A DNA stretch of 50,745 nucleotides from Pseudomonadota bacterium (GTDB taxonomy: Bacteria > Pseudomonadota > Gammaproteobacteria > Acidiferrobacterales > Acidiferrobacteraceae). The notes below the pieces were generated by a model. It did not search any database and was not told the DNA's origin. It worked only from the letters and a program-made list of their open reading frames with translations. Shown here piece after piece: positions 1 through 50,745 of this stretch (within the stretch, counting starts at the first letter, position 1; each line of letters starts with the position of its first letter). The stretch lies in contig JAJYDT010000011.1 in assembly GCA_021777335.1 (NCBI GenBank), positions 1 to 50,745 of the forward strand, read 5' to 3'. A program made the position numbers and the translations under genes.

Positions 1-456
1 CAGGATAGCTGGAGTGTTCGGTCCCGATACGCCCACGCGTACCCACTCGGTATCGGCGTCAGCGAGGGTGACCTTGGCGCGCAGCACGAACATTTTCAGG
101 CGCTTGAGCGTTGGTTCCGTCAAGCTTGCGGGCAACTGCAGGAAATAGACACCGTCGCGCATCAAGATCCGGAATATGGCAAACATGCGGCCCTGCGGGC
201 TGCAATACGCGGCAATCTCGCTGTGCGTGGCGGTGACCAGGCGGACGTCGTTGCTGAGCTGGCCCTGGAGAAAGCTGCCGGCGTCTTCCCCGGCGGCGGT
301 GATCAGCGACAAATGCGACAGATCTGCTATGACGTCGCTGCCAGCAGCGCGGTGGAGTTCAGACTGCGGGTCTCCGAAGTGGACCACTTCATCGTCGGCC
401 AACACTGCGCCCGCACCTCGCAGAAAATCCCGCCATTCGTGACTTGACCGCATCAT
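1..456 (-). CDS. ygfZ: YgfZ folate-binding protein, 5' part
   Basis: This is the N-terminal 152 codons of a YgfZ/GcvT-like tetrahydrofolate-binding protein; the rest runs off the left edge. YgfZ supports repair or assembly of certain iron-sulfur enzymes such as MiaB, in the cytoplasm. The translation has the family's opening pattern: a short helix, then LADDEVVHFGD, ADLSHLSLI, then AGEDAGSFLQGQLSNDV, and AAYCSPQGRM at about residues 90-100. The start is one of two adjacent ATG codons (456 or 453), with AAGGA about 9 nt upstream. The diagnostic KGCYxGQE loop would lie outside the window. It faces away from the EPS cluster and is probably the conserved chromosomal neighbour. GcvT is less likely, because the early LQGQLSNDV pattern is YgfZ-like. 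Confidence 0.88.
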   Translation of the reverse strand, partial: MMRSSHEWRDFLRGAGAVLADDEVVHFGDPQSELHRAAGSDVIADLSHLSLITAAGEDAGSFLQGQLSNDVRLVTATHSEIAAYCSPQGRMFAIFRILMRDGVYFLQLPASLTEPTLKRLKMFVLRAKVTLADADTEWVRVGVSGPNTPAIL

Positions 457-778
457 TCTGTCCCATCCTTTGCCTGGTACGCGTCGGGCAGGCAGTTCCG
501 GTTGGAGCGCGTCCGGAGACAGCCGCTGTATATCTGATGGACATTGTACTGTAGGCCGGCGCGGAAGTTGAATCGTGTCCAACGCGGGCGCAGTCCGCCT
601 CTGGACGAGACCGGCGCCGAGAGGGGTCCTTTCAATGCAATCTACGCCCGGGCGGACTCTGGCTGCGGGTTAGATACTCCCCGCCGGACCGATCCGGCTG
701 CAAGCAAGTGATCTTCCCGAGTCAACCGTCTTCCCATTGTGGAGTTGCTGAGCCGACCACCCAATAGCGCGTACTTTC
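457..778. other. intergenic, nothing recognised
   Basis: No convincing gene is seen here. A 60-codon minus-strand frame (453-635) ends in the ygfZ start codons and has no recognisable motif. The ygfZ promoter is presumably here, but no clear -35/-10 pair was identified. Confidence 0.4.
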
Positions 779-1221
779 TCAGGCCGCATAACGGACAGGT
801 TGCTCCTGAAAGAAGCTCCTGATCACAGGGGGTTGCTTCTGCCGCCGGTAGAGATGACGGCGCACACCGCCCATGAGCTCGCTACGGTGGGTCGGGCAGC
901 TCTTCCCAGGGTCGTTGGTTTTGACGTCCGGGTTGGGCAGCTCATCGCAGTGGAGCTCCGGACAGCAGCCCGGCATCCAGATGAGCCGCTGCCGGTGCTG
1001 CTCCACGAAGCGGCGGACCTCGCCCGATCGGTGCGCGCGATGCCCTTCGACAAGAGGTAGATCCGTCCCGGGTTGTCTTTCAACGACCGCTTCGGGAACT
1101 TAACGAAGACCGGTGCCTTAAACTTGCCCTGAAACACCATGAAGGAAAGCGCCCCACGCTCACCGCCGAGCGCGTCCAGGGATAAAACGGCAGTTTCCAC
1201 TGATCGGGCATCCGGACGCAC
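779..1221 (-). pseudogene. IS630-family transposase remnant (C-terminal part, frameshifted)
   Basis: Two minus-strand frames together read as the catalytic C-terminal part of an IS630/Tc1-like DDE transposase. The first (1221 to about 1050) gives SLDALGGERGALSFMVFQGK, and the second (about 1049 to 779) gives EGHRAHRSGEVRRFVEQ, CCPELHCDELPNPDVK and finally VIRSFFQEQPVRYAA. In intact members the fold reads continuously through a VDGHPxHR block and a PxYSPELNPxE block. Here a frameshift near 1049 separates them, and the N-terminal DNA-binding half is missing. No terminal inverted repeats were located. It is a dead insertion sequence between ygfZ and the EPS cluster. Confidence 0.75.
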
Positions 1222-1631
1222 TATTTAGTGATCTGATCAGTAACTCGCATCCCGTTTCTGCAAAGAAAGCGAAGAAATAATGCCGTTATTGTCGCGCCGT
1301 TTCTTTCCGCAAAGATTAGATTAATGTTAAACTAGATATGAGACTCTGGACGGGGTGGGCTCGCCGGCAGCTTGTTCGTCACCGAGCGGCAAAATAAGCC
1401 GCAGCTTCAGGTTCGAGGCGCGCTAGAAACCAATGCCGCAGCGGCGATTTGTGCATGGAATCAATGCAGATTTGTTGATAAGTCCGCTTTTCAGCGGACA
1501 GAAAAGGTGTAGTAATTTGTGCCGCTGCCGCTCCATGGACGTTATTGGGGCTGCTATCGGGAATAGCATGACGGCTGACTGCTCGGGCGGTTGCGCTGGC
1601 ACGCGGCATTTGGCGTCGGGGAGCACGCTGC
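1222..1631. other. leader region of EPS cluster, no gene
   Basis: No supported gene. The stretch 1255-1345 is distinctly more AT-rich than its surroundings (for example TTAATGTTAAACTAGATATG) and is a plausible place for the promoter of the first EPS gene. No single -35/-10 or -24/-12 pair stood out. Confidence 0.35.
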
Positions 1632-3032
1632 ATGATCCGTATTTTCAAGCATTACGTCTCGGCATCACTGCTGGTTCTCGGCGCCGTAGAGACCCTCATT
1701 TTGTTTCTTTCGATGTACGTCGGGGTGGGGATCCGGTTCTGGGGGCAGCTTCGCGGCACTTCCTCCATCAGCGAGGTACTGCCGATTTACCCGAAGGCAA
1801 TCGCTTTCGCATTGATCATGCTCGGCATCATGATCGCCATGGGCCTGTACCAGAGGGAACATCAGCCGCAGCTATGGCATTATGGACGGCTTGGAGTGAG
1901 CTTCATTGCCGGGCTCGCCGCCATGACTCTGCTCTTCTACGCGGTGCCGCAGCTGTTTCTCGGACGCGGAGCATTCAGCATCGCCTATATCATCGCGTTT
2001 TCAGCAATCGGCGTTGTCCGTTTCAGCTATTTCAAACTAACCGGTTACAACGCCAACAAGCGTCGCGTACTCGTGCTCGGGACCGGAACGCGTGCCGCGA
2101 AAGTGGACGCTCTGGAAAAATCGGGAAATGGCCAGCAAGGATTTTGCGTTGTAGGGTATCTTGCACTGCAGGGCGCACATCATTTTGTTTCCAAGGACAA
2201 GATTCTGACCGACGATGTGTCGCTGTGCGCTATCGCGAAGAAATACAATATCGACGAAATCGTGATCGGGGTCAGAGACCGGCGAGACGGCGGGTTGCCG
2301 ATTGATGACGTTCTCATGTGCAAGCTCAATGGAATCGATATCATCGACCTGCCCTCGTTTTTCGAGCGCGAGACCGGTTATGTGCAGCTGCAGGTGATGA
2401 ATCCGAGCTGGATGATATTTTCCGACGGCTTCGACCGCGGCCCGCTTCGGGATGCCAGTAAGCGGATGTTTGATGTGATCGCCAGCATGTTGCTGCTCGC
2501 GATATCGCTACCGGTGATGGTCATCACGGCGGTACTCATAAAACTCGATAGTTCGGGGCCTATCCTTTACCGGCAGGAGCGTGTGGGGCAGGGGAATGCA
2601 CCGTTTGACGTTCTGAAGTTCCGCAGCATGCGCACCGATGCCGAAAAGGACGGCAAGCCGCGCTGGGCCAGCCACAATGATGATCGCATCACGCGGGTTG
2701 GTCGGGTGATTCGCAAACTCCGGATCGACGAGCTGCCGCAGATATTCAATGTGCTCAAAGGGGAGATGAGTTTTGTCGGGCCGCGGCCGGAAAGGCCGTA
2801 TTTCGTCGAGCAGCTGTCGAAGCAGATTCCTTTTTTCATGTGCCGTCACAACGTCAAGCCGGGGATTACCGGCTGGGCTCAGATACGCTGTTCCTATGGC
2901 GCCTCGGTGGAAGATGCGATCGAAAAGCTGCAGTATGACCTTTACTATGTGAAGAATCACAGCCTGTTTTTGGATCTGGTCGTACTGTTCCAGACCGTGC
3001 AGGTCATACTTTTCGGAAAGGGGTCGAGGTAA
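1632..3032 (+). CDS. EpsB-type undecaprenyl-phosphate sugar-phosphate transferase (XrtA/PEP-CTERM-associated)
   Basis: This is a 466-residue polyprenyl glycosylphosphotransferase that would start EPS repeat units by moving a hexose-1-phosphate from a UDP-sugar to undecaprenyl phosphate in the inner membrane. Four hydrophobic segments lie at about residues 12-34, 52-72, 86-110 and 113-133. A Rossmann-like region with VLVLGTGTRAAK follows at 146-157. A membrane hairpin at 280-304 leads into the bacterial sugar transferase domain, with YRQERVG (313), KFRSM (329), IDELPQ (365), SFVGPRPERP (380) and YDLYYVKNH (435). Length and layout match the EpsB-like transferases of exosortase A loci rather than short PglC types. 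Two relics of its catalytic domain occur at 12628 and 14668. The acceptor lipid and sugar are family inferences. Confidence 0.9.
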   Translation: MIRIFKHYVSASLLVLGAVETLILFLSMYVGVGIRFWGQLRGTSSISEVLPIYPKAIAFALIMLGIMIAMGLYQREHQPQLWHYGRLGVSFIAGLAAMTLLFYAVPQLFLGRGAFSIAYIIAFSAIGVVRFSYFKLTGYNANKRRVLVLGTGTRAAKVDALEKSGNGQQGFCVVGYLALQGAHHFVSKDKILTDDVSLCAIAKKYNIDEIVIGVRDRRDGGLPIDDVLMCKLNGIDIIDLPSFFERETGYVQLQVMNPSWMIFSDGFDRGPLRDASKRMFDVIASMLLLAISLPVMVITAVLIKLDSSGPILYRQERVGQGNAPFDVLKFRSMRTDAEKDGKPRWASHNDDRITRVGRVIRKLRIDELPQIFNVLKGEMSFVGPRPERPYFVEQLSKQIPFFMCRHNVKPGITGWAQIRCSYGASVEDAIEKLQYDLYYVKNHSLFLDLVVLFQTVQVILFGKGSR

Positions 3033-3250
3033 CCGCAACCGCAAGGGTCTCTGCCGTGTGCAGCGTTGGCGCCGATCCGGTGCTTGGCCCAGCGTGCCGG
3101 GGCTGGTTGTCACGGCCCGGATGTCGCGGGTCGGAGCGGGGTGTTTTGGTGCGAAGCGTGGCTTTGCATGCGGTAGCGTACCTGAATGGCACCGATTAGC
3201 AGTGTCGTGCCTATCTGCCATGAGCGGGCCGCGGACTGTCCGGGTCGTGT

Positions 3251-4261
3251 GTGGTGTCCAACGTGGCGAACAGCGAGTGTGTGCGGATGACTGATCTGTT
3301 CGGTGACCCAGCTAAGTCCCGGGAGCCAGGCGTTGCCGGGACCGGCGCAATATCGATCACGAACGCTATGACCGTGGATGTGGAGGATTACTTCCATGTT
3401 TCGGCTTTTGCGAAAGTCATCGATCGCTCACAGTGGGACCGCTACGAGTGCCGCGTCGAAAACAATACTCGCAAGTTGCTCGGGATGCTGGCGCGCAATG
3501 AGGTCAAGGCAACGTTCTTCGTGCTAGGCTGGGTTGCCAGTCGCTATCCCGGCCTGGTGCGTGAAATTGCGGACGCCGGACACGAGATTGCCTGCCACGG
3601 GCTCACTCACAGGCTTGTGTACGAGCAGACGCCACGCGAATTCCATGATGAAACCAAGACCGCAAAGGCGCTTCTGGAAGACATTGTCCAGGCTCCCGTC
3701 AATGGATACCGCGCTGCCAGCTATTCGATTACCGGCAGATCCCTGTGGGCTATCGATATCCTCGCCGAATTGGGTTTCCGGTACGATTCAAGCATATTTC
3801 CGATCCGGCATGACCGTTACGGAATTCCGGGGGCTACCCGGCTACCGCACTGGCTGCATGGCGCAGGCGGCGCGAAGCTGCTGGAGTTCCCGCTCAGCAC
3901 CAAGGATCTCGGATTCCTGCGTTTGCCGGTTGCGGGCGGTGGATACTTCAGGCTTCTTCCCTACTCGGTTACGCGCAGGGCGCTCGCAAGCATCAACGTT
4001 AGCGAGGGGATTCCGTTCATTTTCTACCTGCATCCCTGGGAGATCGATCCTGGTCAGCCGCGGATCCGCGCGGGTCGGCTGTCGCGCTTCCGGCACTATA
4101 CTAATCTCGCGAAGTGCGAATCCATGTTAAACCGGCTGCTGGGTGAGTTCCGTTTCGGGACAGTATGCGAAAGCCTGGGTGAGATCGGTCTGTGGCCAGG
4201 GGTAGGATCGGACCCGCAGGACACCAGTCGGTCGCTGGATCCCGGTACCATAAGCCGATAA
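3251..4261 (+). CDS. polysaccharide deacetylase with DUF3473 (XrtA-associated)
   Basis: This is a NodB-like carbohydrate esterase that would remove acetyl groups from amino sugars in the polymer. The conserved core begins at AMTVDVEDYFHVSAF (residues 39-53), with the metal-binding and catalytic Asp pair in DVED. HGLTH at 116-120 is the metal-binding His pair. The later LPVAGGGYFRLLP and YLHPWEIDP blocks are typical of the C-terminal DUF3473 module. The GTG at 3251 gives 336 residues. ATG 3287 or ATG 3368 could equally be the start, since the core begins at the latter and no site has a strong ribosome-binding site. It follows the initiating transferase by about 220 bp on the same strand. A degraded copy of its C-terminal half lies at 15791-16045. 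Confidence 0.88.
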   Translation: MVSNVANSECVRMTDLFGDPAKSREPGVAGTGAISITNAMTVDVEDYFHVSAFAKVIDRSQWDRYECRVENNTRKLLGMLARNEVKATFFVLGWVASRYPGLVREIADAGHEIACHGLTHRLVYEQTPREFHDETKTAKALLEDIVQAPVNGYRAASYSITGRSLWAIDILAELGFRYDSSIFPIRHDRYGIPGATRLPHWLHGAGGAKLLEFPLSTKDLGFLRLPVAGGGYFRLLPYSVTRRALASINVSEGIPFIFYLHPWEIDPGQPRIRAGRLSRFRHYTNLAKCESMLNRLLGEFRFGTVCESLGEIGLWPGVGSDPQDTSRSLDPGTISR

Positions 4262-4297
4262 TTCGCGATCGCTGCCGGCGACAGGACTTCCCATACC

Positions 4298-5452
4298 ATG
4301 AGTACCGTGCCGCAGAACAGGAAAAGTCTCGGGAAGATGAATACGACTGGTTGTGACTCCGAACCGGCAGTGTGCATATCGGGTTCACGCGTGGAGGATC
4401 CGGCCGTAGGTGTCCCGCACGAAGGGGTGGAAATCGCACCATTGGGGGTCGAATCCGTTGCCGAGTGGGACGCTTATGTAGATCGTCATCCGCAGTCAAG
4501 CCTGTACCATAGCTCCGTATGGCACGGAGTGATTCAGGAGGTTTTCGGGCATGAGGTGATCCGTCTTGCCGCGCGCGATGCCGCGGGTCTGGCAGGAGTG
4601 CTGCCGTTGGTGCGGTTGCGCAGTCGCCTGTTCGGAGACTATATGGTGTCGATGCCGTTCTTCAATTACGGCGGTGCGCTGGCGCGGTCTGAAGCGCTTG
4701 CCCGGCAGTTGATGTCGGTTGCTGGTGAAGAGGCACGTCGGGTCGGATGCGGCCATGTGGAATTTCGCGATACGGTCGCGCATGAAGGCTGGATGGTGCG
4801 GACCGACAAGGTGGCGATGCAGTTGAAGTTGCCCGGGACTTACGAGCAGCTCTGGGGTGCGCTCGGAGCCAAATTGCGGGCACAGATACGTCGACCGCAG
4901 AAGGAGGGTGCCGAGGTGCTGCGCGGGGGGGCGGAGTTTCTGCCCCAGTTTTACGCGGTGTTTGCCCGCAACATGCGGGATCTCGGAACCCCCGTGTATT
5001 CGCGATCGTTTTTCGAGGCGATCCTGCGTGCCCTTCCGGACAGTGCCTCAATCGTCCTGGTACGGCACAAACGGCGACCTGTCGCGGCTGGCTTCCTGCT
5101 CGGATTCCGGAATGGCCTGGAGATACCCTGGGCATCGTCGCTGCGGGAATACAATCCGTTGGGCGTGAACATGCTGATGTACGCGGAGACGCTCAAGGCG
5201 GCGATCGAAAGCGGATACCGTGTGTTTGACTTCGGGAGAAGCTCCATTGACAGCGGTACGTACCGCTTCAAGAAGCAGTGGGGAGCTTCGGCACAACAAC
5301 TCTACTGGCATTACTGGTTGGCCGAGAACCGGGAAATGCCGCAGCTTACCCCAGGCAATCCGAAGTATCAGCTAGCAATCGCCGCGTGGCGACGCCTGCC
5401 CGTTTGCATCGCAAACGGGCTGGGACCGATGATTGTAAAGTATTTGCCATGA
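4298..5452 (+). CDS. FemAB-like GNAT-fold protein (XrtA-associated)
   Basis: This is a 384-residue protein of the FemAB/GNAT type found in exosortase A EPS loci. Its substrate is unknown; relatives transfer amino-acyl or acyl groups. Visible family features are AEWDAYVDRHPQSSLYHSSVW near residues 55-75, the strand-rich AGVLPLVRLRSRLFGDYMVSMPFFNYGG block, RAQIRRPQKEGAEV and the C-terminal FDFGRSSIDSGTYRFKKQWG motif, which marks this subfamily. The first 40 or so residues are low in conserved character, so a later start such as the ATG at 4337 is possible. It starts 36 bp after the deacetylase and probably shares its transcript. Confidence 0.86.
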   Translation: MSTVPQNRKSLGKMNTTGCDSEPAVCISGSRVEDPAVGVPHEGVEIAPLGVESVAEWDAYVDRHPQSSLYHSSVWHGVIQEVFGHEVIRLAARDAAGLAGVLPLVRLRSRLFGDYMVSMPFFNYGGALARSEALARQLMSVAGEEARRVGCGHVEFRDTVAHEGWMVRTDKVAMQLKLPGTYEQLWGALGAKLRAQIRRPQKEGAEVLRGGAEFLPQFYAVFARNMRDLGTPVYSRSFFEAILRALPDSASIVLVRHKRRPVAAGFLLGFRNGLEIPWASSLREYNPLGVNMLMYAETLKAAIESGYRVFDFGRSSIDSGTYRFKKQWGASAQQLYWHYWLAENREMPQLTPGNPKYQLAIAAWRRLPVCIANGLGPMIVKYLP

Positions 5453-5808
5453 AGGCTTCGCGGCCCCGACAGCCGGTGCTACGGCGAGTGTCCGGGCTGA
5501 CTAACGAAGAGGGCGGCGCTGCTGGATTGCCGCGACCGGCGAGGTGGTTTTCATCCGGAGGCCGAGCGATGCGGGCATCGCAATGATCGCGGCGGTATCG
5601 TCGGCGGGGTCTGGAATAACTGAGTACTGGGATGGACAGGAGCGGGGAACGTGATGGGAGACAGTGGGCAGCGGCCTGGCGTCGGTTTCGGTCCAACGGA
5701 GGGATCGATTTGGCCGGGAATCCGCCGTTACGCCGGATTCCCGGTCGGGTGCAGGAAATTGCGGCGTCTGCCGTGAAGGAATCTACGCTATCGGCAGCAA
5801 CGACCAGC
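5453..5808. other. intergenic with possible N-terminal extension of next gene
   Basis: The downstream glycosyltransferase frame is open back to an ATG at 5632. The residues it adds are Arg-rich and unlike any glycosyltransferase start, so they are treated as untranslated here. The rest of the stretch shows no gene or clear terminator. Confidence 0.35.
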
Positions 5809-7047
5809 ATGGCACAGAAGCGCAAGATTCGGGTCCTGATTATCGACCAGGCGACCGCGTTCGGCGGTTCCATCGTCGTGGCTGCACGTCTGCAGCGCGC
5901 GCTCGACCCTTCGAAGGTCGAGAGCCAGGTGATCAGCGAGATGGATCCCGAACTCCTGCGCAGCCAATTTGGGGAGTGGGGGAAGTTCAAAGTTATCAGG
6001 CATTTTTTCAGTTATGCCGATCATGCCCGGATAATGCGATGGCTCAGCAGGATGCCGATGCGCGGTCTGATCACGCGCCCGGTGATGTATGTGATGTTCC
6101 TGTTCTCGACGTCGGTGAACGCCGTATACACCTGGCGGGTCGGCTTGCGCATTGTCCGGGAAAAAATCGACGTGGTTCATCTGAACAACGGACTGGACAA
6201 TTCCGAAGCGGCGCTGGTGGCCTGGCTGCTGGGTCGCCGGTTTCTGGTTCATGCGCACGGCCCCAGCAACTTCGGAATCCTGCGCCGTTTCCTGGCGCGC
6301 CGGGCGCACGGTTTTGTGGCGGTATCCACCCACATAAAGGAAGGCCTCGTGCAGGAGGGGATTCCCGAACAGTTGATCGAGGTTATGCCCAATCCGGTCG
6401 AGGTAATGATGATCGATTGCCCTGCGGCGCGGGCCGTACGGGCCCGGTATGGTCTGCGGCCGGAACAACAGGTTTTCGGAATATTCGGACGGATCGTCGG
6501 CTGGAAGGGGCATCGCGAGTTCGTGTTGGCGGCAAGCGATGTGCTGAGGTGCATGCCGGAGGCGGTCGCAGTCGTGGTCGGGGATGTTTCGGACGGAGAC
6601 CGGAAGCTGTGGGACGAGTTGCACGACCTCGTCCGGCAGCAGAAACTCGAGGACCGGTTCATCTTCACCGGCTATATCGCCAAGGTCGTCGAGATGTACG
6701 GAATCATGGATGTGGTCGTACACGCGTCGATCCGTCCTGAGCCGTTCGGTCTCGTGATCACGGAAGCGATGGCTTGTGGAATTCCCGTGGTGGCGTCCAA
6801 TCTCGGCGCCCCCCGCGAAATCATAGACGACGGGAAGGATGGGTTGATCGTGGATCCGAAGGACACGCCAGCATTGGCGCGTGCCATCCAGGCCTTGCTC
6901 ACCGATGAACGCCTGCGCAGCAAAATGGGAGACCTGGCGCGCCGCAAGGTGCTCGCCAAATACAATGCGGACGAGTATGCGCGCCGTATGGAGCAGGTTT
7001 ATCGGCGTGTCATGAGGGACAATCGGGTGCACAGGGCCCGCCGGTGA
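5809..7047 (+). CDS. glycosyltransferase family 4 (GT-B fold)
   Basis: This is a retaining nucleotide-sugar transferase of about 412 residues that would add one sugar to the lipid-linked repeat on the cytoplasmic face. The first strand and glycine loop read RVLIIDQATAFGGSIVV. The donor-binding half has FGIFGRIVGWKGH and the EPFGLVITEAMACGIPVVAS segment with the E-x7-E pair, followed by DDGKDGLIV. ATG 5809 puts the first beta strand where the family has it; the frame is open to ATG 5632. No strong ribosome-binding site decides between them. It lies between FemAB and the flippase on the same strand. Donor and acceptor cannot be read from the sequence. Confidence 0.85.
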   Translation: MAQKRKIRVLIIDQATAFGGSIVVAARLQRALDPSKVESQVISEMDPELLRSQFGEWGKFKVIRHFFSYADHARIMRWLSRMPMRGLITRPVMYVMFLFSTSVNAVYTWRVGLRIVREKIDVVHLNNGLDNSEAALVAWLLGRRFLVHAHGPSNFGILRRFLARRAHGFVAVSTHIKEGLVQEGIPEQLIEVMPNPVEVMMIDCPAARAVRARYGLRPEQQVFGIFGRIVGWKGHREFVLAASDVLRCMPEAVAVVVGDVSDGDRKLWDELHDLVRQQKLEDRFIFTGYIAKVVEMYGIMDVVVHASIRPEPFGLVITEAMACGIPVVASNLGAPREIIDDGKDGLIVDPKDTPALARAIQALLTDERLRSKMGDLARRKVLAKYNADEYARRMEQVYRRVMRDNRVHRARR

Positions 7048-7092
7048 CCGGTCGAGACCAGGCAGCCATCACACTCGATCAATGAGAATGCC

Positions 7093-8577
7093 GTGAGCCG
7101 AGAAACGCAAACGCTGGTTAGGCATACCGCCATCTATGCCTTCGGTACGATTCTGAGCAACCTGGCGAGCATAATTATGCTGCCGATCTATACGCGCCAT
7201 CTGAGCCCGTCGGATTATGGCGTGATCGAGTTGCTTTCCGCGACGGTCGGTCTGTTTTCGGTCGTGTTCGGTCTGCGGGTGGGGGAGGCGATATTCCGTT
7301 ATCATGCGAGCTATCAGGAGGACCGCGACAAGAACGAGGTGGTATCCACTGCCCTGATCCTGGTGGCGGGTCTCACACTGTGCGGGCTGCTGCTGATGAT
7401 GGGCCTGGGTAATGAACTATCGCTGGTGGTGTTCGGTACTACCAAGCGTGCCGCCGCGATGCGCCTGTACGGCATCACGTTTCCGCTTTCGGCGCTTGTG
7501 GAAATTGTTTTCATCAGCTTGCGTGCGGAACAGCGTCCTTGGTCGTTCGTGGCGCTCAGTACACTGCGGCTCGTGCTGCAGCTGGGCTTCAACATCTATT
7601 TTGTTGTGATCGAGCATCTGCGGGTGTCCGGCGTCATCTACAGCGCTCTGCTCTCAGGCAGCATCATGTTCGTCGTGCTTGCGATTTACACCCTGTCACG
7701 CACCGGGCTGCGGTTTTCGCGCACCAAGGCCCGCGAGCTTGCAGTGTTCAGCTGGCCGCTGGTTCTGTCGGCGGTGGCGACGTTCTTTTTCACCAGCAGC
7801 GACCGGTTTTTCCTTCGGCACTTCAGCAATACCGCAGAAGTGGGCATTTATAGCCTGGGGTACCGGTTTGGTTATCTGCTGCTTGCCATAGGCTGGGCGC
7901 CGTTCTCGGGCATCTGGGATAGCCAGCGCTACGTTGTCCTGAAGAGCGAGAACCCCCAGGCCATTTTCAACAAGACCTTCGTCGTTGTCAGTCTGACGCT
8001 AATATTCGGGGCTTTGGGCATTTCTGTGTTCGCGCAGGATGTGTTGCGAATCATGTCTAATCGCAATTTTTGGGATGCCTATGAGGTGGTGCCGATGATC
8101 GTCATCGCCTACGTGTTCCAGGCATGGACTTCCTTTACGAACGTCGGCCTGCTGCTCCACGGCAAGACCATGCATACATTCTATTCGACTATTGCGGCCG
8201 CCATTATTGCCGCCGTGGGCTACGTGATTTTGATACCGCGTTTCGGAGCGGTCGGGGCGGCGGTTGCCACGCTGTTCGGTTTCGCGGCGAGGTTCGTATG
8301 GATCTATAGGGTATCGCAGTCTTCATATAACATGGGTCTGCGGTGGGGAAAGGTCGTCAAGATCTGCGTTCTGGCAGGCAGTGTCTATCTGCTGTCGCTT
8401 TTTGTTCCGGGCAGGCTCGGCTGGGCAATCGTGATTCATGCGATGGAGATGCTGCTGTTCATCGGACTGCTGCTGGCTCTGCCGGTTTTCGATCCGCAGG
8501 AGCGCGCCCGGATCGTGTCGTTGATCCGGAATCCGCGGGCGGTTCGGGCCTTTTTCTACGCGGCCGACGGCTCGTGA
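7093..8577 (+). CDS. Wzx-like polysaccharide flippase (MOP superfamily)
   Basis: This is a 494-residue polytopic inner-membrane protein of the oligosaccharide flippase family. It would move the undecaprenyl-linked repeat unit to the periplasmic face. The N-terminus (HTAIYAFGTILSNLASIIMLPIYTRHLSPSDYG) is the standard opening of the family, with the positively charged loop and P-x-Y-T-R motif. About 12-14 hydrophobic segments follow, for example SWPLVLSAVATFFFTSSDRF and IAYVFQAWTSFTNVGLLL. The start is GTG 7093; the nearby ATG at 7087 hits a stop at once. Its gene lies 45 bp after the glycosyltransferase. A Wzx-type protein points to a Wzx/Wzy rather than an ABC or synthase pathway. Confidence 0.88.
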   Translation: MSRETQTLVRHTAIYAFGTILSNLASIIMLPIYTRHLSPSDYGVIELLSATVGLFSVVFGLRVGEAIFRYHASYQEDRDKNEVVSTALILVAGLTLCGLLLMMGLGNELSLVVFGTTKRAAAMRLYGITFPLSALVEIVFISLRAEQRPWSFVALSTLRLVLQLGFNIYFVVIEHLRVSGVIYSALLSGSIMFVVLAIYTLSRTGLRFSRTKARELAVFSWPLVLSAVATFFFTSSDRFFLRHFSNTAEVGIYSLGYRFGYLLLAIGWAPFSGIWDSQRYVVLKSENPQAIFNKTFVVVSLTLIFGALGISVFAQDVLRIMSNRNFWDAYEVVPMIVIAYVFQAWTSFTNVGLLLHGKTMHTFYSTIAAAIIAAVGYVILIPRFGAVGAAVATLFGFAARFVWIYRVSQSSYNMGLRWGKVVKICVLAGSVYLLSLFVPGRLGWAIVIHAMEMLLFIGLLLALPVFDPQERARIVSLIRNPRAVRAFFYAADGS

Positions 8578-8656
8578 GCACGAAGGGGCTCTGGGCCAGC
8601 GCAGTGATCGCGTCAATCAATCCGATTTGCGAGGTCGGAACATTCCCGAGGTGTCC

Positions 8657-9526
8657 ATGCAGGCATTACCGGATGTAAACCTGTTCATCATCGGTGCAAT
8701 GAAATCGGGCACGACGTCCTTGCACAACTATCTCAACGAGCATCCCGCCATATTCATGTGCGAGCCGAAAGAGCCGGGATTCTTCGTCGAGGAGCTGGCG
8801 TTGTCGAAGGGGTTAGAGTGGTACCGTGGCCTGTTCGCGCGGGCGGATGGCAAGGTTATCCTGGGTGAATCCAGCACCCACTATACGAAGTTGCCGGTCT
8901 ACAAGGGGGTGGCGGAGCGCATCGCCAGATTCAACCCTGATGCGCGCTTTATCTATCTGATGCGCGATCCCGTCGAGCGCGCCATCAGCCATTACTGGCA
9001 CAACGTGCGCGACATGAAGTGGGGCCAGGAATGGCGCAGCATGCTGTCGGCTGTCAGACACGATCCGCAGTACGTGGCATTCAGCGACTATGCGATGCAG
9101 CTGAAACCTTATCTCGACATTTTCGGACGCGAACGCGTGTATGCGACCACCTTCGAACGCATGGTCGAAAATCCGGATGACTTGTTGCGGGAAATATTCG
9201 AATGGCTGCGGGTGGACAGCGGGTTCCGGCCAGAAGGTATACGCAGGCGCTGGAATGCGGCGCCTGCCGAGTCAAAGCGCGTCGGCGGTTTCGGGATTCT
9301 AAACCGGCTCCGGTATTCCCAAGCCTGGGACAGGTTGGCGCCGGCAGTTCCGCGGAGCCTGCGGCGGATCGGGACCCGTCTTGCGGAAAGGCCTGTGGAT
9401 CGCTCGTCACAGGATGTCGCCGCCGTGGAATGTTATTTGAGGACTATTCTGCTCGAGAAGACCGAAGGGTTAAGTGCGACGCTCGGGCGGGATTTCAGCG
9501 AATGGACTACGCTCTATCGCCGTTAG
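8657..9526 (+). CDS. PAPS-dependent sulfotransferase
   Basis: This is a 289-residue sulfotransferase-domain protein expected to move a sulfuryl group from PAPS to a hydroxyl, here probably on an EPS sugar. The 5'-phosphosulfate loop FIIGAMKSGTTSLHNYLNEH lies near the N-terminus. The 3'-phosphate-binding segment YLMRDPVERAISHYWH follows at about residue 100, and the DYAMQLKPYLDIFGRERV and TTFERMVENPDDLL blocks are as in bacterial members. ATG 8657 is preferred because GAGGTG lies just upstream. GTG 8651 and TTG 8627 also stay in frame. It closes the first plus-strand EPS run, and the natural acceptor is an inference from context. Confidence 0.88.
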   Translation: MQALPDVNLFIIGAMKSGTTSLHNYLNEHPAIFMCEPKEPGFFVEELALSKGLEWYRGLFARADGKVILGESSTHYTKLPVYKGVAERIARFNPDARFIYLMRDPVERAISHYWHNVRDMKWGQEWRSMLSAVRHDPQYVAFSDYAMQLKPYLDIFGRERVYATTFERMVENPDDLLREIFEWLRVDSGFRPEGIRRRWNAAPAESKRVGGFGILNRLRYSQAWDRLAPAVPRSLRRIGTRLAERPVDRSSQDVAAVECYLRTILLEKTEGLSATLGRDFSEWTTLYRR

Positions 9527-9787
9527 GCGCCGGCGGCGCGCACGGCACACCGGGCAGACGGGGCAACGGTTCGCCGGGGTCCCGGTCCGGATGGGCTTTG
9601 AACCGGACCGGGTGTTGCATCGGGACGACGGAGCGAGACATGCTGGGAGTGGGCCTGGTGAGTCAGACTGCTGCGTCGGTCCGGCTTATGGTGGGGGCGG
9701 AAGGATATGATCGGGGCGGGGGATTCACGAAGCTCAGAGCAGTGTGGGTCTTGTCGCGCTTACGGAATTCCGGAAAAGGTCCATAGA

Positions 9788-10837
9788 ATGATGCGGCGCA
9801 CAAAAAATATTCTGAAACAGGCAATCATCCGCTCGCTGGCACATCCTCGGGTATGCACAATATTGAACCCCTGGACCAGACGCCTTGGCACGGTGTTCAT
9901 GATGCACCGCTTCGAAGACCCGACACAGGGAGTGTACGGCCACTCCGTGGAATTCGTGGAAGCTGTGTTGAAGCGCCTGCGGCGCCGGAACTACCGGATA
10001 GTATCGCTTCGGGAGCTGATCGACGATCTCAATCGCGGTGCGTCTTGGAAAGGGCACAGGGTGGCGTTCACGTGTGATGACGGTACCTATGACCAGGCGG
10101 AAATCGCGGCACCTTTATTCGAGCGCTACGATTGTCCGGCCACGATATTCCTGGTCACGGGGTTCATGGACCGGGTTTTGTGGCCGTGGGACGACCAGGT
10201 GGCGTACGTGCTCAGGCATACGGCGCGCACGTCGGTGACGATCCGGGCCGACTCACAGACGCTGTCATATGATCTGTGCACCGATGCGCAGCGTGTCCTT
10301 GCTACGGAGGACCTGCGCCTGCGCTGCAAGTTGATGACACAGACCGAGTTTCTCGCCGTGCTCGATGGTCTGTCCGAGGCGACCGGGGTGGCGATTCCGC
10401 AATCAGCGCCGTGCGCATACGCGCCCATGACCTGGGACGATGCCAGGACGCTCGAGGGCACTGGGCTTTTCTCCTTCGCACCACATTCGGTGAGTCATCA
10501 GATCCTGACGAGTATGTCGGACGACCAGGCGCGTGATGAGATCACGGTTTCCTGGCAGCGGATCTGCCACGAGCTGGCCAAGCCATTGCCCGTTTTCAAT
10601 TTTCCCAGTGGGCTTTTCGGAACACGCGAGGTTGGATTCGTGCGTGCCGCCGGGCTTTCGACGTTTGTCTCGACGGTCGCTGGCTACGTCCATTGCCGCC
10701 CGAACGCGGAAAGTGCGGACCTGCCGTGGCGGATCGATCGGTTCAACTTTCCGGAGACGCTGGAGGATTTCCTGCAGTACAGCACATGGATCGAGTGGGG
10801 GAAGGATCAGTTGCGTTCCAGGATGCGTAATTCATGA
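9788..10837 (+). CDS. NodB-type polysaccharide deacetylase (copy A, intact)
   Basis: This is a 349-residue NodB-fold deacetylase, probably acting on amino sugars of the polymer or its precursor. The catalytic strand reads VAFTCDDGTYDQAE (the family usually has TFDDG, so Phe is replaced by Cys). CPATIFLVTGFMD follows, and the His motif is PHSVSHQIL. The C-terminal PVFNFPSGLFG and FLQYSTWIEWGKD blocks recur in the relic at 16046-16339. ATG 9788 is chosen for the AAGGT about 9 nt upstream; the frame is open to 9707. It is the first gene of the duplicated module described in the findings. Confidence 0.85.
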   Translation: MMRRTKNILKQAIIRSLAHPRVCTILNPWTRRLGTVFMMHRFEDPTQGVYGHSVEFVEAVLKRLRRRNYRIVSLRELIDDLNRGASWKGHRVAFTCDDGTYDQAEIAAPLFERYDCPATIFLVTGFMDRVLWPWDDQVAYVLRHTARTSVTIRADSQTLSYDLCTDAQRVLATEDLRLRCKLMTQTEFLAVLDGLSEATGVAIPQSAPCAYAPMTWDDARTLEGTGLFSFAPHSVSHQILTSMSDDQARDEITVSWQRICHELAKPLPVFNFPSGLFGTREVGFVRAAGLSTFVSTVAGYVHCRPNAESADLPWRIDRFNFPETLEDFLQYSTWIEWGKDQLRSRMRNS

Positions 10838-10865
10838 CGTTAAATACCATGGGCATAGGCACGGG

Positions 10866-11016
10866 TCGAAGGCCCAGGTCACGCTGCTCGGACTTTGGGG
10901 CAGTCCACCGGACCCATATATTGCCGATCCGTTCGGTTGTGACGACGGCTATTTCCAGACGTGCTACGTGCGTATCGATGCGGGTGTTGCCGGCATTCTG
11001 GATCAGATCGGGAGAT
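10866..11016 (+). pseudogene. low-molecular-weight phosphatase remnant (C-terminal about 50 codons)
   Basis: A plus-strand frame reads KAQVTLLGLWGSPPDPYIAD and then PFGCDDGYFQTCYVRIDAG. This matches the C-terminal 50 residues of the intact phosphatase at 16336-17001 almost residue for residue, including the DP general-acid motif. The whole N-terminal part with the CxxxxxRS loop is absent, and the stop codon of the intact copy is replaced by a sense codon. It sits in the same relative position, between a plus-strand deacetylase and a minus-strand deacetylase, as the intact copy. Confidence 0.75.
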
Positions 11017-11043
11017 GGCCCGTTGCCGGCGGTGATCCAGATC

Positions 11044-12078
11044 CTAGATCCATCCGGACAGCCTCGCCAGCAAAGAGGTCTCGTCGCGGGTGATGTCCTG
11101 GTGCACGGAGATTCGTCGGATCATGTAACGGTCTGCGGCGATGCTGTGCCAGCCGTGCAGAGTTGAGCACGCCGCGAGATAATGTTCCGCAACCAGCGAG
11201 CGTACCGTGGCGGTGGCGTCTCCATTGGGATAGCAGAACAATGGAGCCTCGCAGCCGGCATTGCTCTCAATGACGAATCTGGATCCGGCGATCTCGTCGT
11301 GTAGTCTTTCGGGGGTCAGGGCATCGGACAGCCGAGTGTGCCGACGCGTATGGGATCCGATCGAGATGAGTCCACTGCCTACCATCGTGCGGATCTGCTC
11401 CCAGCTCAGAATCTGGGCAGCCCCGGACGATCCGGCATCGCCCAGACGCGATGCCATGGCGTCGACGCGGGCACACAGCGTGGCGTCGTCGTCACGCTTG
11501 GCACCATTGATGATGCGATCCAGCCGCTCCGGATCCAGCTCCCGCTCGGATGATGGCATCGGCATATCAAGGGCACGTAGCCAGGCGAACTCGCTGAAGG
11601 AGTAGAGTTGGGCTGCGTGCCGCGCCAGACCTTGTCGCAGCAGGAGTCCCAGCCGTTCCGGCCAGAAGAGGCGTCCAGTGCCCACCAGGTCGGACACCAC
11701 GAAGATCGTTGCCGGCACGTCTTCCTCGGTTAGTACCGGATATGCATACTCGAAGTTGTCGGCCCATCCGTCGTCGAAGGTGATGGCGAATGCCCGTTCG
11801 GGTAGCGGCGCATTGTTGCGCGCCGCCAGAATCCAGTGGTCGAGCCGGACTGGCTGAAAGTGGCGTTTGAGCGTTGCCAGATGGAAGCGCAGGGTTTCCG
11901 GATGCACGTACATCCCTGGCTGCTCCGCCTCTAGGCGAGGGTCGCCGGGCGGCAGTACGCGGTGGTACATGAGGACGACCAGCGAACCATGGCGTCTGCG
12001 CCACAGTAGCGGCGCCGTTTTCGCCACAGCGAGCTCAGCCGCACGCTTCACCGCGGCTTTGGCCGCTCGGCAGTTCAT
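11044..12078 (-). CDS. NodB-type polysaccharide deacetylase, minus-strand copy (intact)
   Basis: This is a 344-residue polysaccharide deacetylase family protein. LVVLMYHRVLPPGDPRLEAE near residue 35 is the usual entry to this family. AFAITFDDGWADNFEYAYPVL carries the catalytic Asp pair, GSHTRRHTRLSD carries the metal-binding His pair, and PLFCYPNGD is the late substrate-pocket block. The longest frame starts at 12450, but those extra 124 residues are Arg/Pro/Ser-rich and unlike the family, so ATG 12078 (MNCRAAKAAVKRAAEL) is preferred. That start is supported by the parallel start in the truncated copy at 17382. The gene runs convergently towards the phosphatase relic. Confidence 0.85.
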   Translation of the reverse strand: MNCRAAKAAVKRAAELAVAKTAPLLWRRRHGSLVVLMYHRVLPPGDPRLEAEQPGMYVHPETLRFHLATLKRHFQPVRLDHWILAARNNAPLPERAFAITFDDGWADNFEYAYPVLTEEDVPATIFVVSDLVGTGRLFWPERLGLLLRQGLARHAAQLYSFSEFAWLRALDMPMPSSERELDPERLDRIINGAKRDDDATLCARVDAMASRLGDAGSSGAAQILSWEQIRTMVGSGLISIGSHTRRHTRLSDALTPERLHDEIAGSRFVIESNAGCEAPLFCYPNGDATATVRSLVAEHYLAACSTLHGWHSIAADRYMIRRISVHQDITRDETSLLARLSGWI

Positions 12079-12627
12079 CCGCGTGACACCGGCGCCGCCA
12101 GGGCCGGGTCTGCCCGATCCCGAGCGCCTGCGCCGCAGTAGGGTCGCCCGTCCAGACGGCGAGGTAATGTCGGGCCGTCCGCAGTGCCGTATGGTCCGTG
12201 ACAGGAAGGCATGACATGAGTGTGAATTCCGGGCATGACGATACGGTCCATAGGGCTGGTCGGAAGTATATACGGGATCGGACTCCAGCGGGCCTTCCCG
12301 TGCTTCGTCCGCGATGCCTGCCCGGCGCGGAGGGATGCCTGGCTTGGCTCCCATCGCCGGTCGCCACGGTCTACGATTAAGGTCCCGGGACGGTGTGCGG
12401 GAAGAAGTATAGGTCGGTGCCGAGGGTGAGACAACCGCAGCCATCGCCACCGCCGCGATTCTGCCACATGCAGCCGCGTGTCCCTTTCGATATCTGATTC
12501 AGTGATGGAATCGGCGTGCCGCGAGGCGCTCGGCGTTCCGGATTTGCCACAGCGCAGTCACTGGATCCGGTGACTGCGTCGGGTCAATTGTGCGTGCTGT
12601 GCATGCAGTTGCAAAAGGATCACTATC
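12079..12627. other. divergent intergenic region with glycosyltransferase start relic
   Basis: No intact gene. The segment around 12405-12470 matches 17550-17615 closely; both contain GAGACAACCGCAG at a similar distance (38-40 nt) from an ATG. At 17615 that ATG opens an intact glycosyltransferase. At 12468 it opens a 9-codon frame (MQPRVPFDI then stop). The region is therefore the shared divergent promoter region of a duplicated module, with the glycosyltransferase gene lost in this copy. Beyond about 12500 nothing is recognised until the sugar transferase relic. Confidence 0.5.
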
Positions 12628-13033
12628 GCGCGCACCGATGCGGAGCAGGACGGCACGCCGCGCTGGGCAAGCGAAAACGACGATCGCATCACTCGCGTGG
12701 GCCGGGTGATTCGCAAGCTCCGTAATGACGAGTTGCCGCAGATATTCAATGTTCTCAATGGCAAAATGAGTTTCGTCGGGCTGCGCCCGGAACGGCCGTA
12801 TTTCGTCGAGCAGCTCTCACGGCAGATACCGTTCTTCGTGTGCCGCCACAACGTCAAACCGGGAATCACCGGCTGGGCCCAAATACGCTGCCCCTATGGC
12901 GCCTCTGTTGAGGAGGCAATCGAAAAGTTGCAGTATGACCTTATACTACGTGAAGAATCATTGCCTATTTCTGGATCCCATCATCCTGTTTGAGACCGTG
13001 CAGGTCATTATTTTTGGTAAGGGTTCGAGGTAG
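12628..13033 (+). pseudogene. EpsB-type sugar transferase remnant, copy 2
   Basis: The translation RTDAEQDGTPRWASENDDRI through DELPQIFNVL, SFVGLRPERP and GITGWAQIRCPYG matches residues 335-436 of the intact transferase at 1632. After QYDL a frameshift near 12940 moves the frame. The tail then reads YYVKNHCLFLD and IIFGKGSR, and stops at 13031-13033 at the position homologous to the intact stop. One conserved Pro of VGPRPE is changed to Leu. All membrane segments and the first third of the catalytic domain are missing, so it cannot be functional. Confidence 0.85.
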
Positions 13034-13343
13034 CGATAGCCGCGGAAAGTGGTGCGTGGGACTGCATGTGGCGACCGGCCCGGCGTGGCGGCGATCCTCG
13101 CCCTCGTCATCCTGGCCGGGGCCGGTGACGCGCGTGGCTTCCGCCTCCACCGCCAGTTCCTAAGGGGTCTTGAGGGCCACGATCATCATCCTCCAATGAT
13201 GCCAGACTCCAGACCGCCTTCCGATTCTTGTCACGCTGGAAAAGACTACGGCTTGCCAAGGTTTTCCCAGTGGGTTTATTCTCGATAGGCCTGCGGGCTT
13301 GCAGATCTGCAGCAAGTTAGGATCGGGACAGGGGGGTCGCGAC
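13034..13343. other. intergenic, nothing recognised
   Basis: No gene supported between the transferase relic and the methyltransferase. A run of six G at 13331-13336 acts as the ribosome-binding region of the downstream gene. Confidence 0.35.
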
Positions 13344-14390
13344 ATGAAGCCCAGCTGTGTGGAATATCTAATCTGTATCGGTTGCGGAAAGGGTGCGCTG
13401 GCGCTCGCTGTCGAGCAGGAGGAGTCTGGGGAGGTGCTCGAAGGAGCTCTGACGTGTTCCTGCGGCACCTCCTATCCGATCATCGGCGGCGTGCCGCGGA
13501 TGTTGTCCCGGAAGCTGCTCGATGAGATGCTGGCCGAGTATGGGAAGGCTGCGCCGAAGGGACGACTGACGGATCCGGACGATGTTCAAGCGGTCCAAGG
13601 CGCGACCATGGATGCATTCGGGTTCGAATGGCGCCATTATGCCGATTACGATGCTCACAACTATGAGAATTGGATGCCGGAAGGCTTCGATCCGAATACC
13701 GGCTTTCGGGGCAAGCTGGGGCTCGAGGTGGGTTGCGGCGCCGGCCGCCATGCGGAACGCACGGCAGGGTCAGCCCGAACGCATTTTGCCGTAGATCTGT
13801 CCTATGCGGTGGATGCTGCGTTCCAGCGCACGCGGCATCTCCCGAATTGCCACGTGATTCAGGCGGACGCGTTCAACCTCCCGTTCGAGAATTGCCGCTT
13901 CGATTATGTCTATTGTCTCGGGGTTCTGCAGCATATGCACGATCCGCCGGAAGGGTTTCGACACCTCGCGCGGCAGGTGCGTCGAGATGGGATCCTGCTC
14001 GTCAACGTCTACCAGGCGAGCCGGCCGTTTACGACAGGTCTGCTCGAAGCGCTTCGAAAGATCACAACGCGGATGCCCCCCCGCGCGTTGAATGCATGCT
14101 GCTATCTGGCTGGCACAATGGACTACCTGATCTGCGCGACCTGGCGGGGCGCCGAAGCGCTTGGATTATCCCGCCTCATCGGCCCGTTTGTTCCCGGGCG
14201 GGTCAAGGAATATGCCAAACATACCTACAGGACCGTCGTTACCGACTGGTATGACCGGCTGGCCTGTCCCGTCAAGATTCACTACCAGCGGGAAGATCTG
14301 GTTGGTTGGTACGAGCAGGCTGGGTACAAAAACATCCGGGTAACTCCTTACTGGAAAGCATTTTGGAATGGCTTCGGTGAAAAGGCCTGA
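13344..14390 (+). CDS. class I SAM-dependent methyltransferase with N-terminal Trm112-like segment
   Basis: This is a 348-residue protein with two parts. Residues about 8-60 hold a cysteine-rich stretch (CIGCGKG, then CSCGTSYPIIGGVPRML), like the Trm112-type zinc-binding segment found before many EPS/LPS methyltransferases. A Rossmann methyltransferase follows, with motif I LGLEVGCGAGRHAE, a later IQADAFNLPFE and YCLGVLQHMHDPPE. It probably methylates a polymer sugar or precursor, with cofactor SAM. ATG 13344 follows a G-rich ribosome-binding site; the frame is open to 13299. Codon use and protein quality look normal although relics flank it on both sides. Its target is unknown. Confidence 0.82.
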   Translation: MKPSCVEYLICIGCGKGALALAVEQEESGEVLEGALTCSCGTSYPIIGGVPRMLSRKLLDEMLAEYGKAAPKGRLTDPDDVQAVQGATMDAFGFEWRHYADYDAHNYENWMPEGFDPNTGFRGKLGLEVGCGAGRHAERTAGSARTHFAVDLSYAVDAAFQRTRHLPNCHVIQADAFNLPFENCRFDYVYCLGVLQHMHDPPEGFRHLARQVRRDGILLVNVYQASRPFTTGLLEALRKITTRMPPRALNACCYLAGTMDYLICATWRGAEALGLSRLIGPFVPGRVKEYAKHTYRTVVTDWYDRLACPVKIHYQREDLVGWYEQAGYKNIRVTPYWKAFWNGFGEKA

Positions 14391-14397
14391 TGCGCTC

Positions 14398-14667
14398 GCT
14401 GCGCGCCAAGGAAAGCGAAGCGCGGGCGCGTAGTCCGCGGCAGGCGTAGGGTCCTTGCAGGTGGCCGAAGGCCACCTGCAAGGACATCTGATACGCCGTT
14501 GAGCAATTGCTCATCGAGCGGCACGCATCGGAAATGCGTGCCGCTCGATGAGCAGGGTGGACGCGGCATGCTGCAGCGGATGCGCAGGCACAGCGAGTGC
14601 GCCGAGACCGGGTGCGCGAGGGAGACTGGGAAGTCCCATCGGGTTTATCGAGGGCCGGTGCCCAAAC
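14398..14667 (+). repeat. R repeat, full copy 1 (270 bp, two perfect hairpins)
   Basis: This 270-bp unit begins GCTGCGCGCCAAGGAAAGCG and ends CGAGGGCCGGTGCCCAAAC. It contains a perfect 16-bp stem with a GAA loop (14451-14485) and a perfect 21-bp stem with a 5-nt loop (arms 14508-14528 and 14534-14554). A second full copy of the same length lies at 35131-35400. Partial copies lie at 24923-24950, 26656-26723 and 28974-29054. The right end joins directly to the interior of a sugar transferase relic. No open reading frame of substance is present. Neither hairpin has a T-run, so they are not ordinary terminators. Confidence 0.8.
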
Positions 14668-15094
14668 GGTCCTCAAGTTTCGCAGCATGCGTAGCGATGT
14701 GGAAAAGGATGGCAAGCCCCGGTGGGCGAGCCGGCACGATGACCGCATCACGCGGGTGGGCCGGGCGCTCCGGATGCTGCATATCGATAAGCTGGCGCAG
14801 ATATTCAGCGTATTCCGGGGTGAGATGAGTTTCGTCGGACCGAAGCCGGAGCGGCCCTTAATTTGGCGAACAGCAATCCCGGCAAATTCCCTTCTTCATG
14901 TGCCGGCGCAATGTCAAGCTGGGAATCACCGGTTGGGCACAGATACGGTGCTCCTATGACGCTTCAGTGGAGGAGGCGATGGAAAAGCTGCAGGATAACC
15001 CCTATTATCATGTCAAAGAACCACATCCTGTTCCTGGGCTTGGTTGTGCGGGCACAAACCATGCAGGTGATTCTTTTCGGACAGGGATCGAGTA
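14668..15094 (+). pseudogene. EpsB-type sugar transferase remnant, copy 3
   Basis: Directly after the R repeat the sequence reads TVLKFRSMRSDVEKDGKPRW, then SFVGPKPERP, matching residue 327 onward of the intact transferase. A frameshift near 14860 follows. The next frame gives MCRRNVKLGITGWAQIRCSY, EEAMEKLQ and, after another shift, ILFGQGS at the end. DELPQ has become DKLAQ. Downstream DNA also resembles the DNA downstream of the intact gene (a 32-bp match at 15215-15246 to 3151-3182), so the copy was once a larger duplicated segment. Confidence 0.82.
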
Positions 15095-15214
15095 GCAGCA
15101 ACCGGCAGATTATGACCGTCGGCGGCGCGGCGCAAGGCCTCCGGGGAAAAGGAGAAGCGTCGTGCAACCGGTGCGGTCGTGGCCGCAATGGCCGGTCTCT
15201 CTCTTAAAGGCTGT

Positions 15215-15246
15215 GCGAAGCGTAGCTTCGCATGCGGTAGCGTACC
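15215..15246 (+). repeat. 32-bp repeat shared with 3151-3182
   Basis: The segment GCGAAGCGTAGCTTCGCATG and its continuation to GCGTACC match 3151-3182 with two differences. Here GCGAAGC and GCTTCGC form a 7-bp stem. Both copies lie downstream of an EpsB-type transferase sequence, one intact and one relic. Confidence 0.6.
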
Positions 15247-15423
15247 GGGTGACCGGATCCGCGTGGCAGATCACAGCGGATCGGGAGGCGCTGGATATCA
15301 ATGAGCGGCGAGCAGTAGTGATAATCATCTAGCCAGCCTCCTCACCGCCCCCAAACCGGGACGGCAGGGCTATAAGTCAGGATGTGTGTAGTCATTGACA
15401 GCCCTGACAACAGGAGGCCAGTG

Positions 15424-15780
15424 ATGAAAAAGTATAGCGGAATCGATCTGCATTCGAACAACAGTGTGATCGTGGTGACGGACGAAACGGATAAGGTACG
15501 CTATCAACGGCGGCTGGCGAACGATCTTGGACAGATCCTTGCCGCGCTCGCCCCGCACCGCGAGGAGCTCGTCGGTGTGGTGGTCGAATCGACCTTCAAC
15601 TGGCATTGGTTGGTTGACGGGTTGATAGAGGCAGGCTACCGCGTGCACCTCGCCAACACGAATGCTATCAAGAAGTACTACGAGGGATTGAAATACAGCA
15701 CCGACGAAACCGACGCCGCTCACTTCGCGCAACTGCTGCGCCTCAAACTCCTGCCCACGGGCAATATCTACCCCCGAGCG
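15424..15780 (+). pseudogene. IS110-family transposase, N-terminal fragment
   Basis: ATG 15424 has a strong AGGAGG 6 nt upstream. The product begins KKYSGIDLHSNNSVIVVTD and continues with VVVESTFNWHWLVDGLIEAG, VHLANTNAIKKYYEG and KYSTDETDAAHFAQLLRL. These are the first, Glu and paired Asp blocks of the DEDD (RuvC-like) catalytic half of IS110 transposases. The C-terminal half with the serine motif is gone, because the frame runs at about 15780 into deacetylase sequence. The DEDD residues of the retained half look intact, so this truncation looks recent compared with the surrounding relics. Confidence 0.82.
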
Positions 15781-15790
15781 GCCGCACCAG

Positions 15791-16339
15791 GTGCAGGGTG
15801 CGACGGGAGCGAGTCTCCTGGAGTTTCCTCTCAACACCAAGAAGCCTGGTCCGGTGCGCTTGCCGGTGGCGGGGGCGGATATTTCCGGCTTTTTCCTTAT
15901 GCGGTCACGCGTGCGGCGCCTGCCAGCATCACCCGTAGCGAAAGGGCTGCCATTTATTTTCTATCTGCATCCATGGGAAATCGACCCCAGCCAGCCCCGG
16001 ATCCGTGCGGGCCGGCTGTCGCGTTTCCGCCACTACACGGGCATGCCGGATGACATGGTGCGGAGCGAAATGACGGATTCCTGGAAACGCCTGGGCAAGG
16101 AGCTTTCCGAGCCTCTGCCTGTTTTCAATTTCCCAAGCGGGCAGTTTGGAATCCGCGAGGTCGAATTTCCGCGCGACACCGGGCTTTCCGCGTTCGTGGC
16201 CACGGACGGTGGCTACGTTTATCCCTGTAGCAAGGTGGCATCTCCGAACATTCCACGGCGCCTGGACCGGTTCGTTTTTCCGGACACGATGGAGGATTTC
16301 CTGCAGTACAGCACGTGGATAGAGTGGGGGAAGGAATGA
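15791..16339 (+). pseudogene. chimeric deacetylase relic (DUF3473 piece joined to NodB copy A-like tail)
   Basis: 15791-16045 corresponds to the C-terminal half of the DUF3473 deacetylase at 3251, seen as SLLEFPLNTK, then in a shifted frame GGGYFRLFPYAVTR, then FIFYLHPWEIDPSQPRIRAG and SRFRHYTG. From about 16046 it switches to the C-terminal 95 residues of the other deacetylase (9788): MTDSWKRLGKELSEPLPVFN, FPSGQFGIREVE and FLQYSTWIEWGKE. Frameshifts in the first part and the missing catalytic Asp/His motifs make it non-functional. The final TGA overlaps the phosphatase ATG (ATGA), as expected if an operon arrangement was once present. Confidence 0.78.
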
Positions 16340-17001
16340 CTTCGCTTCCGGATCCGCCACCATTCATGAAGCCGGGCGCGTTGCAAGCCGGTTCTGGGAA
16401 AGTCTCCCCGGGCGTCGCGGAGCGCCATCCATTGTGGCAAAGATGGTCGGAGGGGATCGCGCGGCAGCACGGACGCAAGTGGTCAATGGTGGCGCACTAC
16501 TGCTATCTGCTGGCTCACCACGCTGGGTTCGACAGGAATTTCAGGCGTATTGACTGGTCACGAATCGACCGTCTGGTGTTCGTATGCATGGGCAACATCT
16601 GCCGCAGCCCCTATGCCGAGGCGTTGGCCTTGGCGGGCGGCGCCTCAGCCGTCTCAGCGGGTTTGGGTACGCGCGCTGGGGTGCCTGCCCACCCGGATGC
16701 GGTCCGCAACGCCGAGCAGCGCGGAATCGACCTGCGCCAGCATACGGCGAGGCGGGTAGACGATCTGAACATCAATGGCGCGGATCTCCTCGTCGTTATG
16801 GAGCCGCCGCAGGCGTGGCAACTGGAGCGTAATCCCCGTATGCTCCGGTCTGGGGCGCAGGTGACGCTGCTGGGGATCTGGGGTGCCCCGGTGGTGCCGT
16901 ATATTGCGGACCCGTTCGGCTGTGGCGACGACTATTTCCAAACCTGTTACAGGCGCATCGACACCGGCGTTGCGGCAATACTGGCGCGGTTCGGCCGCTG
17001 A
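16336..17001 (+). CDS. low-molecular-weight protein tyrosine phosphatase family protein
   Basis: This is a 221-residue protein. The signature loop FVCMGNICRSPYAEA at about residues 82-96 contains the C-x5-R-S nucleophile loop (C84, R90). The general-acid motif is in YIADPFG near residue 190. In EPS systems such phosphatases reverse autophosphorylation of the chain-length tyrosine kinase, which is inferred here. Residues 1-75 are an extension with no recognised motif; the usual family is about 150 residues. ATG 16336 has GGGGGAAGGA directly upstream and overlaps the stop of the deacetylase relic. A relic of its C-terminus lies at 10866. Confidence 0.85.
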   Translation: MTSLPDPPPFMKPGALQAGSGKVSPGVAERHPLWQRWSEGIARQHGRKWSMVAHYCYLLAHHAGFDRNFRRIDWSRIDRLVFVCMGNICRSPYAEALALAGGASAVSAGLGTRAGVPAHPDAVRNAEQRGIDLRQHTARRVDDLNINGADLLVVMEPPQAWQLERNPRMLRSGAQVTLLGIWGAPVVPYIADPFGCGDDYFQTCYRRIDTGVAAILARFGR

Positions 17002-17026
17002 GCAGTGGCCAGCGGGGATATCCGGC

Positions 17027-17382
17027 CTAGATCCAGCCGGACAGCCTAGCCAGCAGCGAGGTTTCGTCGCGGCTGATGTTCTGGTGCAACGCGATCCGGC
17101 GGATCATGTGGTGGTCGTCGCGGATGCGATGCCAGCCGGGCCGGGTTGAGCATGCCGCGAGGTAGTGTTCGGCAACCAGTGCGCGCACCGCAGGTGTGGT
17201 ATCCCCATTGGGATAGCAGACCGGCGGCTCGGTCTGCAGGCGGGGACCCTCGGGAGGAAGTACGCGGTGGTACATCAGGACGACCAAGGTGCCGCAGCGC
17301 GCGCCACAGTGCCGGCGCGCGCTGCGGACGCCGCCAGTTCAGCGATGCGCTTCACCGCGGTTTTGACTGTCCGACGACTCAT
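17027..17382 (-). pseudogene. NodB-type deacetylase relic (internal deletion)
   Basis: This is the counterpart of the intact minus-strand gene at 11044-12078. The start MSRRTVKTAVKRIAELA (ATG 17382) matches its N-terminus. After a frameshift the sequence reads VVLMYHRVLPPEGPRLQTE and then jumps to PPVCYPNGDTTPAVRALVAE and SRDETSLLARLSGWI. About 200 central residues are deleted, including the TFDDG and HxxxH motifs. The ends are well conserved, so the loss is an internal deletion rather than gradual decay. Confidence 0.82.
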
Positions 17383-17614
17383 TGCCACAAGATTAGTCCG
17401 GCCGCGACCACGCGTGCGGTGCGTACCGGCCGAGCGGTACTGGAGCCGAGAGGTATCGCCCGGCGATGCGGTCCTGATATGATGGCTGGGCCTTGCAGTT
17501 TGTTCGAAAGCAGGGCGGCCTGTTCCTGTCCTGGTGGCAACGTCTGTCCGGGCAAATATAGGGTGGTACCGGGGACGAGACAACCGCAGCGGTCCTGCCC
17601 GCTGATTATGCTGC

Positions 17615-18751
17615 ATGCGCCGTAATTCCCCTGATCTGCTGAACGCCGTGCATATCGCTTCCGGTGACCTGTACGCAGGTGCGGAAGCGCAGCTCTACCA
17701 GCTTGTTCGCCAGCTGCATTGCAGTAGCCAATGTGCGGTTTCCGTGATTCTCATGAATCCCGGTATCCTCGAGCAGCGACTGCGCCGTTTGGGTGTCGAC
17801 GTCCATGTCCTGGACGAGTCGCGGCTGGGTGGAATTCGGATATTTCTCGAGACTTGGAAGCTCCTCCGGCGCATCCGTCCGGATATCGTCCACACGCATC
17901 GAAGGAAGGAAAACGTCATCGGGGGGGTCGCCGCACGGTTTGCAGGCTGTGGCGCGATTGTGCAGACCGTCCACGGACTACCTGAGGACCGTGGGCAGCC
18001 CCAGTCCTTTGCCAAACGGGTGTACGCGTGGCTCGACCAGCTGTCCGCCCGATTGCTCGCCGCTGCGGTAGTGGCAGTGTCGGAAGAACTGGGTCCACAC
18101 CTGGAGTCCCTGCCGCAATCGAAGATTGTTGTCATCGAGAACGGCATCGATCTCGAGGAGTTGGAGCACTCTGGTGTGCAGGTTCAGCTGCCACCGGACC
18201 AGGGGTTCTGTACTAGGGTCGCGCTCGTCGGCCGGTTGGTCCCGGTAAAGCGCGTGGACCTGTTCCTGGAGGTCGCGCGCGAGCTGCTCGGCCGTTTTCC
18301 TGGGCGGTTCTGTTTTTTTATCTTCGGGGATGGCCCGCTGGCGCAGGAGCTACGGTCGTTGTGTGACCGGCTCGGTCTCGGGCGCGACGTTAATTTCATG
18401 GGATTCACGGAGAATCTCGCTTCGTGGCTGACACTGATGGATCTCGTGGTCATCACCTCCGACCATGAAGGGTTGCCCCTGACGCTGCTTGAGGCCATGG
18501 TTGTCGGAGTGCCGGTGGTTGCGCACGCTGTCGGGGGTATTCCGGAAGTTCTTGGCAATGGTGAATTCGGCATTCTGGTGGAGCGGCAGGACGCCGCGGA
18601 ATATGCTTCTGCGATCGCCGCCGCGCTCGACGATCGGCAGGCATTGCGAACCCGCAGCGAGCGGGCGCAGCAGCGGGTCGAGCGCCGGTACACGGCTGGG
18701 GCCTGTGCCGACCGATATCTCGCGCTTTATCGCGCGCTTGCCGGCGCGTAG
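17615..18751 (+). CDS. glycosyltransferase family 4 (GT-B fold)
   Basis: This is a 378-residue GT-B glycosyltransferase. The N-terminal part has VHIASGDLYAGAEAQLYQLV, the glycine-rich acceptor loop, and PDIVHTHRRKENVIGG. The donor half has VALVGRLVPVKRVDLFLEVA and DHEGLPLTLLEAMVVGVPVVA with the E-x7-E pair, followed by GGIPEVLGNGEFGILV. The 230 bp upstream resemble 12400-12470 and probably carry a divergent promoter shared with the minus-strand deacetylase relic. The counterpart ATG at 12468 is dead after nine codons. Sugar specificity is not readable. Confidence 0.85.
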   Translation: MRRNSPDLLNAVHIASGDLYAGAEAQLYQLVRQLHCSSQCAVSVILMNPGILEQRLRRLGVDVHVLDESRLGGIRIFLETWKLLRRIRPDIVHTHRRKENVIGGVAARFAGCGAIVQTVHGLPEDRGQPQSFAKRVYAWLDQLSARLLAAAVVAVSEELGPHLESLPQSKIVVIENGIDLEELEHSGVQVQLPPDQGFCTRVALVGRLVPVKRVDLFLEVARELLGRFPGRFCFFIFGDGPLAQELRSLCDRLGLGRDVNFMGFTENLASWLTLMDLVVITSDHEGLPLTLLEAMVVGVPVVAHAVGGIPEVLGNGEFGILVERQDAAEYASAIAAALDDRQALRTRSERAQQRVERRYTAGACADRYLALYRALAGA

Positions 18752-18822
18752 GGCGGACGGGAAAGCACGGGGGAAGCAGGACCTCGCGGACAGAACGGTA
18801 TGACAAAGACTGACGGAAATCA

Positions 18823-20892
18823 ATGTGCGGGATAGGCGGATTTTTTGATGCTTCTTGTGGCAAATCGGCGATCGACCACTACGGGCTTGCCGGACGAATG
18901 GCCGGCGCCCTGGCGCACCGTGGGCCGGATAACCAGGGCATATGGATCGATTCGGACCGCGGCATCGGACTGGTGCACCGACGGCTGTCGATCATCGACT
19001 TGTCCCCAGCCGGGCACCAGCCCATGCATTCGGCGTCGGGCAGATACTGCGTCTGCTTCAACGGCGAGATCTACAACTATCTCGCACTGATGCAGGAACT
19101 CCGTGCCCTGGGGCATGGTTTCAGGGGACGGTCGGACACTGAGGTGCTGCTGGCCGCGATGGAGCAGTGGGGGGCGGAGGCGGCGACTTCGCGCCTGCTC
19201 GGGATGTTCGCGTTCGCGCTCTGGGACCGTCGTAGCGGAGTGCTGCACCTCGCGCGCGATCGGGTCGGGGAAAAACCGCTGTACTATGGGTGGGCGGGAA
19301 ATCTGTTTGTTTTCGGGTCCGAACTCAAGGCGCTGCGCGCGGCGCCAGCGTGGGACTGTCCGGTGGATCGTGCCAGCCTGGCGCTGCAGATGCGCTACGG
19401 ATACATCCCGGCACCGTGGTCGATTTACAGTGGAATTTTCAAGCTTGCTCCCGGCTGCATCCTTTCTCTGGGCGCCGATGTGCTGTCGCGGCCGTCCTCC
19501 GTCTGTCCGGTCCCGGATGATGTTGCGCCGGGACGGGTGGCGCCGCGGCGGTTTTGGTCGGCACGGAACGTGGCGCTGTCTGGACCGCGCGTCCGGTCTC
19601 CCGGTGCAGCCGTGACGGAGCTCGACGCACTTCTCAGGAAGGTGGTGGACCAGCAGATGCTGGCCGATGTGCCGCTCGGTGGATTTCTGTCGGGAGGAAT
19701 AGACTCATCGACGGTGGTGGCGTGCATGCAGGCGCAATCCTCCAGGCCGATCAAGACCTATACGATCGGATTCAGAGAGGGAGATTTCAACGAAGCGGAA
19801 TATGCGCGCGCGGTGGCCGCGCATCTTGGAACCGACCACACGGAACTGTATCTCGATCCCGCACAGGTCCGTGACGTGATTCCCATGCTGCCTGAGCTTT
19901 ATGACGAACCGTTCGCGGATGCTTCCCAGCTACCGACCTATCTGATATGTCAGCTTGCCCGGCAGCATGTGACGGTGTGCCTGTCCGGTGATGGAGGCGA
20001 CGAGGTGTTTGGCGGATACAATCGCTACCGGTGGCTGCGCACAGTCTGGAATGGGGTCCGCTGGATCCCGTTGCCGTTTAGGCGCCTGCTGGGGCGGGCG
20101 CTCACGGTGCTGCCGCCGTCCGCCTGGGACCGTCTCGCCTTGGCGCGGCCCGGCCGCCTGCCGCAGCTCGGCACCAAGGTACACAAGCTCGGACGCGTGG
20201 TAGAGGCGGGCTCGATCGGACAGATGTACGAGTCGCTGGTTTCCTACTGGGGCGACGACCAGCCAGTCGTGTGCGACGGCGAACCCTGGACGGCCCGAAT
20301 CGGGGATGTGGTCGATCAGCTTGGAGGCGTCTCCGACGCGGTGGACGAGGCGATGTACCGGGACCTGATGCACTATCTTCCGGATGACAACCTGGTCAAA
20401 GTCGACCGGGCGAGCATGCGCGTCGGGCTCGAGGTGCGCGCGCCGCTGCTCGATTCGCGCATCGTGGAGTTCGCCTGGTCGCTTCCGGGCGACATGAAAA
20501 TTCGCGACGGCAAGGGCAAGTGGATCTTGCGACAGGTGCTGGCGCGCTATGTTCCTCCGGTGCTTACAGAACGGCCAAAGATGGGTTTTTCGGTGCCGGT
20601 CGGCGGATGGCTGCGGGCAGAACTGCGGCCCTGGGCGGAAGAAATGCTGGACGAGTCTAGGCTGCGCGAGGAAGGTTACCTCGACGCAGGGCGTGTGCGC
20701 CGGTGCTGGGCCGAACATCTCTCGGGTGCGCGCGACCACTCCCTGTCGCTGTGGGCTGTGCTGATGTTCGAGACTTGGTACCGCCGGCAGGGTGCCGTAC
20801 TCTCAGGTCAGTCGGCGCCTGGAGAGTGCGAGGCGCCCGTCGCGATCCGCGTGCCCGGGTATGCACGTACCCAGCAAGACCCCCTGGGCTGA
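18823..20892 (+). CDS. glutamine-dependent amidotransferase, asparagine synthase-like (XrtA-associated)
   Basis: This is a 689-residue AsnB-type enzyme. The start is fixed by the catalytic Cys2 (MCGIGGFFD). The class II glutaminase domain continues with AHRGPDNQG (31), RLSIIDLSPAGHQP (54), FNGEIYNY (79) and SDTEVLL (104). The synthetase domain has the ATP pyrophosphatase loop GGFLSGGIDSSTV at 286-298, SGDGGDEVFGGYNRYRW and DNLVKVDRASMRVGLEVRAP. In EPS loci such proteins are thought to amidate a carboxyl group of a uronic acid or peptide substituent; the substrate is an inference. Length is near the family norm, with about 40 extra residues between the domains (225-262). It sits 71 bp after the glycosyltransferase. 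Confidence 0.88.
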   Translation: MCGIGGFFDASCGKSAIDHYGLAGRMAGALAHRGPDNQGIWIDSDRGIGLVHRRLSIIDLSPAGHQPMHSASGRYCVCFNGEIYNYLALMQELRALGHGFRGRSDTEVLLAAMEQWGAEAATSRLLGMFAFALWDRRSGVLHLARDRVGEKPLYYGWAGNLFVFGSELKALRAAPAWDCPVDRASLALQMRYGYIPAPWSIYSGIFKLAPGCILSLGADVLSRPSSVCPVPDDVAPGRVAPRRFWSARNVALSGPRVRSPGAAVTELDALLRKVVDQQMLADVPLGGFLSGGIDSSTVVACMQAQSSRPIKTYTIGFREGDFNEAEYARAVAAHLGTDHTELYLDPAQVRDVIPMLPELYDEPFADASQLPTYLICQLARQHVTVCLSGDGGDEVFGGYNRYRWLRTVWNGVRWIPLPFRRLLGRALTVLPPSAWDRLALARPGRLPQLGTKVHKLGRVVEAGSIGQMYESLVSYWGDDQPVVCDGEPWTARIGDVVDQLGGVSDAVDEAMYRDLMHYLPDDNLVKVDRASMRVGLEVRAPLLDSRIVEFAWSLPGDMKIRDGKGKWILRQVLARYVPPVLTERPKMGFSVPVGGWLRAELRPWAEEMLDESRLREEGYLDAGRVRRCWAEHLSGARDHSLSLWAVLMFETWYRRQGAVLSGQSAPGECEAPVAIRVPGYARTQQDPLG

Positions 20893-21197
20893 ACGGCAGC
20901 GGAGCGGATTCGTTACGGCAGGCACCTCCGGGCCCAGTATTCCTTCGACCGGGGCCGGTCTCGGGTGACCTGCGCGAGACCCTGCCAGTCGTAGTTGCTG
21001 GCCATGAGCGCGTCGTGAAAGATCTGCGTCAGTCCTGCTTTGGGCGTACGCACGATGACCTGCGCGTTGCCGGGATTGCTCTTGTCCCAGGTGCTGAGCT
21101 GCGCCTCCCGGTATCGGGCGGCGGCCACTGAAGAGACGCTCAGGACCGTGGAGCCCTGCCGTCCGCGACTGTAAAGACGCGCTCCGTAGTTTTCCCC
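20893..21197 (-). other. orphan C-terminal reading frame, family not recognised
   Basis: Directly after the stop of the GT2-GtrA gene the same minus-strand frame stays open for about 94 codons, to a stop near 20913. It reads GENYGARLYSRGRQGSTVLS, then AAARYREAQLSTWDKSNPG and IFHDALMASNYDWQGLAQVT. Residue composition looks like real protein, but there is no good start codon except an internal GTG at 21128. It may be the tail of a gene truncated by the rearrangement that placed the minus-strand pair here, or a read-through extension. I do not recognise the family. Confidence 0.4.
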
Positions 21198-22397
21198 CTA
21201 TCTGCTGCGAGTGGCAGCTCCCGTCTTGTTCCACGTGTATACCTGGGTCATCGCATAGTTCCAGACAACACCAAGCATGATACCCGCCACCGCGGCTACC
21301 GCCCATTGCGTGTGGGTTCCGTACAGATAGGAAGCGACACCGACATTTGCAAACGCCCCGACGCTGCAAACCGCATAAAACGAAAGCAATCCGCGTACCC
21401 ACCCCCAGCCGTGTAAACGCATATCCCGGTATGTGAGCAGGTTGTTCATGGCAAAATTGAAAGTCATAGCCACGATCGTCGCTACAGCCTGGCCCTCTAT
21501 GAACGGACGCCCCAATATCTTAAATACCAAACCCAGCGTCAGAAAATGCACGATGACACCCAAACTGCCGACGATTGAGAAAGCCACAAATCTGACCGGC
21601 ACAATGTGACCAACAAGCTTGTCCAGCAATAGCATCCCATAGTCCCATGCGGCCACGGTATCTAGCTTGCTTTCCCCGCTGTACCGATTCTTAAACTGAT
21701 ACGGCAACTCCTTGAAGCTCAGCGTCTGCGGCGACGATGCGAACAGATCCAGGAGTATCTTGAAACCGATGCCGGAAAGTTTGTGAACGCAGTTCACAAG
21801 CGTGTCGCGACGCAGCATGAAGAATCCGCTCATCGGATCGGTCAGTTCCGCGGGGACCACGGCACGGCTGAATCTCGTCGCAATCCTGCTCACTGTGGCC
21901 CGAGTCGTATCCCATTCCCCGATACCTCCGCCATCGACATAACGGCTGCCTATGACAATATCGGTCTCCCCTGCCTTCAGAATGTCCAGCATTTTCGGAA
22001 GCAGCATTTCGTCGTGTTGCAGGTCAGCGTCCATTACCGCGAGGTAAGGCGCGCTGCTTGCAAGCATTCCTTCCACGCATGCTGACGACAGTCCCCTTCT
22101 TCCAATGCGCTGCACGCAGCGTACGCGGTGATCACCCAAGCCCAGCTGCCTAACATACTCTGCGGTGCCATCGGGAGAATCGTCATCTACGAAAATCACT
22201 TCCCAGCTCAATCCTGCAAGACAGCGCCTAAGCCTGTTCACAAGCTCTTGGATGTTTCCTCGCTCATTAAACGTGGGGGCTATCACGCAAAGCTCGGAAC
22301 CACCGGCGGTCTCGTGGATGGCCGGCTGCTCCCTAAAAGCGGGCGAAGCTGATTGTGCATCAGGTCTGTGCTGGGGATCTGAATCTGCGGTTATCAT
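21198..22397 (-). CDS. GT2 glycosyltransferase fused to GtrA membrane domain
   Basis: This is a 399-residue two-domain protein. Residues about 35-260 are a dolichol-phosphate-mannose-synthase-like GT2: CVIAPTFNERGNIQELVNRL, EVIFVDDDSPDGTAEYV and LAVMDADLQHDEMLLPKML carry the nucleotide- and metal-binding Asp motifs. Residues about 265-390 form a GtrA-type four-helix module (VAFSIVGSLGVIVHFLTLGL, VAMTFNFAMNNLLTYRD). The protein would make a polyprenyl-phosphate sugar and present or flip it. The ATG has AGGAGG 6-7 nt upstream. The GT39-like neighbour at 22469 on the same strand is the likely user of the lipid-linked sugar. This pair is read opposite to the flanking EPS genes. Confidence 0.87.
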   Translation of the reverse strand: MITADSDPQHRPDAQSASPAFREQPAIHETAGGSELCVIAPTFNERGNIQELVNRLRRCLAGLSWEVIFVDDDSPDGTAEYVRQLGLGDHRVRCVQRIGRRGLSSACVEGMLASSAPYLAVMDADLQHDEMLLPKMLDILKAGETDIVIGSRYVDGGGIGEWDTTRATVSRIATRFSRAVVPAELTDPMSGFFMLRRDTLVNCVHKLSGIGFKILLDLFASSPQTLSFKELPYQFKNRYSGESKLDTVAAWDYGMLLLDKLVGHIVPVRFVAFSIVGSLGVIVHFLTLGLVFKILGRPFIEGQAVATIVAMTFNFAMNNLLTYRDMRLHGWGWVRGLLSFYAVCSVGAFANVGVASYLYGTHTQWAVAAVAGIMLGVVWNYAMTQVYTWNKTGAATRSR

Positions 22398-22468
22398 TGG
22401 TTCCTCCTCCCGGCGTTTTTATGATGGACAGACTGTGCGTCTTTCCGAAATAGTGTCGATGTTGCGCT

Positions 22469-23899
22469 TTACCGCGATGTCACTGAGGCCATTCTTCGCG
22501 AATACAGATAGACGTCTAATACGTAATCGTCATAGCCGATACGCATCCTTTTGATTTCGAACTTATGCCACGCATGGGCGAATAGCCACTCCTGCAGATT
22601 TGCCGGCAATCCATGTCTACCGCTTTCAAGCAGGATCCACAAACGCCCCCCATGGGCAGTGAGCTTCGCCAGCGCCGGCTCCGCTTTGGATCCCAGCGGC
22701 AAGGGGATTATGGGCTTACAACATCCTTTCGCGTAGTACTTTACCAGACCCGGCGAAAATGCCGTCAGCCGGTCTCCGGGAACCCAGTTCTTCTGGACGA
22801 ATTTCACCGCGCCTCGATAGTCCACCCGGTCGCCGTCGGCATAGTAGCTCACCAGCGATGGCAGATTCGAAAGGCACATAAGCAACAGCCAGGCCAGTGC
22901 TGCCAACTTGCCTCGTGTCTGCAAGTGCTTATATATTTCGCCTATGGCGTAACCAGCCATCACGAACGCGCCTAGGCTGAAAGGAAAGATGTAGGATGGC
23001 TGGTATACAACGATAAGTGGCAGCAGGACCGTTGCCGCTACCCATCCGAAGAAACATGTCACCCAATACCAATTCTGCGCGCTCCGCTTGCTTAGCATCA
23101 TCACCATGCCAATTGCGGCCAGCAATGAGACAGGCCAGCCAACCGTCACGATAGATGCCAGAATGGAGTGTATGACTGAGTAGCCCCAGTTTGAACCATG
23201 GTTCCACCCGTGGACCAGCGGTTTCATATAAAATAAAAAAAGCCCGCCGGCAATGACGGCTGCGATACCGAATACCCACCACAGGGACTTAGGCACCGGA
23301 TGTCTCTCTGCATAGAACCCAGCGATGATCGCGACCAGAATCAAAGGAAGGAGTGCTAGTAGAAGCGTATGGGTAAGCGTTCCGACCAAAACTAGAACGC
23401 ACGCTAATGAGCTAGCGAGCGCAGGTTTTCGCCTAAATGCGTAGGCACCAACCAGCATGCTGAGAAAAGCAAAAAGCGCCGCCGCTGCGTAGAAGCGTGC
23501 TTCCTGGCTCTGAAAGATATCCGCTGGCCAAAGTGTGGCAAGCAGTGCGGTGGCGACCGCCGTGGGTCGCCCCATCAATCCATCCAGCAGCATGAATATC
23601 GCCACAACGCCGACGATACCGGCCAGGGCCATCATGAACCGGCTGCCGTACTCCGTAGAGCCGGCGATGGCTTGACCAGCGCGAATCAGAATATAGCCTA
23701 CCGGAATCAGGTGGGGCAGGCGGTAGGTCTGGCTTTGCGGAGGGGCATATTCTTCGTGAAAGAGGGTCTTCACCTCTTGGAGTGTCGCTGTTTCATCGCC
23801 GGCGAACGGCCACCTGCCAAGATCGTAGAACCTGAGCAATGACGCGACAATCAGGATTGCTATTGCGAGACCAAGGAATTGAATTCTTTTTGATGACAT
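22469..23899 (-). CDS. GT39/ArnT-like polyprenyl-phosphate sugar transferase, membrane protein
   Basis: This is a 476-residue polytopic protein of the PMT/ArnT superfamily (GT-C fold). The N-terminus has one helix, then the conserved first periplasmic loop LRFYDLGRWPFAGDETATL, with the acidic DE pair expected of the catalytic loop. SQEARFYAAAALFAFLSM resembles the second conserved loop. About 10-11 hydrophobic segments follow. It probably moves a sugar from a polyprenyl phosphate to a glycan or lipid on the periplasmic side. ATG 23899 has AAGGAG 10 nt upstream; TTG 23908 is in frame. It is likely co-transcribed with the GT2-GtrA gene 72 bp downstream. Confidence 0.8.
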   Translation of the reverse strand: MSSKRIQFLGLAIAILIVASLLRFYDLGRWPFAGDETATLQEVKTLFHEEYAPPQSQTYRLPHLIPVGYILIRAGQAIAGSTEYGSRFMMALAGIVGVVAIFMLLDGLMGRPTAVATALLATLWPADIFQSQEARFYAAAALFAFLSMLVGAYAFRRKPALASSLACVLVLVGTLTHTLLLALLPLILVAIIAGFYAERHPVPKSLWWVFGIAAVIAGGLFLFYMKPLVHGWNHGSNWGYSVIHSILASIVTVGWPVSLLAAIGMVMMLSKRSAQNWYWVTCFFGWVAATVLLPLIVVYQPSYIFPFSLGAFVMAGYAIGEIYKHLQTRGKLAALAWLLLMCLSNLPSLVSYYADGDRVDYRGAVKFVQKNWVPGDRLTAFSPGLVKYYAKGCCKPIIPLPLGSKAEPALAKLTAHGGRLWILLESGRHGLPANLQEWLFAHAWHKFEIKRMRIGYDDYVLDVYLYSRRMASVTSR

Positions 23900-24828
23900 T
23901 TGGTACAATCTCCTTAAGGAAAGCCCGCAAATTGCCTAAATTTCGATGAAATCGGCGCCGAGAATCGCGGTGTTGCCTAATTCGCATCGCTTTAACGCGA
24001 TTGCACGCGGTTGTCGTGCCGAACTTCACCCGGTTCACCGGCGAGGACGGAATGCTCCCGTCAGCGCGGCTCGCACCATGATAATATTTGCCATCGCAGC
24101 CGTCACGAAGAGACGGTTGGCGTCGTTCGTCAGGCGCAGTAGCGAACCTTAGTAGGCTCGGACACCGCTTGATCGCACTGATCGAGCGCCCGACGCGGGA
24201 ATGGATCCGAGACTTCTTCCGTTCTTGGCAGCGGTTGCCTCATCAACTGTGCTATTCAACTTGCAGTGCCGGTTCGTGAAGTCCTGAGCTTTGGGTGTCT
24301 GGTGCCAATCCTCTCGGCCTACCCAACGTACGGCTGACATGGCCTTCAGGTGCCGCGGTTCAATCAGCGTCACTAGGTCTGTCCACGGCGCGATTTCATT
24401 CGTCTAGATTAAGGAACTTCTCCCACCACGTCGGCTTGCGGAACCGATCAATATCAGCGTCAGTTGCTTCGCCAAGCAGTTTTCGCTGCGTTGTCGGACC
24501 GATCGAATGTGTTCTGCCCGCGCGCTCTCAAGTGTGGGTTTTGCAGAGATTCCCCAGTCCTGAGGCGTCACATGGCCTTCCTCCGATTCCGTGGAAACCG
24601 TCGTAAGCAACTTGGGTCCCCGTTCTTATGAATACTTCTGACTATCATTTAAGCATAGGAAGAAGACTAATGAGCAGTCAACAGCAGTGTCCGACACATT
24701 TTTTTTGGGGGGGGGTACCGGCCGGAAATGTAGAACTGGCGCGGCTTCCATGGCATGTCGAGGTGTTAACGATTTGAACGCCAAGCATCAATTTGGGCAT
24801 CCTTCCGGACTTTATCCGGGAAAAACCG
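23900..24828. other. about 0.9 kb without a recognisable gene
   Basis: Frames of 60-130 codons on both strands show no family signature. The upstream region of the minus-strand pair lies near 23900-24010. Near the right end a T8G9 homopolymer pair occupies 24699-24715, preceded by GTGTCCGACAC, which could be the left end of the IS4-type element whose gene starts at 24829. Composition looks like decayed mobile DNA. Confidence 0.4.
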
Positions 24829-24922
24829 ATGCACGCCGACAAGCTCATCTTCGCACAGGTGATGGAGTTCGCGCCATGGCATACCTTTCGCCGGCTGGTG
24901 GCCAAGTATCGGGGCGACCGCC
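24829..24922 (+). pseudogene. IS4-family (DUF4372) transposase, N-terminal fragment
   Basis: The frame reads MHADKLIFAQVMEFAPWHTF, then RRLVAKYRGDRR. This is the conserved opening of IS4-family transposases with an N-terminal DUF4372 segment. It breaks off exactly where the R repeat sequence begins. Nothing of the DDE catalytic domain is present downstream, so only about 31 codons remain. Confidence 0.72.
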
Positions 24923-24950
24923 GCTGCGCGCCAAGGAAAGCGAAGCGCGG
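24923..24950 (+). repeat. R repeat, 5' 28 bp only (split copy 3)
   Basis: GCTGCGCGCCAAGGAAAGCG and the next eight bases are identical to the 5' end of the full R copies at 14398 and 35131. The R interior is missing and intron-type DNA follows. The matching R 3' end appears at 26656-26723. Confidence 0.65.
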
Positions 24951-26655
24951 AGCAAACGTACGAGCCGATGTATGAGAACCGGATGCGAGGCATCGGCCCC
25001 CTGTGCCAGGATAGATGTCGCACCGTCTCCATGTAGTCACCCTTGAGGGGGCGGATACGAGAAATCCATGAACCGTCATGCATTAGAAAGGAAGGAAGCG
25101 GTCTGCCGGCAGCTGCTGTCCCCAGCGTGTGTTCCGCTCCCGCAGTTGGCGAAAGAAACCGGGAGCGGCGAGTAAGCGGTGCAACTCACGGGCGACAAGC
25201 GGCAGAAGAACCAGTTCGGACTGGCCTTCGCAGAAAGAACTCAGGGTGAAGGCCGCGAGTTCTTACCGGAAGGGACCGAATCGCCCGCGGCGAAGCGCGT
25301 AGCTGAAAGCCCGGCCATTGGCGAACAGTGGATGGAAAAAGTCTGCGGGTGGGAAAACTTAAAGCAGCCGCTGGCACGAGTCAGGGCCAATAAAGGAAGT
25401 GCTGGCGTGGATGGGATGACCGTCTAGCAGTTGCCAGAGTTTCTAAGGCAACACTGGCCAGCCCTCCGGGAACAGCTGTTGGGCGGGACTTATCGGCCGC
25501 AACCGGTGAAGCGGGTGTACATCCCCAAGCCGGACGGCGGGAGGCGCAGCCTCGGCATCCCGACGGTGCTGGATCGGTTTATTCAGCAGGCGCTGATGCA
25601 GGTTCTGCAGGACAGACGGGACCGAACGTTCTCCGAATCGAGCTACGGGTTTCGGCCCGCTCGCTCGGCGCACCGGGCGGTGGCGAAGGCGCAGCAGTAC
25701 ATCTCCGAAGGCCGCCGTTGGGTGGTGGACCTCGATCTGGAGAGATTCTTTGATCGGGTGAATCACGACCGGTTGGTGGCCAGAATCGCGCAAAGGGTCA
25801 GCGACAAGCGATTGCTGAAGCTGAACCGGGCGTTTCTGGAAGCCGGAGTGATGGAGAACGGGCTGGTGAGTCCGGTGGATGAAGGCACGCCCCAAGGCGG
25901 TACTCTATCCCCATTGCTCAGTAATATCGTGCTCGATAAGTTCGATCGGGAGTTGGAGCATCGTGGACTTCGGTTCGCGCGCTACGCGGATGACTGTAAC
26001 ATCTACTTCCGCAGCCGGCGATCCGGAGAACGCGTGATGGCGAGCGTGTCGCGATTCATCACGTTGAAGCTCAAGCTCAAGGTGATCTCGACAAAGAGTG
26101 CGGTGGCGCAACCATAGGAGCGAAAGTTTCTGGGCTTCAGTTTCACCTCGCATCGGCAGCCGCGCTGGCGCATTGCGCCCCAGGCAGTGGCCCGACTCAA
26201 GGAGCGAGTCTGGGAACTGACACGTCGGACGCGGGGAGTGAGCATCGAACGAATGGCGAAGGACCTGACCCGGTATCTGCGGGGATGGCTCGGCTATTTC
26301 GGCAAGTGTGAAACACCCGCGGTGTTGCGAGGTCTTGAGGAATGGATCCGGCGCAGACTTCGATTTTAGCGATCTGGATGCAGTGGAGGCGGGGGAAGGT
26401 GCGTTATGCGGAGCTGTGCAAACGGGGTGTGCGCGTGGAGCTTGGCCAGCGAAAACGGCGGGTTGCGCCCACGGCCCGTGGCGGCGGGCGCAAAGCCTGG
26501 CCCTCACCATCGCGCTGTCCATTGCCTACTTCGACTCGCTCGGGATTCCACGATTGATTGAAAGCCGCTGACTTAACCCGCCGAACCGCCCGGCACGTGA
26601 CCTGTATGCCGGGTGGTGTGACAGGGAAAGCGGGCGACCGCCTACCTATGTCGAT
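24951..26655 (+). mobile_element. degenerate group II intron
   Basis: The region carries a broken intron-encoded reverse transcriptase/maturase (25179-26571). After its stop, 26583-26620 reads like the domain V region of bacterial introns of this kind: GAACCGCC, a variable hairpin, then GCCGGGTGGTGTG. A domain VI-like stem-loop follows, ending about 26650. The 5' boundary could not be placed; the canonical GUGYG start was not found with confidence. The 3' boundary is set where R repeat sequence resumes. The element is inactive as it stands because the ORF is interrupted several times. Confidence 0.6.
25179..26571 (+). pseudogene. group II intron reverse transcriptase/maturase, broken
   Basis: In one frame from 25179 the product shows ANKGSAGVDGMTV, then (after an in-frame TAG at 25425) the RT palm blocks: [67 protein letters not shown] and the catalytic FARYADD. 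A second in-frame TAG at 26115 interrupts KSAVAQP/ERKFLGFSF. The maturase segment (SIERMAKDLTRYLRGWLGYF) follows. Two later frameshifts precede the C-terminal IALSIAYFDSLGIPRLIESR. Two nonsense codons and two shifts are visible while the YADD box is kept, so decay is moderate. Confidence 0.85.
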
Positions 26656-26723
26656 CGCCGAGACCGAGTGCGCGACGGAGACTGGGAAGTCCCGTCGCGC
26701 TTATCGAGGGCCGGCGCACAAAC
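26656..26723 (+). repeat. R repeat, 3' 68 bp (split copy 3)
   Basis: The segment containing GGAGACTGGGAAGTCCCGTC and ending GGGCCGGCGCACAAAC matches the 3' ends of the full R copies at 14667 and 35400. It begins directly where the group II intron-like sequence ends, so the intron separates the two ends of this R copy. Confidence 0.65.
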
Positions 26724-26800
26724 CCCTGCGAAGTGGCCAGGCGCCCGGCAATTTACCAGCCGACGACCAGCCTCCTCTGCCGCCTAGGGCCTATGGCAGG

Positions 26801-28636
26801 CTACGGAATTTGCGACCCCACCGTGGCCAGTATTCCCGGCGAGGATCCGGCTCGGAAGTCATCCGTGGCCGCGTTGCGGAAAAGCAGTGAGAGCTTGGTC
26901 CAGGATAGGACCGTGGCGTTCTGGTCGATGTCAGTCCCACTCAGGTTCGGGCCGACGAGAGGGGTGGCATTGAGCACCACGGTCGGCGCGCTCGTGTAGA
27001 GGTTGCCGCTGAAACTCATCGCACTCCATCCCGTTTCCTGCAGGAAGTCCGGCATAGCAGAGAAGTATGGGTTGCTCGCGTTGACGGGGAAGAGATACTC
27101 GCCTATGGCGTTGGGCCAAGTGCCATTGTTGAACCAGTTTTGTCCCGCCGTATTTACCCCGCCATCGACGTATCCGCCTGGAAGAATCCTGTGCGCGACG
27201 CCGGACCCCGTGGTCACGAACAAATTGTTGTCAACAACGTCGTTGAATCCACCATTATGGAGGGTGGCCGCAGAAGAGGCATCAATGACGGTATTGTTGG
27301 CGACCGTCACATTGTCCGCATCGCCCAGAAAACGATTGGTCATCGCACCGCCCAATTTGATACCAGTCTGAAGCTGCTGCGCGCCGCTGTTGTAGATGAT
27401 GTTGTTGCGGATGAGCAACGGGTTCGCCGGCGTGCCCGACAGCGGCATCTTGATGCCCTCCTGCACATTGTAGATGATGTTGGAAAGCACATACCACGGC
27501 CCGATGGCTGGTTCCTTGTTGGCGATGCCGCGCATACATCCGTGGACGGCGTTCTCGTAGAAGTACACATTGTTGTCGGGGGGCGCGGTATAGGTGGCAA
27601 GCTGCGCAATGGTCAGGCTGTTGCCGTTGGTTGGAAAGGACGACAGGTAGGTATTCGAATTGTAATACTGGTCGTCCTCGCTGTACGTGCAGCCAATGTT
27701 CACGTCGTCGGAGACCGGGGCCGGCATGCTGTAGGAGGTTACGTTGCCGTTCGCGTCGTACTGGGCGAGCCCGTGGATGTTATTTCCGATGATGAAGTCA
27801 TTGTAATCGCCGCCGCTGAGGCGCATGACGCTGACAATGCCGATGTTGTCCTGAGTGCCCGATATTGTGACGTTATGCAGGTCGTTATGGTAAATGAGGT
27901 CATACTGGCCATTCCCGAGCCAGAAAATCCGGTCGAGCGCATGTTCGACATCGAGATTCTCGAAAGTCCACCACGATTTCGGAAAGATGGCTCCATAGCG
28001 GCCACTGGAGGGTATAGAAATCTCGTTCTGGAAATCCAGGATCGCGACCGTGCCGGTGGCCCAATTGAGCGTGGCCGGGTCAGTCGTGACGACTATGGGA
28101 TCACTCTGTGTGCCGGAGTTGGTTGGGTTGAGCTCGTCTGCGGACTCCCCGAAGGCCTGCGCCATGCTGTACATCTCGTAGGTGCCGGGCTCGAGATAGA
28201 TGTGCTCGCCGGCCGTGGCGTTATTGACCGCTGCGATGAGATTGCGGTAGGGGTCGGCCTGCGTTCCGGACCCGATCTGACTTGCCCCCGTCGACGTGTA
28301 GCTCGTCGGCGGAGCCACGTAGACTGTCTTGACAGCGGCTGGAGGCGTGAGGCTTACCCCTGCGGCTGACATAGCCGCATCGATAATGCTCTGGTCTGCA
28401 GGGGCGCCGCTGAACTGCGGAATCGATGGGTCGGCGCCGACGAAAACGGATGCCGAGCTCATTGAGCTTGAAATCGTTGGGCTTGAAGAAGTCGGTCCAT
28501 TGCCGCTGACCCCGGTGCCGCCGCTGCTCGAACTGCCCACGTTGGTGGTGCTGGTGCCCGGGCCCGGCGCGCATCCCGCCAGAGCGAGCATGACCAGTCC
28601 GACCGTGGTCACCGTAGAGACCCTCTGCGCACACAT
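26801..28636 (-). CDS. secreted lipoprotein with right-handed parallel beta-helix
   Basis: This is a 611-residue exported protein. ATG 28636 has GGAG 8 nt upstream and opens a clean lipoprotein signal (hydrophobic VTTVGLVMLALAGC, lipobox LAGC, Cys at residue 22). The frame is open to 28837, but that would bury the signal. A Ser/Gly/Thr-rich linker covers residues 25-60. The remainder has repeated short beta-strand/Asn turns typical of pectate-lyase-like beta-helices: DPYRNLIAAVNNATAGEHIY near the start, then IIGNNIHGLAQYD, YFYENAVHGC, VLSNIIYNVQ, IRNNIIYNSG and VANNTVIDASS. It could bind, lyse or epimerise a polysaccharide at the outer membrane. No catalytic triad could be assigned and there is no PEP-CTERM tail. 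R repeat fragments flank it on both sides. Confidence 0.82.
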   Translation of the reverse strand: MCAQRVSTVTTVGLVMLALAGCAPGPGTSTTNVGSSSSGGTGVSGNGPTSSSPTISSSMSSASVFVGADPSIPQFSGAPADQSIIDAAMSAAGVSLTPPAAVKTVYVAPPTSYTSTGASQIGSGTQADPYRNLIAAVNNATAGEHIYLEPGTYEMYSMAQAFGESADELNPTNSGTQSDPIVVTTDPATLNWATGTVAILDFQNEISIPSSGRYGAIFPKSWWTFENLDVEHALDRIFWLGNGQYDLIYHNDLHNVTISGTQDNIGIVSVMRLSGGDYNDFIIGNNIHGLAQYDANGNVTSYSMPAPVSDDVNIGCTYSEDDQYYNSNTYLSSFPTNGNSLTIAQLATYTAPPDNNVYFYENAVHGCMRGIANKEPAIGPWYVLSNIIYNVQEGIKMPLSGTPANPLLIRNNIIYNSGAQQLQTGIKLGGAMTNRFLGDADNVTVANNTVIDASSAATLHNGGFNDVVDNNLFVTTGSGVAHRILPGGYVDGGVNTAGQNWFNNGTWPNAIGEYLFPVNASNPYFSAMPDFLQETGWSAMSFSGNLYTSAPTVVLNATPLVGPNLSGTDIDQNATVLSWTKLSLLFRNAATDDFRAGSSPGILATVGSQIP

Positions 28637-29578
28637 TCTCAGTGCTCCGCTGTCGCTTTTCATCGGCGTGTAGTAATCCATGTGATAGTTCGTGGCAGAA
28701 GAAATATAGCGATGCCAACAACGCACCGCATGTATTAATCGACATACGGTTGCGCAACATCGACGGAAGGAATGAAAGCGCTTCATGGACATAGAGATCC
28801 GGCGCAGTGGTCTTTCCGCATCGTCCGGATGCTTCATGCGATATGAGTTGGCTCACGACCGGTTGCCTCGTAACGGCATGGAAGACATGCTCAAGAAACG
28901 GACACGAACACGGAAAACATCCGGGAGCAACATGAATAAAGCGCCGATACCGGATCAGCGCTGCGAGCCATGGAAGGCGCGAAGCACCGAGGCGAGTAGT
29001 CCGCGGCAGGCGTAGGGTCCTTGCAGGTGGCCGAAGGCCACCTGCAAGGACATCCGAGCAAACCCCAGGGGTGGTACGCAATCGTGGCCAGATAGGAGCG
29101 CGTCGCGAGTACGGGCGTTCCTGCCCTTGCCCGCAACGCAGTTCCCGTTGACCCCGAATCAGAAATGCGTTTTCGGGATCTTCCCGTGGGCTGTCCCGGC
29201 CAGCGAACTGTTTTTCGAGCTGTTTGCCGCCTTGCGCCGCCACCGGCCCCTAGATGAGGCCGGCGGCGTGCACCAGCGTTTCAACGATAAAACTCAGTGG
29301 CCGCAGTGCGCGCTGCACTTCGGCTCTTCCGCATATCACCCTGAAAGTAGCTATCGGTATGCCGCAGCATCGGCTACCGCCTGAGAGAGGCTTCGGAATT
29401 TGCCGGGAAATTCCGCCGGAGAAGCGTGGAAAGTTAGGTGCAATGCATCAGAATGGTGTTGTCCGTCATGCGGCTCCCTCAGTTCATGCTGGACGAGGAA
29501 ACCGGGGACCGCTCGATCGACCCACGCGACTGCGGACCGTGGCGACCCACGCGTTACGCGCCTTCACTGGAAAGATAC
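28637..29578. other. about 0.9 kb without a recognisable intact gene
   Basis: It holds one partial R repeat (28974-29054) and frames of 60-200 codons with no family signature. An 85-codon plus-strand frame at 29127-29384 (FGIFPWAVPASELFFELFAA) has protein-like composition but was not recognised. Probably decayed mobile DNA plus the upstream region of the beta-helix gene. Confidence 0.4.
28974..29054 (+). repeat. R repeat, partial copy 4 (5' third with perfect hairpin)
   Basis: GTAGTCCGCGGCAGGCGTAG and the following hairpin (29017-29051, the 16-bp stem with GAA loop) are identical to R copy 1. The sequence diverges after GGACATC. The first 20 or so bases are altered relative to copy 1. The second hairpin and the 3' end are absent. 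Confidence 0.7.
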
Positions 29579-30820
29579 CTATTTGCCGGAGGTGGGAACG
29601 AGCCCTTGATACAGCTGCTGGAGTTTTCCTCCGATGGCGCGGTAGCTGTATCGCTCCACCACCAGTTCGCGGGCGGATTGTCCGATGCGCCGCCGCAGTC
29701 CGGCGTCGCCGAGCAGTGCGCTCACCTGGGCGACCCATTGGTCCGGGCTGGTCGCGAAGAGAGCATGCCTGCCTTCCTGGGCGGCGATGCCCTCGCAGGC
29801 CACCGGGTGGGATACCATCGGCTTGGCCATGGCGAAGGCATCCAGCACTTTGAGTTTGGTGCCGCCGCCGTCGGAAATTGGGCAGACGTAGACCGACGCG
29901 CGGTGGAGGTAGGGGCGCACGTCATCTACGAATCCGTGGACGTGGAAATTCGGATCGCTTTTGGCGAGCGCGAGTAGCGTTCCGGGCGGGGATTCGCCCA
30001 CGACATCCATTGATACGTCCGGAATGGCGGCCTTGAGCCGCGGCCATACCTGGTCCACAAAGAAGATCATTGCATCACGGTTGGGATACCAGTTCAGGGT
30101 TCCAACAAAAATCAGCCGGTTCGCAATTTCCTCGCCGCCGCGCGGTTGGAAGTAATCGAGGTCAACGCCGTTCGGGATCTCTTCTACCCGGATGTTTGGG
30201 CTTACACTGCGCAGACGTTCTGAATCGAGTCCGGAACAGGTGATGTGGAGCCCGAAGCGCGGCCCGACCAAGCGCTCGTAGTTTTGCAGCTTGATGCCTT
30301 CCTGCAGGAAGTAGGCCTTATGCAGCCAATTCCGATCGATGCGCGCGCGACGTAGCATCATGTGTGACTCGATATTGTGGTGATCGAGAACGCTGGGCAT
30401 GGGCGGCAGCGCATCGACATAGGGGACCAGGCTGATGGTGTCGGCGTGCAGGATGTCGAAACCGCGTGGCGCGCGCGCCAGAACGGCGTCGCGGAAGCGG
30501 GACGAGCGCAACCAGTTGACGGTGTAGGGTACCGGCGTCGCCAGGCTTGCGAGTGCAAGCGCCTGCTTGGCGTATCGGTACTGTTCGCTGGGTATCGGGA
30601 AGAAAGTCACGCCACTGCAGAATTCCAACAGCGCGATATGTGCCTCACGCAGCCCCTGTTCGATGCTGGGAAAGCGTCGCACCATCAGGTCTTGCTGGAT
30701 GAAGGCCATGAGCTCCACCTCATTGTCGCGGGCGAGTTCGCGCAGCAGGTGATAGCTGCGCTGGAGGACGCCCCCTTTCGGTGGATAGGGAACGAGGTGG
30801 GACAGCCAAAGAATTTTCAT
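29579..30820 (-). CDS. exosortase A-associated glycosyltransferase (stp1-like, GT4)
   Basis: This is a 413-residue GT-B glycosyltransferase of the type found in XrtA loci. The N-terminus KILWLSHLVPYPPKGGVLQR is the subfamily hallmark. VLDHHNIESHMMLRRA follows near residue 145, with IPNGVDLDYFQP, LIFVGTLNWYPNRDAMIFFV and the donor loop ISDGGGTKLKVLDAFAMAKPM. That loop carries the acidic and Lys residues at the position of E-x7-E in classical GT4. It is transcribed away from the next plus-strand operon. It would extend the lipid-linked repeat; sugar specificity is unknown. Confidence 0.88.
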   Translation of the reverse strand: MKILWLSHLVPYPPKGGVLQRSYHLLRELARDNEVELMAFIQQDLMVRRFPSIEQGLREAHIALLEFCSGVTFFPIPSEQYRYAKQALALASLATPVPYTVNWLRSSRFRDAVLARAPRGFDILHADTISLVPYVDALPPMPSVLDHHNIESHMMLRRARIDRNWLHKAYFLQEGIKLQNYERLVGPRFGLHITCSGLDSERLRSVSPNIRVEEIPNGVDLDYFQPRGGEEIANRLIFVGTLNWYPNRDAMIFFVDQVWPRLKAAIPDVSMDVVGESPPGTLLALAKSDPNFHVHGFVDDVRPYLHRASVYVCPISDGGGTKLKVLDAFAMAKPMVSHPVACEGIAAQEGRHALFATSPDQWVAQVSALLGDAGLRRRIGQSARELVVERYSYRAIGGKLQQLYQGLVPTSGK

Positions 30821-31306
30821 CGTCCGGAAATCTGCGGGAAATATTGGGTGCCGGGTGGGATTCCAGGGTGGGCGGGTCGCAATGCGAAAGGTTGCCTTCT
30901 CACAGGGCGAACGCTACCTCAGGGTCCGTATGGATTGCAATGGCTGGCCCCAATTCAGGGATTGTCATACCGGCGGCAAAGGCCGTACCGCTGTGGGCTG
31001 ATGCGCTGGAAAGGGACGCGGAAATCCGTTGTCAGTAGGCAAAACCGGGTCATGATCCGGTACAATTGCGCCACGGCGGGCCGGCATCACCGGCTTGAAT
31101 TCCTGCGACGCACAGTGGCGTACAATCCGCGCCTGTTTTGGTGTGCATCGAATTTTCGCCGTCGGTTTGCAGCCGGGAATCCGGCGCATTAGCCCTTCCG
31201 GGCAAAGACGTCTGGCCCCCGTTCGCTCCGGCGGCGGGTTGCAAGTTGCGCCGTGTCCAAGCGGACGGCTGTTTGCGGCAGCTCGGTTTGAACGAGGAGA
31301 GTGCAG
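30821..31306. other. divergent intergenic region
   Basis: About 490 bp separate the minus-strand glycosyltransferase from the plus-strand operon starting at 31307. Promoters for both directions are expected here. No gene, and no clear terminator or operator, was recognised. Confidence 0.4.
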
Positions 31307-32437
31307 GTGGAAACGATTTTTTGGATCGGCGTTGCCGGCTGCCTTTACAGCTACCTGATATATCCATTGGTATTGATGCTGCTGCCGAAAGGCAGGAGCC
31401 AAGGACCCGGCCTGACGGCAGAGATTCCAGTGATGTCGATCATCATCGTCGGGCATAATGAGGAAGGGCGGATCGTGGCGAAGCTGGAGAACACGTTGTT
31501 GCTTGCTTATCCGCGCGACCGGCTGGAGATTATTGTTGCCTCTGACGCATCGAGCGACGGGATGGACGCGATCGTGCTTGGGTACGGCAACCGGAGCGTG
31601 CGGCTCGTCCGTTCCGAGTTGCGGCGCGGCAAGGAACATGCGCAGCTGCTCGCCATCGCGCAGGCACGGGGTGACATTCTCGTGTTCACGGATGTCGGAA
31701 CCGAGATTCCGGCCAAAGCGCTTATGCGCCTGGCAGACAGATTCTCGGACCCGAAGGTCGGGGCGGTGTCGAGCGAAGACCGCTTCGTGAGCCGCGACGG
31801 CTCGCTGGTCGGTGAGGGCGCATACGTTCGGTACGAAATGTGGCTGCGACGGTTGGAATCGCAGCGCGCCGGGCTGGTCGGATTGAGCGGTTCGTTCTTT
31901 GCCGCGCGCCGCATAGTGTGCGATACATGGGATGATGAGACTCCGAGCGACTTCAATGCCGCCATCGGCTGTGCCCGCAGGGGTCTCGTTGCTGTGACCG
32001 AGCCGAGCGTGGTAGGGTATTATGCCGACATCAAGGATGCGGCCATGGAATACCGCAGAAAACTACGCACCGTTCTGCGCGGAATTGTCGGGCTCGCGCG
32101 TCACCGCGAAGCTCTCAACCCTCTCGCCTTTGGCCTGTTCTCGGTACAGATCTGGAGCCACAAGGTTATGCGCTGGCTGGTACCCTGGTTCATGCTGGTG
32201 ACCCTTGCGAGTTCCCTGCTGCTCTGGCGGTCAGGGCCCTTCTTCAGGCTGGCCGCTTCGGTGCAGCTCATCTTCTATACGGGAATTGCCGCAGCGTTCA
32301 TGGCTCCCGCACTTCGGCGGAGTGTTTTCCTGCGGATAGGCTACTATTTCGTCCAGGTCAACGTCGCGATTGCGCATGCCTCGCTGCTATTTCTTGCCGG
32401 CCGGCGGATGACAGTATGGGAGCCGTCCAGGCGCTGA
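31307..32437 (+). CDS. membrane-anchored GT2 glycosyltransferase
   Basis: This is a 376-residue inverting GT2 enzyme. A signal-anchor helix (FWIGVAGCLYSYLIYPLVLM) is followed by the GT-A core: VMSIIIVGHNEEGRIVAKLE, LEIIVASDASSDGMDAIV and ILVFTDVGTEIPAKALMRLA, where TDVGTEI replaces the usual TDADT metal motif. Three further hydrophobic segments lie at the C-terminus after about residue 285. GTG 31307 has AGGAGA 6 nt upstream; GTG 31301 is in frame but too close to it. It resembles EPS chain-extending transferases such as those in XrtA loci. It overlaps the next gene by 22 nt, which suggests translational coupling. Confidence 0.84.
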   Translation: METIFWIGVAGCLYSYLIYPLVLMLLPKGRSQGPGLTAEIPVMSIIIVGHNEEGRIVAKLENTLLLAYPRDRLEIIVASDASSDGMDAIVLGYGNRSVRLVRSELRRGKEHAQLLAIAQARGDILVFTDVGTEIPAKALMRLADRFSDPKVGAVSSEDRFVSRDGSLVGEGAYVRYEMWLRRLESQRAGLVGLSGSFFAARRIVCDTWDDETPSDFNAAIGCARRGLVAVTEPSVVGYYADIKDAAMEYRRKLRTVLRGIVGLARHREALNPLAFGLFSVQIWSHKVMRWLVPWFMLVTLASSLLLWRSGPFFRLAASVQLIFYTGIAAAFMAPALRRSVFLRIGYYFVQVNVAIAHASLLFLAGRRMTVWEPSRR

Positions 32438-33633
32438 CCGGAATGTTCTATCGACTGCCGCCTGCCGGGGAACCGGTCATCATCTCCGGCTACCCATCCA
32501 AATCCCAAGACGCAGGAGGTGCGTTTGCACCCCATGTTCCGAGCTTCTACGGCTCGGCCACCTCGGCGCTTGCGGCCTGTCTGATTGCGGCAATCCAGCG
32601 TGTGCGTATTCCGGCGCCGGAGGTGCTGCTGCCGGCATACGGATGCCCGGCGCTGGTGAGCGCCGTGCTGTTTGCCGGGGCGAGGCCGCGGCTGGTCGAT
32701 CTCGAGCCTGACCGACCTTGGATGGATCTCGATGCGCTCGGCAGGGCGCTCGATTCGAACACCGTAGCGGTCGTCGGGGTCGATCTCTTCGGAATCCCGG
32801 AACGCTATGCCGCGATCCGGGAGGTGATGGACGGTACGGCGGTGGTACTGATTCAGGACAGCGCGCAGGCGCTGCCGCCACCGGCCGACGCGCACTGGGC
32901 AGGTGATTACGTGGTTCTCAGTTTCGGTCGTGGCAAGCCTGTCAGTCTCCTGCACGGCGGGGCAGTGCTCAGCCGGGAGGAGGCTTTGGCGCGCCTCCTT
33001 CCCCGGCCTGAGGCGCGCGCCAGCACGCCCGCCCGCGGCAGGATAGTGTCGCGGGCCTTGCTGTACAATCTGCTTTCTTCGGCCCGGTTGTACTGGTTGC
33101 CGGCAGGCTTGCCGTTCCTCGGGCTCGGGGAAACTCGCTACCGGCCGCTGGCATCGATGGAAGCGGCCGATCCCCAGCTGCTGGAATGGCTTCCGGTCAA
33201 CGTCCGAGCCCACTGGCGGCGCAGCGATGAGCGTGAGCGCGCGATCCATGCCATGCTGGAGGAGTCAGTTGGCGACAGCGTCGTGGATCTGCCGGCCGTG
33301 TGTGGTCGCGAGGGGACCACATTCCGGCTTCTGCGCTACCCGTTTCTGATCGGCGATGCGCAGATGCGCGAACGCCTGTTCCGTTGTTGCGGTCGTCACG
33401 GTCTGGGGGCATCCGCCATGTATCCTTCTGCATTACCCAGAGTGGCGGGTCTGGAGCGGATCTTCGAAGGCATTTCATGCCCTCAGGCCGACTCATTCGC
33501 TAGCCGGATCATGACGCTTCCGGTACATAGCCGGGTCCGGTCACGCGATATCCGGGCAATGCGCAAGTGTTTCGAAAGTACCGCTGTCCGCGCCACGGAT
33601 CCCGGGGGTACGTGCCGTGGTGCCGCTTCCTGA
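32416..33633 (+). CDS. DegT/DnrJ/EryC1-like PLP-dependent protein
   Basis: This is a 405-residue protein of the sugar aminotransferase fold. FYGSATSALAACLIAA (44-59) fits the cofactor-phosphate loop and VLLPAYGCPALVSAVLFAG (70-88) follows. LIQDSAQALPP holds the Asp that contacts the pyridine nitrogen (about D148). VVLSFGRGKPVSLLHGGAVL holds the Schiff-base Lys (about K174). Family members make amino sugars by transamination; this more divergent branch in XrtA loci has no confirmed substrate. The start ATG 32416 overlaps the preceding GT2 gene by 22 nt. Confidence 0.8.
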   Translation: MGAVQALTGMFYRLPPAGEPVIISGYPSKSQDAGGAFAPHVPSFYGSATSALAACLIAAIQRVRIPAPEVLLPAYGCPALVSAVLFAGARPRLVDLEPDRPWMDLDALGRALDSNTVAVVGVDLFGIPERYAAIREVMDGTAVVLIQDSAQALPPPADAHWAGDYVVLSFGRGKPVSLLHGGAVLSREEALARLLPRPEARASTPARGRIVSRALLYNLLSSARLYWLPAGLPFLGLGETRYRPLASMEAADPQLLEWLPVNVRAHWRRSDERERAIHAMLEESVGDSVVDLPAVCGREGTTFRLLRYPFLIGDAQMRERLFRCCGRHGLGASAMYPSALPRVAGLERIFEGISCPQADSFASRIMTLPVHSRVRSRDIRAMRKCFESTAVRATDPGGTCRGAAS

Positions 33634-33712
33634 GGGGATTCTGGCGCGCTGCCGTCTGCCGCTGACGCAGCACAGCGCGGGCATTGCTGTGGTGGAGACC
33701 GAAAGATAGCCA

Positions 33713-34891
33713 ATGGCCAGATTTCTTCACGCAATCGACACTACCGGACCCGGTGGCGCCGAGACCGTTTTCGTTGATCTGGCCACCCGGCTGGCGGGGC
33801 CGGTTGATGAACACATCGTCGCGATCACCGGACCTGGCTGGGTGCATAACGAGCTCTGCCGCAGAGGCGTGAGTCCGCACGTAGTTGCTGCCTCGGGATC
33901 GTTCGATTTCCGCTATCTCCGCGGACTAGTGCGCCTCATCCGCCAACACCGCATTGATCTGATCCAGTCCCATCTGCTTGGCTCGAACGTCTATTGCAGC
34001 CTGGCAGGCATGATTTGCCGCGTGCCCGTGGTATCGACATTTCACGGCTCGGCCGACCTGGGTGTCAACGAGAAGCACCTGGCCCTGAAGAGGTTCGTAC
34101 TGAACCGTGGATCGAGCCGCTGTGTGTTCGTCTCGAATTCGCTGCGCGAAGAAATCGTTGACCGCACCGGCATCAGCCGCTCGAAAGCCATCACGATCCA
34201 TAACGGTATCGATGCGACTGCCTTCGTGCCGCGGCGCAATAGCGCATTGAGACAGGAACTGGGGTTGCAAGATGATGCAATCATCGTCGGGGCAGTTGGA
34301 AACGTCCGGCCGAGCAAAGGCTACGATACGCTGTTGCAGGCCGCAGTGCAGCTGCGCAGCGTTGATCCCCGCTATCATGTCGTCGTCGCGGGTCAGTATG
34401 ACAATGCCTTGGGGTGGAAGCTGCTGCGGTTGCGTACGCGGCTCGGGTTGGACAAGTCCGTGCATTTTCTCGGCTTCCGAAACGACGTCGCCAACCTTCT
34501 AAACAGTCTGGATGTCTTTGTGCTCAGTTCCGACTCGGAAGGCTTCTCGCTGGCAACGGTCCAGGCGATGGCGTGCGGCGTACCGGTCGTCGTGACGCGT
34601 AGCGGTGGTCCTCAGGAGATCGTGCGGGACGGAGCGAACGGGCTGCTCGTCGACGTCCGGGCGGACGCGCAGCTAGCAGCGGGGATCCGCCGGATGGCCG
34701 GGGACAGCAGTTTGCGGCAAATGCTGGTGGCCAATGCGCTGGAGCTGGTATGGTCGGAATACACGCTCGAGGCGATGCTTGATCGATACCGGGGGGTGTA
34801 CGCCGAACTGCTCGGTCGCGGCGCAGGCAGGGCGCCGGCTGTTGGCGACAAAAAGGGTCCGAACCCAGCGCGGGAAGACGGATCAGATTAA
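33713..34891 (+). CDS. glycosyltransferase family 4 (GT-B fold)
   Basis: This is a 392-residue GT-B glycosyltransferase. FLHAIDTTGPGGAETVFVDL carries the N-terminal glycine loop with the GGAE motif. PVVSTFHGSADLGVNEKHL and ITIHNGIDATAFVPR follow. The donor side has VGAVGNVRPSKGYDTLLQAA and DSEGFSLATVQAMACGVPVVV, in which the first Glu of E-x7-E is present and the second position is Gln (VQAM rather than LEAM). It lies 79 bp after the DegT-like gene, likely in the same operon. Donor sugar is unknown. Confidence 0.86.
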   Translation: MARFLHAIDTTGPGGAETVFVDLATRLAGPVDEHIVAITGPGWVHNELCRRGVSPHVVAASGSFDFRYLRGLVRLIRQHRIDLIQSHLLGSNVYCSLAGMICRVPVVSTFHGSADLGVNEKHLALKRFVLNRGSSRCVFVSNSLREEIVDRTGISRSKAITIHNGIDATAFVPRRNSALRQELGLQDDAIIVGAVGNVRPSKGYDTLLQAAVQLRSVDPRYHVVVAGQYDNALGWKLLRLRTRLGLDKSVHFLGFRNDVANLLNSLDVFVLSSDSEGFSLATVQAMACGVPVVVTRSGGPQEIVRDGANGLLVDVRADAQLAAGIRRMAGDSSLRQMLVANALELVWSEYTLEAMLDRYRGVYAELLGRGAGRAPAVGDKKGPNPAREDGSD

Positions 34892-34950
34892 GGGAACCTC
34901 TATTTATTCCACCATTCTAAAGCCGCAACAACAAAACGCGAGAATAATCG

Positions 34951-35130
34951 ATGCTCCAATCCGGTTTCTTTGATCTTCGGGACCAGCTTCAGCAAGCTCG
35001 ATGAGTTCGGCGATCCGCTGAAGGCGCTCAGCCAAGTCGTCGACTGGTCAGTCTTCGAACCGATTCTTACCAAAGGGCTGGCGAAAGAGAAGATAAAGTA
35101 ACGCCGACCGTCCCGCCTTCGATATCCTCC
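34951..35130 (+). pseudogene. IS5-family transposase, N-terminal fragment
   Basis: The frame opens MLQSGFFDLRDQLQQA. After a one-base shift it continues LDEFGDPLKALSQVVDWSVF and EPILTKGLAKEKIK, and after another shift NADRPAFDIL. This is the N-terminal segment of IS5-group transposases (FFDL...GDPL...VDW...F.P.L). It ends exactly where the R repeat begins at 35131. No catalytic domain follows. Confidence 0.72.
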
Positions 35131-35400
35131 GCTGCGCGCCAAGGAAAGCGAAGCGCGGGCGCGTAGTCCACGGCAGGCGTAGGGTCCTTGCAGGTAGCCG
35201 AAGGTCATCTGGACATCCGATACGCCGTTGAGCCATTGCGTATCGAGCATCTGGCACGCATCGGAAATGCGTGCCGCTCGATGAGCAGGGCGGCCGCGGT
35301 GTCCCACAGCGGATGCGCAGGTACAACGAGTGCGCCGAGACCCGGTGCGCGAGGGAGACTGGGAAGCCCCGTCGCGTTTATCGAGGGCCGGCGCACAAAC
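35131..35400 (+). repeat. R repeat, full copy 2 (270 bp)
   Basis: Same length and same ends as copy 1 at 14398-14667. The first hairpin is damaged (35184-35214). The inner part of the second (GGCACGCAT / ATGCGTGCC) is preserved. It joins an IS5 transposase fragment on its left to an acyltransferase fragment on its right. Confidence 0.8.
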
Positions 35401-35741
35401 GCAATGTGTTGAAGACCGGATACGACCCGGAGTTCTCGAAGAACTCGCCTGGGCGTGTCCTGCGAAAGAAGGTCCTGTGCGGCCTGTACCTGCCTTGGGG
35501 CGCGGGATGACCGGAAAGAGGAATGGACCGAAACGGTTCTTCCCCTGCTGCGCCTGTGTCTCTACCGCCCGAGGCCCGTAGCCTTGGCATGCTTCGTCAC
35601 CGCCCGCATCGGCGACCAGGTGAAGGGGTGCTGCGCCGCCATCCGCGGCTTCTTTCAGCGGTCAAGCGGCTGTGGCTGTATTTGCACGGAGCCACACCAG
35701 AACCGCCCATGGCTACTCCGGTCTCCGAGGACGGGCCATGA
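35401..35741 (+). pseudogene. BcsL/CelD-like acyltransferase, C-terminal fragment
   Basis: Immediately after the R repeat the frame reads NVLKTGYDPEFSKNSPGRVL and then GARDDRKEEWTETVLPLLRL. After another frameshift it reads RHPRLLSAVKRLWLYLHG. These match the last third of the intact acyltransferase at 43326-44537 (NVLKTGYDPAFSKNSPGRVL, RHPRLFSAAKRLW). About ten residues are deleted between GLY and GARD. The fragment is a relic of a second copy of that gene in the opposite orientation. Confidence 0.82.
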
Positions 35742-35817
35742 CGGGACGGGAACCGGCAGGCGGCGGCCTGCGCACAGCCGCGACATTCGGGCGCGGGCTG
35801 TGGCCACCCGGGCGGGA

Positions 35818-36591
35818 TCAGTCGGCCCAGCCCCGCAGCCGGTAATACCAGAGTCCTACCCACTCGTGGAGCACGTCCTCGAGCACGAGCGGAGCCTTGT
35901 TGCTCGGCATCCACGAGTACACGGTGACACGCCCATCGCTTCGGTAGAAGCAGGGATAAGGAATCATCCGCAGACCGAACCGGCGCGCCACAGCCATTGA
36001 TCGCATCATGTGAAAAGCCGCCGTCACCAACCAGACCGATCCGTGGAAACGGCGTATCCGCCGACGTGAAAACTGGATGTTCTGATGTGTATCGAGAGAG
36101 TCGGGCTCGGTGCGAATGTCAGCCGCCGGCACGCCCATGCGTTGGGCCAGCCGCGCCATTTTCGCGGCGTCCGAATCCGCGTTGTCCGGTGTCGGTGCCC
36201 CCGAAAACAGCAGGATACCGCCGATACGGCGCCACAGCCGCACCCCGGCATCGGTGCTCTCCCATCCGACCTCGCCGAGCTTCGGATCCCAGCCGTGGCG
36301 TTTCACCCGCACCCAGCCTCCGGACAGCACGACGATAAGATTCTTGCCATGAACGACACCGGAGAGCGACGGCCGCTTGTACATGTGCTCCAGGTGACGT
36401 AGCAGAAGATTGGGAAGGAACGGCGTGTTTACGAGGTAGGTTGCGGCAGCCCCGACGAGCAAGACGTAGCGCCAAGGCCGCAGCCCTGATGTCCCGCGGA
36501 CGAACGCGACCACCGTCATCGCGACCAGCACGGCGAAGACGTAGACCATCGGGACAAAGAGCACTTCTGCCCATTCCCTGATTGATGGCAT
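35818..36591 (-). CDS. YdcF/SanA-like membrane protein (DUF218)
   Basis: This is a 257-residue protein with two N-terminal hydrophobic segments (about 10-32 and 41-58). A DUF218-type domain follows: NLIVVLSGGWVRVKR, LWRRIGGILLFSGAPTP, GVPAADIRTEPDSLDTHQNI and SVWLVTAAFHMMRSMAVARRFGL. Members act in the envelope (ElyC/SanA/YdcF group) and are linked to undecaprenyl-lipid or cell-wall metabolism; the exact role here is unknown. It is minus-strand, divergent from the polymerase-like gene at 37027. Confidence 0.82.
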   Translation of the reverse strand: MPSIREWAEVLFVPMVYVFAVLVAMTVVAFVRGTSGLRPWRYVLLVGAAATYLVNTPFLPNLLLRHLEHMYKRPSLSGVVHGKNLIVVLSGGWVRVKRHGWDPKLGEVGWESTDAGVRLWRRIGGILLFSGAPTPDNADSDAAKMARLAQRMGVPAADIRTEPDSLDTHQNIQFSRRRIRRFHGSVWLVTAAFHMMRSMAVARRFGLRMIPYPCFYRSDGRVTVYSWMPSNKAPLVLEDVLHEWVGLWYYRLRGWAD

Positions 36592-37026
36592 CGCTAAATT
36601 CCTTAGTTACGGTCCTTAGTACGGCGGCGTTCGAGATGCTTCCCGCGGCCCCGAGAAGCCCGTAGTAGGCGCGGCAAAGTACCTGCTCGTTGGTATGACA
36701 TGCCGCACGCACGACACACATGCTTGCTACTAATCTAAAAGACGACAGTTCGGATTCAGGAGGCGAACCGTACCTTACGTGGCGGCACCGCTACACGCCC
36801 GGCTCCGCGACGCCGCTGACAGAACCCGTGTCGGCGAGCTGCGGGATGCCGACGGCAGTGAGCGCTTCGCCTCCCGCCGCAGACACATTTCAAAGCAACG
36901 CTGGGAAAAAGTGGCCGATGACGCAGCGCATGATATAGAATCCGACGACTGTTTGCCACCGCGCGCTGCCGCGCCGCGTCTCTTCCGGGGGCGCGTGCGC
37001 CCCTACACACTCCCAGGACAAAAGCC
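36592..37026. other. divergent intergenic region
   Basis: 435 bp between the YdcF-like gene and the plus-strand polymerase-like gene, expected to carry both promoters. No gene or repeat was recognised; frames here are short and without motifs. Confidence 0.4.
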
Positions 37027-38382
37027 ATGGCCAGACTTCAGCCAGACTCCAGCGAATCCGCCGATACCGAACCGGCAGACTCCATGCGGAACCTTTACGC
37101 CGTCAAAATCAGCGCGATATGGGCCGCGGTACGGCGCGAGCCGCTGTCGTTCTGGGCCATCAATATGTACCTGCTTCTCGAGTACGTCCGGCCGCAGACG
37201 GCCTATAGCACGCTCAACATTATGCCCTGGGACAAAGTCTTCCTGGTCATCGCGCTTATCGCCCTGCTCGGCGAATCACGTACCGTGTCGGTGAAGAACG
37301 GGACCGACAAACTGATCATGCTTTTTCTGCTTGCGGTTCTGGTCTCCTCCGTCCTCGCGACTTACACAGGAATTTCATTCTCGCATTTCACCGACTTCTT
37401 TGACTGGCTGGTGATCTATTTTCTCATCACCCGCATCGTCACGACCGAAACCCGGTTCTTCATCTTTTTCCTGGCCTTTCTCGTTTACAATTTCAAGATG
37501 TCCCTGCATGGATTCCGGAGCTGGGCCGGCCGCGGCTTCGCGTGGGAGAACTGGGGTGTTACGGGAGCGCCCGGATGGTTCCAGAATTCGGGCGAATTCG
37601 GTATCGAACTTTGTGTTTTTTTTCCCCTCGGTTACTATTTTCTCGCGACTCTCTGGCCGCAGTGGGGTCGGATCAAGCGACTGTTCTTTCTGATGTTCCC
37701 GTTGACGACGATCGCCTCAGTTGCGGCGACGTCATCGCGCGGCGCAGCGTTCGGCCTTGCCGGTGCAGTCATATTCATAACGGCGCAAAGCCGCCACCGG
37801 GTCAAGGCTGTGTTCATTGCCGCAACGGTGCTCGGTCTGCTCTACCTCATCATCCCGCCGCAGTCGCTGGCGCGCTTTTACCGGTCCGGCGAGGACAAGA
37901 CTTCAATAGAGCGGCTCGTGCGCTGGAAGGACGGTATCAGCATGTTCGAAAAGCATCCGTTCTTCGGCATCGGCTTCTTCAACTGGGACCGATACTACGC
38001 CAGCCACTATTCCACTATCCACGGCGGATTTGGCCTTCCCCATAACATATTCATCCAGGCCGGTTCTGAGCTCGGGTCCTTCGGACTTGGCGTCTTCATC
38101 ATGCTGATCATCGCGGCGTTCGTAAACAACCACAAAACACGCAAGCTCGTACCGAAATCCCGCAATCCGTTCCTGCACAATACCGCACTCGGCTGGGACG
38201 CGGCGATGATCGGGTTCCTCGTGAGCGGTTCATTCATCACGGTACTTTACTATCCTTATTTCTGGATCGACCTCGCCTTCGTGGTGGCCCTGCGGACGAT
38301 AGCCGAGAACGTCGCGCGGCAAGAGCCGGAGCTATCAGACGGGCACGCCGAATTCATTGATTCCCCTCCCCCGGTATTTTGA
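37027..38382 (+). CDS. O-antigen ligase/polymerase-like membrane protein (exosortase A-associated)
   Basis: This is a 451-residue polytopic inner-membrane protein. FWAINMYLLLEYVRPQTAYS and the MSLHGFRSWAGRGFAWENWG, TGAPGWFQNSGEFGIEL blocks are characteristic of the XrtA-associated Wzy/WaaL-like family. A large periplasmic loop with RLVRWKDGISMFEKHPFFGI, then GFGLPHNIFIQAGSELGSFG, carries the R, H and E residues typical of the O-antigen ligase superfamily. It would polymerise the repeat units or ligate the chain to an acceptor. About 10 hydrophobic segments are visible. The ATP-grasp gene 74 bp downstream is probably co-transcribed. Confidence 0.88.
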   Translation: MARLQPDSSESADTEPADSMRNLYAVKISAIWAAVRREPLSFWAINMYLLLEYVRPQTAYSTLNIMPWDKVFLVIALIALLGESRTVSVKNGTDKLIMLFLLAVLVSSVLATYTGISFSHFTDFFDWLVIYFLITRIVTTETRFFIFFLAFLVYNFKMSLHGFRSWAGRGFAWENWGVTGAPGWFQNSGEFGIELCVFFPLGYYFLATLWPQWGRIKRLFFLMFPLTTIASVAATSSRGAAFGLAGAVIFITAQSRHRVKAVFIAATVLGLLYLIIPPQSLARFYRSGEDKTSIERLVRWKDGISMFEKHPFFGIGFFNWDRYYASHYSTIHGGFGLPHNIFIQAGSELGSFGLGVFIMLIIAAFVNNHKTRKLVPKSRNPFLHNTALGWDAAMIGFLVSGSFITVLYYPYFWIDLAFVVALRTIAENVARQEPELSDGHAEFIDSPPPVF

Positions 38383-38456
38383 TCCCATAACCGCCAATTT
38401 ACTGCACGATTCCCTGACCCGTCACCAATGTACCAGTCGCCCGAGTGCGGCCAACC

Positions 38457-39659
38457 ATGAAGACTCCACAGACTCAGCCGAGCGTGCTCATACTCGACGG
38501 AAACCAGCGCAGCGCGCTGGCGGCGACCCGTTCGCTCGGACGTCTGGGGATCCCGGTCACGGTCGCCGACGAAACCCCCCGGTCGCTCGCCGCAGCGTCG
38601 CGCTACTGCACTGACCGGTTTGGCTATCCATCACCTTCCGAGCAGCCCGATGAATTCTTGGATACGGTACAGCGCAATGCCGCGGCGCGCGCTGTGACCG
38701 TAATTTTCCCAATGACCGAAGTATCGGCGTACCTGCTCGTGAGGAACCGCGGCCGGTTTGCGCCAGCCGTGATCCCCCTGCCCGACAGCGAGAACTGGGA
38801 CTTGGTCGCCGACAAATGCCGGTTGCTGCAGGTCGCGCAGCAGCTGCAGGTTCCGGTCCCCGAAACGCTTTTCCCTGCCGACGCCGACGCATTGCGTGCC
38901 GCGGCTGACCGCATTGGCTTCCCGGTCGTACTCAAGCCGTGCCGGTCTAAAGTGTGGCGTGAAGGACGGTGCACGGCCACGTCGGTACACATTGCCCTCG
39001 ACCACGATGATCTCTCGGCACTTATGGCTCGGCACGAATACCTTCGGAATTTTCCGCTTGCCGTCCAGGCCCGGGTACCGGGATCAGGACTCGGGGTGTT
39101 CGCCCTCTACGACCACGGCACGGCCGTGACTTTCTTCGCGCACCGCCGGATCCGGGAAAAACCGCCCCGCGGCGGAGTGAGCGTGCTCAGCGAGAGCATT
39201 CCGGTGCGGGCCGATCTGCAGGCCTACGCTACGCGCCTCCTGGACCATGCCCGATGGCACGGCGTGGCGATGGTGGAGTTCCGGGGCACCGCAGATGGAG
39301 TCCCGTACCTGATGGAGATCAATCCCCGATTCTGGGGCTCCCTGCAGCTGGCGATCGATTCCGGCGTCAACTTCCCGGGCATGCTCTACGATCTCACGCT
39401 GGGCAGACGTCCAACGCCACCTGCGGGCTACCGCACCGGCATCCGCACCCGCTGGCTGCTTGGAGACCTCGACCGCCTGTATCTAGTACTCCGCAAGCGC
39501 GAAACCGGCCCGTCCGATATCTCGCGACTGCGGGAGGTGCTCCAGTTCCTGCGGTTCTTCAGCGCGGGTACACGCTACGAAGTCAACCGGTTCGGCGATC
39601 TCGGGCCCTTTCTTTTCGAGATCGGGCGTTACCTGCACGAACTACTGATTAACGCATAA
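38457..39659 (+). CDS. ATP-grasp domain protein
   Basis: This is a 400-residue ATP-grasp fold protein. The N-terminal pre-ATP-grasp domain begins VLILDGNQRSALAATRSLG. The nucleotide-binding part includes DKCRLLQVAQQLQVPVPETL and FPVVLKPCRSKVWREG. The metal/ATP motif GVAMVEFRGTADGVPYLMEINPRFWGS carries the E and N ligands. Such enzymes join a carboxylate to an amine or thiol through an acyl phosphate; in an EPS locus it may attach an amino acid or amide substituent, which is inference. ATG 38457 is chosen; GTG 38445 is in frame. Confidence 0.84.
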   Translation: MKTPQTQPSVLILDGNQRSALAATRSLGRLGIPVTVADETPRSLAAASRYCTDRFGYPSPSEQPDEFLDTVQRNAAARAVTVIFPMTEVSAYLLVRNRGRFAPAVIPLPDSENWDLVADKCRLLQVAQQLQVPVPETLFPADADALRAAADRIGFPVVLKPCRSKVWREGRCTATSVHIALDHDDLSALMARHEYLRNFPLAVQARVPGSGLGVFALYDHGTAVTFFAHRRIREKPPRGGVSVLSESIPVRADLQAYATRLLDHARWHGVAMVEFRGTADGVPYLMEINPRFWGSLQLAIDSGVNFPGMLYDLTLGRRPTPPAGYRTGIRTRWLLGDLDRLYLVLRKRETGPSDISRLREVLQFLRFFSAGTRYEVNRFGDLGPFLFEIGRYLHELLINA

Positions 39660-39861
39660 ATAATGTCCTACTTTAGGCGTAAAGAAAGCGGGCAGTGTCG
39701 GATGAAGGAGCGCAGCAGCCAGACGGGACGCCGGCTCTATGCGGACGAGGACTTTGGCGTGGAGCTCAAATTTGCCTCGAGGATGATAGGCCGTTCTTTA
39801 CGCGCCGATTGCTCAGTATCCCGGATGCAGTTACGGCAGCATGGCTTCAAGACTATTTTCA
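39660..39861. other. left flank of RIT element, possible truncated gene
   Basis: A plus-strand frame running into the left inverted repeat reads CLEDDRPFFTRRLLSIPDAV and TAAWLQDYFHYAE. The composition is protein-like and could be the start of a gene cut by the RIT insertion, but neither the family nor a continuation on the right side (43276 onward) was recognised. Confidence 0.35.
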
Positions 39862-39953
39862 TTATGCCGAGCGGACGATTATGCCGAACGGGGGTGTTTT
39901 GGCCGCTCGCAACGCTGATTTGCAGGGATCCCGCTCGGCATAGTTTCCTGGCT
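39862..39953 (+). repeat. RIT left inverted repeat (92 bp)
   Basis: Exact reverse complement of 43152-43243. It contains two direct motifs, TATGCCGAGCGG (39863-39874) and TATGCCGAACGG (39880-39891), and one inverted motif, CCGCTCGGCATA (39931-39942). These are candidate recombinase-binding arms. It ends 31 bp before the first recombinase ATG, so the promoter for the operon must lie largely inside it. Confidence 0.92.
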
Positions 39954-39984
39954 TCTCCTTTCATCATGGAACGGAGAAGCAGAG

Positions 39985-41226
39985 ATGAGCAAACCAGGAT
40001 TTTTCGCATTTTCGGGTACACGTCGTCGTATGTACGCGGGCCCTCTGGGTTCGTATATCGACGATTTCATTGGGCTGCTTCAAAAGCAAGGGTACAACCG
40101 CCATTCGATTCGCTGCAAGATTCGATCGGTTGCCGCTTTCAGTCGCTGGCTTGGTCGCCAGGATGGCGCACGGGAGGACGTGGATTCCGATCAAGTGTGC
40201 CAATTCCTGGCATATCGTCAGCGCCGTGGTCGCTACGATCTGGGTGACAACGCCGCGCTACGGCAGATGACCGATCTGTTGCGCAGCAAGCGGGTTGTGC
40301 CCGCCGTGACTTCATCAAGGCGCCTCGGTGAGCGCGAGCAGGCCGAAGCGGATTTCCGCCAACACTTGCTGCAGGGCCGCGGATTATCACGGGTAACCTT
40401 AAATTGCTATCAGCGATGCGTGTCGCGATTCCTGCGCGCTCGCTTTGCCGACGGGCCTATGCGGTTCGATCAACTGACCGCGGCCGATGTCACCGACTTC
40501 ATTCAGCGTAATGCGCGCGGATACAGCTTTAGCCGTGGGCAACAGGGGGTGACGGCACTGCGCGCGTTTCTGAGGTACCTTCTTCAACGAGGAAGAATTG
40601 CAATTGATCTCTCCCTCGGCGTGCCGAAGATGGCCTCTTGGTCCTTGGCAAAGGTGCCGGCGTACCTACGCGCTGACCAGGTCGCCCGTGTTCTCAAGAG
40701 ATGTGATCGCCACACGGTCATAGGCCGGCGCGACTTTGCGATCCTGTTATTACTCGCCCGGCTTGGACTCAGGGCGGGCGAGGTGGCCGCCTTGCGCCTC
40801 GATGATGTCAACTGGGAACAGGGATCTGTGACCCTGCGCGGCAAGGGTGGCCGTTGGACACGCCTACCGCTCCCTCATGACGTCGGTGAAGCGATCGTCG
40901 ATTATCTGGCCAATGGACGACCCGCCTGCGCCGACCGTCGCATCTTTCTTCGTGCGCACGCCCCCCAGGGGGGATTCCGGGACGCCACGGCGATTTCAAT
41001 CATCGCATCGCACGCCTTGGCGCGGGCGCGGATCGATCACCCGCGCGGCGGAGCGCATGTATTTCGCCATTCATTGGCCACCGAGATGCTCCGCCAAGGA
41101 TCTTCCCTCGCCGAGATCGGTCATGTGCTACGGCATCAGCATCCGGACACCACCCGGATCTACGCGAAGGTCGATTTGTCGGCTTTGCGAGAACTGGCGA
41201 TGCCGTGGCCGGGAGGTGCGCGATGA
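39985..41226 (+). CDS. ritA: RIT tyrosine recombinase A
   Basis: This is a 413-residue phage integrase family recombinase. An N-terminal SAM-like core-binding region (about 20-200) precedes the catalytic domain. Catalytic residues visible are Arg I in ARLGLRAGEVAALRLDDV, the beta-hairpin Lys in LRGKGGRWTRLPLP, HVFRHSLATEML (H-x-x-R), the third His in GHVLRHQHPDTTRIYAKV and the Tyr nucleophile in RIYAKV. ATG 39985 has GGAG about 9 nt upstream. Its TGA overlaps the next start as ATGA. In RIT elements the three proteins are not interchangeable and all are thought to be required. Confidence 0.9.
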   Translation: MSKPGFFAFSGTRRRMYAGPLGSYIDDFIGLLQKQGYNRHSIRCKIRSVAAFSRWLGRQDGAREDVDSDQVCQFLAYRQRRGRYDLGDNAALRQMTDLLRSKRVVPAVTSSRRLGEREQAEADFRQHLLQGRGLSRVTLNCYQRCVSRFLRARFADGPMRFDQLTAADVTDFIQRNARGYSFSRGQQGVTALRAFLRYLLQRGRIAIDLSLGVPKMASWSLAKVPAYLRADQVARVLKRCDRHTVIGRRDFAILLLLARLGLRAGEVAALRLDDVNWEQGSVTLRGKGGRWTRLPLPHDVGEAIVDYLANGRPACADRRIFLRAHAPQGGFRDATAISIIASHALARARIDHPRGGAHVFRHSLATEMLRQGSSLAEIGHVLRHQHPDTTRIYAKVDLSALRELAMPWPGGAR

Positions 41227-42155
41227 TTTCCCTTCGCGATGCCATCGAGCAGTACGTGCTATTGCGCCGCGACCTCGGTTTCAAGCTCAACGGAGCGCAG
41301 TACTTGCTTCGCGATTTCGCAGGCTTCATGGAAGATCACGCTGCCCCCTACATCACCCGTGACCTCGCCGTGCAGTGGGCGATGCGGCCTCAACAGGTTC
41401 AGTCCTCGTACTGGGCTCAGCGCCTGATGGCCGTGCGTTGCTTTGCCCGTCACCACAGCGCCACGGACCCCCGAACCGAGATTCCGCCGCCAGATCTGCT
41501 GCGCTATCGTCCCCGCCGCGCCCGTCCCTACCTGTATACCGAGCACGATATCGAGCGGCTGATGGCGGCGGCCAGGGCGTTGCGGCCCGCCGGCAGTTTG
41601 CGTGGTTTGACCTACGCAAGCCTTCTAGGCCTTTTATCGGTCACCGGACTGCGGATCAGTGAGGCACTGGCATTGAGGGCGGCGGACGTCGATTGGCAGG
41701 CGGGTCTGCTGAGGATTCGTAAAACCAAGTTTGGCAAAGCGCGACTCGTTCCGCTTCATTCCTCGACGCGTCGCGGTCTGCGGCAATACGCACGGCAACG
41801 TGATGCCTATTTTGGCTTTCTGCCCACCGCACATTTTTTTCTGTCGAAGGGTGGTCGGCCATTGAGCGCCAACGAGGTTTGGAAGACATTCCGATTGCTT
41901 TGTCGTCAGGTGGGCCTGCATGCGTCCGCCGATTGGGACGAGCCACAGCTGCATCACTTTCGCCACCGCCTGGCGACCGAGTCACTGTTGCGATGGTACC
42001 GCTCGGGCGACGATGTCGAGCAGCGGTTGCCAGTCTTGTCCACGTTCCTCGGACACGCCAGCATCGCCTCGACATACTGGTACCTGTCGAGTCACCCCGA
42101 GCTGATGGGGCGGGCGATGCAACGCCTGGAGCAGCGCTGGGAGAAGACGTCATGA
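41223..42155 (+). CDS. ritB: RIT tyrosine recombinase B
   Basis: This is a 310-residue tyrosine recombinase. Catalytic motifs are LLSVTGLRISEALALRAADV (Arg I), TKFGKARLVPL (Lys), LHHFRHRLATESLL (H-x-x-R) and LGHASIASTYWYLSSHP (His and Tyr). ATG 41223 has GGGAGG 6 nt upstream and overlaps the ritA stop; an in-frame GTG at 41205 is less likely. The gene ends with another ATGA overlap into ritC, so the trio is translationally coupled. Confidence 0.9.
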   Translation: MISLRDAIEQYVLLRRDLGFKLNGAQYLLRDFAGFMEDHAAPYITRDLAVQWAMRPQQVQSSYWAQRLMAVRCFARHHSATDPRTEIPPPDLLRYRPRRARPYLYTEHDIERLMAAARALRPAGSLRGLTYASLLGLLSVTGLRISEALALRAADVDWQAGLLRIRKTKFGKARLVPLHSSTRRGLRQYARQRDAYFGFLPTAHFFLSKGGRPLSANEVWKTFRLLCRQVGLHASADWDEPQLHHFRHRLATESLLRWYRSGDDVEQRLPVLSTFLGHASIASTYWYLSSHPELMGRAMQRLEQRWEKTS

Positions 42156-43150
42156 GTGCTCATACCCCTTTGGCACCGCTGCTCGAACGATTCTTTACTC
42201 AACGGCTGATGACGCAGCGACAAGTCAGTCCCCACACGATCGCTTCATACCGAGACACGTTCCGCCTCTTTTTTCAGTTCGCACGTGAGCGGAGCAAGAA
42301 GGCGCCCTGCGAGTTAGCGTTCTCGGATATCGATGTCGATCTGGTCGAGGCGTTCCTCGCCGACTTGGAGAACGGCCGAGGCATCGGCGCCCGCAGCCGC
42401 AATTTGCGCTTGAGCGCCATTCGCTCCTTTTTTCGCTACGCCGCCTACTATGAACCCGCACATGTCGCGCGCATTCAACAAATCCTGGTTATTCCAGCCA
42501 AACGCCACGATCGCACACTGGTCGGATTTCTCAGCCGGCCGGAAGTCGAGGCCCTTCTGGCGGCTCCGGATCTGCGTACCTGGAACGGCCGACGCGATCA
42601 CGCCCTACTGCGGGTCGCTTTCCAGACAGGGATGCGTCTATCCGAACTGACCGGTTTGCGCCGAAGCGACGTCGAGTTGAGCACTGGCGCACACGTCCGC
42701 TGCTTGGGGAAAGGACGAAAAGAGCGCTGCACGCCGCTGACCTCGCAAACGGTTAAGGTTTTGAAGACGTGGATTGAAGAACCGATGCGCGGTTCATCAG
42801 ACAGGCTATTTCCCACCGTTCACGGTCAACGCCTGAGCGCCGACGCGGTCCAGTACTTATTCGCCAAATACACGGCCATCGCACGCGAGAGATGTGTGTC
42901 ATTGAGGAAAAAACACGTGACTCCGCATATGGCGCGACATACCGCCGCCATGGAGCTTCTGCAGGCCGGTGTTGACGTGACGGTTATCGCTTTGTGGCTG
43001 GGCCACGAGTCGACCAAGACCACCCAAATTTACCTGGATGCCAACCTGGCTCTGAAGGAAACGGCGCTGGCAAAGACGATGCCACTCGCGGGTCGCAGAG
43101 GGCGTTTCCGGCCAGATGACCGAATGATCCAGTTCCTCAACAACCTATGA
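42152..43150 (+). CDS. ritC: RIT tyrosine recombinase C
   Basis: This is a 332-residue XerC/D-like tyrosine recombinase. The N-terminal core-binding domain has FFTQRLMTQRQVSPHTIASY. The catalytic domain has VAFQTGMRLSELTGLRRSDV (Arg I), LGKGRKERCTPL (Lys), VTPHMARHTAAMELL (H-x-x-R), LWLGHESTKTTQIYL (His and Tyr). The start ATG 42152 overlaps the ritB stop; the frame itself is open upstream to 41879, inside ritB. The stop at 43148-43150 lies one base before the right inverted repeat, so the element carries no spare DNA on this side. Confidence 0.9.
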   Translation: MSAHTPLAPLLERFFTQRLMTQRQVSPHTIASYRDTFRLFFQFARERSKKAPCELAFSDIDVDLVEAFLADLENGRGIGARSRNLRLSAIRSFFRYAAYYEPAHVARIQQILVIPAKRHDRTLVGFLSRPEVEALLAAPDLRTWNGRRDHALLRVAFQTGMRLSELTGLRRSDVELSTGAHVRCLGKGRKERCTPLTSQTVKVLKTWIEEPMRGSSDRLFPTVHGQRLSADAVQYLFAKYTAIARERCVSLRKKHVTPHMARHTAAMELLQAGVDVTVIALWLGHESTKTTQIYLDANLALKETALAKTMPLAGRRGRFRPDDRMIQFLNNL

Positions 43151-43151
43151 T

Positions 43152-43243
43152 AGCCAGGAAACTATGCCGAGCGGGATCCCTGCAAATCAGCGTTGCGAGC
43201 GGCCAAAACACCCCCGTTCGGCATAATCGTCCGCTCGGCATAA
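43152..43243 (-). repeat. RIT right inverted repeat (92 bp)
   Basis: Perfect reverse complement of 39862-39953, with the same three TATGCCGA-type motifs in mirrored order. It begins immediately after the ritC stop codon. Confidence 0.92.
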
Positions 43244-43275
43244 AGGAAGTTATGCCGCATGCGGCATAACTTCCT
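43244..43275. repeat. 32-bp perfect palindrome abutting the RIT right end
   Basis: AGGAAGTTATGCCGCA is followed directly by its exact reverse complement. The centre TATGCCGCATGCGGCATA resembles two head-to-head copies of the TATGCCGA motif inside the RIT repeats. No equivalent palindrome adjoins the left end. Confidence 0.85.
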
Positions 43276-43325
43276 CTACGTGTCTGTGGACACCTCGGCA
43301 ATGCGGTGTAGTGGTATTTGACCGC

Positions 43326-44537
43326 TCATCGATCATCCTGGGATCGTCCGCTATCCGAGGCGGGAGTGGATACGGAGGAGGGCGGCAGCTTCGCTTTTCC
43401 GCCCAGTCGTGCCCACAGGCGCTTTGCTGCTGAAAAGAGCCGGGGATGGCGACGCAGTGATTCCTTTGCTTGGTCCGCCGCGCAGCCGAGCGCGTACCGG
43501 GTCAGTGCCACGGGCTTTCTGTTGTACAGCCGCAGGCGCAGCAGTGTTTGAACCGTTTGTGTCCACTCCTCTTTCCATGCATCCCGAGCACCAAGCAGAT
43601 CGTATATCGAATAGCCGCCATCCCGGTAAAGACCGCGCAGTACGGTCTTGTGCAGAACTCGGCCGGGGGAATTTTTCGAAAAAGCCGGGTCGTAGCCGGT
43701 CTTGAGTACGTTAAAGGACTGTTTGTACGAAAGACAGTAGTCGAAGGCGATTTTCTTCCCGTCCAGTGCGAGAAAATAAAGCCGGAAGTTCTGCCTCCGG
43801 CTCATGGCCTGTGCGAGGTCAAGATAGAAGCGGGTCTCCGCTGCGGAGGCGCTGATTGCGGTACCGTGATCACCTTTCCAGCTCGATTTTTCGATCTCGA
43901 GGGCGTCCAGGACAGCTTGGTCCAGGCCCTGCCCATCGGCGATTTCGATCAGTCCGACGGAGCCCTCCTTCTGCAGCCGCCGCTCGAAGTAGTCCCAGTT
44001 CTTTCTGACCTTTTTATCGCGCGCGTCGAAGTAATCCTCCCACGTGCCTTCGATGGCGACATAGGGGCTCTCCATGCCGACTTCATCGCGTGCCCCAAAC
44101 AGACGCTTTCCTCGCATCTGCCTGACGAAGGTAACGACCTGCGCGTCATCCGGCAGATAGTCAAGCTCCATCAGGTCCCAATTGCAGATGCGGCGAAGGA
44201 GATGAAGCATGGACTCGAAGACTTCCTGGCCACTTTCACGCGGTAGAACGAAGTTGTACTTGTAGGTCTGCAGGTTTGACATCGAGCGCAGCACTGTCAG
44301 CTCCAACGGGCCAGAGCGCCGGCGCTCACGCAGAAGCGGCATGATTCCGCAGATCCGACCTTCTTCGCGGGCGATCACGATATTCAGTGCACCGACCGGA
44401 GCGAAGCTCTTCGCCCATGCATAAAACCATTCGTGTGTCAGAAAGATAGAGTCAAAGCCGGAGGCTTCGACAGCTTCGTTCCACGCGGTCTCCAGGGGGG
44501 CGAGCTGTTGCAGATCGCGAACAACTTCGATTTCCAT
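43326..44537 (-). CDS. BcsL/CelD-like GNAT acyltransferase
   Basis: This is a 403-residue protein with the double-GNAT layout of the CelD/BcsL group: WNEAVEASGFDSIFLTHEWF and VIAREEGRICGIMPLL in the first half, WEDYFDARDKKVRKNWDYFE in the middle, then FRLYFLALDGKKIAFDYCLS and SIYDLLGARDAWKEEWTQTV in the second. It probably adds an acyl or aminoacyl group to a polymer sugar; the substrate is unknown. AGGA lies 7 nt before ATG 44537. It is the last gene of a minus-strand trio, and a relic of a sister copy lies at 35401-35741. The last 25 residues are Ser-rich and poorly structured. Confidence 0.84.
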   Translation of the reverse strand: MEIEVVRDLQQLAPLETAWNEAVEASGFDSIFLTHEWFYAWAKSFAPVGALNIVIAREEGRICGIMPLLRERRRSGPLELTVLRSMSNLQTYKYNFVLPRESGQEVFESMLHLLRRICNWDLMELDYLPDDAQVVTFVRQMRGKRLFGARDEVGMESPYVAIEGTWEDYFDARDKKVRKNWDYFERRLQKEGSVGLIEIADGQGLDQAVLDALEIEKSSWKGDHGTAISASAAETRFYLDLAQAMSRRQNFRLYFLALDGKKIAFDYCLSYKQSFNVLKTGYDPAFSKNSPGRVLHKTVLRGLYRDGGYSIYDLLGARDAWKEEWTQTVQTLLRLRLYNRKPVALTRYALGCAADQAKESLRRHPRLFSAAKRLWARLGGKAKLPPSSVSTPASDSGRSQDDR

Positions 44538-44582
44538 TGATGGATCCTGTCGTCGGGCGATGCTTTGGTGCGGAGTGCCGGC

Positions 44583-45743
44583 TTACCGGCTGGTGCCGGC
44601 AGTTTTGTGAACCAGCGCTGCCCGATAGGATGCCATGGTCTTCACGGCAATGGTGTCCCAGCCGAAGAGAGACTCGGCTCGCGCCCGACCGCGCGCGGCG
44701 AGCTCGCGTCGCGCGGAATCATCGGATAGCAATCGCAAAACGGCTTCGGCCAGCGATTGCGGATCGTTCTCGGGAATCCATACCGCGGCATCGCCCAGAT
44801 GATCGGGCAGGCCGGCACGACGCGTGGCGATCACGGCCGTTTCGTATGTCATGGCGTTGACTGCTGGCAAGCCGGCAAAGCTGCCGGTGTAAGGCAGCAC
44901 GCAGAGCAGAGCCTTGCCATATGCTTCGGCAGTCGCCTGGCTTCCCATCTGGTTGTGCCATTTCACAATCCCGCCAATACCGGTTTCCGCGGCAAGCCTC
45001 AAACCGTACTCGGGGACCACATCTCCATAGTGGCCGTGTATCATCAGTTCCGGGGTATTCTCCCGCAACCGCTCCTTTACCAGAGCCATGGCCTGAAATA
45101 GGGTATCGACCCCCTTCCCGCGCCATAGTGTATGTCCACCGTAGAAGATGATTCCCTGTTTCGGGCCCTTGGGACGGGGTCCGATATCGATTCCGTAGCT
45201 CATCAAGTCTATGATCTCGCTGTCTACGCCCAGGTCTACGAGTTCTTTGTACATGTCAGACGTGTGGACGATAATACGGTCGGCGCTGTTGTACATGCGG
45301 TTCGTTTCGGGGAAATCCAGCTGTTCGGGATCCAGCTCGTGAACGGTGATGACTCGAGCCGCCCGCGCCGGAAGGCGAAGCCAGCCGAATGCGGCCGTCG
45401 ACCCGAAGGCATTGAGTGTCTGCTGGAAGTGCAGCACATCCGCATCGCCGGTATGGCGCAGGTAGCGCCTGGCCCGTTCCTGGTACAGCAGCTTGCGTGC
45501 CTCTGTCCGTATCCAGTATTTCACCGGATTGGCGGACTTGAAGTAAGTGATGTGGGGAAATTCGAGGAACTCGCAGCGCCGATCCTGGAACATGCGGTTG
45601 ATTTCGACGGGGTCTCCGCATCCGCAGTTAGAGGTAATCACGCCGACCTCCGTTCCGAACTGCCGCTCCAGGGCGTGACGCAAGCCGTTCGTATACTCTC
45701 CGAACGAAGTGGCAAACCAGCAGGAGACCATTTTGATCCTCAT
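44583..45743 (-). CDS. glycosyltransferase family 4 (GT-B fold)
   Basis: This is a 386-residue GT-B glycosyltransferase. MVSCWFATSFGEYTNGLRHAL is the N-terminal strand-loop, VLHFQQTLNAFGSTAAFGWL and ARVITVHELDPEQLDF follow, and IIFYGGHTLWRGKGVDTLFQ opens the donor half. The donor loop reads TGSFAGLPAVNAMTYETAVIA, where the classical E-x7-E positions are not clearly kept, so it is a divergent member. It lies 12 bp after the upstream acyltransferase and 45 bp before the next one, forming an operon. GAGGCGG upstream of ATG 45743 is the ribosome-binding site. Confidence 0.84.
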   Translation of the reverse strand: MRIKMVSCWFATSFGEYTNGLRHALERQFGTEVGVITSNCGCGDPVEINRMFQDRRCEFLEFPHITYFKSANPVKYWIRTEARKLLYQERARRYLRHTGDADVLHFQQTLNAFGSTAAFGWLRLPARAARVITVHELDPEQLDFPETNRMYNSADRIIVHTSDMYKELVDLGVDSEIIDLMSYGIDIGPRPKGPKQGIIFYGGHTLWRGKGVDTLFQAMALVKERLRENTPELMIHGHYGDVVPEYGLRLAAETGIGGIVKWHNQMGSQATAEAYGKALLCVLPYTGSFAGLPAVNAMTYETAVIATRRAGLPDHLGDAAVWIPENDPQSLAEAVLRLLSDDSARRELAARGRARAESLFGWDTIAVKTMASYRAALVHKTAGTSR

Positions 45744-45755
45744 TTTCCGCCTCGT

Positions 45756-46850
45756 TTATCGCAGTAATGCCTTGGCAAGATAGCGCAGCAGACGGGAAGA
45801 GGTGCACAGGTACGACGCAAAACGCCGCTGTCCGACCTGGAGACTCAGCGAGGTTTTTGCGCCGTTGGCCCAGTGGAACTTGTATTCCTCCCCGCCCTTG
45901 AGGAAATCGTAGCACGCGAACCCCGCATCGATCGCATTTTCGATGCACTTCCCAAGCAAGGCATTGCCGACGCTGATGCGCCGGTCGAATGACTTGTCAG
46001 TCGCCATGAGCAAAAGATGGAGGGCGTTCCCGTAGGCAAGATGGATGAGTGCGGCAACGTCGCATCCCTCCGCCGACAGAATATCGATCTGGGGTGCAAC
46101 GACGGTGCTGGAGTCGCAGAATGCCCGCAAAAACGGGCTGAGGGTGCTGCCATCGTGACCGCTCTTGGCGTCGTACAGCGCGAAGAACCTCCGCAGGCCT
46201 TCCTCTGCGTCCGGACGGTGACAAGTGACATGGTGCACGCCGCTGTGCTCTGCCAGACGCCGCCAGTCCTGGCGGTAACGGGCGCGGCGCCCGGAGGATA
46301 ACCCGGCAAAAAAGCGCTCAGCCGTCTCCGGCAATGTGGCCCGTGGTATATAGGCGTGCCGCCGGAGTTCTGCGAATTTTCCATCCTCATCGAGCCGATT
46401 CATGAAGTGGAAAAGGAACGGGGAGTCGGCAGGAATATCGCTCAGGGACAATTGGTCCCAATGACAGCTCCCAACTCCGAACAGGAAGCGATATATCGCA
46501 TTAGCCGCCTCCCGTTCCCGGCCATGCCGTACCATGACATCGAGATAGTCGGAGCCGGTTTCCGGTGTCCCGAGAAAGCGGACTTCCCGAGAACGCAGGC
46601 CAGCGCAGCGGGATGTCGCTAGGTACCAGGGTGCGATCGCAAAGGGTCGTCCGCCGTCGCGGACGACAAGAACGAAAAGGCGGCGCCCGGCTCCAAGGAA
46701 GCAACTCATCCAGGTTTGCAGCCAGTTGTGCGTGAGGAACATCGAATCGGCGGCCGAATCCGCGACGAGCGCGTCCCAGTGGTGCGCAAGATCCGCGCAG
46801 CCTTCTGCCGTATCGACCAGTTCGACTTCGTGCTCGTTTTTCACTGGCAA
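45756..46850 (-). CDS. BcsL/CelD-like GNAT acyltransferase
   Basis: This is a 364-residue double-GNAT protein of the same group as 43326-44537 but clearly divergent in sequence. ADSMFLTHNWLQTWMSCFLG and VLVVRDGGRPFAIAPWYLAT form the first half; FFAGLSSGRRARYRQDWRRL, VAALIHLAYGNALHLLLMAT and CYDFLKGGEEYKFHWANGAK form the second. It is the first gene of the minus-strand trio. Predicted role is acylation or aminoacylation of a polymer sugar; the substrate is unknown. Confidence 0.83.
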   Translation of the reverse strand: MPVKNEHEVELVDTAEGCADLAHHWDALVADSAADSMFLTHNWLQTWMSCFLGAGRRLFVLVVRDGGRPFAIAPWYLATSRCAGLRSREVRFLGTPETGSDYLDVMVRHGREREAANAIYRFLFGVGSCHWDQLSLSDIPADSPFLFHFMNRLDEDGKFAELRRHAYIPRATLPETAERFFAGLSSGRRARYRQDWRRLAEHSGVHHVTCHRPDAEEGLRRFFALYDAKSGHDGSTLSPFLRAFCDSSTVVAPQIDILSAEGCDVAALIHLAYGNALHLLLMATDKSFDRRISVGNALLGKCIENAIDAGFACYDFLKGGEEYKFHWANGAKTSLSLQVGQRRFASYLCTSSRLLRYLAKALLR

Positions 46851-47156
46851 AATCTAACGCATTCCTCTCAGACCGCTGTCAGCGCCGGCATGCCGTGGGG
46901 CGCGGCTGGCATTCCGTCGCTGTTCAAAGAACGGACCATGAAGTGCAAACCAGGGATCTATCGTGACAAGGCGCCGAGACCAACGTGCAGAAGGTCGCGC
47001 GCACAGCTGGCCAGATGACCAGAATCTGTGTATCCCGGGCTGAAGGTACATGCGTTCCTGACGCCGGCACTTTCTCTTCTCCCTGCCCCGGGGCATCTGG
47101 ACAGCCCAATCACCCGAATTTTGGCGAGCAAGTATAGAACCACATTCGGAAAGCCA
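46851..47156. other. intergenic, nothing recognised
   Basis: 306 bp between two minus-strand genes. No gene, repeat or strong terminator was recognised. The promoter of the acyltransferase operon should lie near 46851-46950. Confidence 0.35.
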
Positions 47157-48101
47157 TCAAGGTTGCACCCCACAGCAGGGATCGCGATGATGTCGGTCCT
47201 GGAGTGCGGTGCTGGCCGTCTTAAGCGGCGAAAAAGGTGAATTGTACCATCCAGTAACGCGGCCATCGGCGAAGTAGACCTTGGACACGCCATAGTCCCA
47301 CTCATGAGCTGTTTCCAGAAGCGGCCTGCCCTGGACTGATTTGACCAAAGCTTTTGTGGAGCCCATGGTAAAGCTTGTTGGTCGAAGCGGCATCCGGGGT
47401 GCACCGAAGGCGATGCTGAGCGGATCCGCCGGATTGTTCACCCAGCGCACTACCGTACCATCCAAGAAATAGACCTTGGATTTTCCGTAGTACCAGACGC
47501 CGTTCCTGATGCTGCTCGGTATTCCCTGCGCGGTCTGTACTTCGTCGCGGGTTGAGCCAACCGTGAAAAATGCGCGGTTCCCCGTCGGGCCGTTCACGCT
47601 GGCAGACACCAGCCCGGTGTTCGCCGGACGGTCCGCGCCTCTAAGCGAATGTCTGGAGTGCGGAACCGTGGCGGGCTGGTGAGGCCACCAGAGCGTGTAT
47701 GCCGCCCATGAAGCAAGTCCGATTAATAGCAGCTGAAGCAGGCGGTAGGGTTTCGCGGCAGGACCTGACGGGCGAGGGGACGGCCAACCGGAATCCATCA
47801 GCGCGGCCGATGGTGTCCGCGACGGGTGTCCGCCTGGGGTTCTGTCTATGGAGTGCCGATCGGGCACGGAATTGGCTGACGGAAGGTTGCCGTGGCGTTC
47901 ATGATAGGCTGAAAGTACACGATAGGCCTGGTTGATCTCCTTGATTTTTTCCTCGGCCAGGACCTTCTTTTCAGGCTGCTGGCAAAAGCGGTCGGGATGC
48001 CAGGTGCGCACCAGTCGTCGATAGGAGCCGCGCAGCTGTGTCCAGCTGCACCCGGGTTCGACCTCCAGGGCACGGTACCAGTCAATATAATCTCGGTTCA
48101 T
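47157..48101 (-). CDS. membrane-anchored J-domain protein with two BamE-like repeats
   Basis: This is a 314-residue protein in three parts. Residues 6-68 are a J domain (WYRALEVEPGCSWTQLRGSY, then the HPD motif at 35-37, then EKIKEINQAYRVLSAYHE), expected to stimulate a DnaK-type ATPase in the cytoplasm. A Pro/Ser-rich linker leads to one transmembrane helix at about 120-139. Residues about 178-224 and 243-289 are two copies of one unit: FTxGST...V...QGxP, then W-x-Y-G-x-SKVYFxDGxVxxW-x-N-x-P. The unit resembles the SmpA/OmlA (BamE) fold. With N-in topology these repeats would be periplasmic. Single-span J proteins of this type occur in EPS loci, but their role is not known. Confidence 0.8.
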   Translation of the reverse strand: MNRDYIDWYRALEVEPGCSWTQLRGSYRRLVRTWHPDRFCQQPEKKVLAEEKIKEINQAYRVLSAYHERHGNLPSANSVPDRHSIDRTPGGHPSRTPSAALMDSGWPSPRPSGPAAKPYRLLQLLLIGLASWAAYTLWWPHQPATVPHSRHSLRGADRPANTGLVSASVNGPTGNRAFFTVGSTRDEVQTAQGIPSSIRNGVWYYGKSKVYFLDGTVVRWVNNPADPLSIAFGAPRMPLRPTSFTMGSTKALVKSVQGRPLLETAHEWDYGVSKVYFADGRVTGWYNSPFSPLKTASTALQDRHHRDPCCGVQP

Positions 48102-48517
48102 TGGTCACGCCTGTTGCATCAAATTTCGCCCGCCGAAAGATGTTCCGGAGGGGGTTCGAAGCGTCTCTGTCAGCAGGCAGTCCTGACCGCAGCGATCAGA
48201 AAGGACGGTTATTAGTAATAAATTTCTCGGACACATCATGCAATCAGCCAGCGTTTCTTGGTTCTCAGTCGGGCCGGCCGGCCGGAGACAAGGGCCCATG
48301 TTCTCGAATGCGGACCGCTCTCGTGCATGCCCATCTTTAGAAAGGGCGCCTCTCACGAGACTCATGTGGCTACCGCCTACCAGACCGTTCGTCACGTGCA
48401 TACTATCGTCTGTCGATTAGACAGGGTAAAATCATCAGCCATGCGAATTCAAGTCATTCCTGTGGAAAACGCAGGTTTTTAATAACACGTTTTTAAAGAC
48501 TGGATTGAGGGGGCAAG
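48102..48517. other. divergent intergenic region with possible short leader frame
   Basis: 416 bp separate the J-domain gene from the export lipoprotein. A 13-codon frame starting at 48441 (MRIQVIPVENAGF, stop 48480-48482) lies 36 bp before the next start. A small palindrome CTGTCGATTAGACAG followed by GGTAAAAT lies near 48409-48432 and could be an operator/-10 region. Both are weak observations. No larger gene was recognised. Confidence 0.35.
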
Positions 48518-49147
48518 GTGGGAGTTTTCCGTTCTTTGACCGTATTGAGCCTTCTGCTGGTGCTCGCTGCCTGTGCCAGCGGACCGCAGGTTGTCGAGCC
48601 CTCCGCCCTTGCCGGCGCGGACAAGGCGTTCACCCATACCGGCGAATACAAGATTGGGGTAGCCGACCGCATTGAAGTCTCGGTCTGGCGAAACCCGGAC
48701 CTGTCGGTTACCGTTCCAGTCCGTCCGGATGGCAAGATATCGGTTCCGCTGATCGGCGATGTGCGCGCCAGCGGTTTGACGGCCGAACAGGTCGCTGCCG
48801 TGATCAAAGAGAAGCTGTCCTATTACATCCGTGATCCGAATGTCACAGTGATCGTCGTGGGGCTCGAAAGCCACGAATATCTCTCGCGTGTCCGTATCAC
48901 GGGCGCCGTGCTGAAACCGGAGTCGATACCGTGGAGGGAAGGCATGACGGTGTTGGACGCCATCCTGGAGGCAGGCGGACCGAATCAGTTCGCCGCAGCG
49001 GACAGTACCAAGGTTTACCGACAGGTGGGCAAAAAGACCATTGTCATTCCGATCAATCTCGGCGCGATTTTGAACGATGGCGATCTGGCAACGAACATCC
49101 AACTCGAACCGGGAGACGTAATCACCGTTCCGCAAAGGCTTTTCTAA
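48518..49147 (+). CDS. polysaccharide export outer-membrane lipoprotein (XrtA-associated, Wza/EpsD-like)
   Basis: This is a 209-residue export protein. The lipoprotein signal ends in VLAACASG with the acceptor Cys at residue 19. The Poly_export domain reads YKIGVADRIEVSVWRNPDLS, VTVPVRPDGKISVPLIGDVR and YIRDPNVTVIVVG. An SLBB-type segment follows: VRITGAVLKPESIPWREGMT and VLDAILEAGG, ending with QLEPGDVITVPQR. It would form the outer-membrane exit for the polymer. GTG 48518 has a G-rich GAGGGGGG just upstream. It starts a plus-strand operon with the chain-length gene 37 bp later. Confidence 0.9.
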   Translation: MGVFRSLTVLSLLLVLAACASGPQVVEPSALAGADKAFTHTGEYKIGVADRIEVSVWRNPDLSVTVPVRPDGKISVPLIGDVRASGLTAEQVAAVIKEKLSYYIRDPNVTVIVVGLESHEYLSRVRITGAVLKPESIPWREGMTVLDAILEAGGPNQFAAADSTKVYRQVGKKTIVIPINLGAILNDGDLATNIQLEPGDVITVPQRLF

Positions 49148-49184
49148 TCTTCGCGGATTCAGGATTATCGATCAGGAATTGGAC

Positions 49185-50735
49185 ATGGATCTGCCTTCCG
49201 AACAATTATTCCAAGTGCTGGCACGCGAGGCGTTCGTACATCGAAAGGCGATCGTGGCCCTGTTTGTCGTTGTCAGTTTGTGCACGGCGATAGTGGGCCT
49301 GTTTTGGCCGCAGCGCTACACTTCCTCAACCACGATATTGGTCCAGAGCAAAAACATAATCCAGCCGTTGATGCATGGCACGGCTGTCGATACCGGCGAA
49401 ACCAGCAGAGCGAGCGTTGCGCGCTCGATGATCTACGGCCATCACATCATGGCTCAGTTAGCCCGTGACACCGGCTGGATTAACAGCAAAACGACCCCGA
49501 AACAGGAATCCAACATCATCCACGGGATACTCATACCGCACACCAGCGTTACCCACGTCGGCGACAACAGAAACCTGATCAGAATCCAGTACATCGATTC
49601 CAACCCCCAGCGCGCCTATCTCGCTGCCAAGGATTTGACCAATCTGTTTATCGCGGCGACGCTCGCGGCCAAGGCTAAGGAAAGCCAGGATGCGTTCAAC
49701 TTCATTAATCAGCAGGTGCTGCAGTACCGGGCGAAGCTCACGGACGTTGAGAACGTTCTGAAAAAATTCCAGACTGAGAACCTGACGACAAGGCCTGGGA
49801 GCGAAGGACAGATCGGGAAAAGACTGAACCATCTCCAGGACAACATCGACAAGACCAGCGAAGAGCTCAAGGAGACCGAGATCAAGCAGAACTCGCTGAA
49901 CAAGCAGCTCAACGGGGAGGCGCAGGCAACGGCCGAGTATGTGCTTGAGGGCCAGTACGAAGCGCGCATCGCCAAACTTCAGGGACAGCTGGCCACGCTG
50001 CGGCTCAACTACCGCGATACCTATCCGGACATTGTGCAGCTCAAGCACGAGATTGCGGACCTGAGGCGCGACATCGAGGTGAGTCGCGAGAAGGCGCGGG
50101 AGGGCAGGACTACTGGCAGTCACCCGGCTTTCAATGAAAGCATGGTTCTCAATCCCCTGTACCAGCATCTGCGCCAGGAATTGTCCCTGACACGTACGCG
50201 GATCGCGACGCTGAGTGTGCGTCTGTCCGATTACCGCAAGCTCATGGCCGAAGAGCTCAAGCGCGGGCGTGAAGTCCACAGCGGTGAGGCGACCCTGGCT
50301 GAGCTGACGCGAGACTATACGGTCAACCGCGACATCTACCAGGATCTACTCAGGCGCCGGGAGATTGCACGCGTTACCATGAACCTGGATAAGCAGAAGG
50401 AGGGTCTCACCTTCCAGATCCAGAGTCATGCAGAATTGCCTCACGAGCCGGAAGGTCTGCGATTTGCTGACTTTATCTTCGGCGGATTCTTCCTGGGATT
50501 GGCACTGCCCATCGGACTTCTGTATGCCAAGCTGCAGCTCGATCCACGTGTCTGCACGGAATCGGTTATTGCCGGAAAGATGAAGCTGCCTCTGATGGCG
50601 GTTGTACCGCATCTGTTTACTCCCACGGAGAACGAGGCAACGATGCGGAACCTGAGCCGGCTCGGCATGGTGCTGATGGCGGACGTGATGGTGCTTGCGG
50701 GACTTTCTGTCTTGAAAGTGACTGGGGTGATCTGA
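49185..50735 (+). CDS. Wzz-like chain-length determinant (XrtA-associated)
   Basis: This is a 516-residue PCP-type inner-membrane protein. TM1 (IVALFVVVSLCTAIVGLFWP) is followed by the Wzz domain start YTSSTTILVQSKNIIQPLM. A long coiled-coil periplasmic arm spans about 160-370 (VLQYRAKLTDVENVLKKFQT, LRLNYRDTYPDIVQLKHEIA). TM2 is near residue 425 (FADFIFGGFFLGLALPIGLL), and a further hydrophobic segment at the extreme C-terminus is longer than in simple Wzz. No kinase domain is fused, so a separate BY-kinase is expected downstream. ATG 49185 has AGGAA 7 nt upstream. Confidence 0.9.
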   Translation: MDLPSEQLFQVLAREAFVHRKAIVALFVVVSLCTAIVGLFWPQRYTSSTTILVQSKNIIQPLMHGTAVDTGETSRASVARSMIYGHHIMAQLARDTGWINSKTTPKQESNIIHGILIPHTSVTHVGDNRNLIRIQYIDSNPQRAYLAAKDLTNLFIAATLAAKAKESQDAFNFINQQVLQYRAKLTDVENVLKKFQTENLTTRPGSEGQIGKRLNHLQDNIDKTSEELKETEIKQNSLNKQLNGEAQATAEYVLEGQYEARIAKLQGQLATLRLNYRDTYPDIVQLKHEIADLRRDIEVSREKAREGRTTGSHPAFNESMVLNPLYQHLRQELSLTRTRIATLSVRLSDYRKLMAEELKRGREVHSGEATLAELTRDYTVNRDIYQDLLRRREIARVTMNLDKQKEGLTFQIQSHAELPHEPEGLRFADFIFGGFFLGLALPIGLLYAKLQLDPRVCTESVIAGKMKLPLMAVVPHLFTPTENEATMRNLSRLGMVLMADVMVLAGLSVLKVTGVI

Positions 50736-50737
50736 GC

Positions 50738-50745
50738 ATGAGCAA
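50738..50745 (+). CDS. start of next gene, cut by window edge
   Basis: An ATG two bases after the chain-length stop codon opens ATGAGCAA at the window edge. In XrtA loci this position is normally the tyrosine autokinase, but only two codons are visible, so the identity is inference from gene order. Confidence 0.4.

Follow-up and report, generated by a model that had tools for sequence, protein, structure and literature searches.

Paired crossover cores around a mobile palindrome as a model for the movement of RIT elements

Knowledge of RIT (recombinase in trio) elements dates back to 2009; their ends, choice of target and movement have remained undefined. In Xer/dif and integron attC recombination, half-sites surround a 6-bp core within a palindromic or foldable site. 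In RITs such as ritA1B1C1 of Cupriavidus metallidurans CH34, a trio of tyrosine recombinase genes in A-B-C order with short overlaps makes up an element of about 3.5 kb that is bounded by terminal inverted repeats (IRs), carries no cargo and is inserted in IS66 tnpA or radC (PMC3414803, PMC2864759). The 2012 RIT paper reported a 28-29 bp inverted repeat with an ‘overlapping palindromic sequence’ and no convincing binding sites (PMC3414803). SEs (strand-biased circularizing integrative elements) have a 6-bp spacer between their end motifs, and the six bases flanking one side enter the circle and land on the opposite side in the next insertion; one SE insertion lies in an IS3 gene, and the 2023 SE paper lists RIT movement as not tested (PMC10214605). 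Tn554-type elements likewise carry in a short flank sequence from the previous site (PMC10214605; Tn552-II report, PMC12486829).

The window, the whole stretch of 50,745 nucleotides analysed here (contig JAJYDT010000011.1), contains an ordinary, complete RIT member with intact genes, identical ends and no cargo, and its overlapping trio, terminal repeats and size of about 3.5 kb are those of the known RITs (Table 1). An earlier note, made from the sequence alone, had described three tyrosine recombinase genes without cargo joined by two ATGA overlaps, perfect 92-bp inverted repeats, a ritC stop one base before the right repeat and visible R-K-H-R-H-Y residues in each protein, and all of this was borne out. 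The genes run in the order A-B-C with no further gene between the repeats, and a single T at 43151 separates the ritC stop from IRR. The catalytic residues (RitA R263, K287, H358, R361, H384 and Y393; RitB R144, K169 or K172, H244, R247, H278 and Y287; RitC R162, K187, H259, R262, H285 and Y294) are invariant in alignments of 13-14 RIT homologues per protein. The three proteins align at 34-89% identity with those of RIT loci that include pHG1 and other plasmid relatives. An AlphaFold2 model of RitA (pLDDT 76) has two four-helix core-binding bundles, in keeping with the two core-binding domains already published for RitA (PMC8138268), with uncertain domain placement (pTM 0.45). The EPS setting given in the earlier note also agreed, as genes for an ATP-grasp protein and a GNAT protein flank the element, and the EPS-type locus around it has Wzy_C, ATP-grasp, GNAT/FemAB-like and glycosyltransferase genes. 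The description of the element as seemingly active fits its intact reading frames and identical repeats.

Table 1. Features of the RIT element in the window
Feature	Position	Strand	Remarks
IRL	39862..39953	+	92 bp, perfect inverted repeat of IRR
Outer half-site 1, TTATGCCGAGC	39862..39872	+	mirror in IRR 43233-43243
Outer half-site 2, TTATGCCGAAC	39879..39889	+	17 bp inside half-site 1; mirror in IRR 43216-43226
ritA	39985..41226	+	413 aa tyrosine recombinase
RitA predicted domains			two core-binding domains, helices 22-101 + 116-201; catalytic domain 227-397
ritB	41223..42155	+	310 aa tyrosine recombinase; ATGA overlap with ritA
ritC	42152..43150	+	332 aa tyrosine recombinase; ATGA overlap with ritB
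IRR	43152..43243	-	92 bp; exact reverse complement of IRL, 92/92
TTTTCA, IR-adjacent outer six	39856..39861	.	predicted native target six, inferred from the rule in relatives
AGGAAG, spacer slot x (internal, IRR to P)	43244..43249	.	geometry GGCAT-N10-ATGCC, which recurs in relatives
P, perfect 20-bp palindrome TTATGCCGCATGCGGCATAA	43250..43269	.	probable right end; module recurs in other RITs
CTTCCT, P-adjacent outer six	43270..43275	.	slot x in reverse complement; predicted to be the coupling six brought in

The earlier note had placed a complete element at 39862-43243. Its completeness stands and its right end does not, since a 6-bp spacer and the 20-bp palindrome P follow position 43243; the element most likely spans 39862-43269, or 3408 bp. 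P is the sole perfect 20-bp palindrome in the window, where about 0.05 are expected, and AGGAAG-P-CTTCCT beside IRR forms a perfect 32-bp palindrome. This spacer-palindrome-spacer module to the right of IRR, overlooked in the earlier note, is the most informative part of the locus. Further copies with the same 92-bp ends had been proposed as a check; neither those ends nor P recurred elsewhere in the 2.57-Mb assembly of the window's own genome (164 contigs). The same genome holds a second, diverged RIT fragment on another contig (G000:C8, about 9.2-10.95 kb; L087 3247-4952), in which a ritA-like ORF is missing its N-terminal part and ritB is cut by the contig end.

A search for the element's DNA in 194 related genomes returned only partial, distant RITs. 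The nearest relative (L025, DLMH01000083.1; 83.5% nucleotide identity, RitA 84% at the amino acid level) lies in an Acidiferrum MAG of the Acidobacteriota, which suggests wide transfer. Its layout is that of the window element, except that CTATCT/AGATAG stands where the latter has CTTCCT/AGGAAG, so the spacers are not part of the fixed element. The earlier note had asked whether the repeats extend far beyond these ends in other copies, or whether the arrangement is fixed at this site in all relatives. The repeats of L025 are not far extended, and as it occupies a different target in an Acidobacteriota MAG, the window site is not a fixed shared one. L025 splits a transposase gene, recognised by its WTYFYLYVILDVFSR motif, with both gene halves visible on either side; the 60-aa left fragment had no Pfam match. 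The window flank peptides matched no Pfam family, and the window target is not identifiable as a gene. CTTCCT-CTACG in the window resembles the L025 transposase site (WTYFYLYVILD), a likeness that is no more than suggestive.

A strict signature of P gave 80 matches in 862 kb of RIT loci, a count that includes overlapping loci and two matches per junction, against 0 in shuffled sequence. P, with differing spacers, accompanies the majority of the RIT elements examined and may lie on either side. Visual inspection found it in almost every element whose IRs could be recognised, IMG/VR contigs included. In all 17 of the 17 well-defined IR ends tested, two direct half-sites lie exactly 17 bp apart. 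Three elements (L028 140-3610, L151 4666-8423 and L172 264-3524) have P at both ends, which a model with a single P does not explain. Two others, L050 and L166, are without P; L166 (1244-4586) has matching IRs with a palindrome on neither side and may be a P-less excision product. In L069, a Rhizobium-family copy (R. leguminosarum 3B pRL3b4), P is gone beyond its first bases and the usual sixes flank the element otherwise. Some RITs (L091 4124-7715, L053 and L092) lie inside recombinase genes of other RITs, giving nested or tail-to-tail trios.

The comparison covered 24 copies whose contexts are known. In Phaeobacter, six identical elements split the zinc motif in ArdC-like genes. The 15 Rhizobium copies, and in addition L069 with its P lost, split the motif conserved at the C-terminus of IS66 transposases, or related sites. 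Three copies of another RIT (L088, L089 and L201) split an IS66 motif in G008, from the GTDB family of the window's genome. In both plasmid families and in G008, P is on the ritA side in some copies and on the ritC side in others. The Phaeobacter and Rhizobium elements enter the same gene motif in both orientations, and the bare IR and P hold a constant orientation relative to the target gene, whichever side P is on. The P-adjacent outer six and the inner slot recur between copies, and the IR-adjacent outer six varies with the target. From the different sites of identical relatives we infer that RIT elements are mobile. Interrupted genes identified by Pfam or by motif encode IS66 TnpC, DUF3489, IstB and a RitC-like tyrosine recombinase, and others are annotated as ArdC/zincin. 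The insertion core falls in strongly conserved codons, and RIT targets are usually conserved codons in genes of other mobile elements.

Uninterrupted sites indicate which six belongs to the target. The IR-adjacent six was present at the uninterrupted site for L060, L063, L059, L058, L056 and L066, that is, in six of seven element/site comparisons and in all five with 60/60 matching flanks. The exception is L061 compared with L102, where the P-adjacent six is found at an uninterrupted site whose left flank is only 93% identical; a second relative at the L061 site has neither six. For L089, the IR-adjacent six recurs unchanged in L182 and with one base different in L181. As L056 and L066 share one uninterrupted site and L182 adds a locus, the native six adjoins the IR at 6 of 7 informative loci, a small sample with a one-sided sign test of about 0.06. 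None of the uninterrupted sites carries P. No uninterrupted site was found for the window element.

The sixes also connect copies with one another. If excision fills the lost slot with the IR-adjacent six, the 24 copies show 11 donor-to-recipient links within strains, Phaeobacter plasmids being pooled. In R. leguminosarum TP16, L056 leads to L063, L067 and L133; L065 leads to L131 in ATCC 14479 and L134 to L070 in strain C104. In Phaeobacter, L060 leads to L055, L058 and L059, and L059 to L061, while in G008, L089 leads to L088 and L201, a readable donor-recipient history. In a permutation test the links gave P values of 0.0008 with sides pooled and 0.013 within side, the latter being no lower because there are few six-mers. 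The links by themselves read equally well backwards in time; the direction comes from the uninterrupted sites. Identical x/y pairs stand at opposite sides in L063/L067 (TP16), L071/L135 (NXC12) and L088/L201 (G008).

The architecture, the placing of P on either side, the shared x/y pairs on opposite sides and the native sixes are all evident from comparison of the copies. The best model for RIT movement, to which we assign a probability of roughly three in four, is a circle junction at which either of two cores can be used and the IR-adjacent six is preferentially inherited. An element with the layout IRL-ritA-ritB-ritC-IRR-x-P would move through a circular intermediate whose junction reads IRR-x6-P-y6-IRL. 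Since IRL mirrors IRR and P is palindromic, such a junction would hold two equivalent Xer-like core sites, each made of a half-site, a 6-bp spacer and a half-site; the arms of P match the half-site of the IR ends, so closure of the circle would create two sites of the form GGCATAA-6-TTATGCC. Either spacer could serve as the crossover core, with crossover at y leaving P on the ritC side and crossover at x leaving it on the ritA side, and a circle able to use either core is expected to yield the same x/y pair at opposite sides. Strand use would be biased, the target's own six staying at the IR and the circle's six landing at P. At the next excision, probably by copy-out, the IR-adjacent six would be copied into the slot left empty, with loss of the P-adjacent six, and x and y would thereby record the latest targets used on each side. 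RitA, with its two predicted core-binding bundles, would be the obvious candidate to bind the tandem half-sites of the IR, and RitB and RitC would bind the half-sites of P and target. For the window element, the model predicts that the original target read GACTA-TTTTCA-CTACGTG and that CTTCCT was present in earlier targets in both orientations; the x and y of this element would be complementary because one target motif was recorded in both slots, once in each orientation. A telomere-like hairpin was considered for the AGGAAG/CTTCCT complementarity and dropped, as other copies have non-complementary x and y.

Other routes could produce parts of this pattern. In an ordinary phage-like or Tn916-like route, double-strand exchange would leave a heteroduplex spacer to be resolved randomly, and either outer six could be native. 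The left and right sixes are often alike and the L061/L102 comparison has the P-adjacent six at the target, both in favour of such a route; the preponderance of IR-adjacent native sixes at the informative loci, small as that sample is, argues against it, and we regard it as distinctly unlikely. Recombination of one folded strand in the manner of integron attC sites, with an IRR/IRL stem, P as the hairpin tip and x opposite y, is an unlikely route. The junction is a near-perfect palindrome, the P module of the window folds at -19 kcal/mol (z -4.4), and one-strand exchange would account for the bias as well as for either side being chosen. However, x and y are often not complementary, and the circles of SE, the nearest analogue, are mainly double-stranded (PMC10214605). 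If the folded-strand route were true, either strand could be cut, the choice determining on which side P ends up, and each strand would keep its own six-base memory of past targets.

That P might be the host target's own palindrome or terminator, with the element merely inserting beside palindromes, is hardly credible. P does lie outside the perfect IR, and the window genome offers no second copy of the element for comparison, but P moves with identical elements into different genes and changes sides, and uninterrupted sites are without it; for the Phaeobacter and Rhizobium families, a host-owned P is refuted by these observations. It is also very improbable that the window element is a dead relic and its palindrome a chance rearrangement. 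Its single copy in the genome would suit a relic, whereas the intact ORFs and catalytic residues, the fully matching IRs and the presence of the same module in many independent elements would not.

The model of two alternative cores would fix the exact ends of RITs, define two core sites and give a testable way of moving, and it would let each copy's history be read from its sixes. It may also explain the sequence variation at RIT ends reported in earlier work. G008, with three RIT copies in IS66 genes, is a good experimental source. In the literature consulted we found no prior description of a dual core or target memory, and priority is uncertain; the 2012 paper describes neither two 6-bp slots nor a side-switching P nor inheritance of target sixes (PMC3414803).

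Compared with Xer/dif and attC sites, the proposed RIT junction would differ by having two overlapping cores that share a palindrome and by belonging to a self-mobilising element; in the window, IntI models score far below cut-off and there is no cassette array. Tn554-type elements share with RITs the use of several recombination proteins and a brought-in flank sequence. Their TnpA/B/C are, however, not a RitABC trio, and the reports consulted describe no IR-palindrome-IR junction for them (PMC10214605, PMC12486829); the window proteins group with RitA/B/C and Xer-type models. The SE/GInt elements have four core genes (intA-tfp-intB-srap, or ginABCD), cargo and one junction spacer, whereas a RIT combines three recombinases with IRs, a 20-bp palindrome and a choice of two spacers; the SE/GInt core set is absent from the window element, which has only three recombinase genes between its repeats. 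The sequence pattern in the RIT relatives agrees with what strand-biased inheritance of a flanking six, as in SE, would leave. The putative six-base bias of RITs resembles that of SE, and the dual core with its palindrome would set them apart from SE as described.
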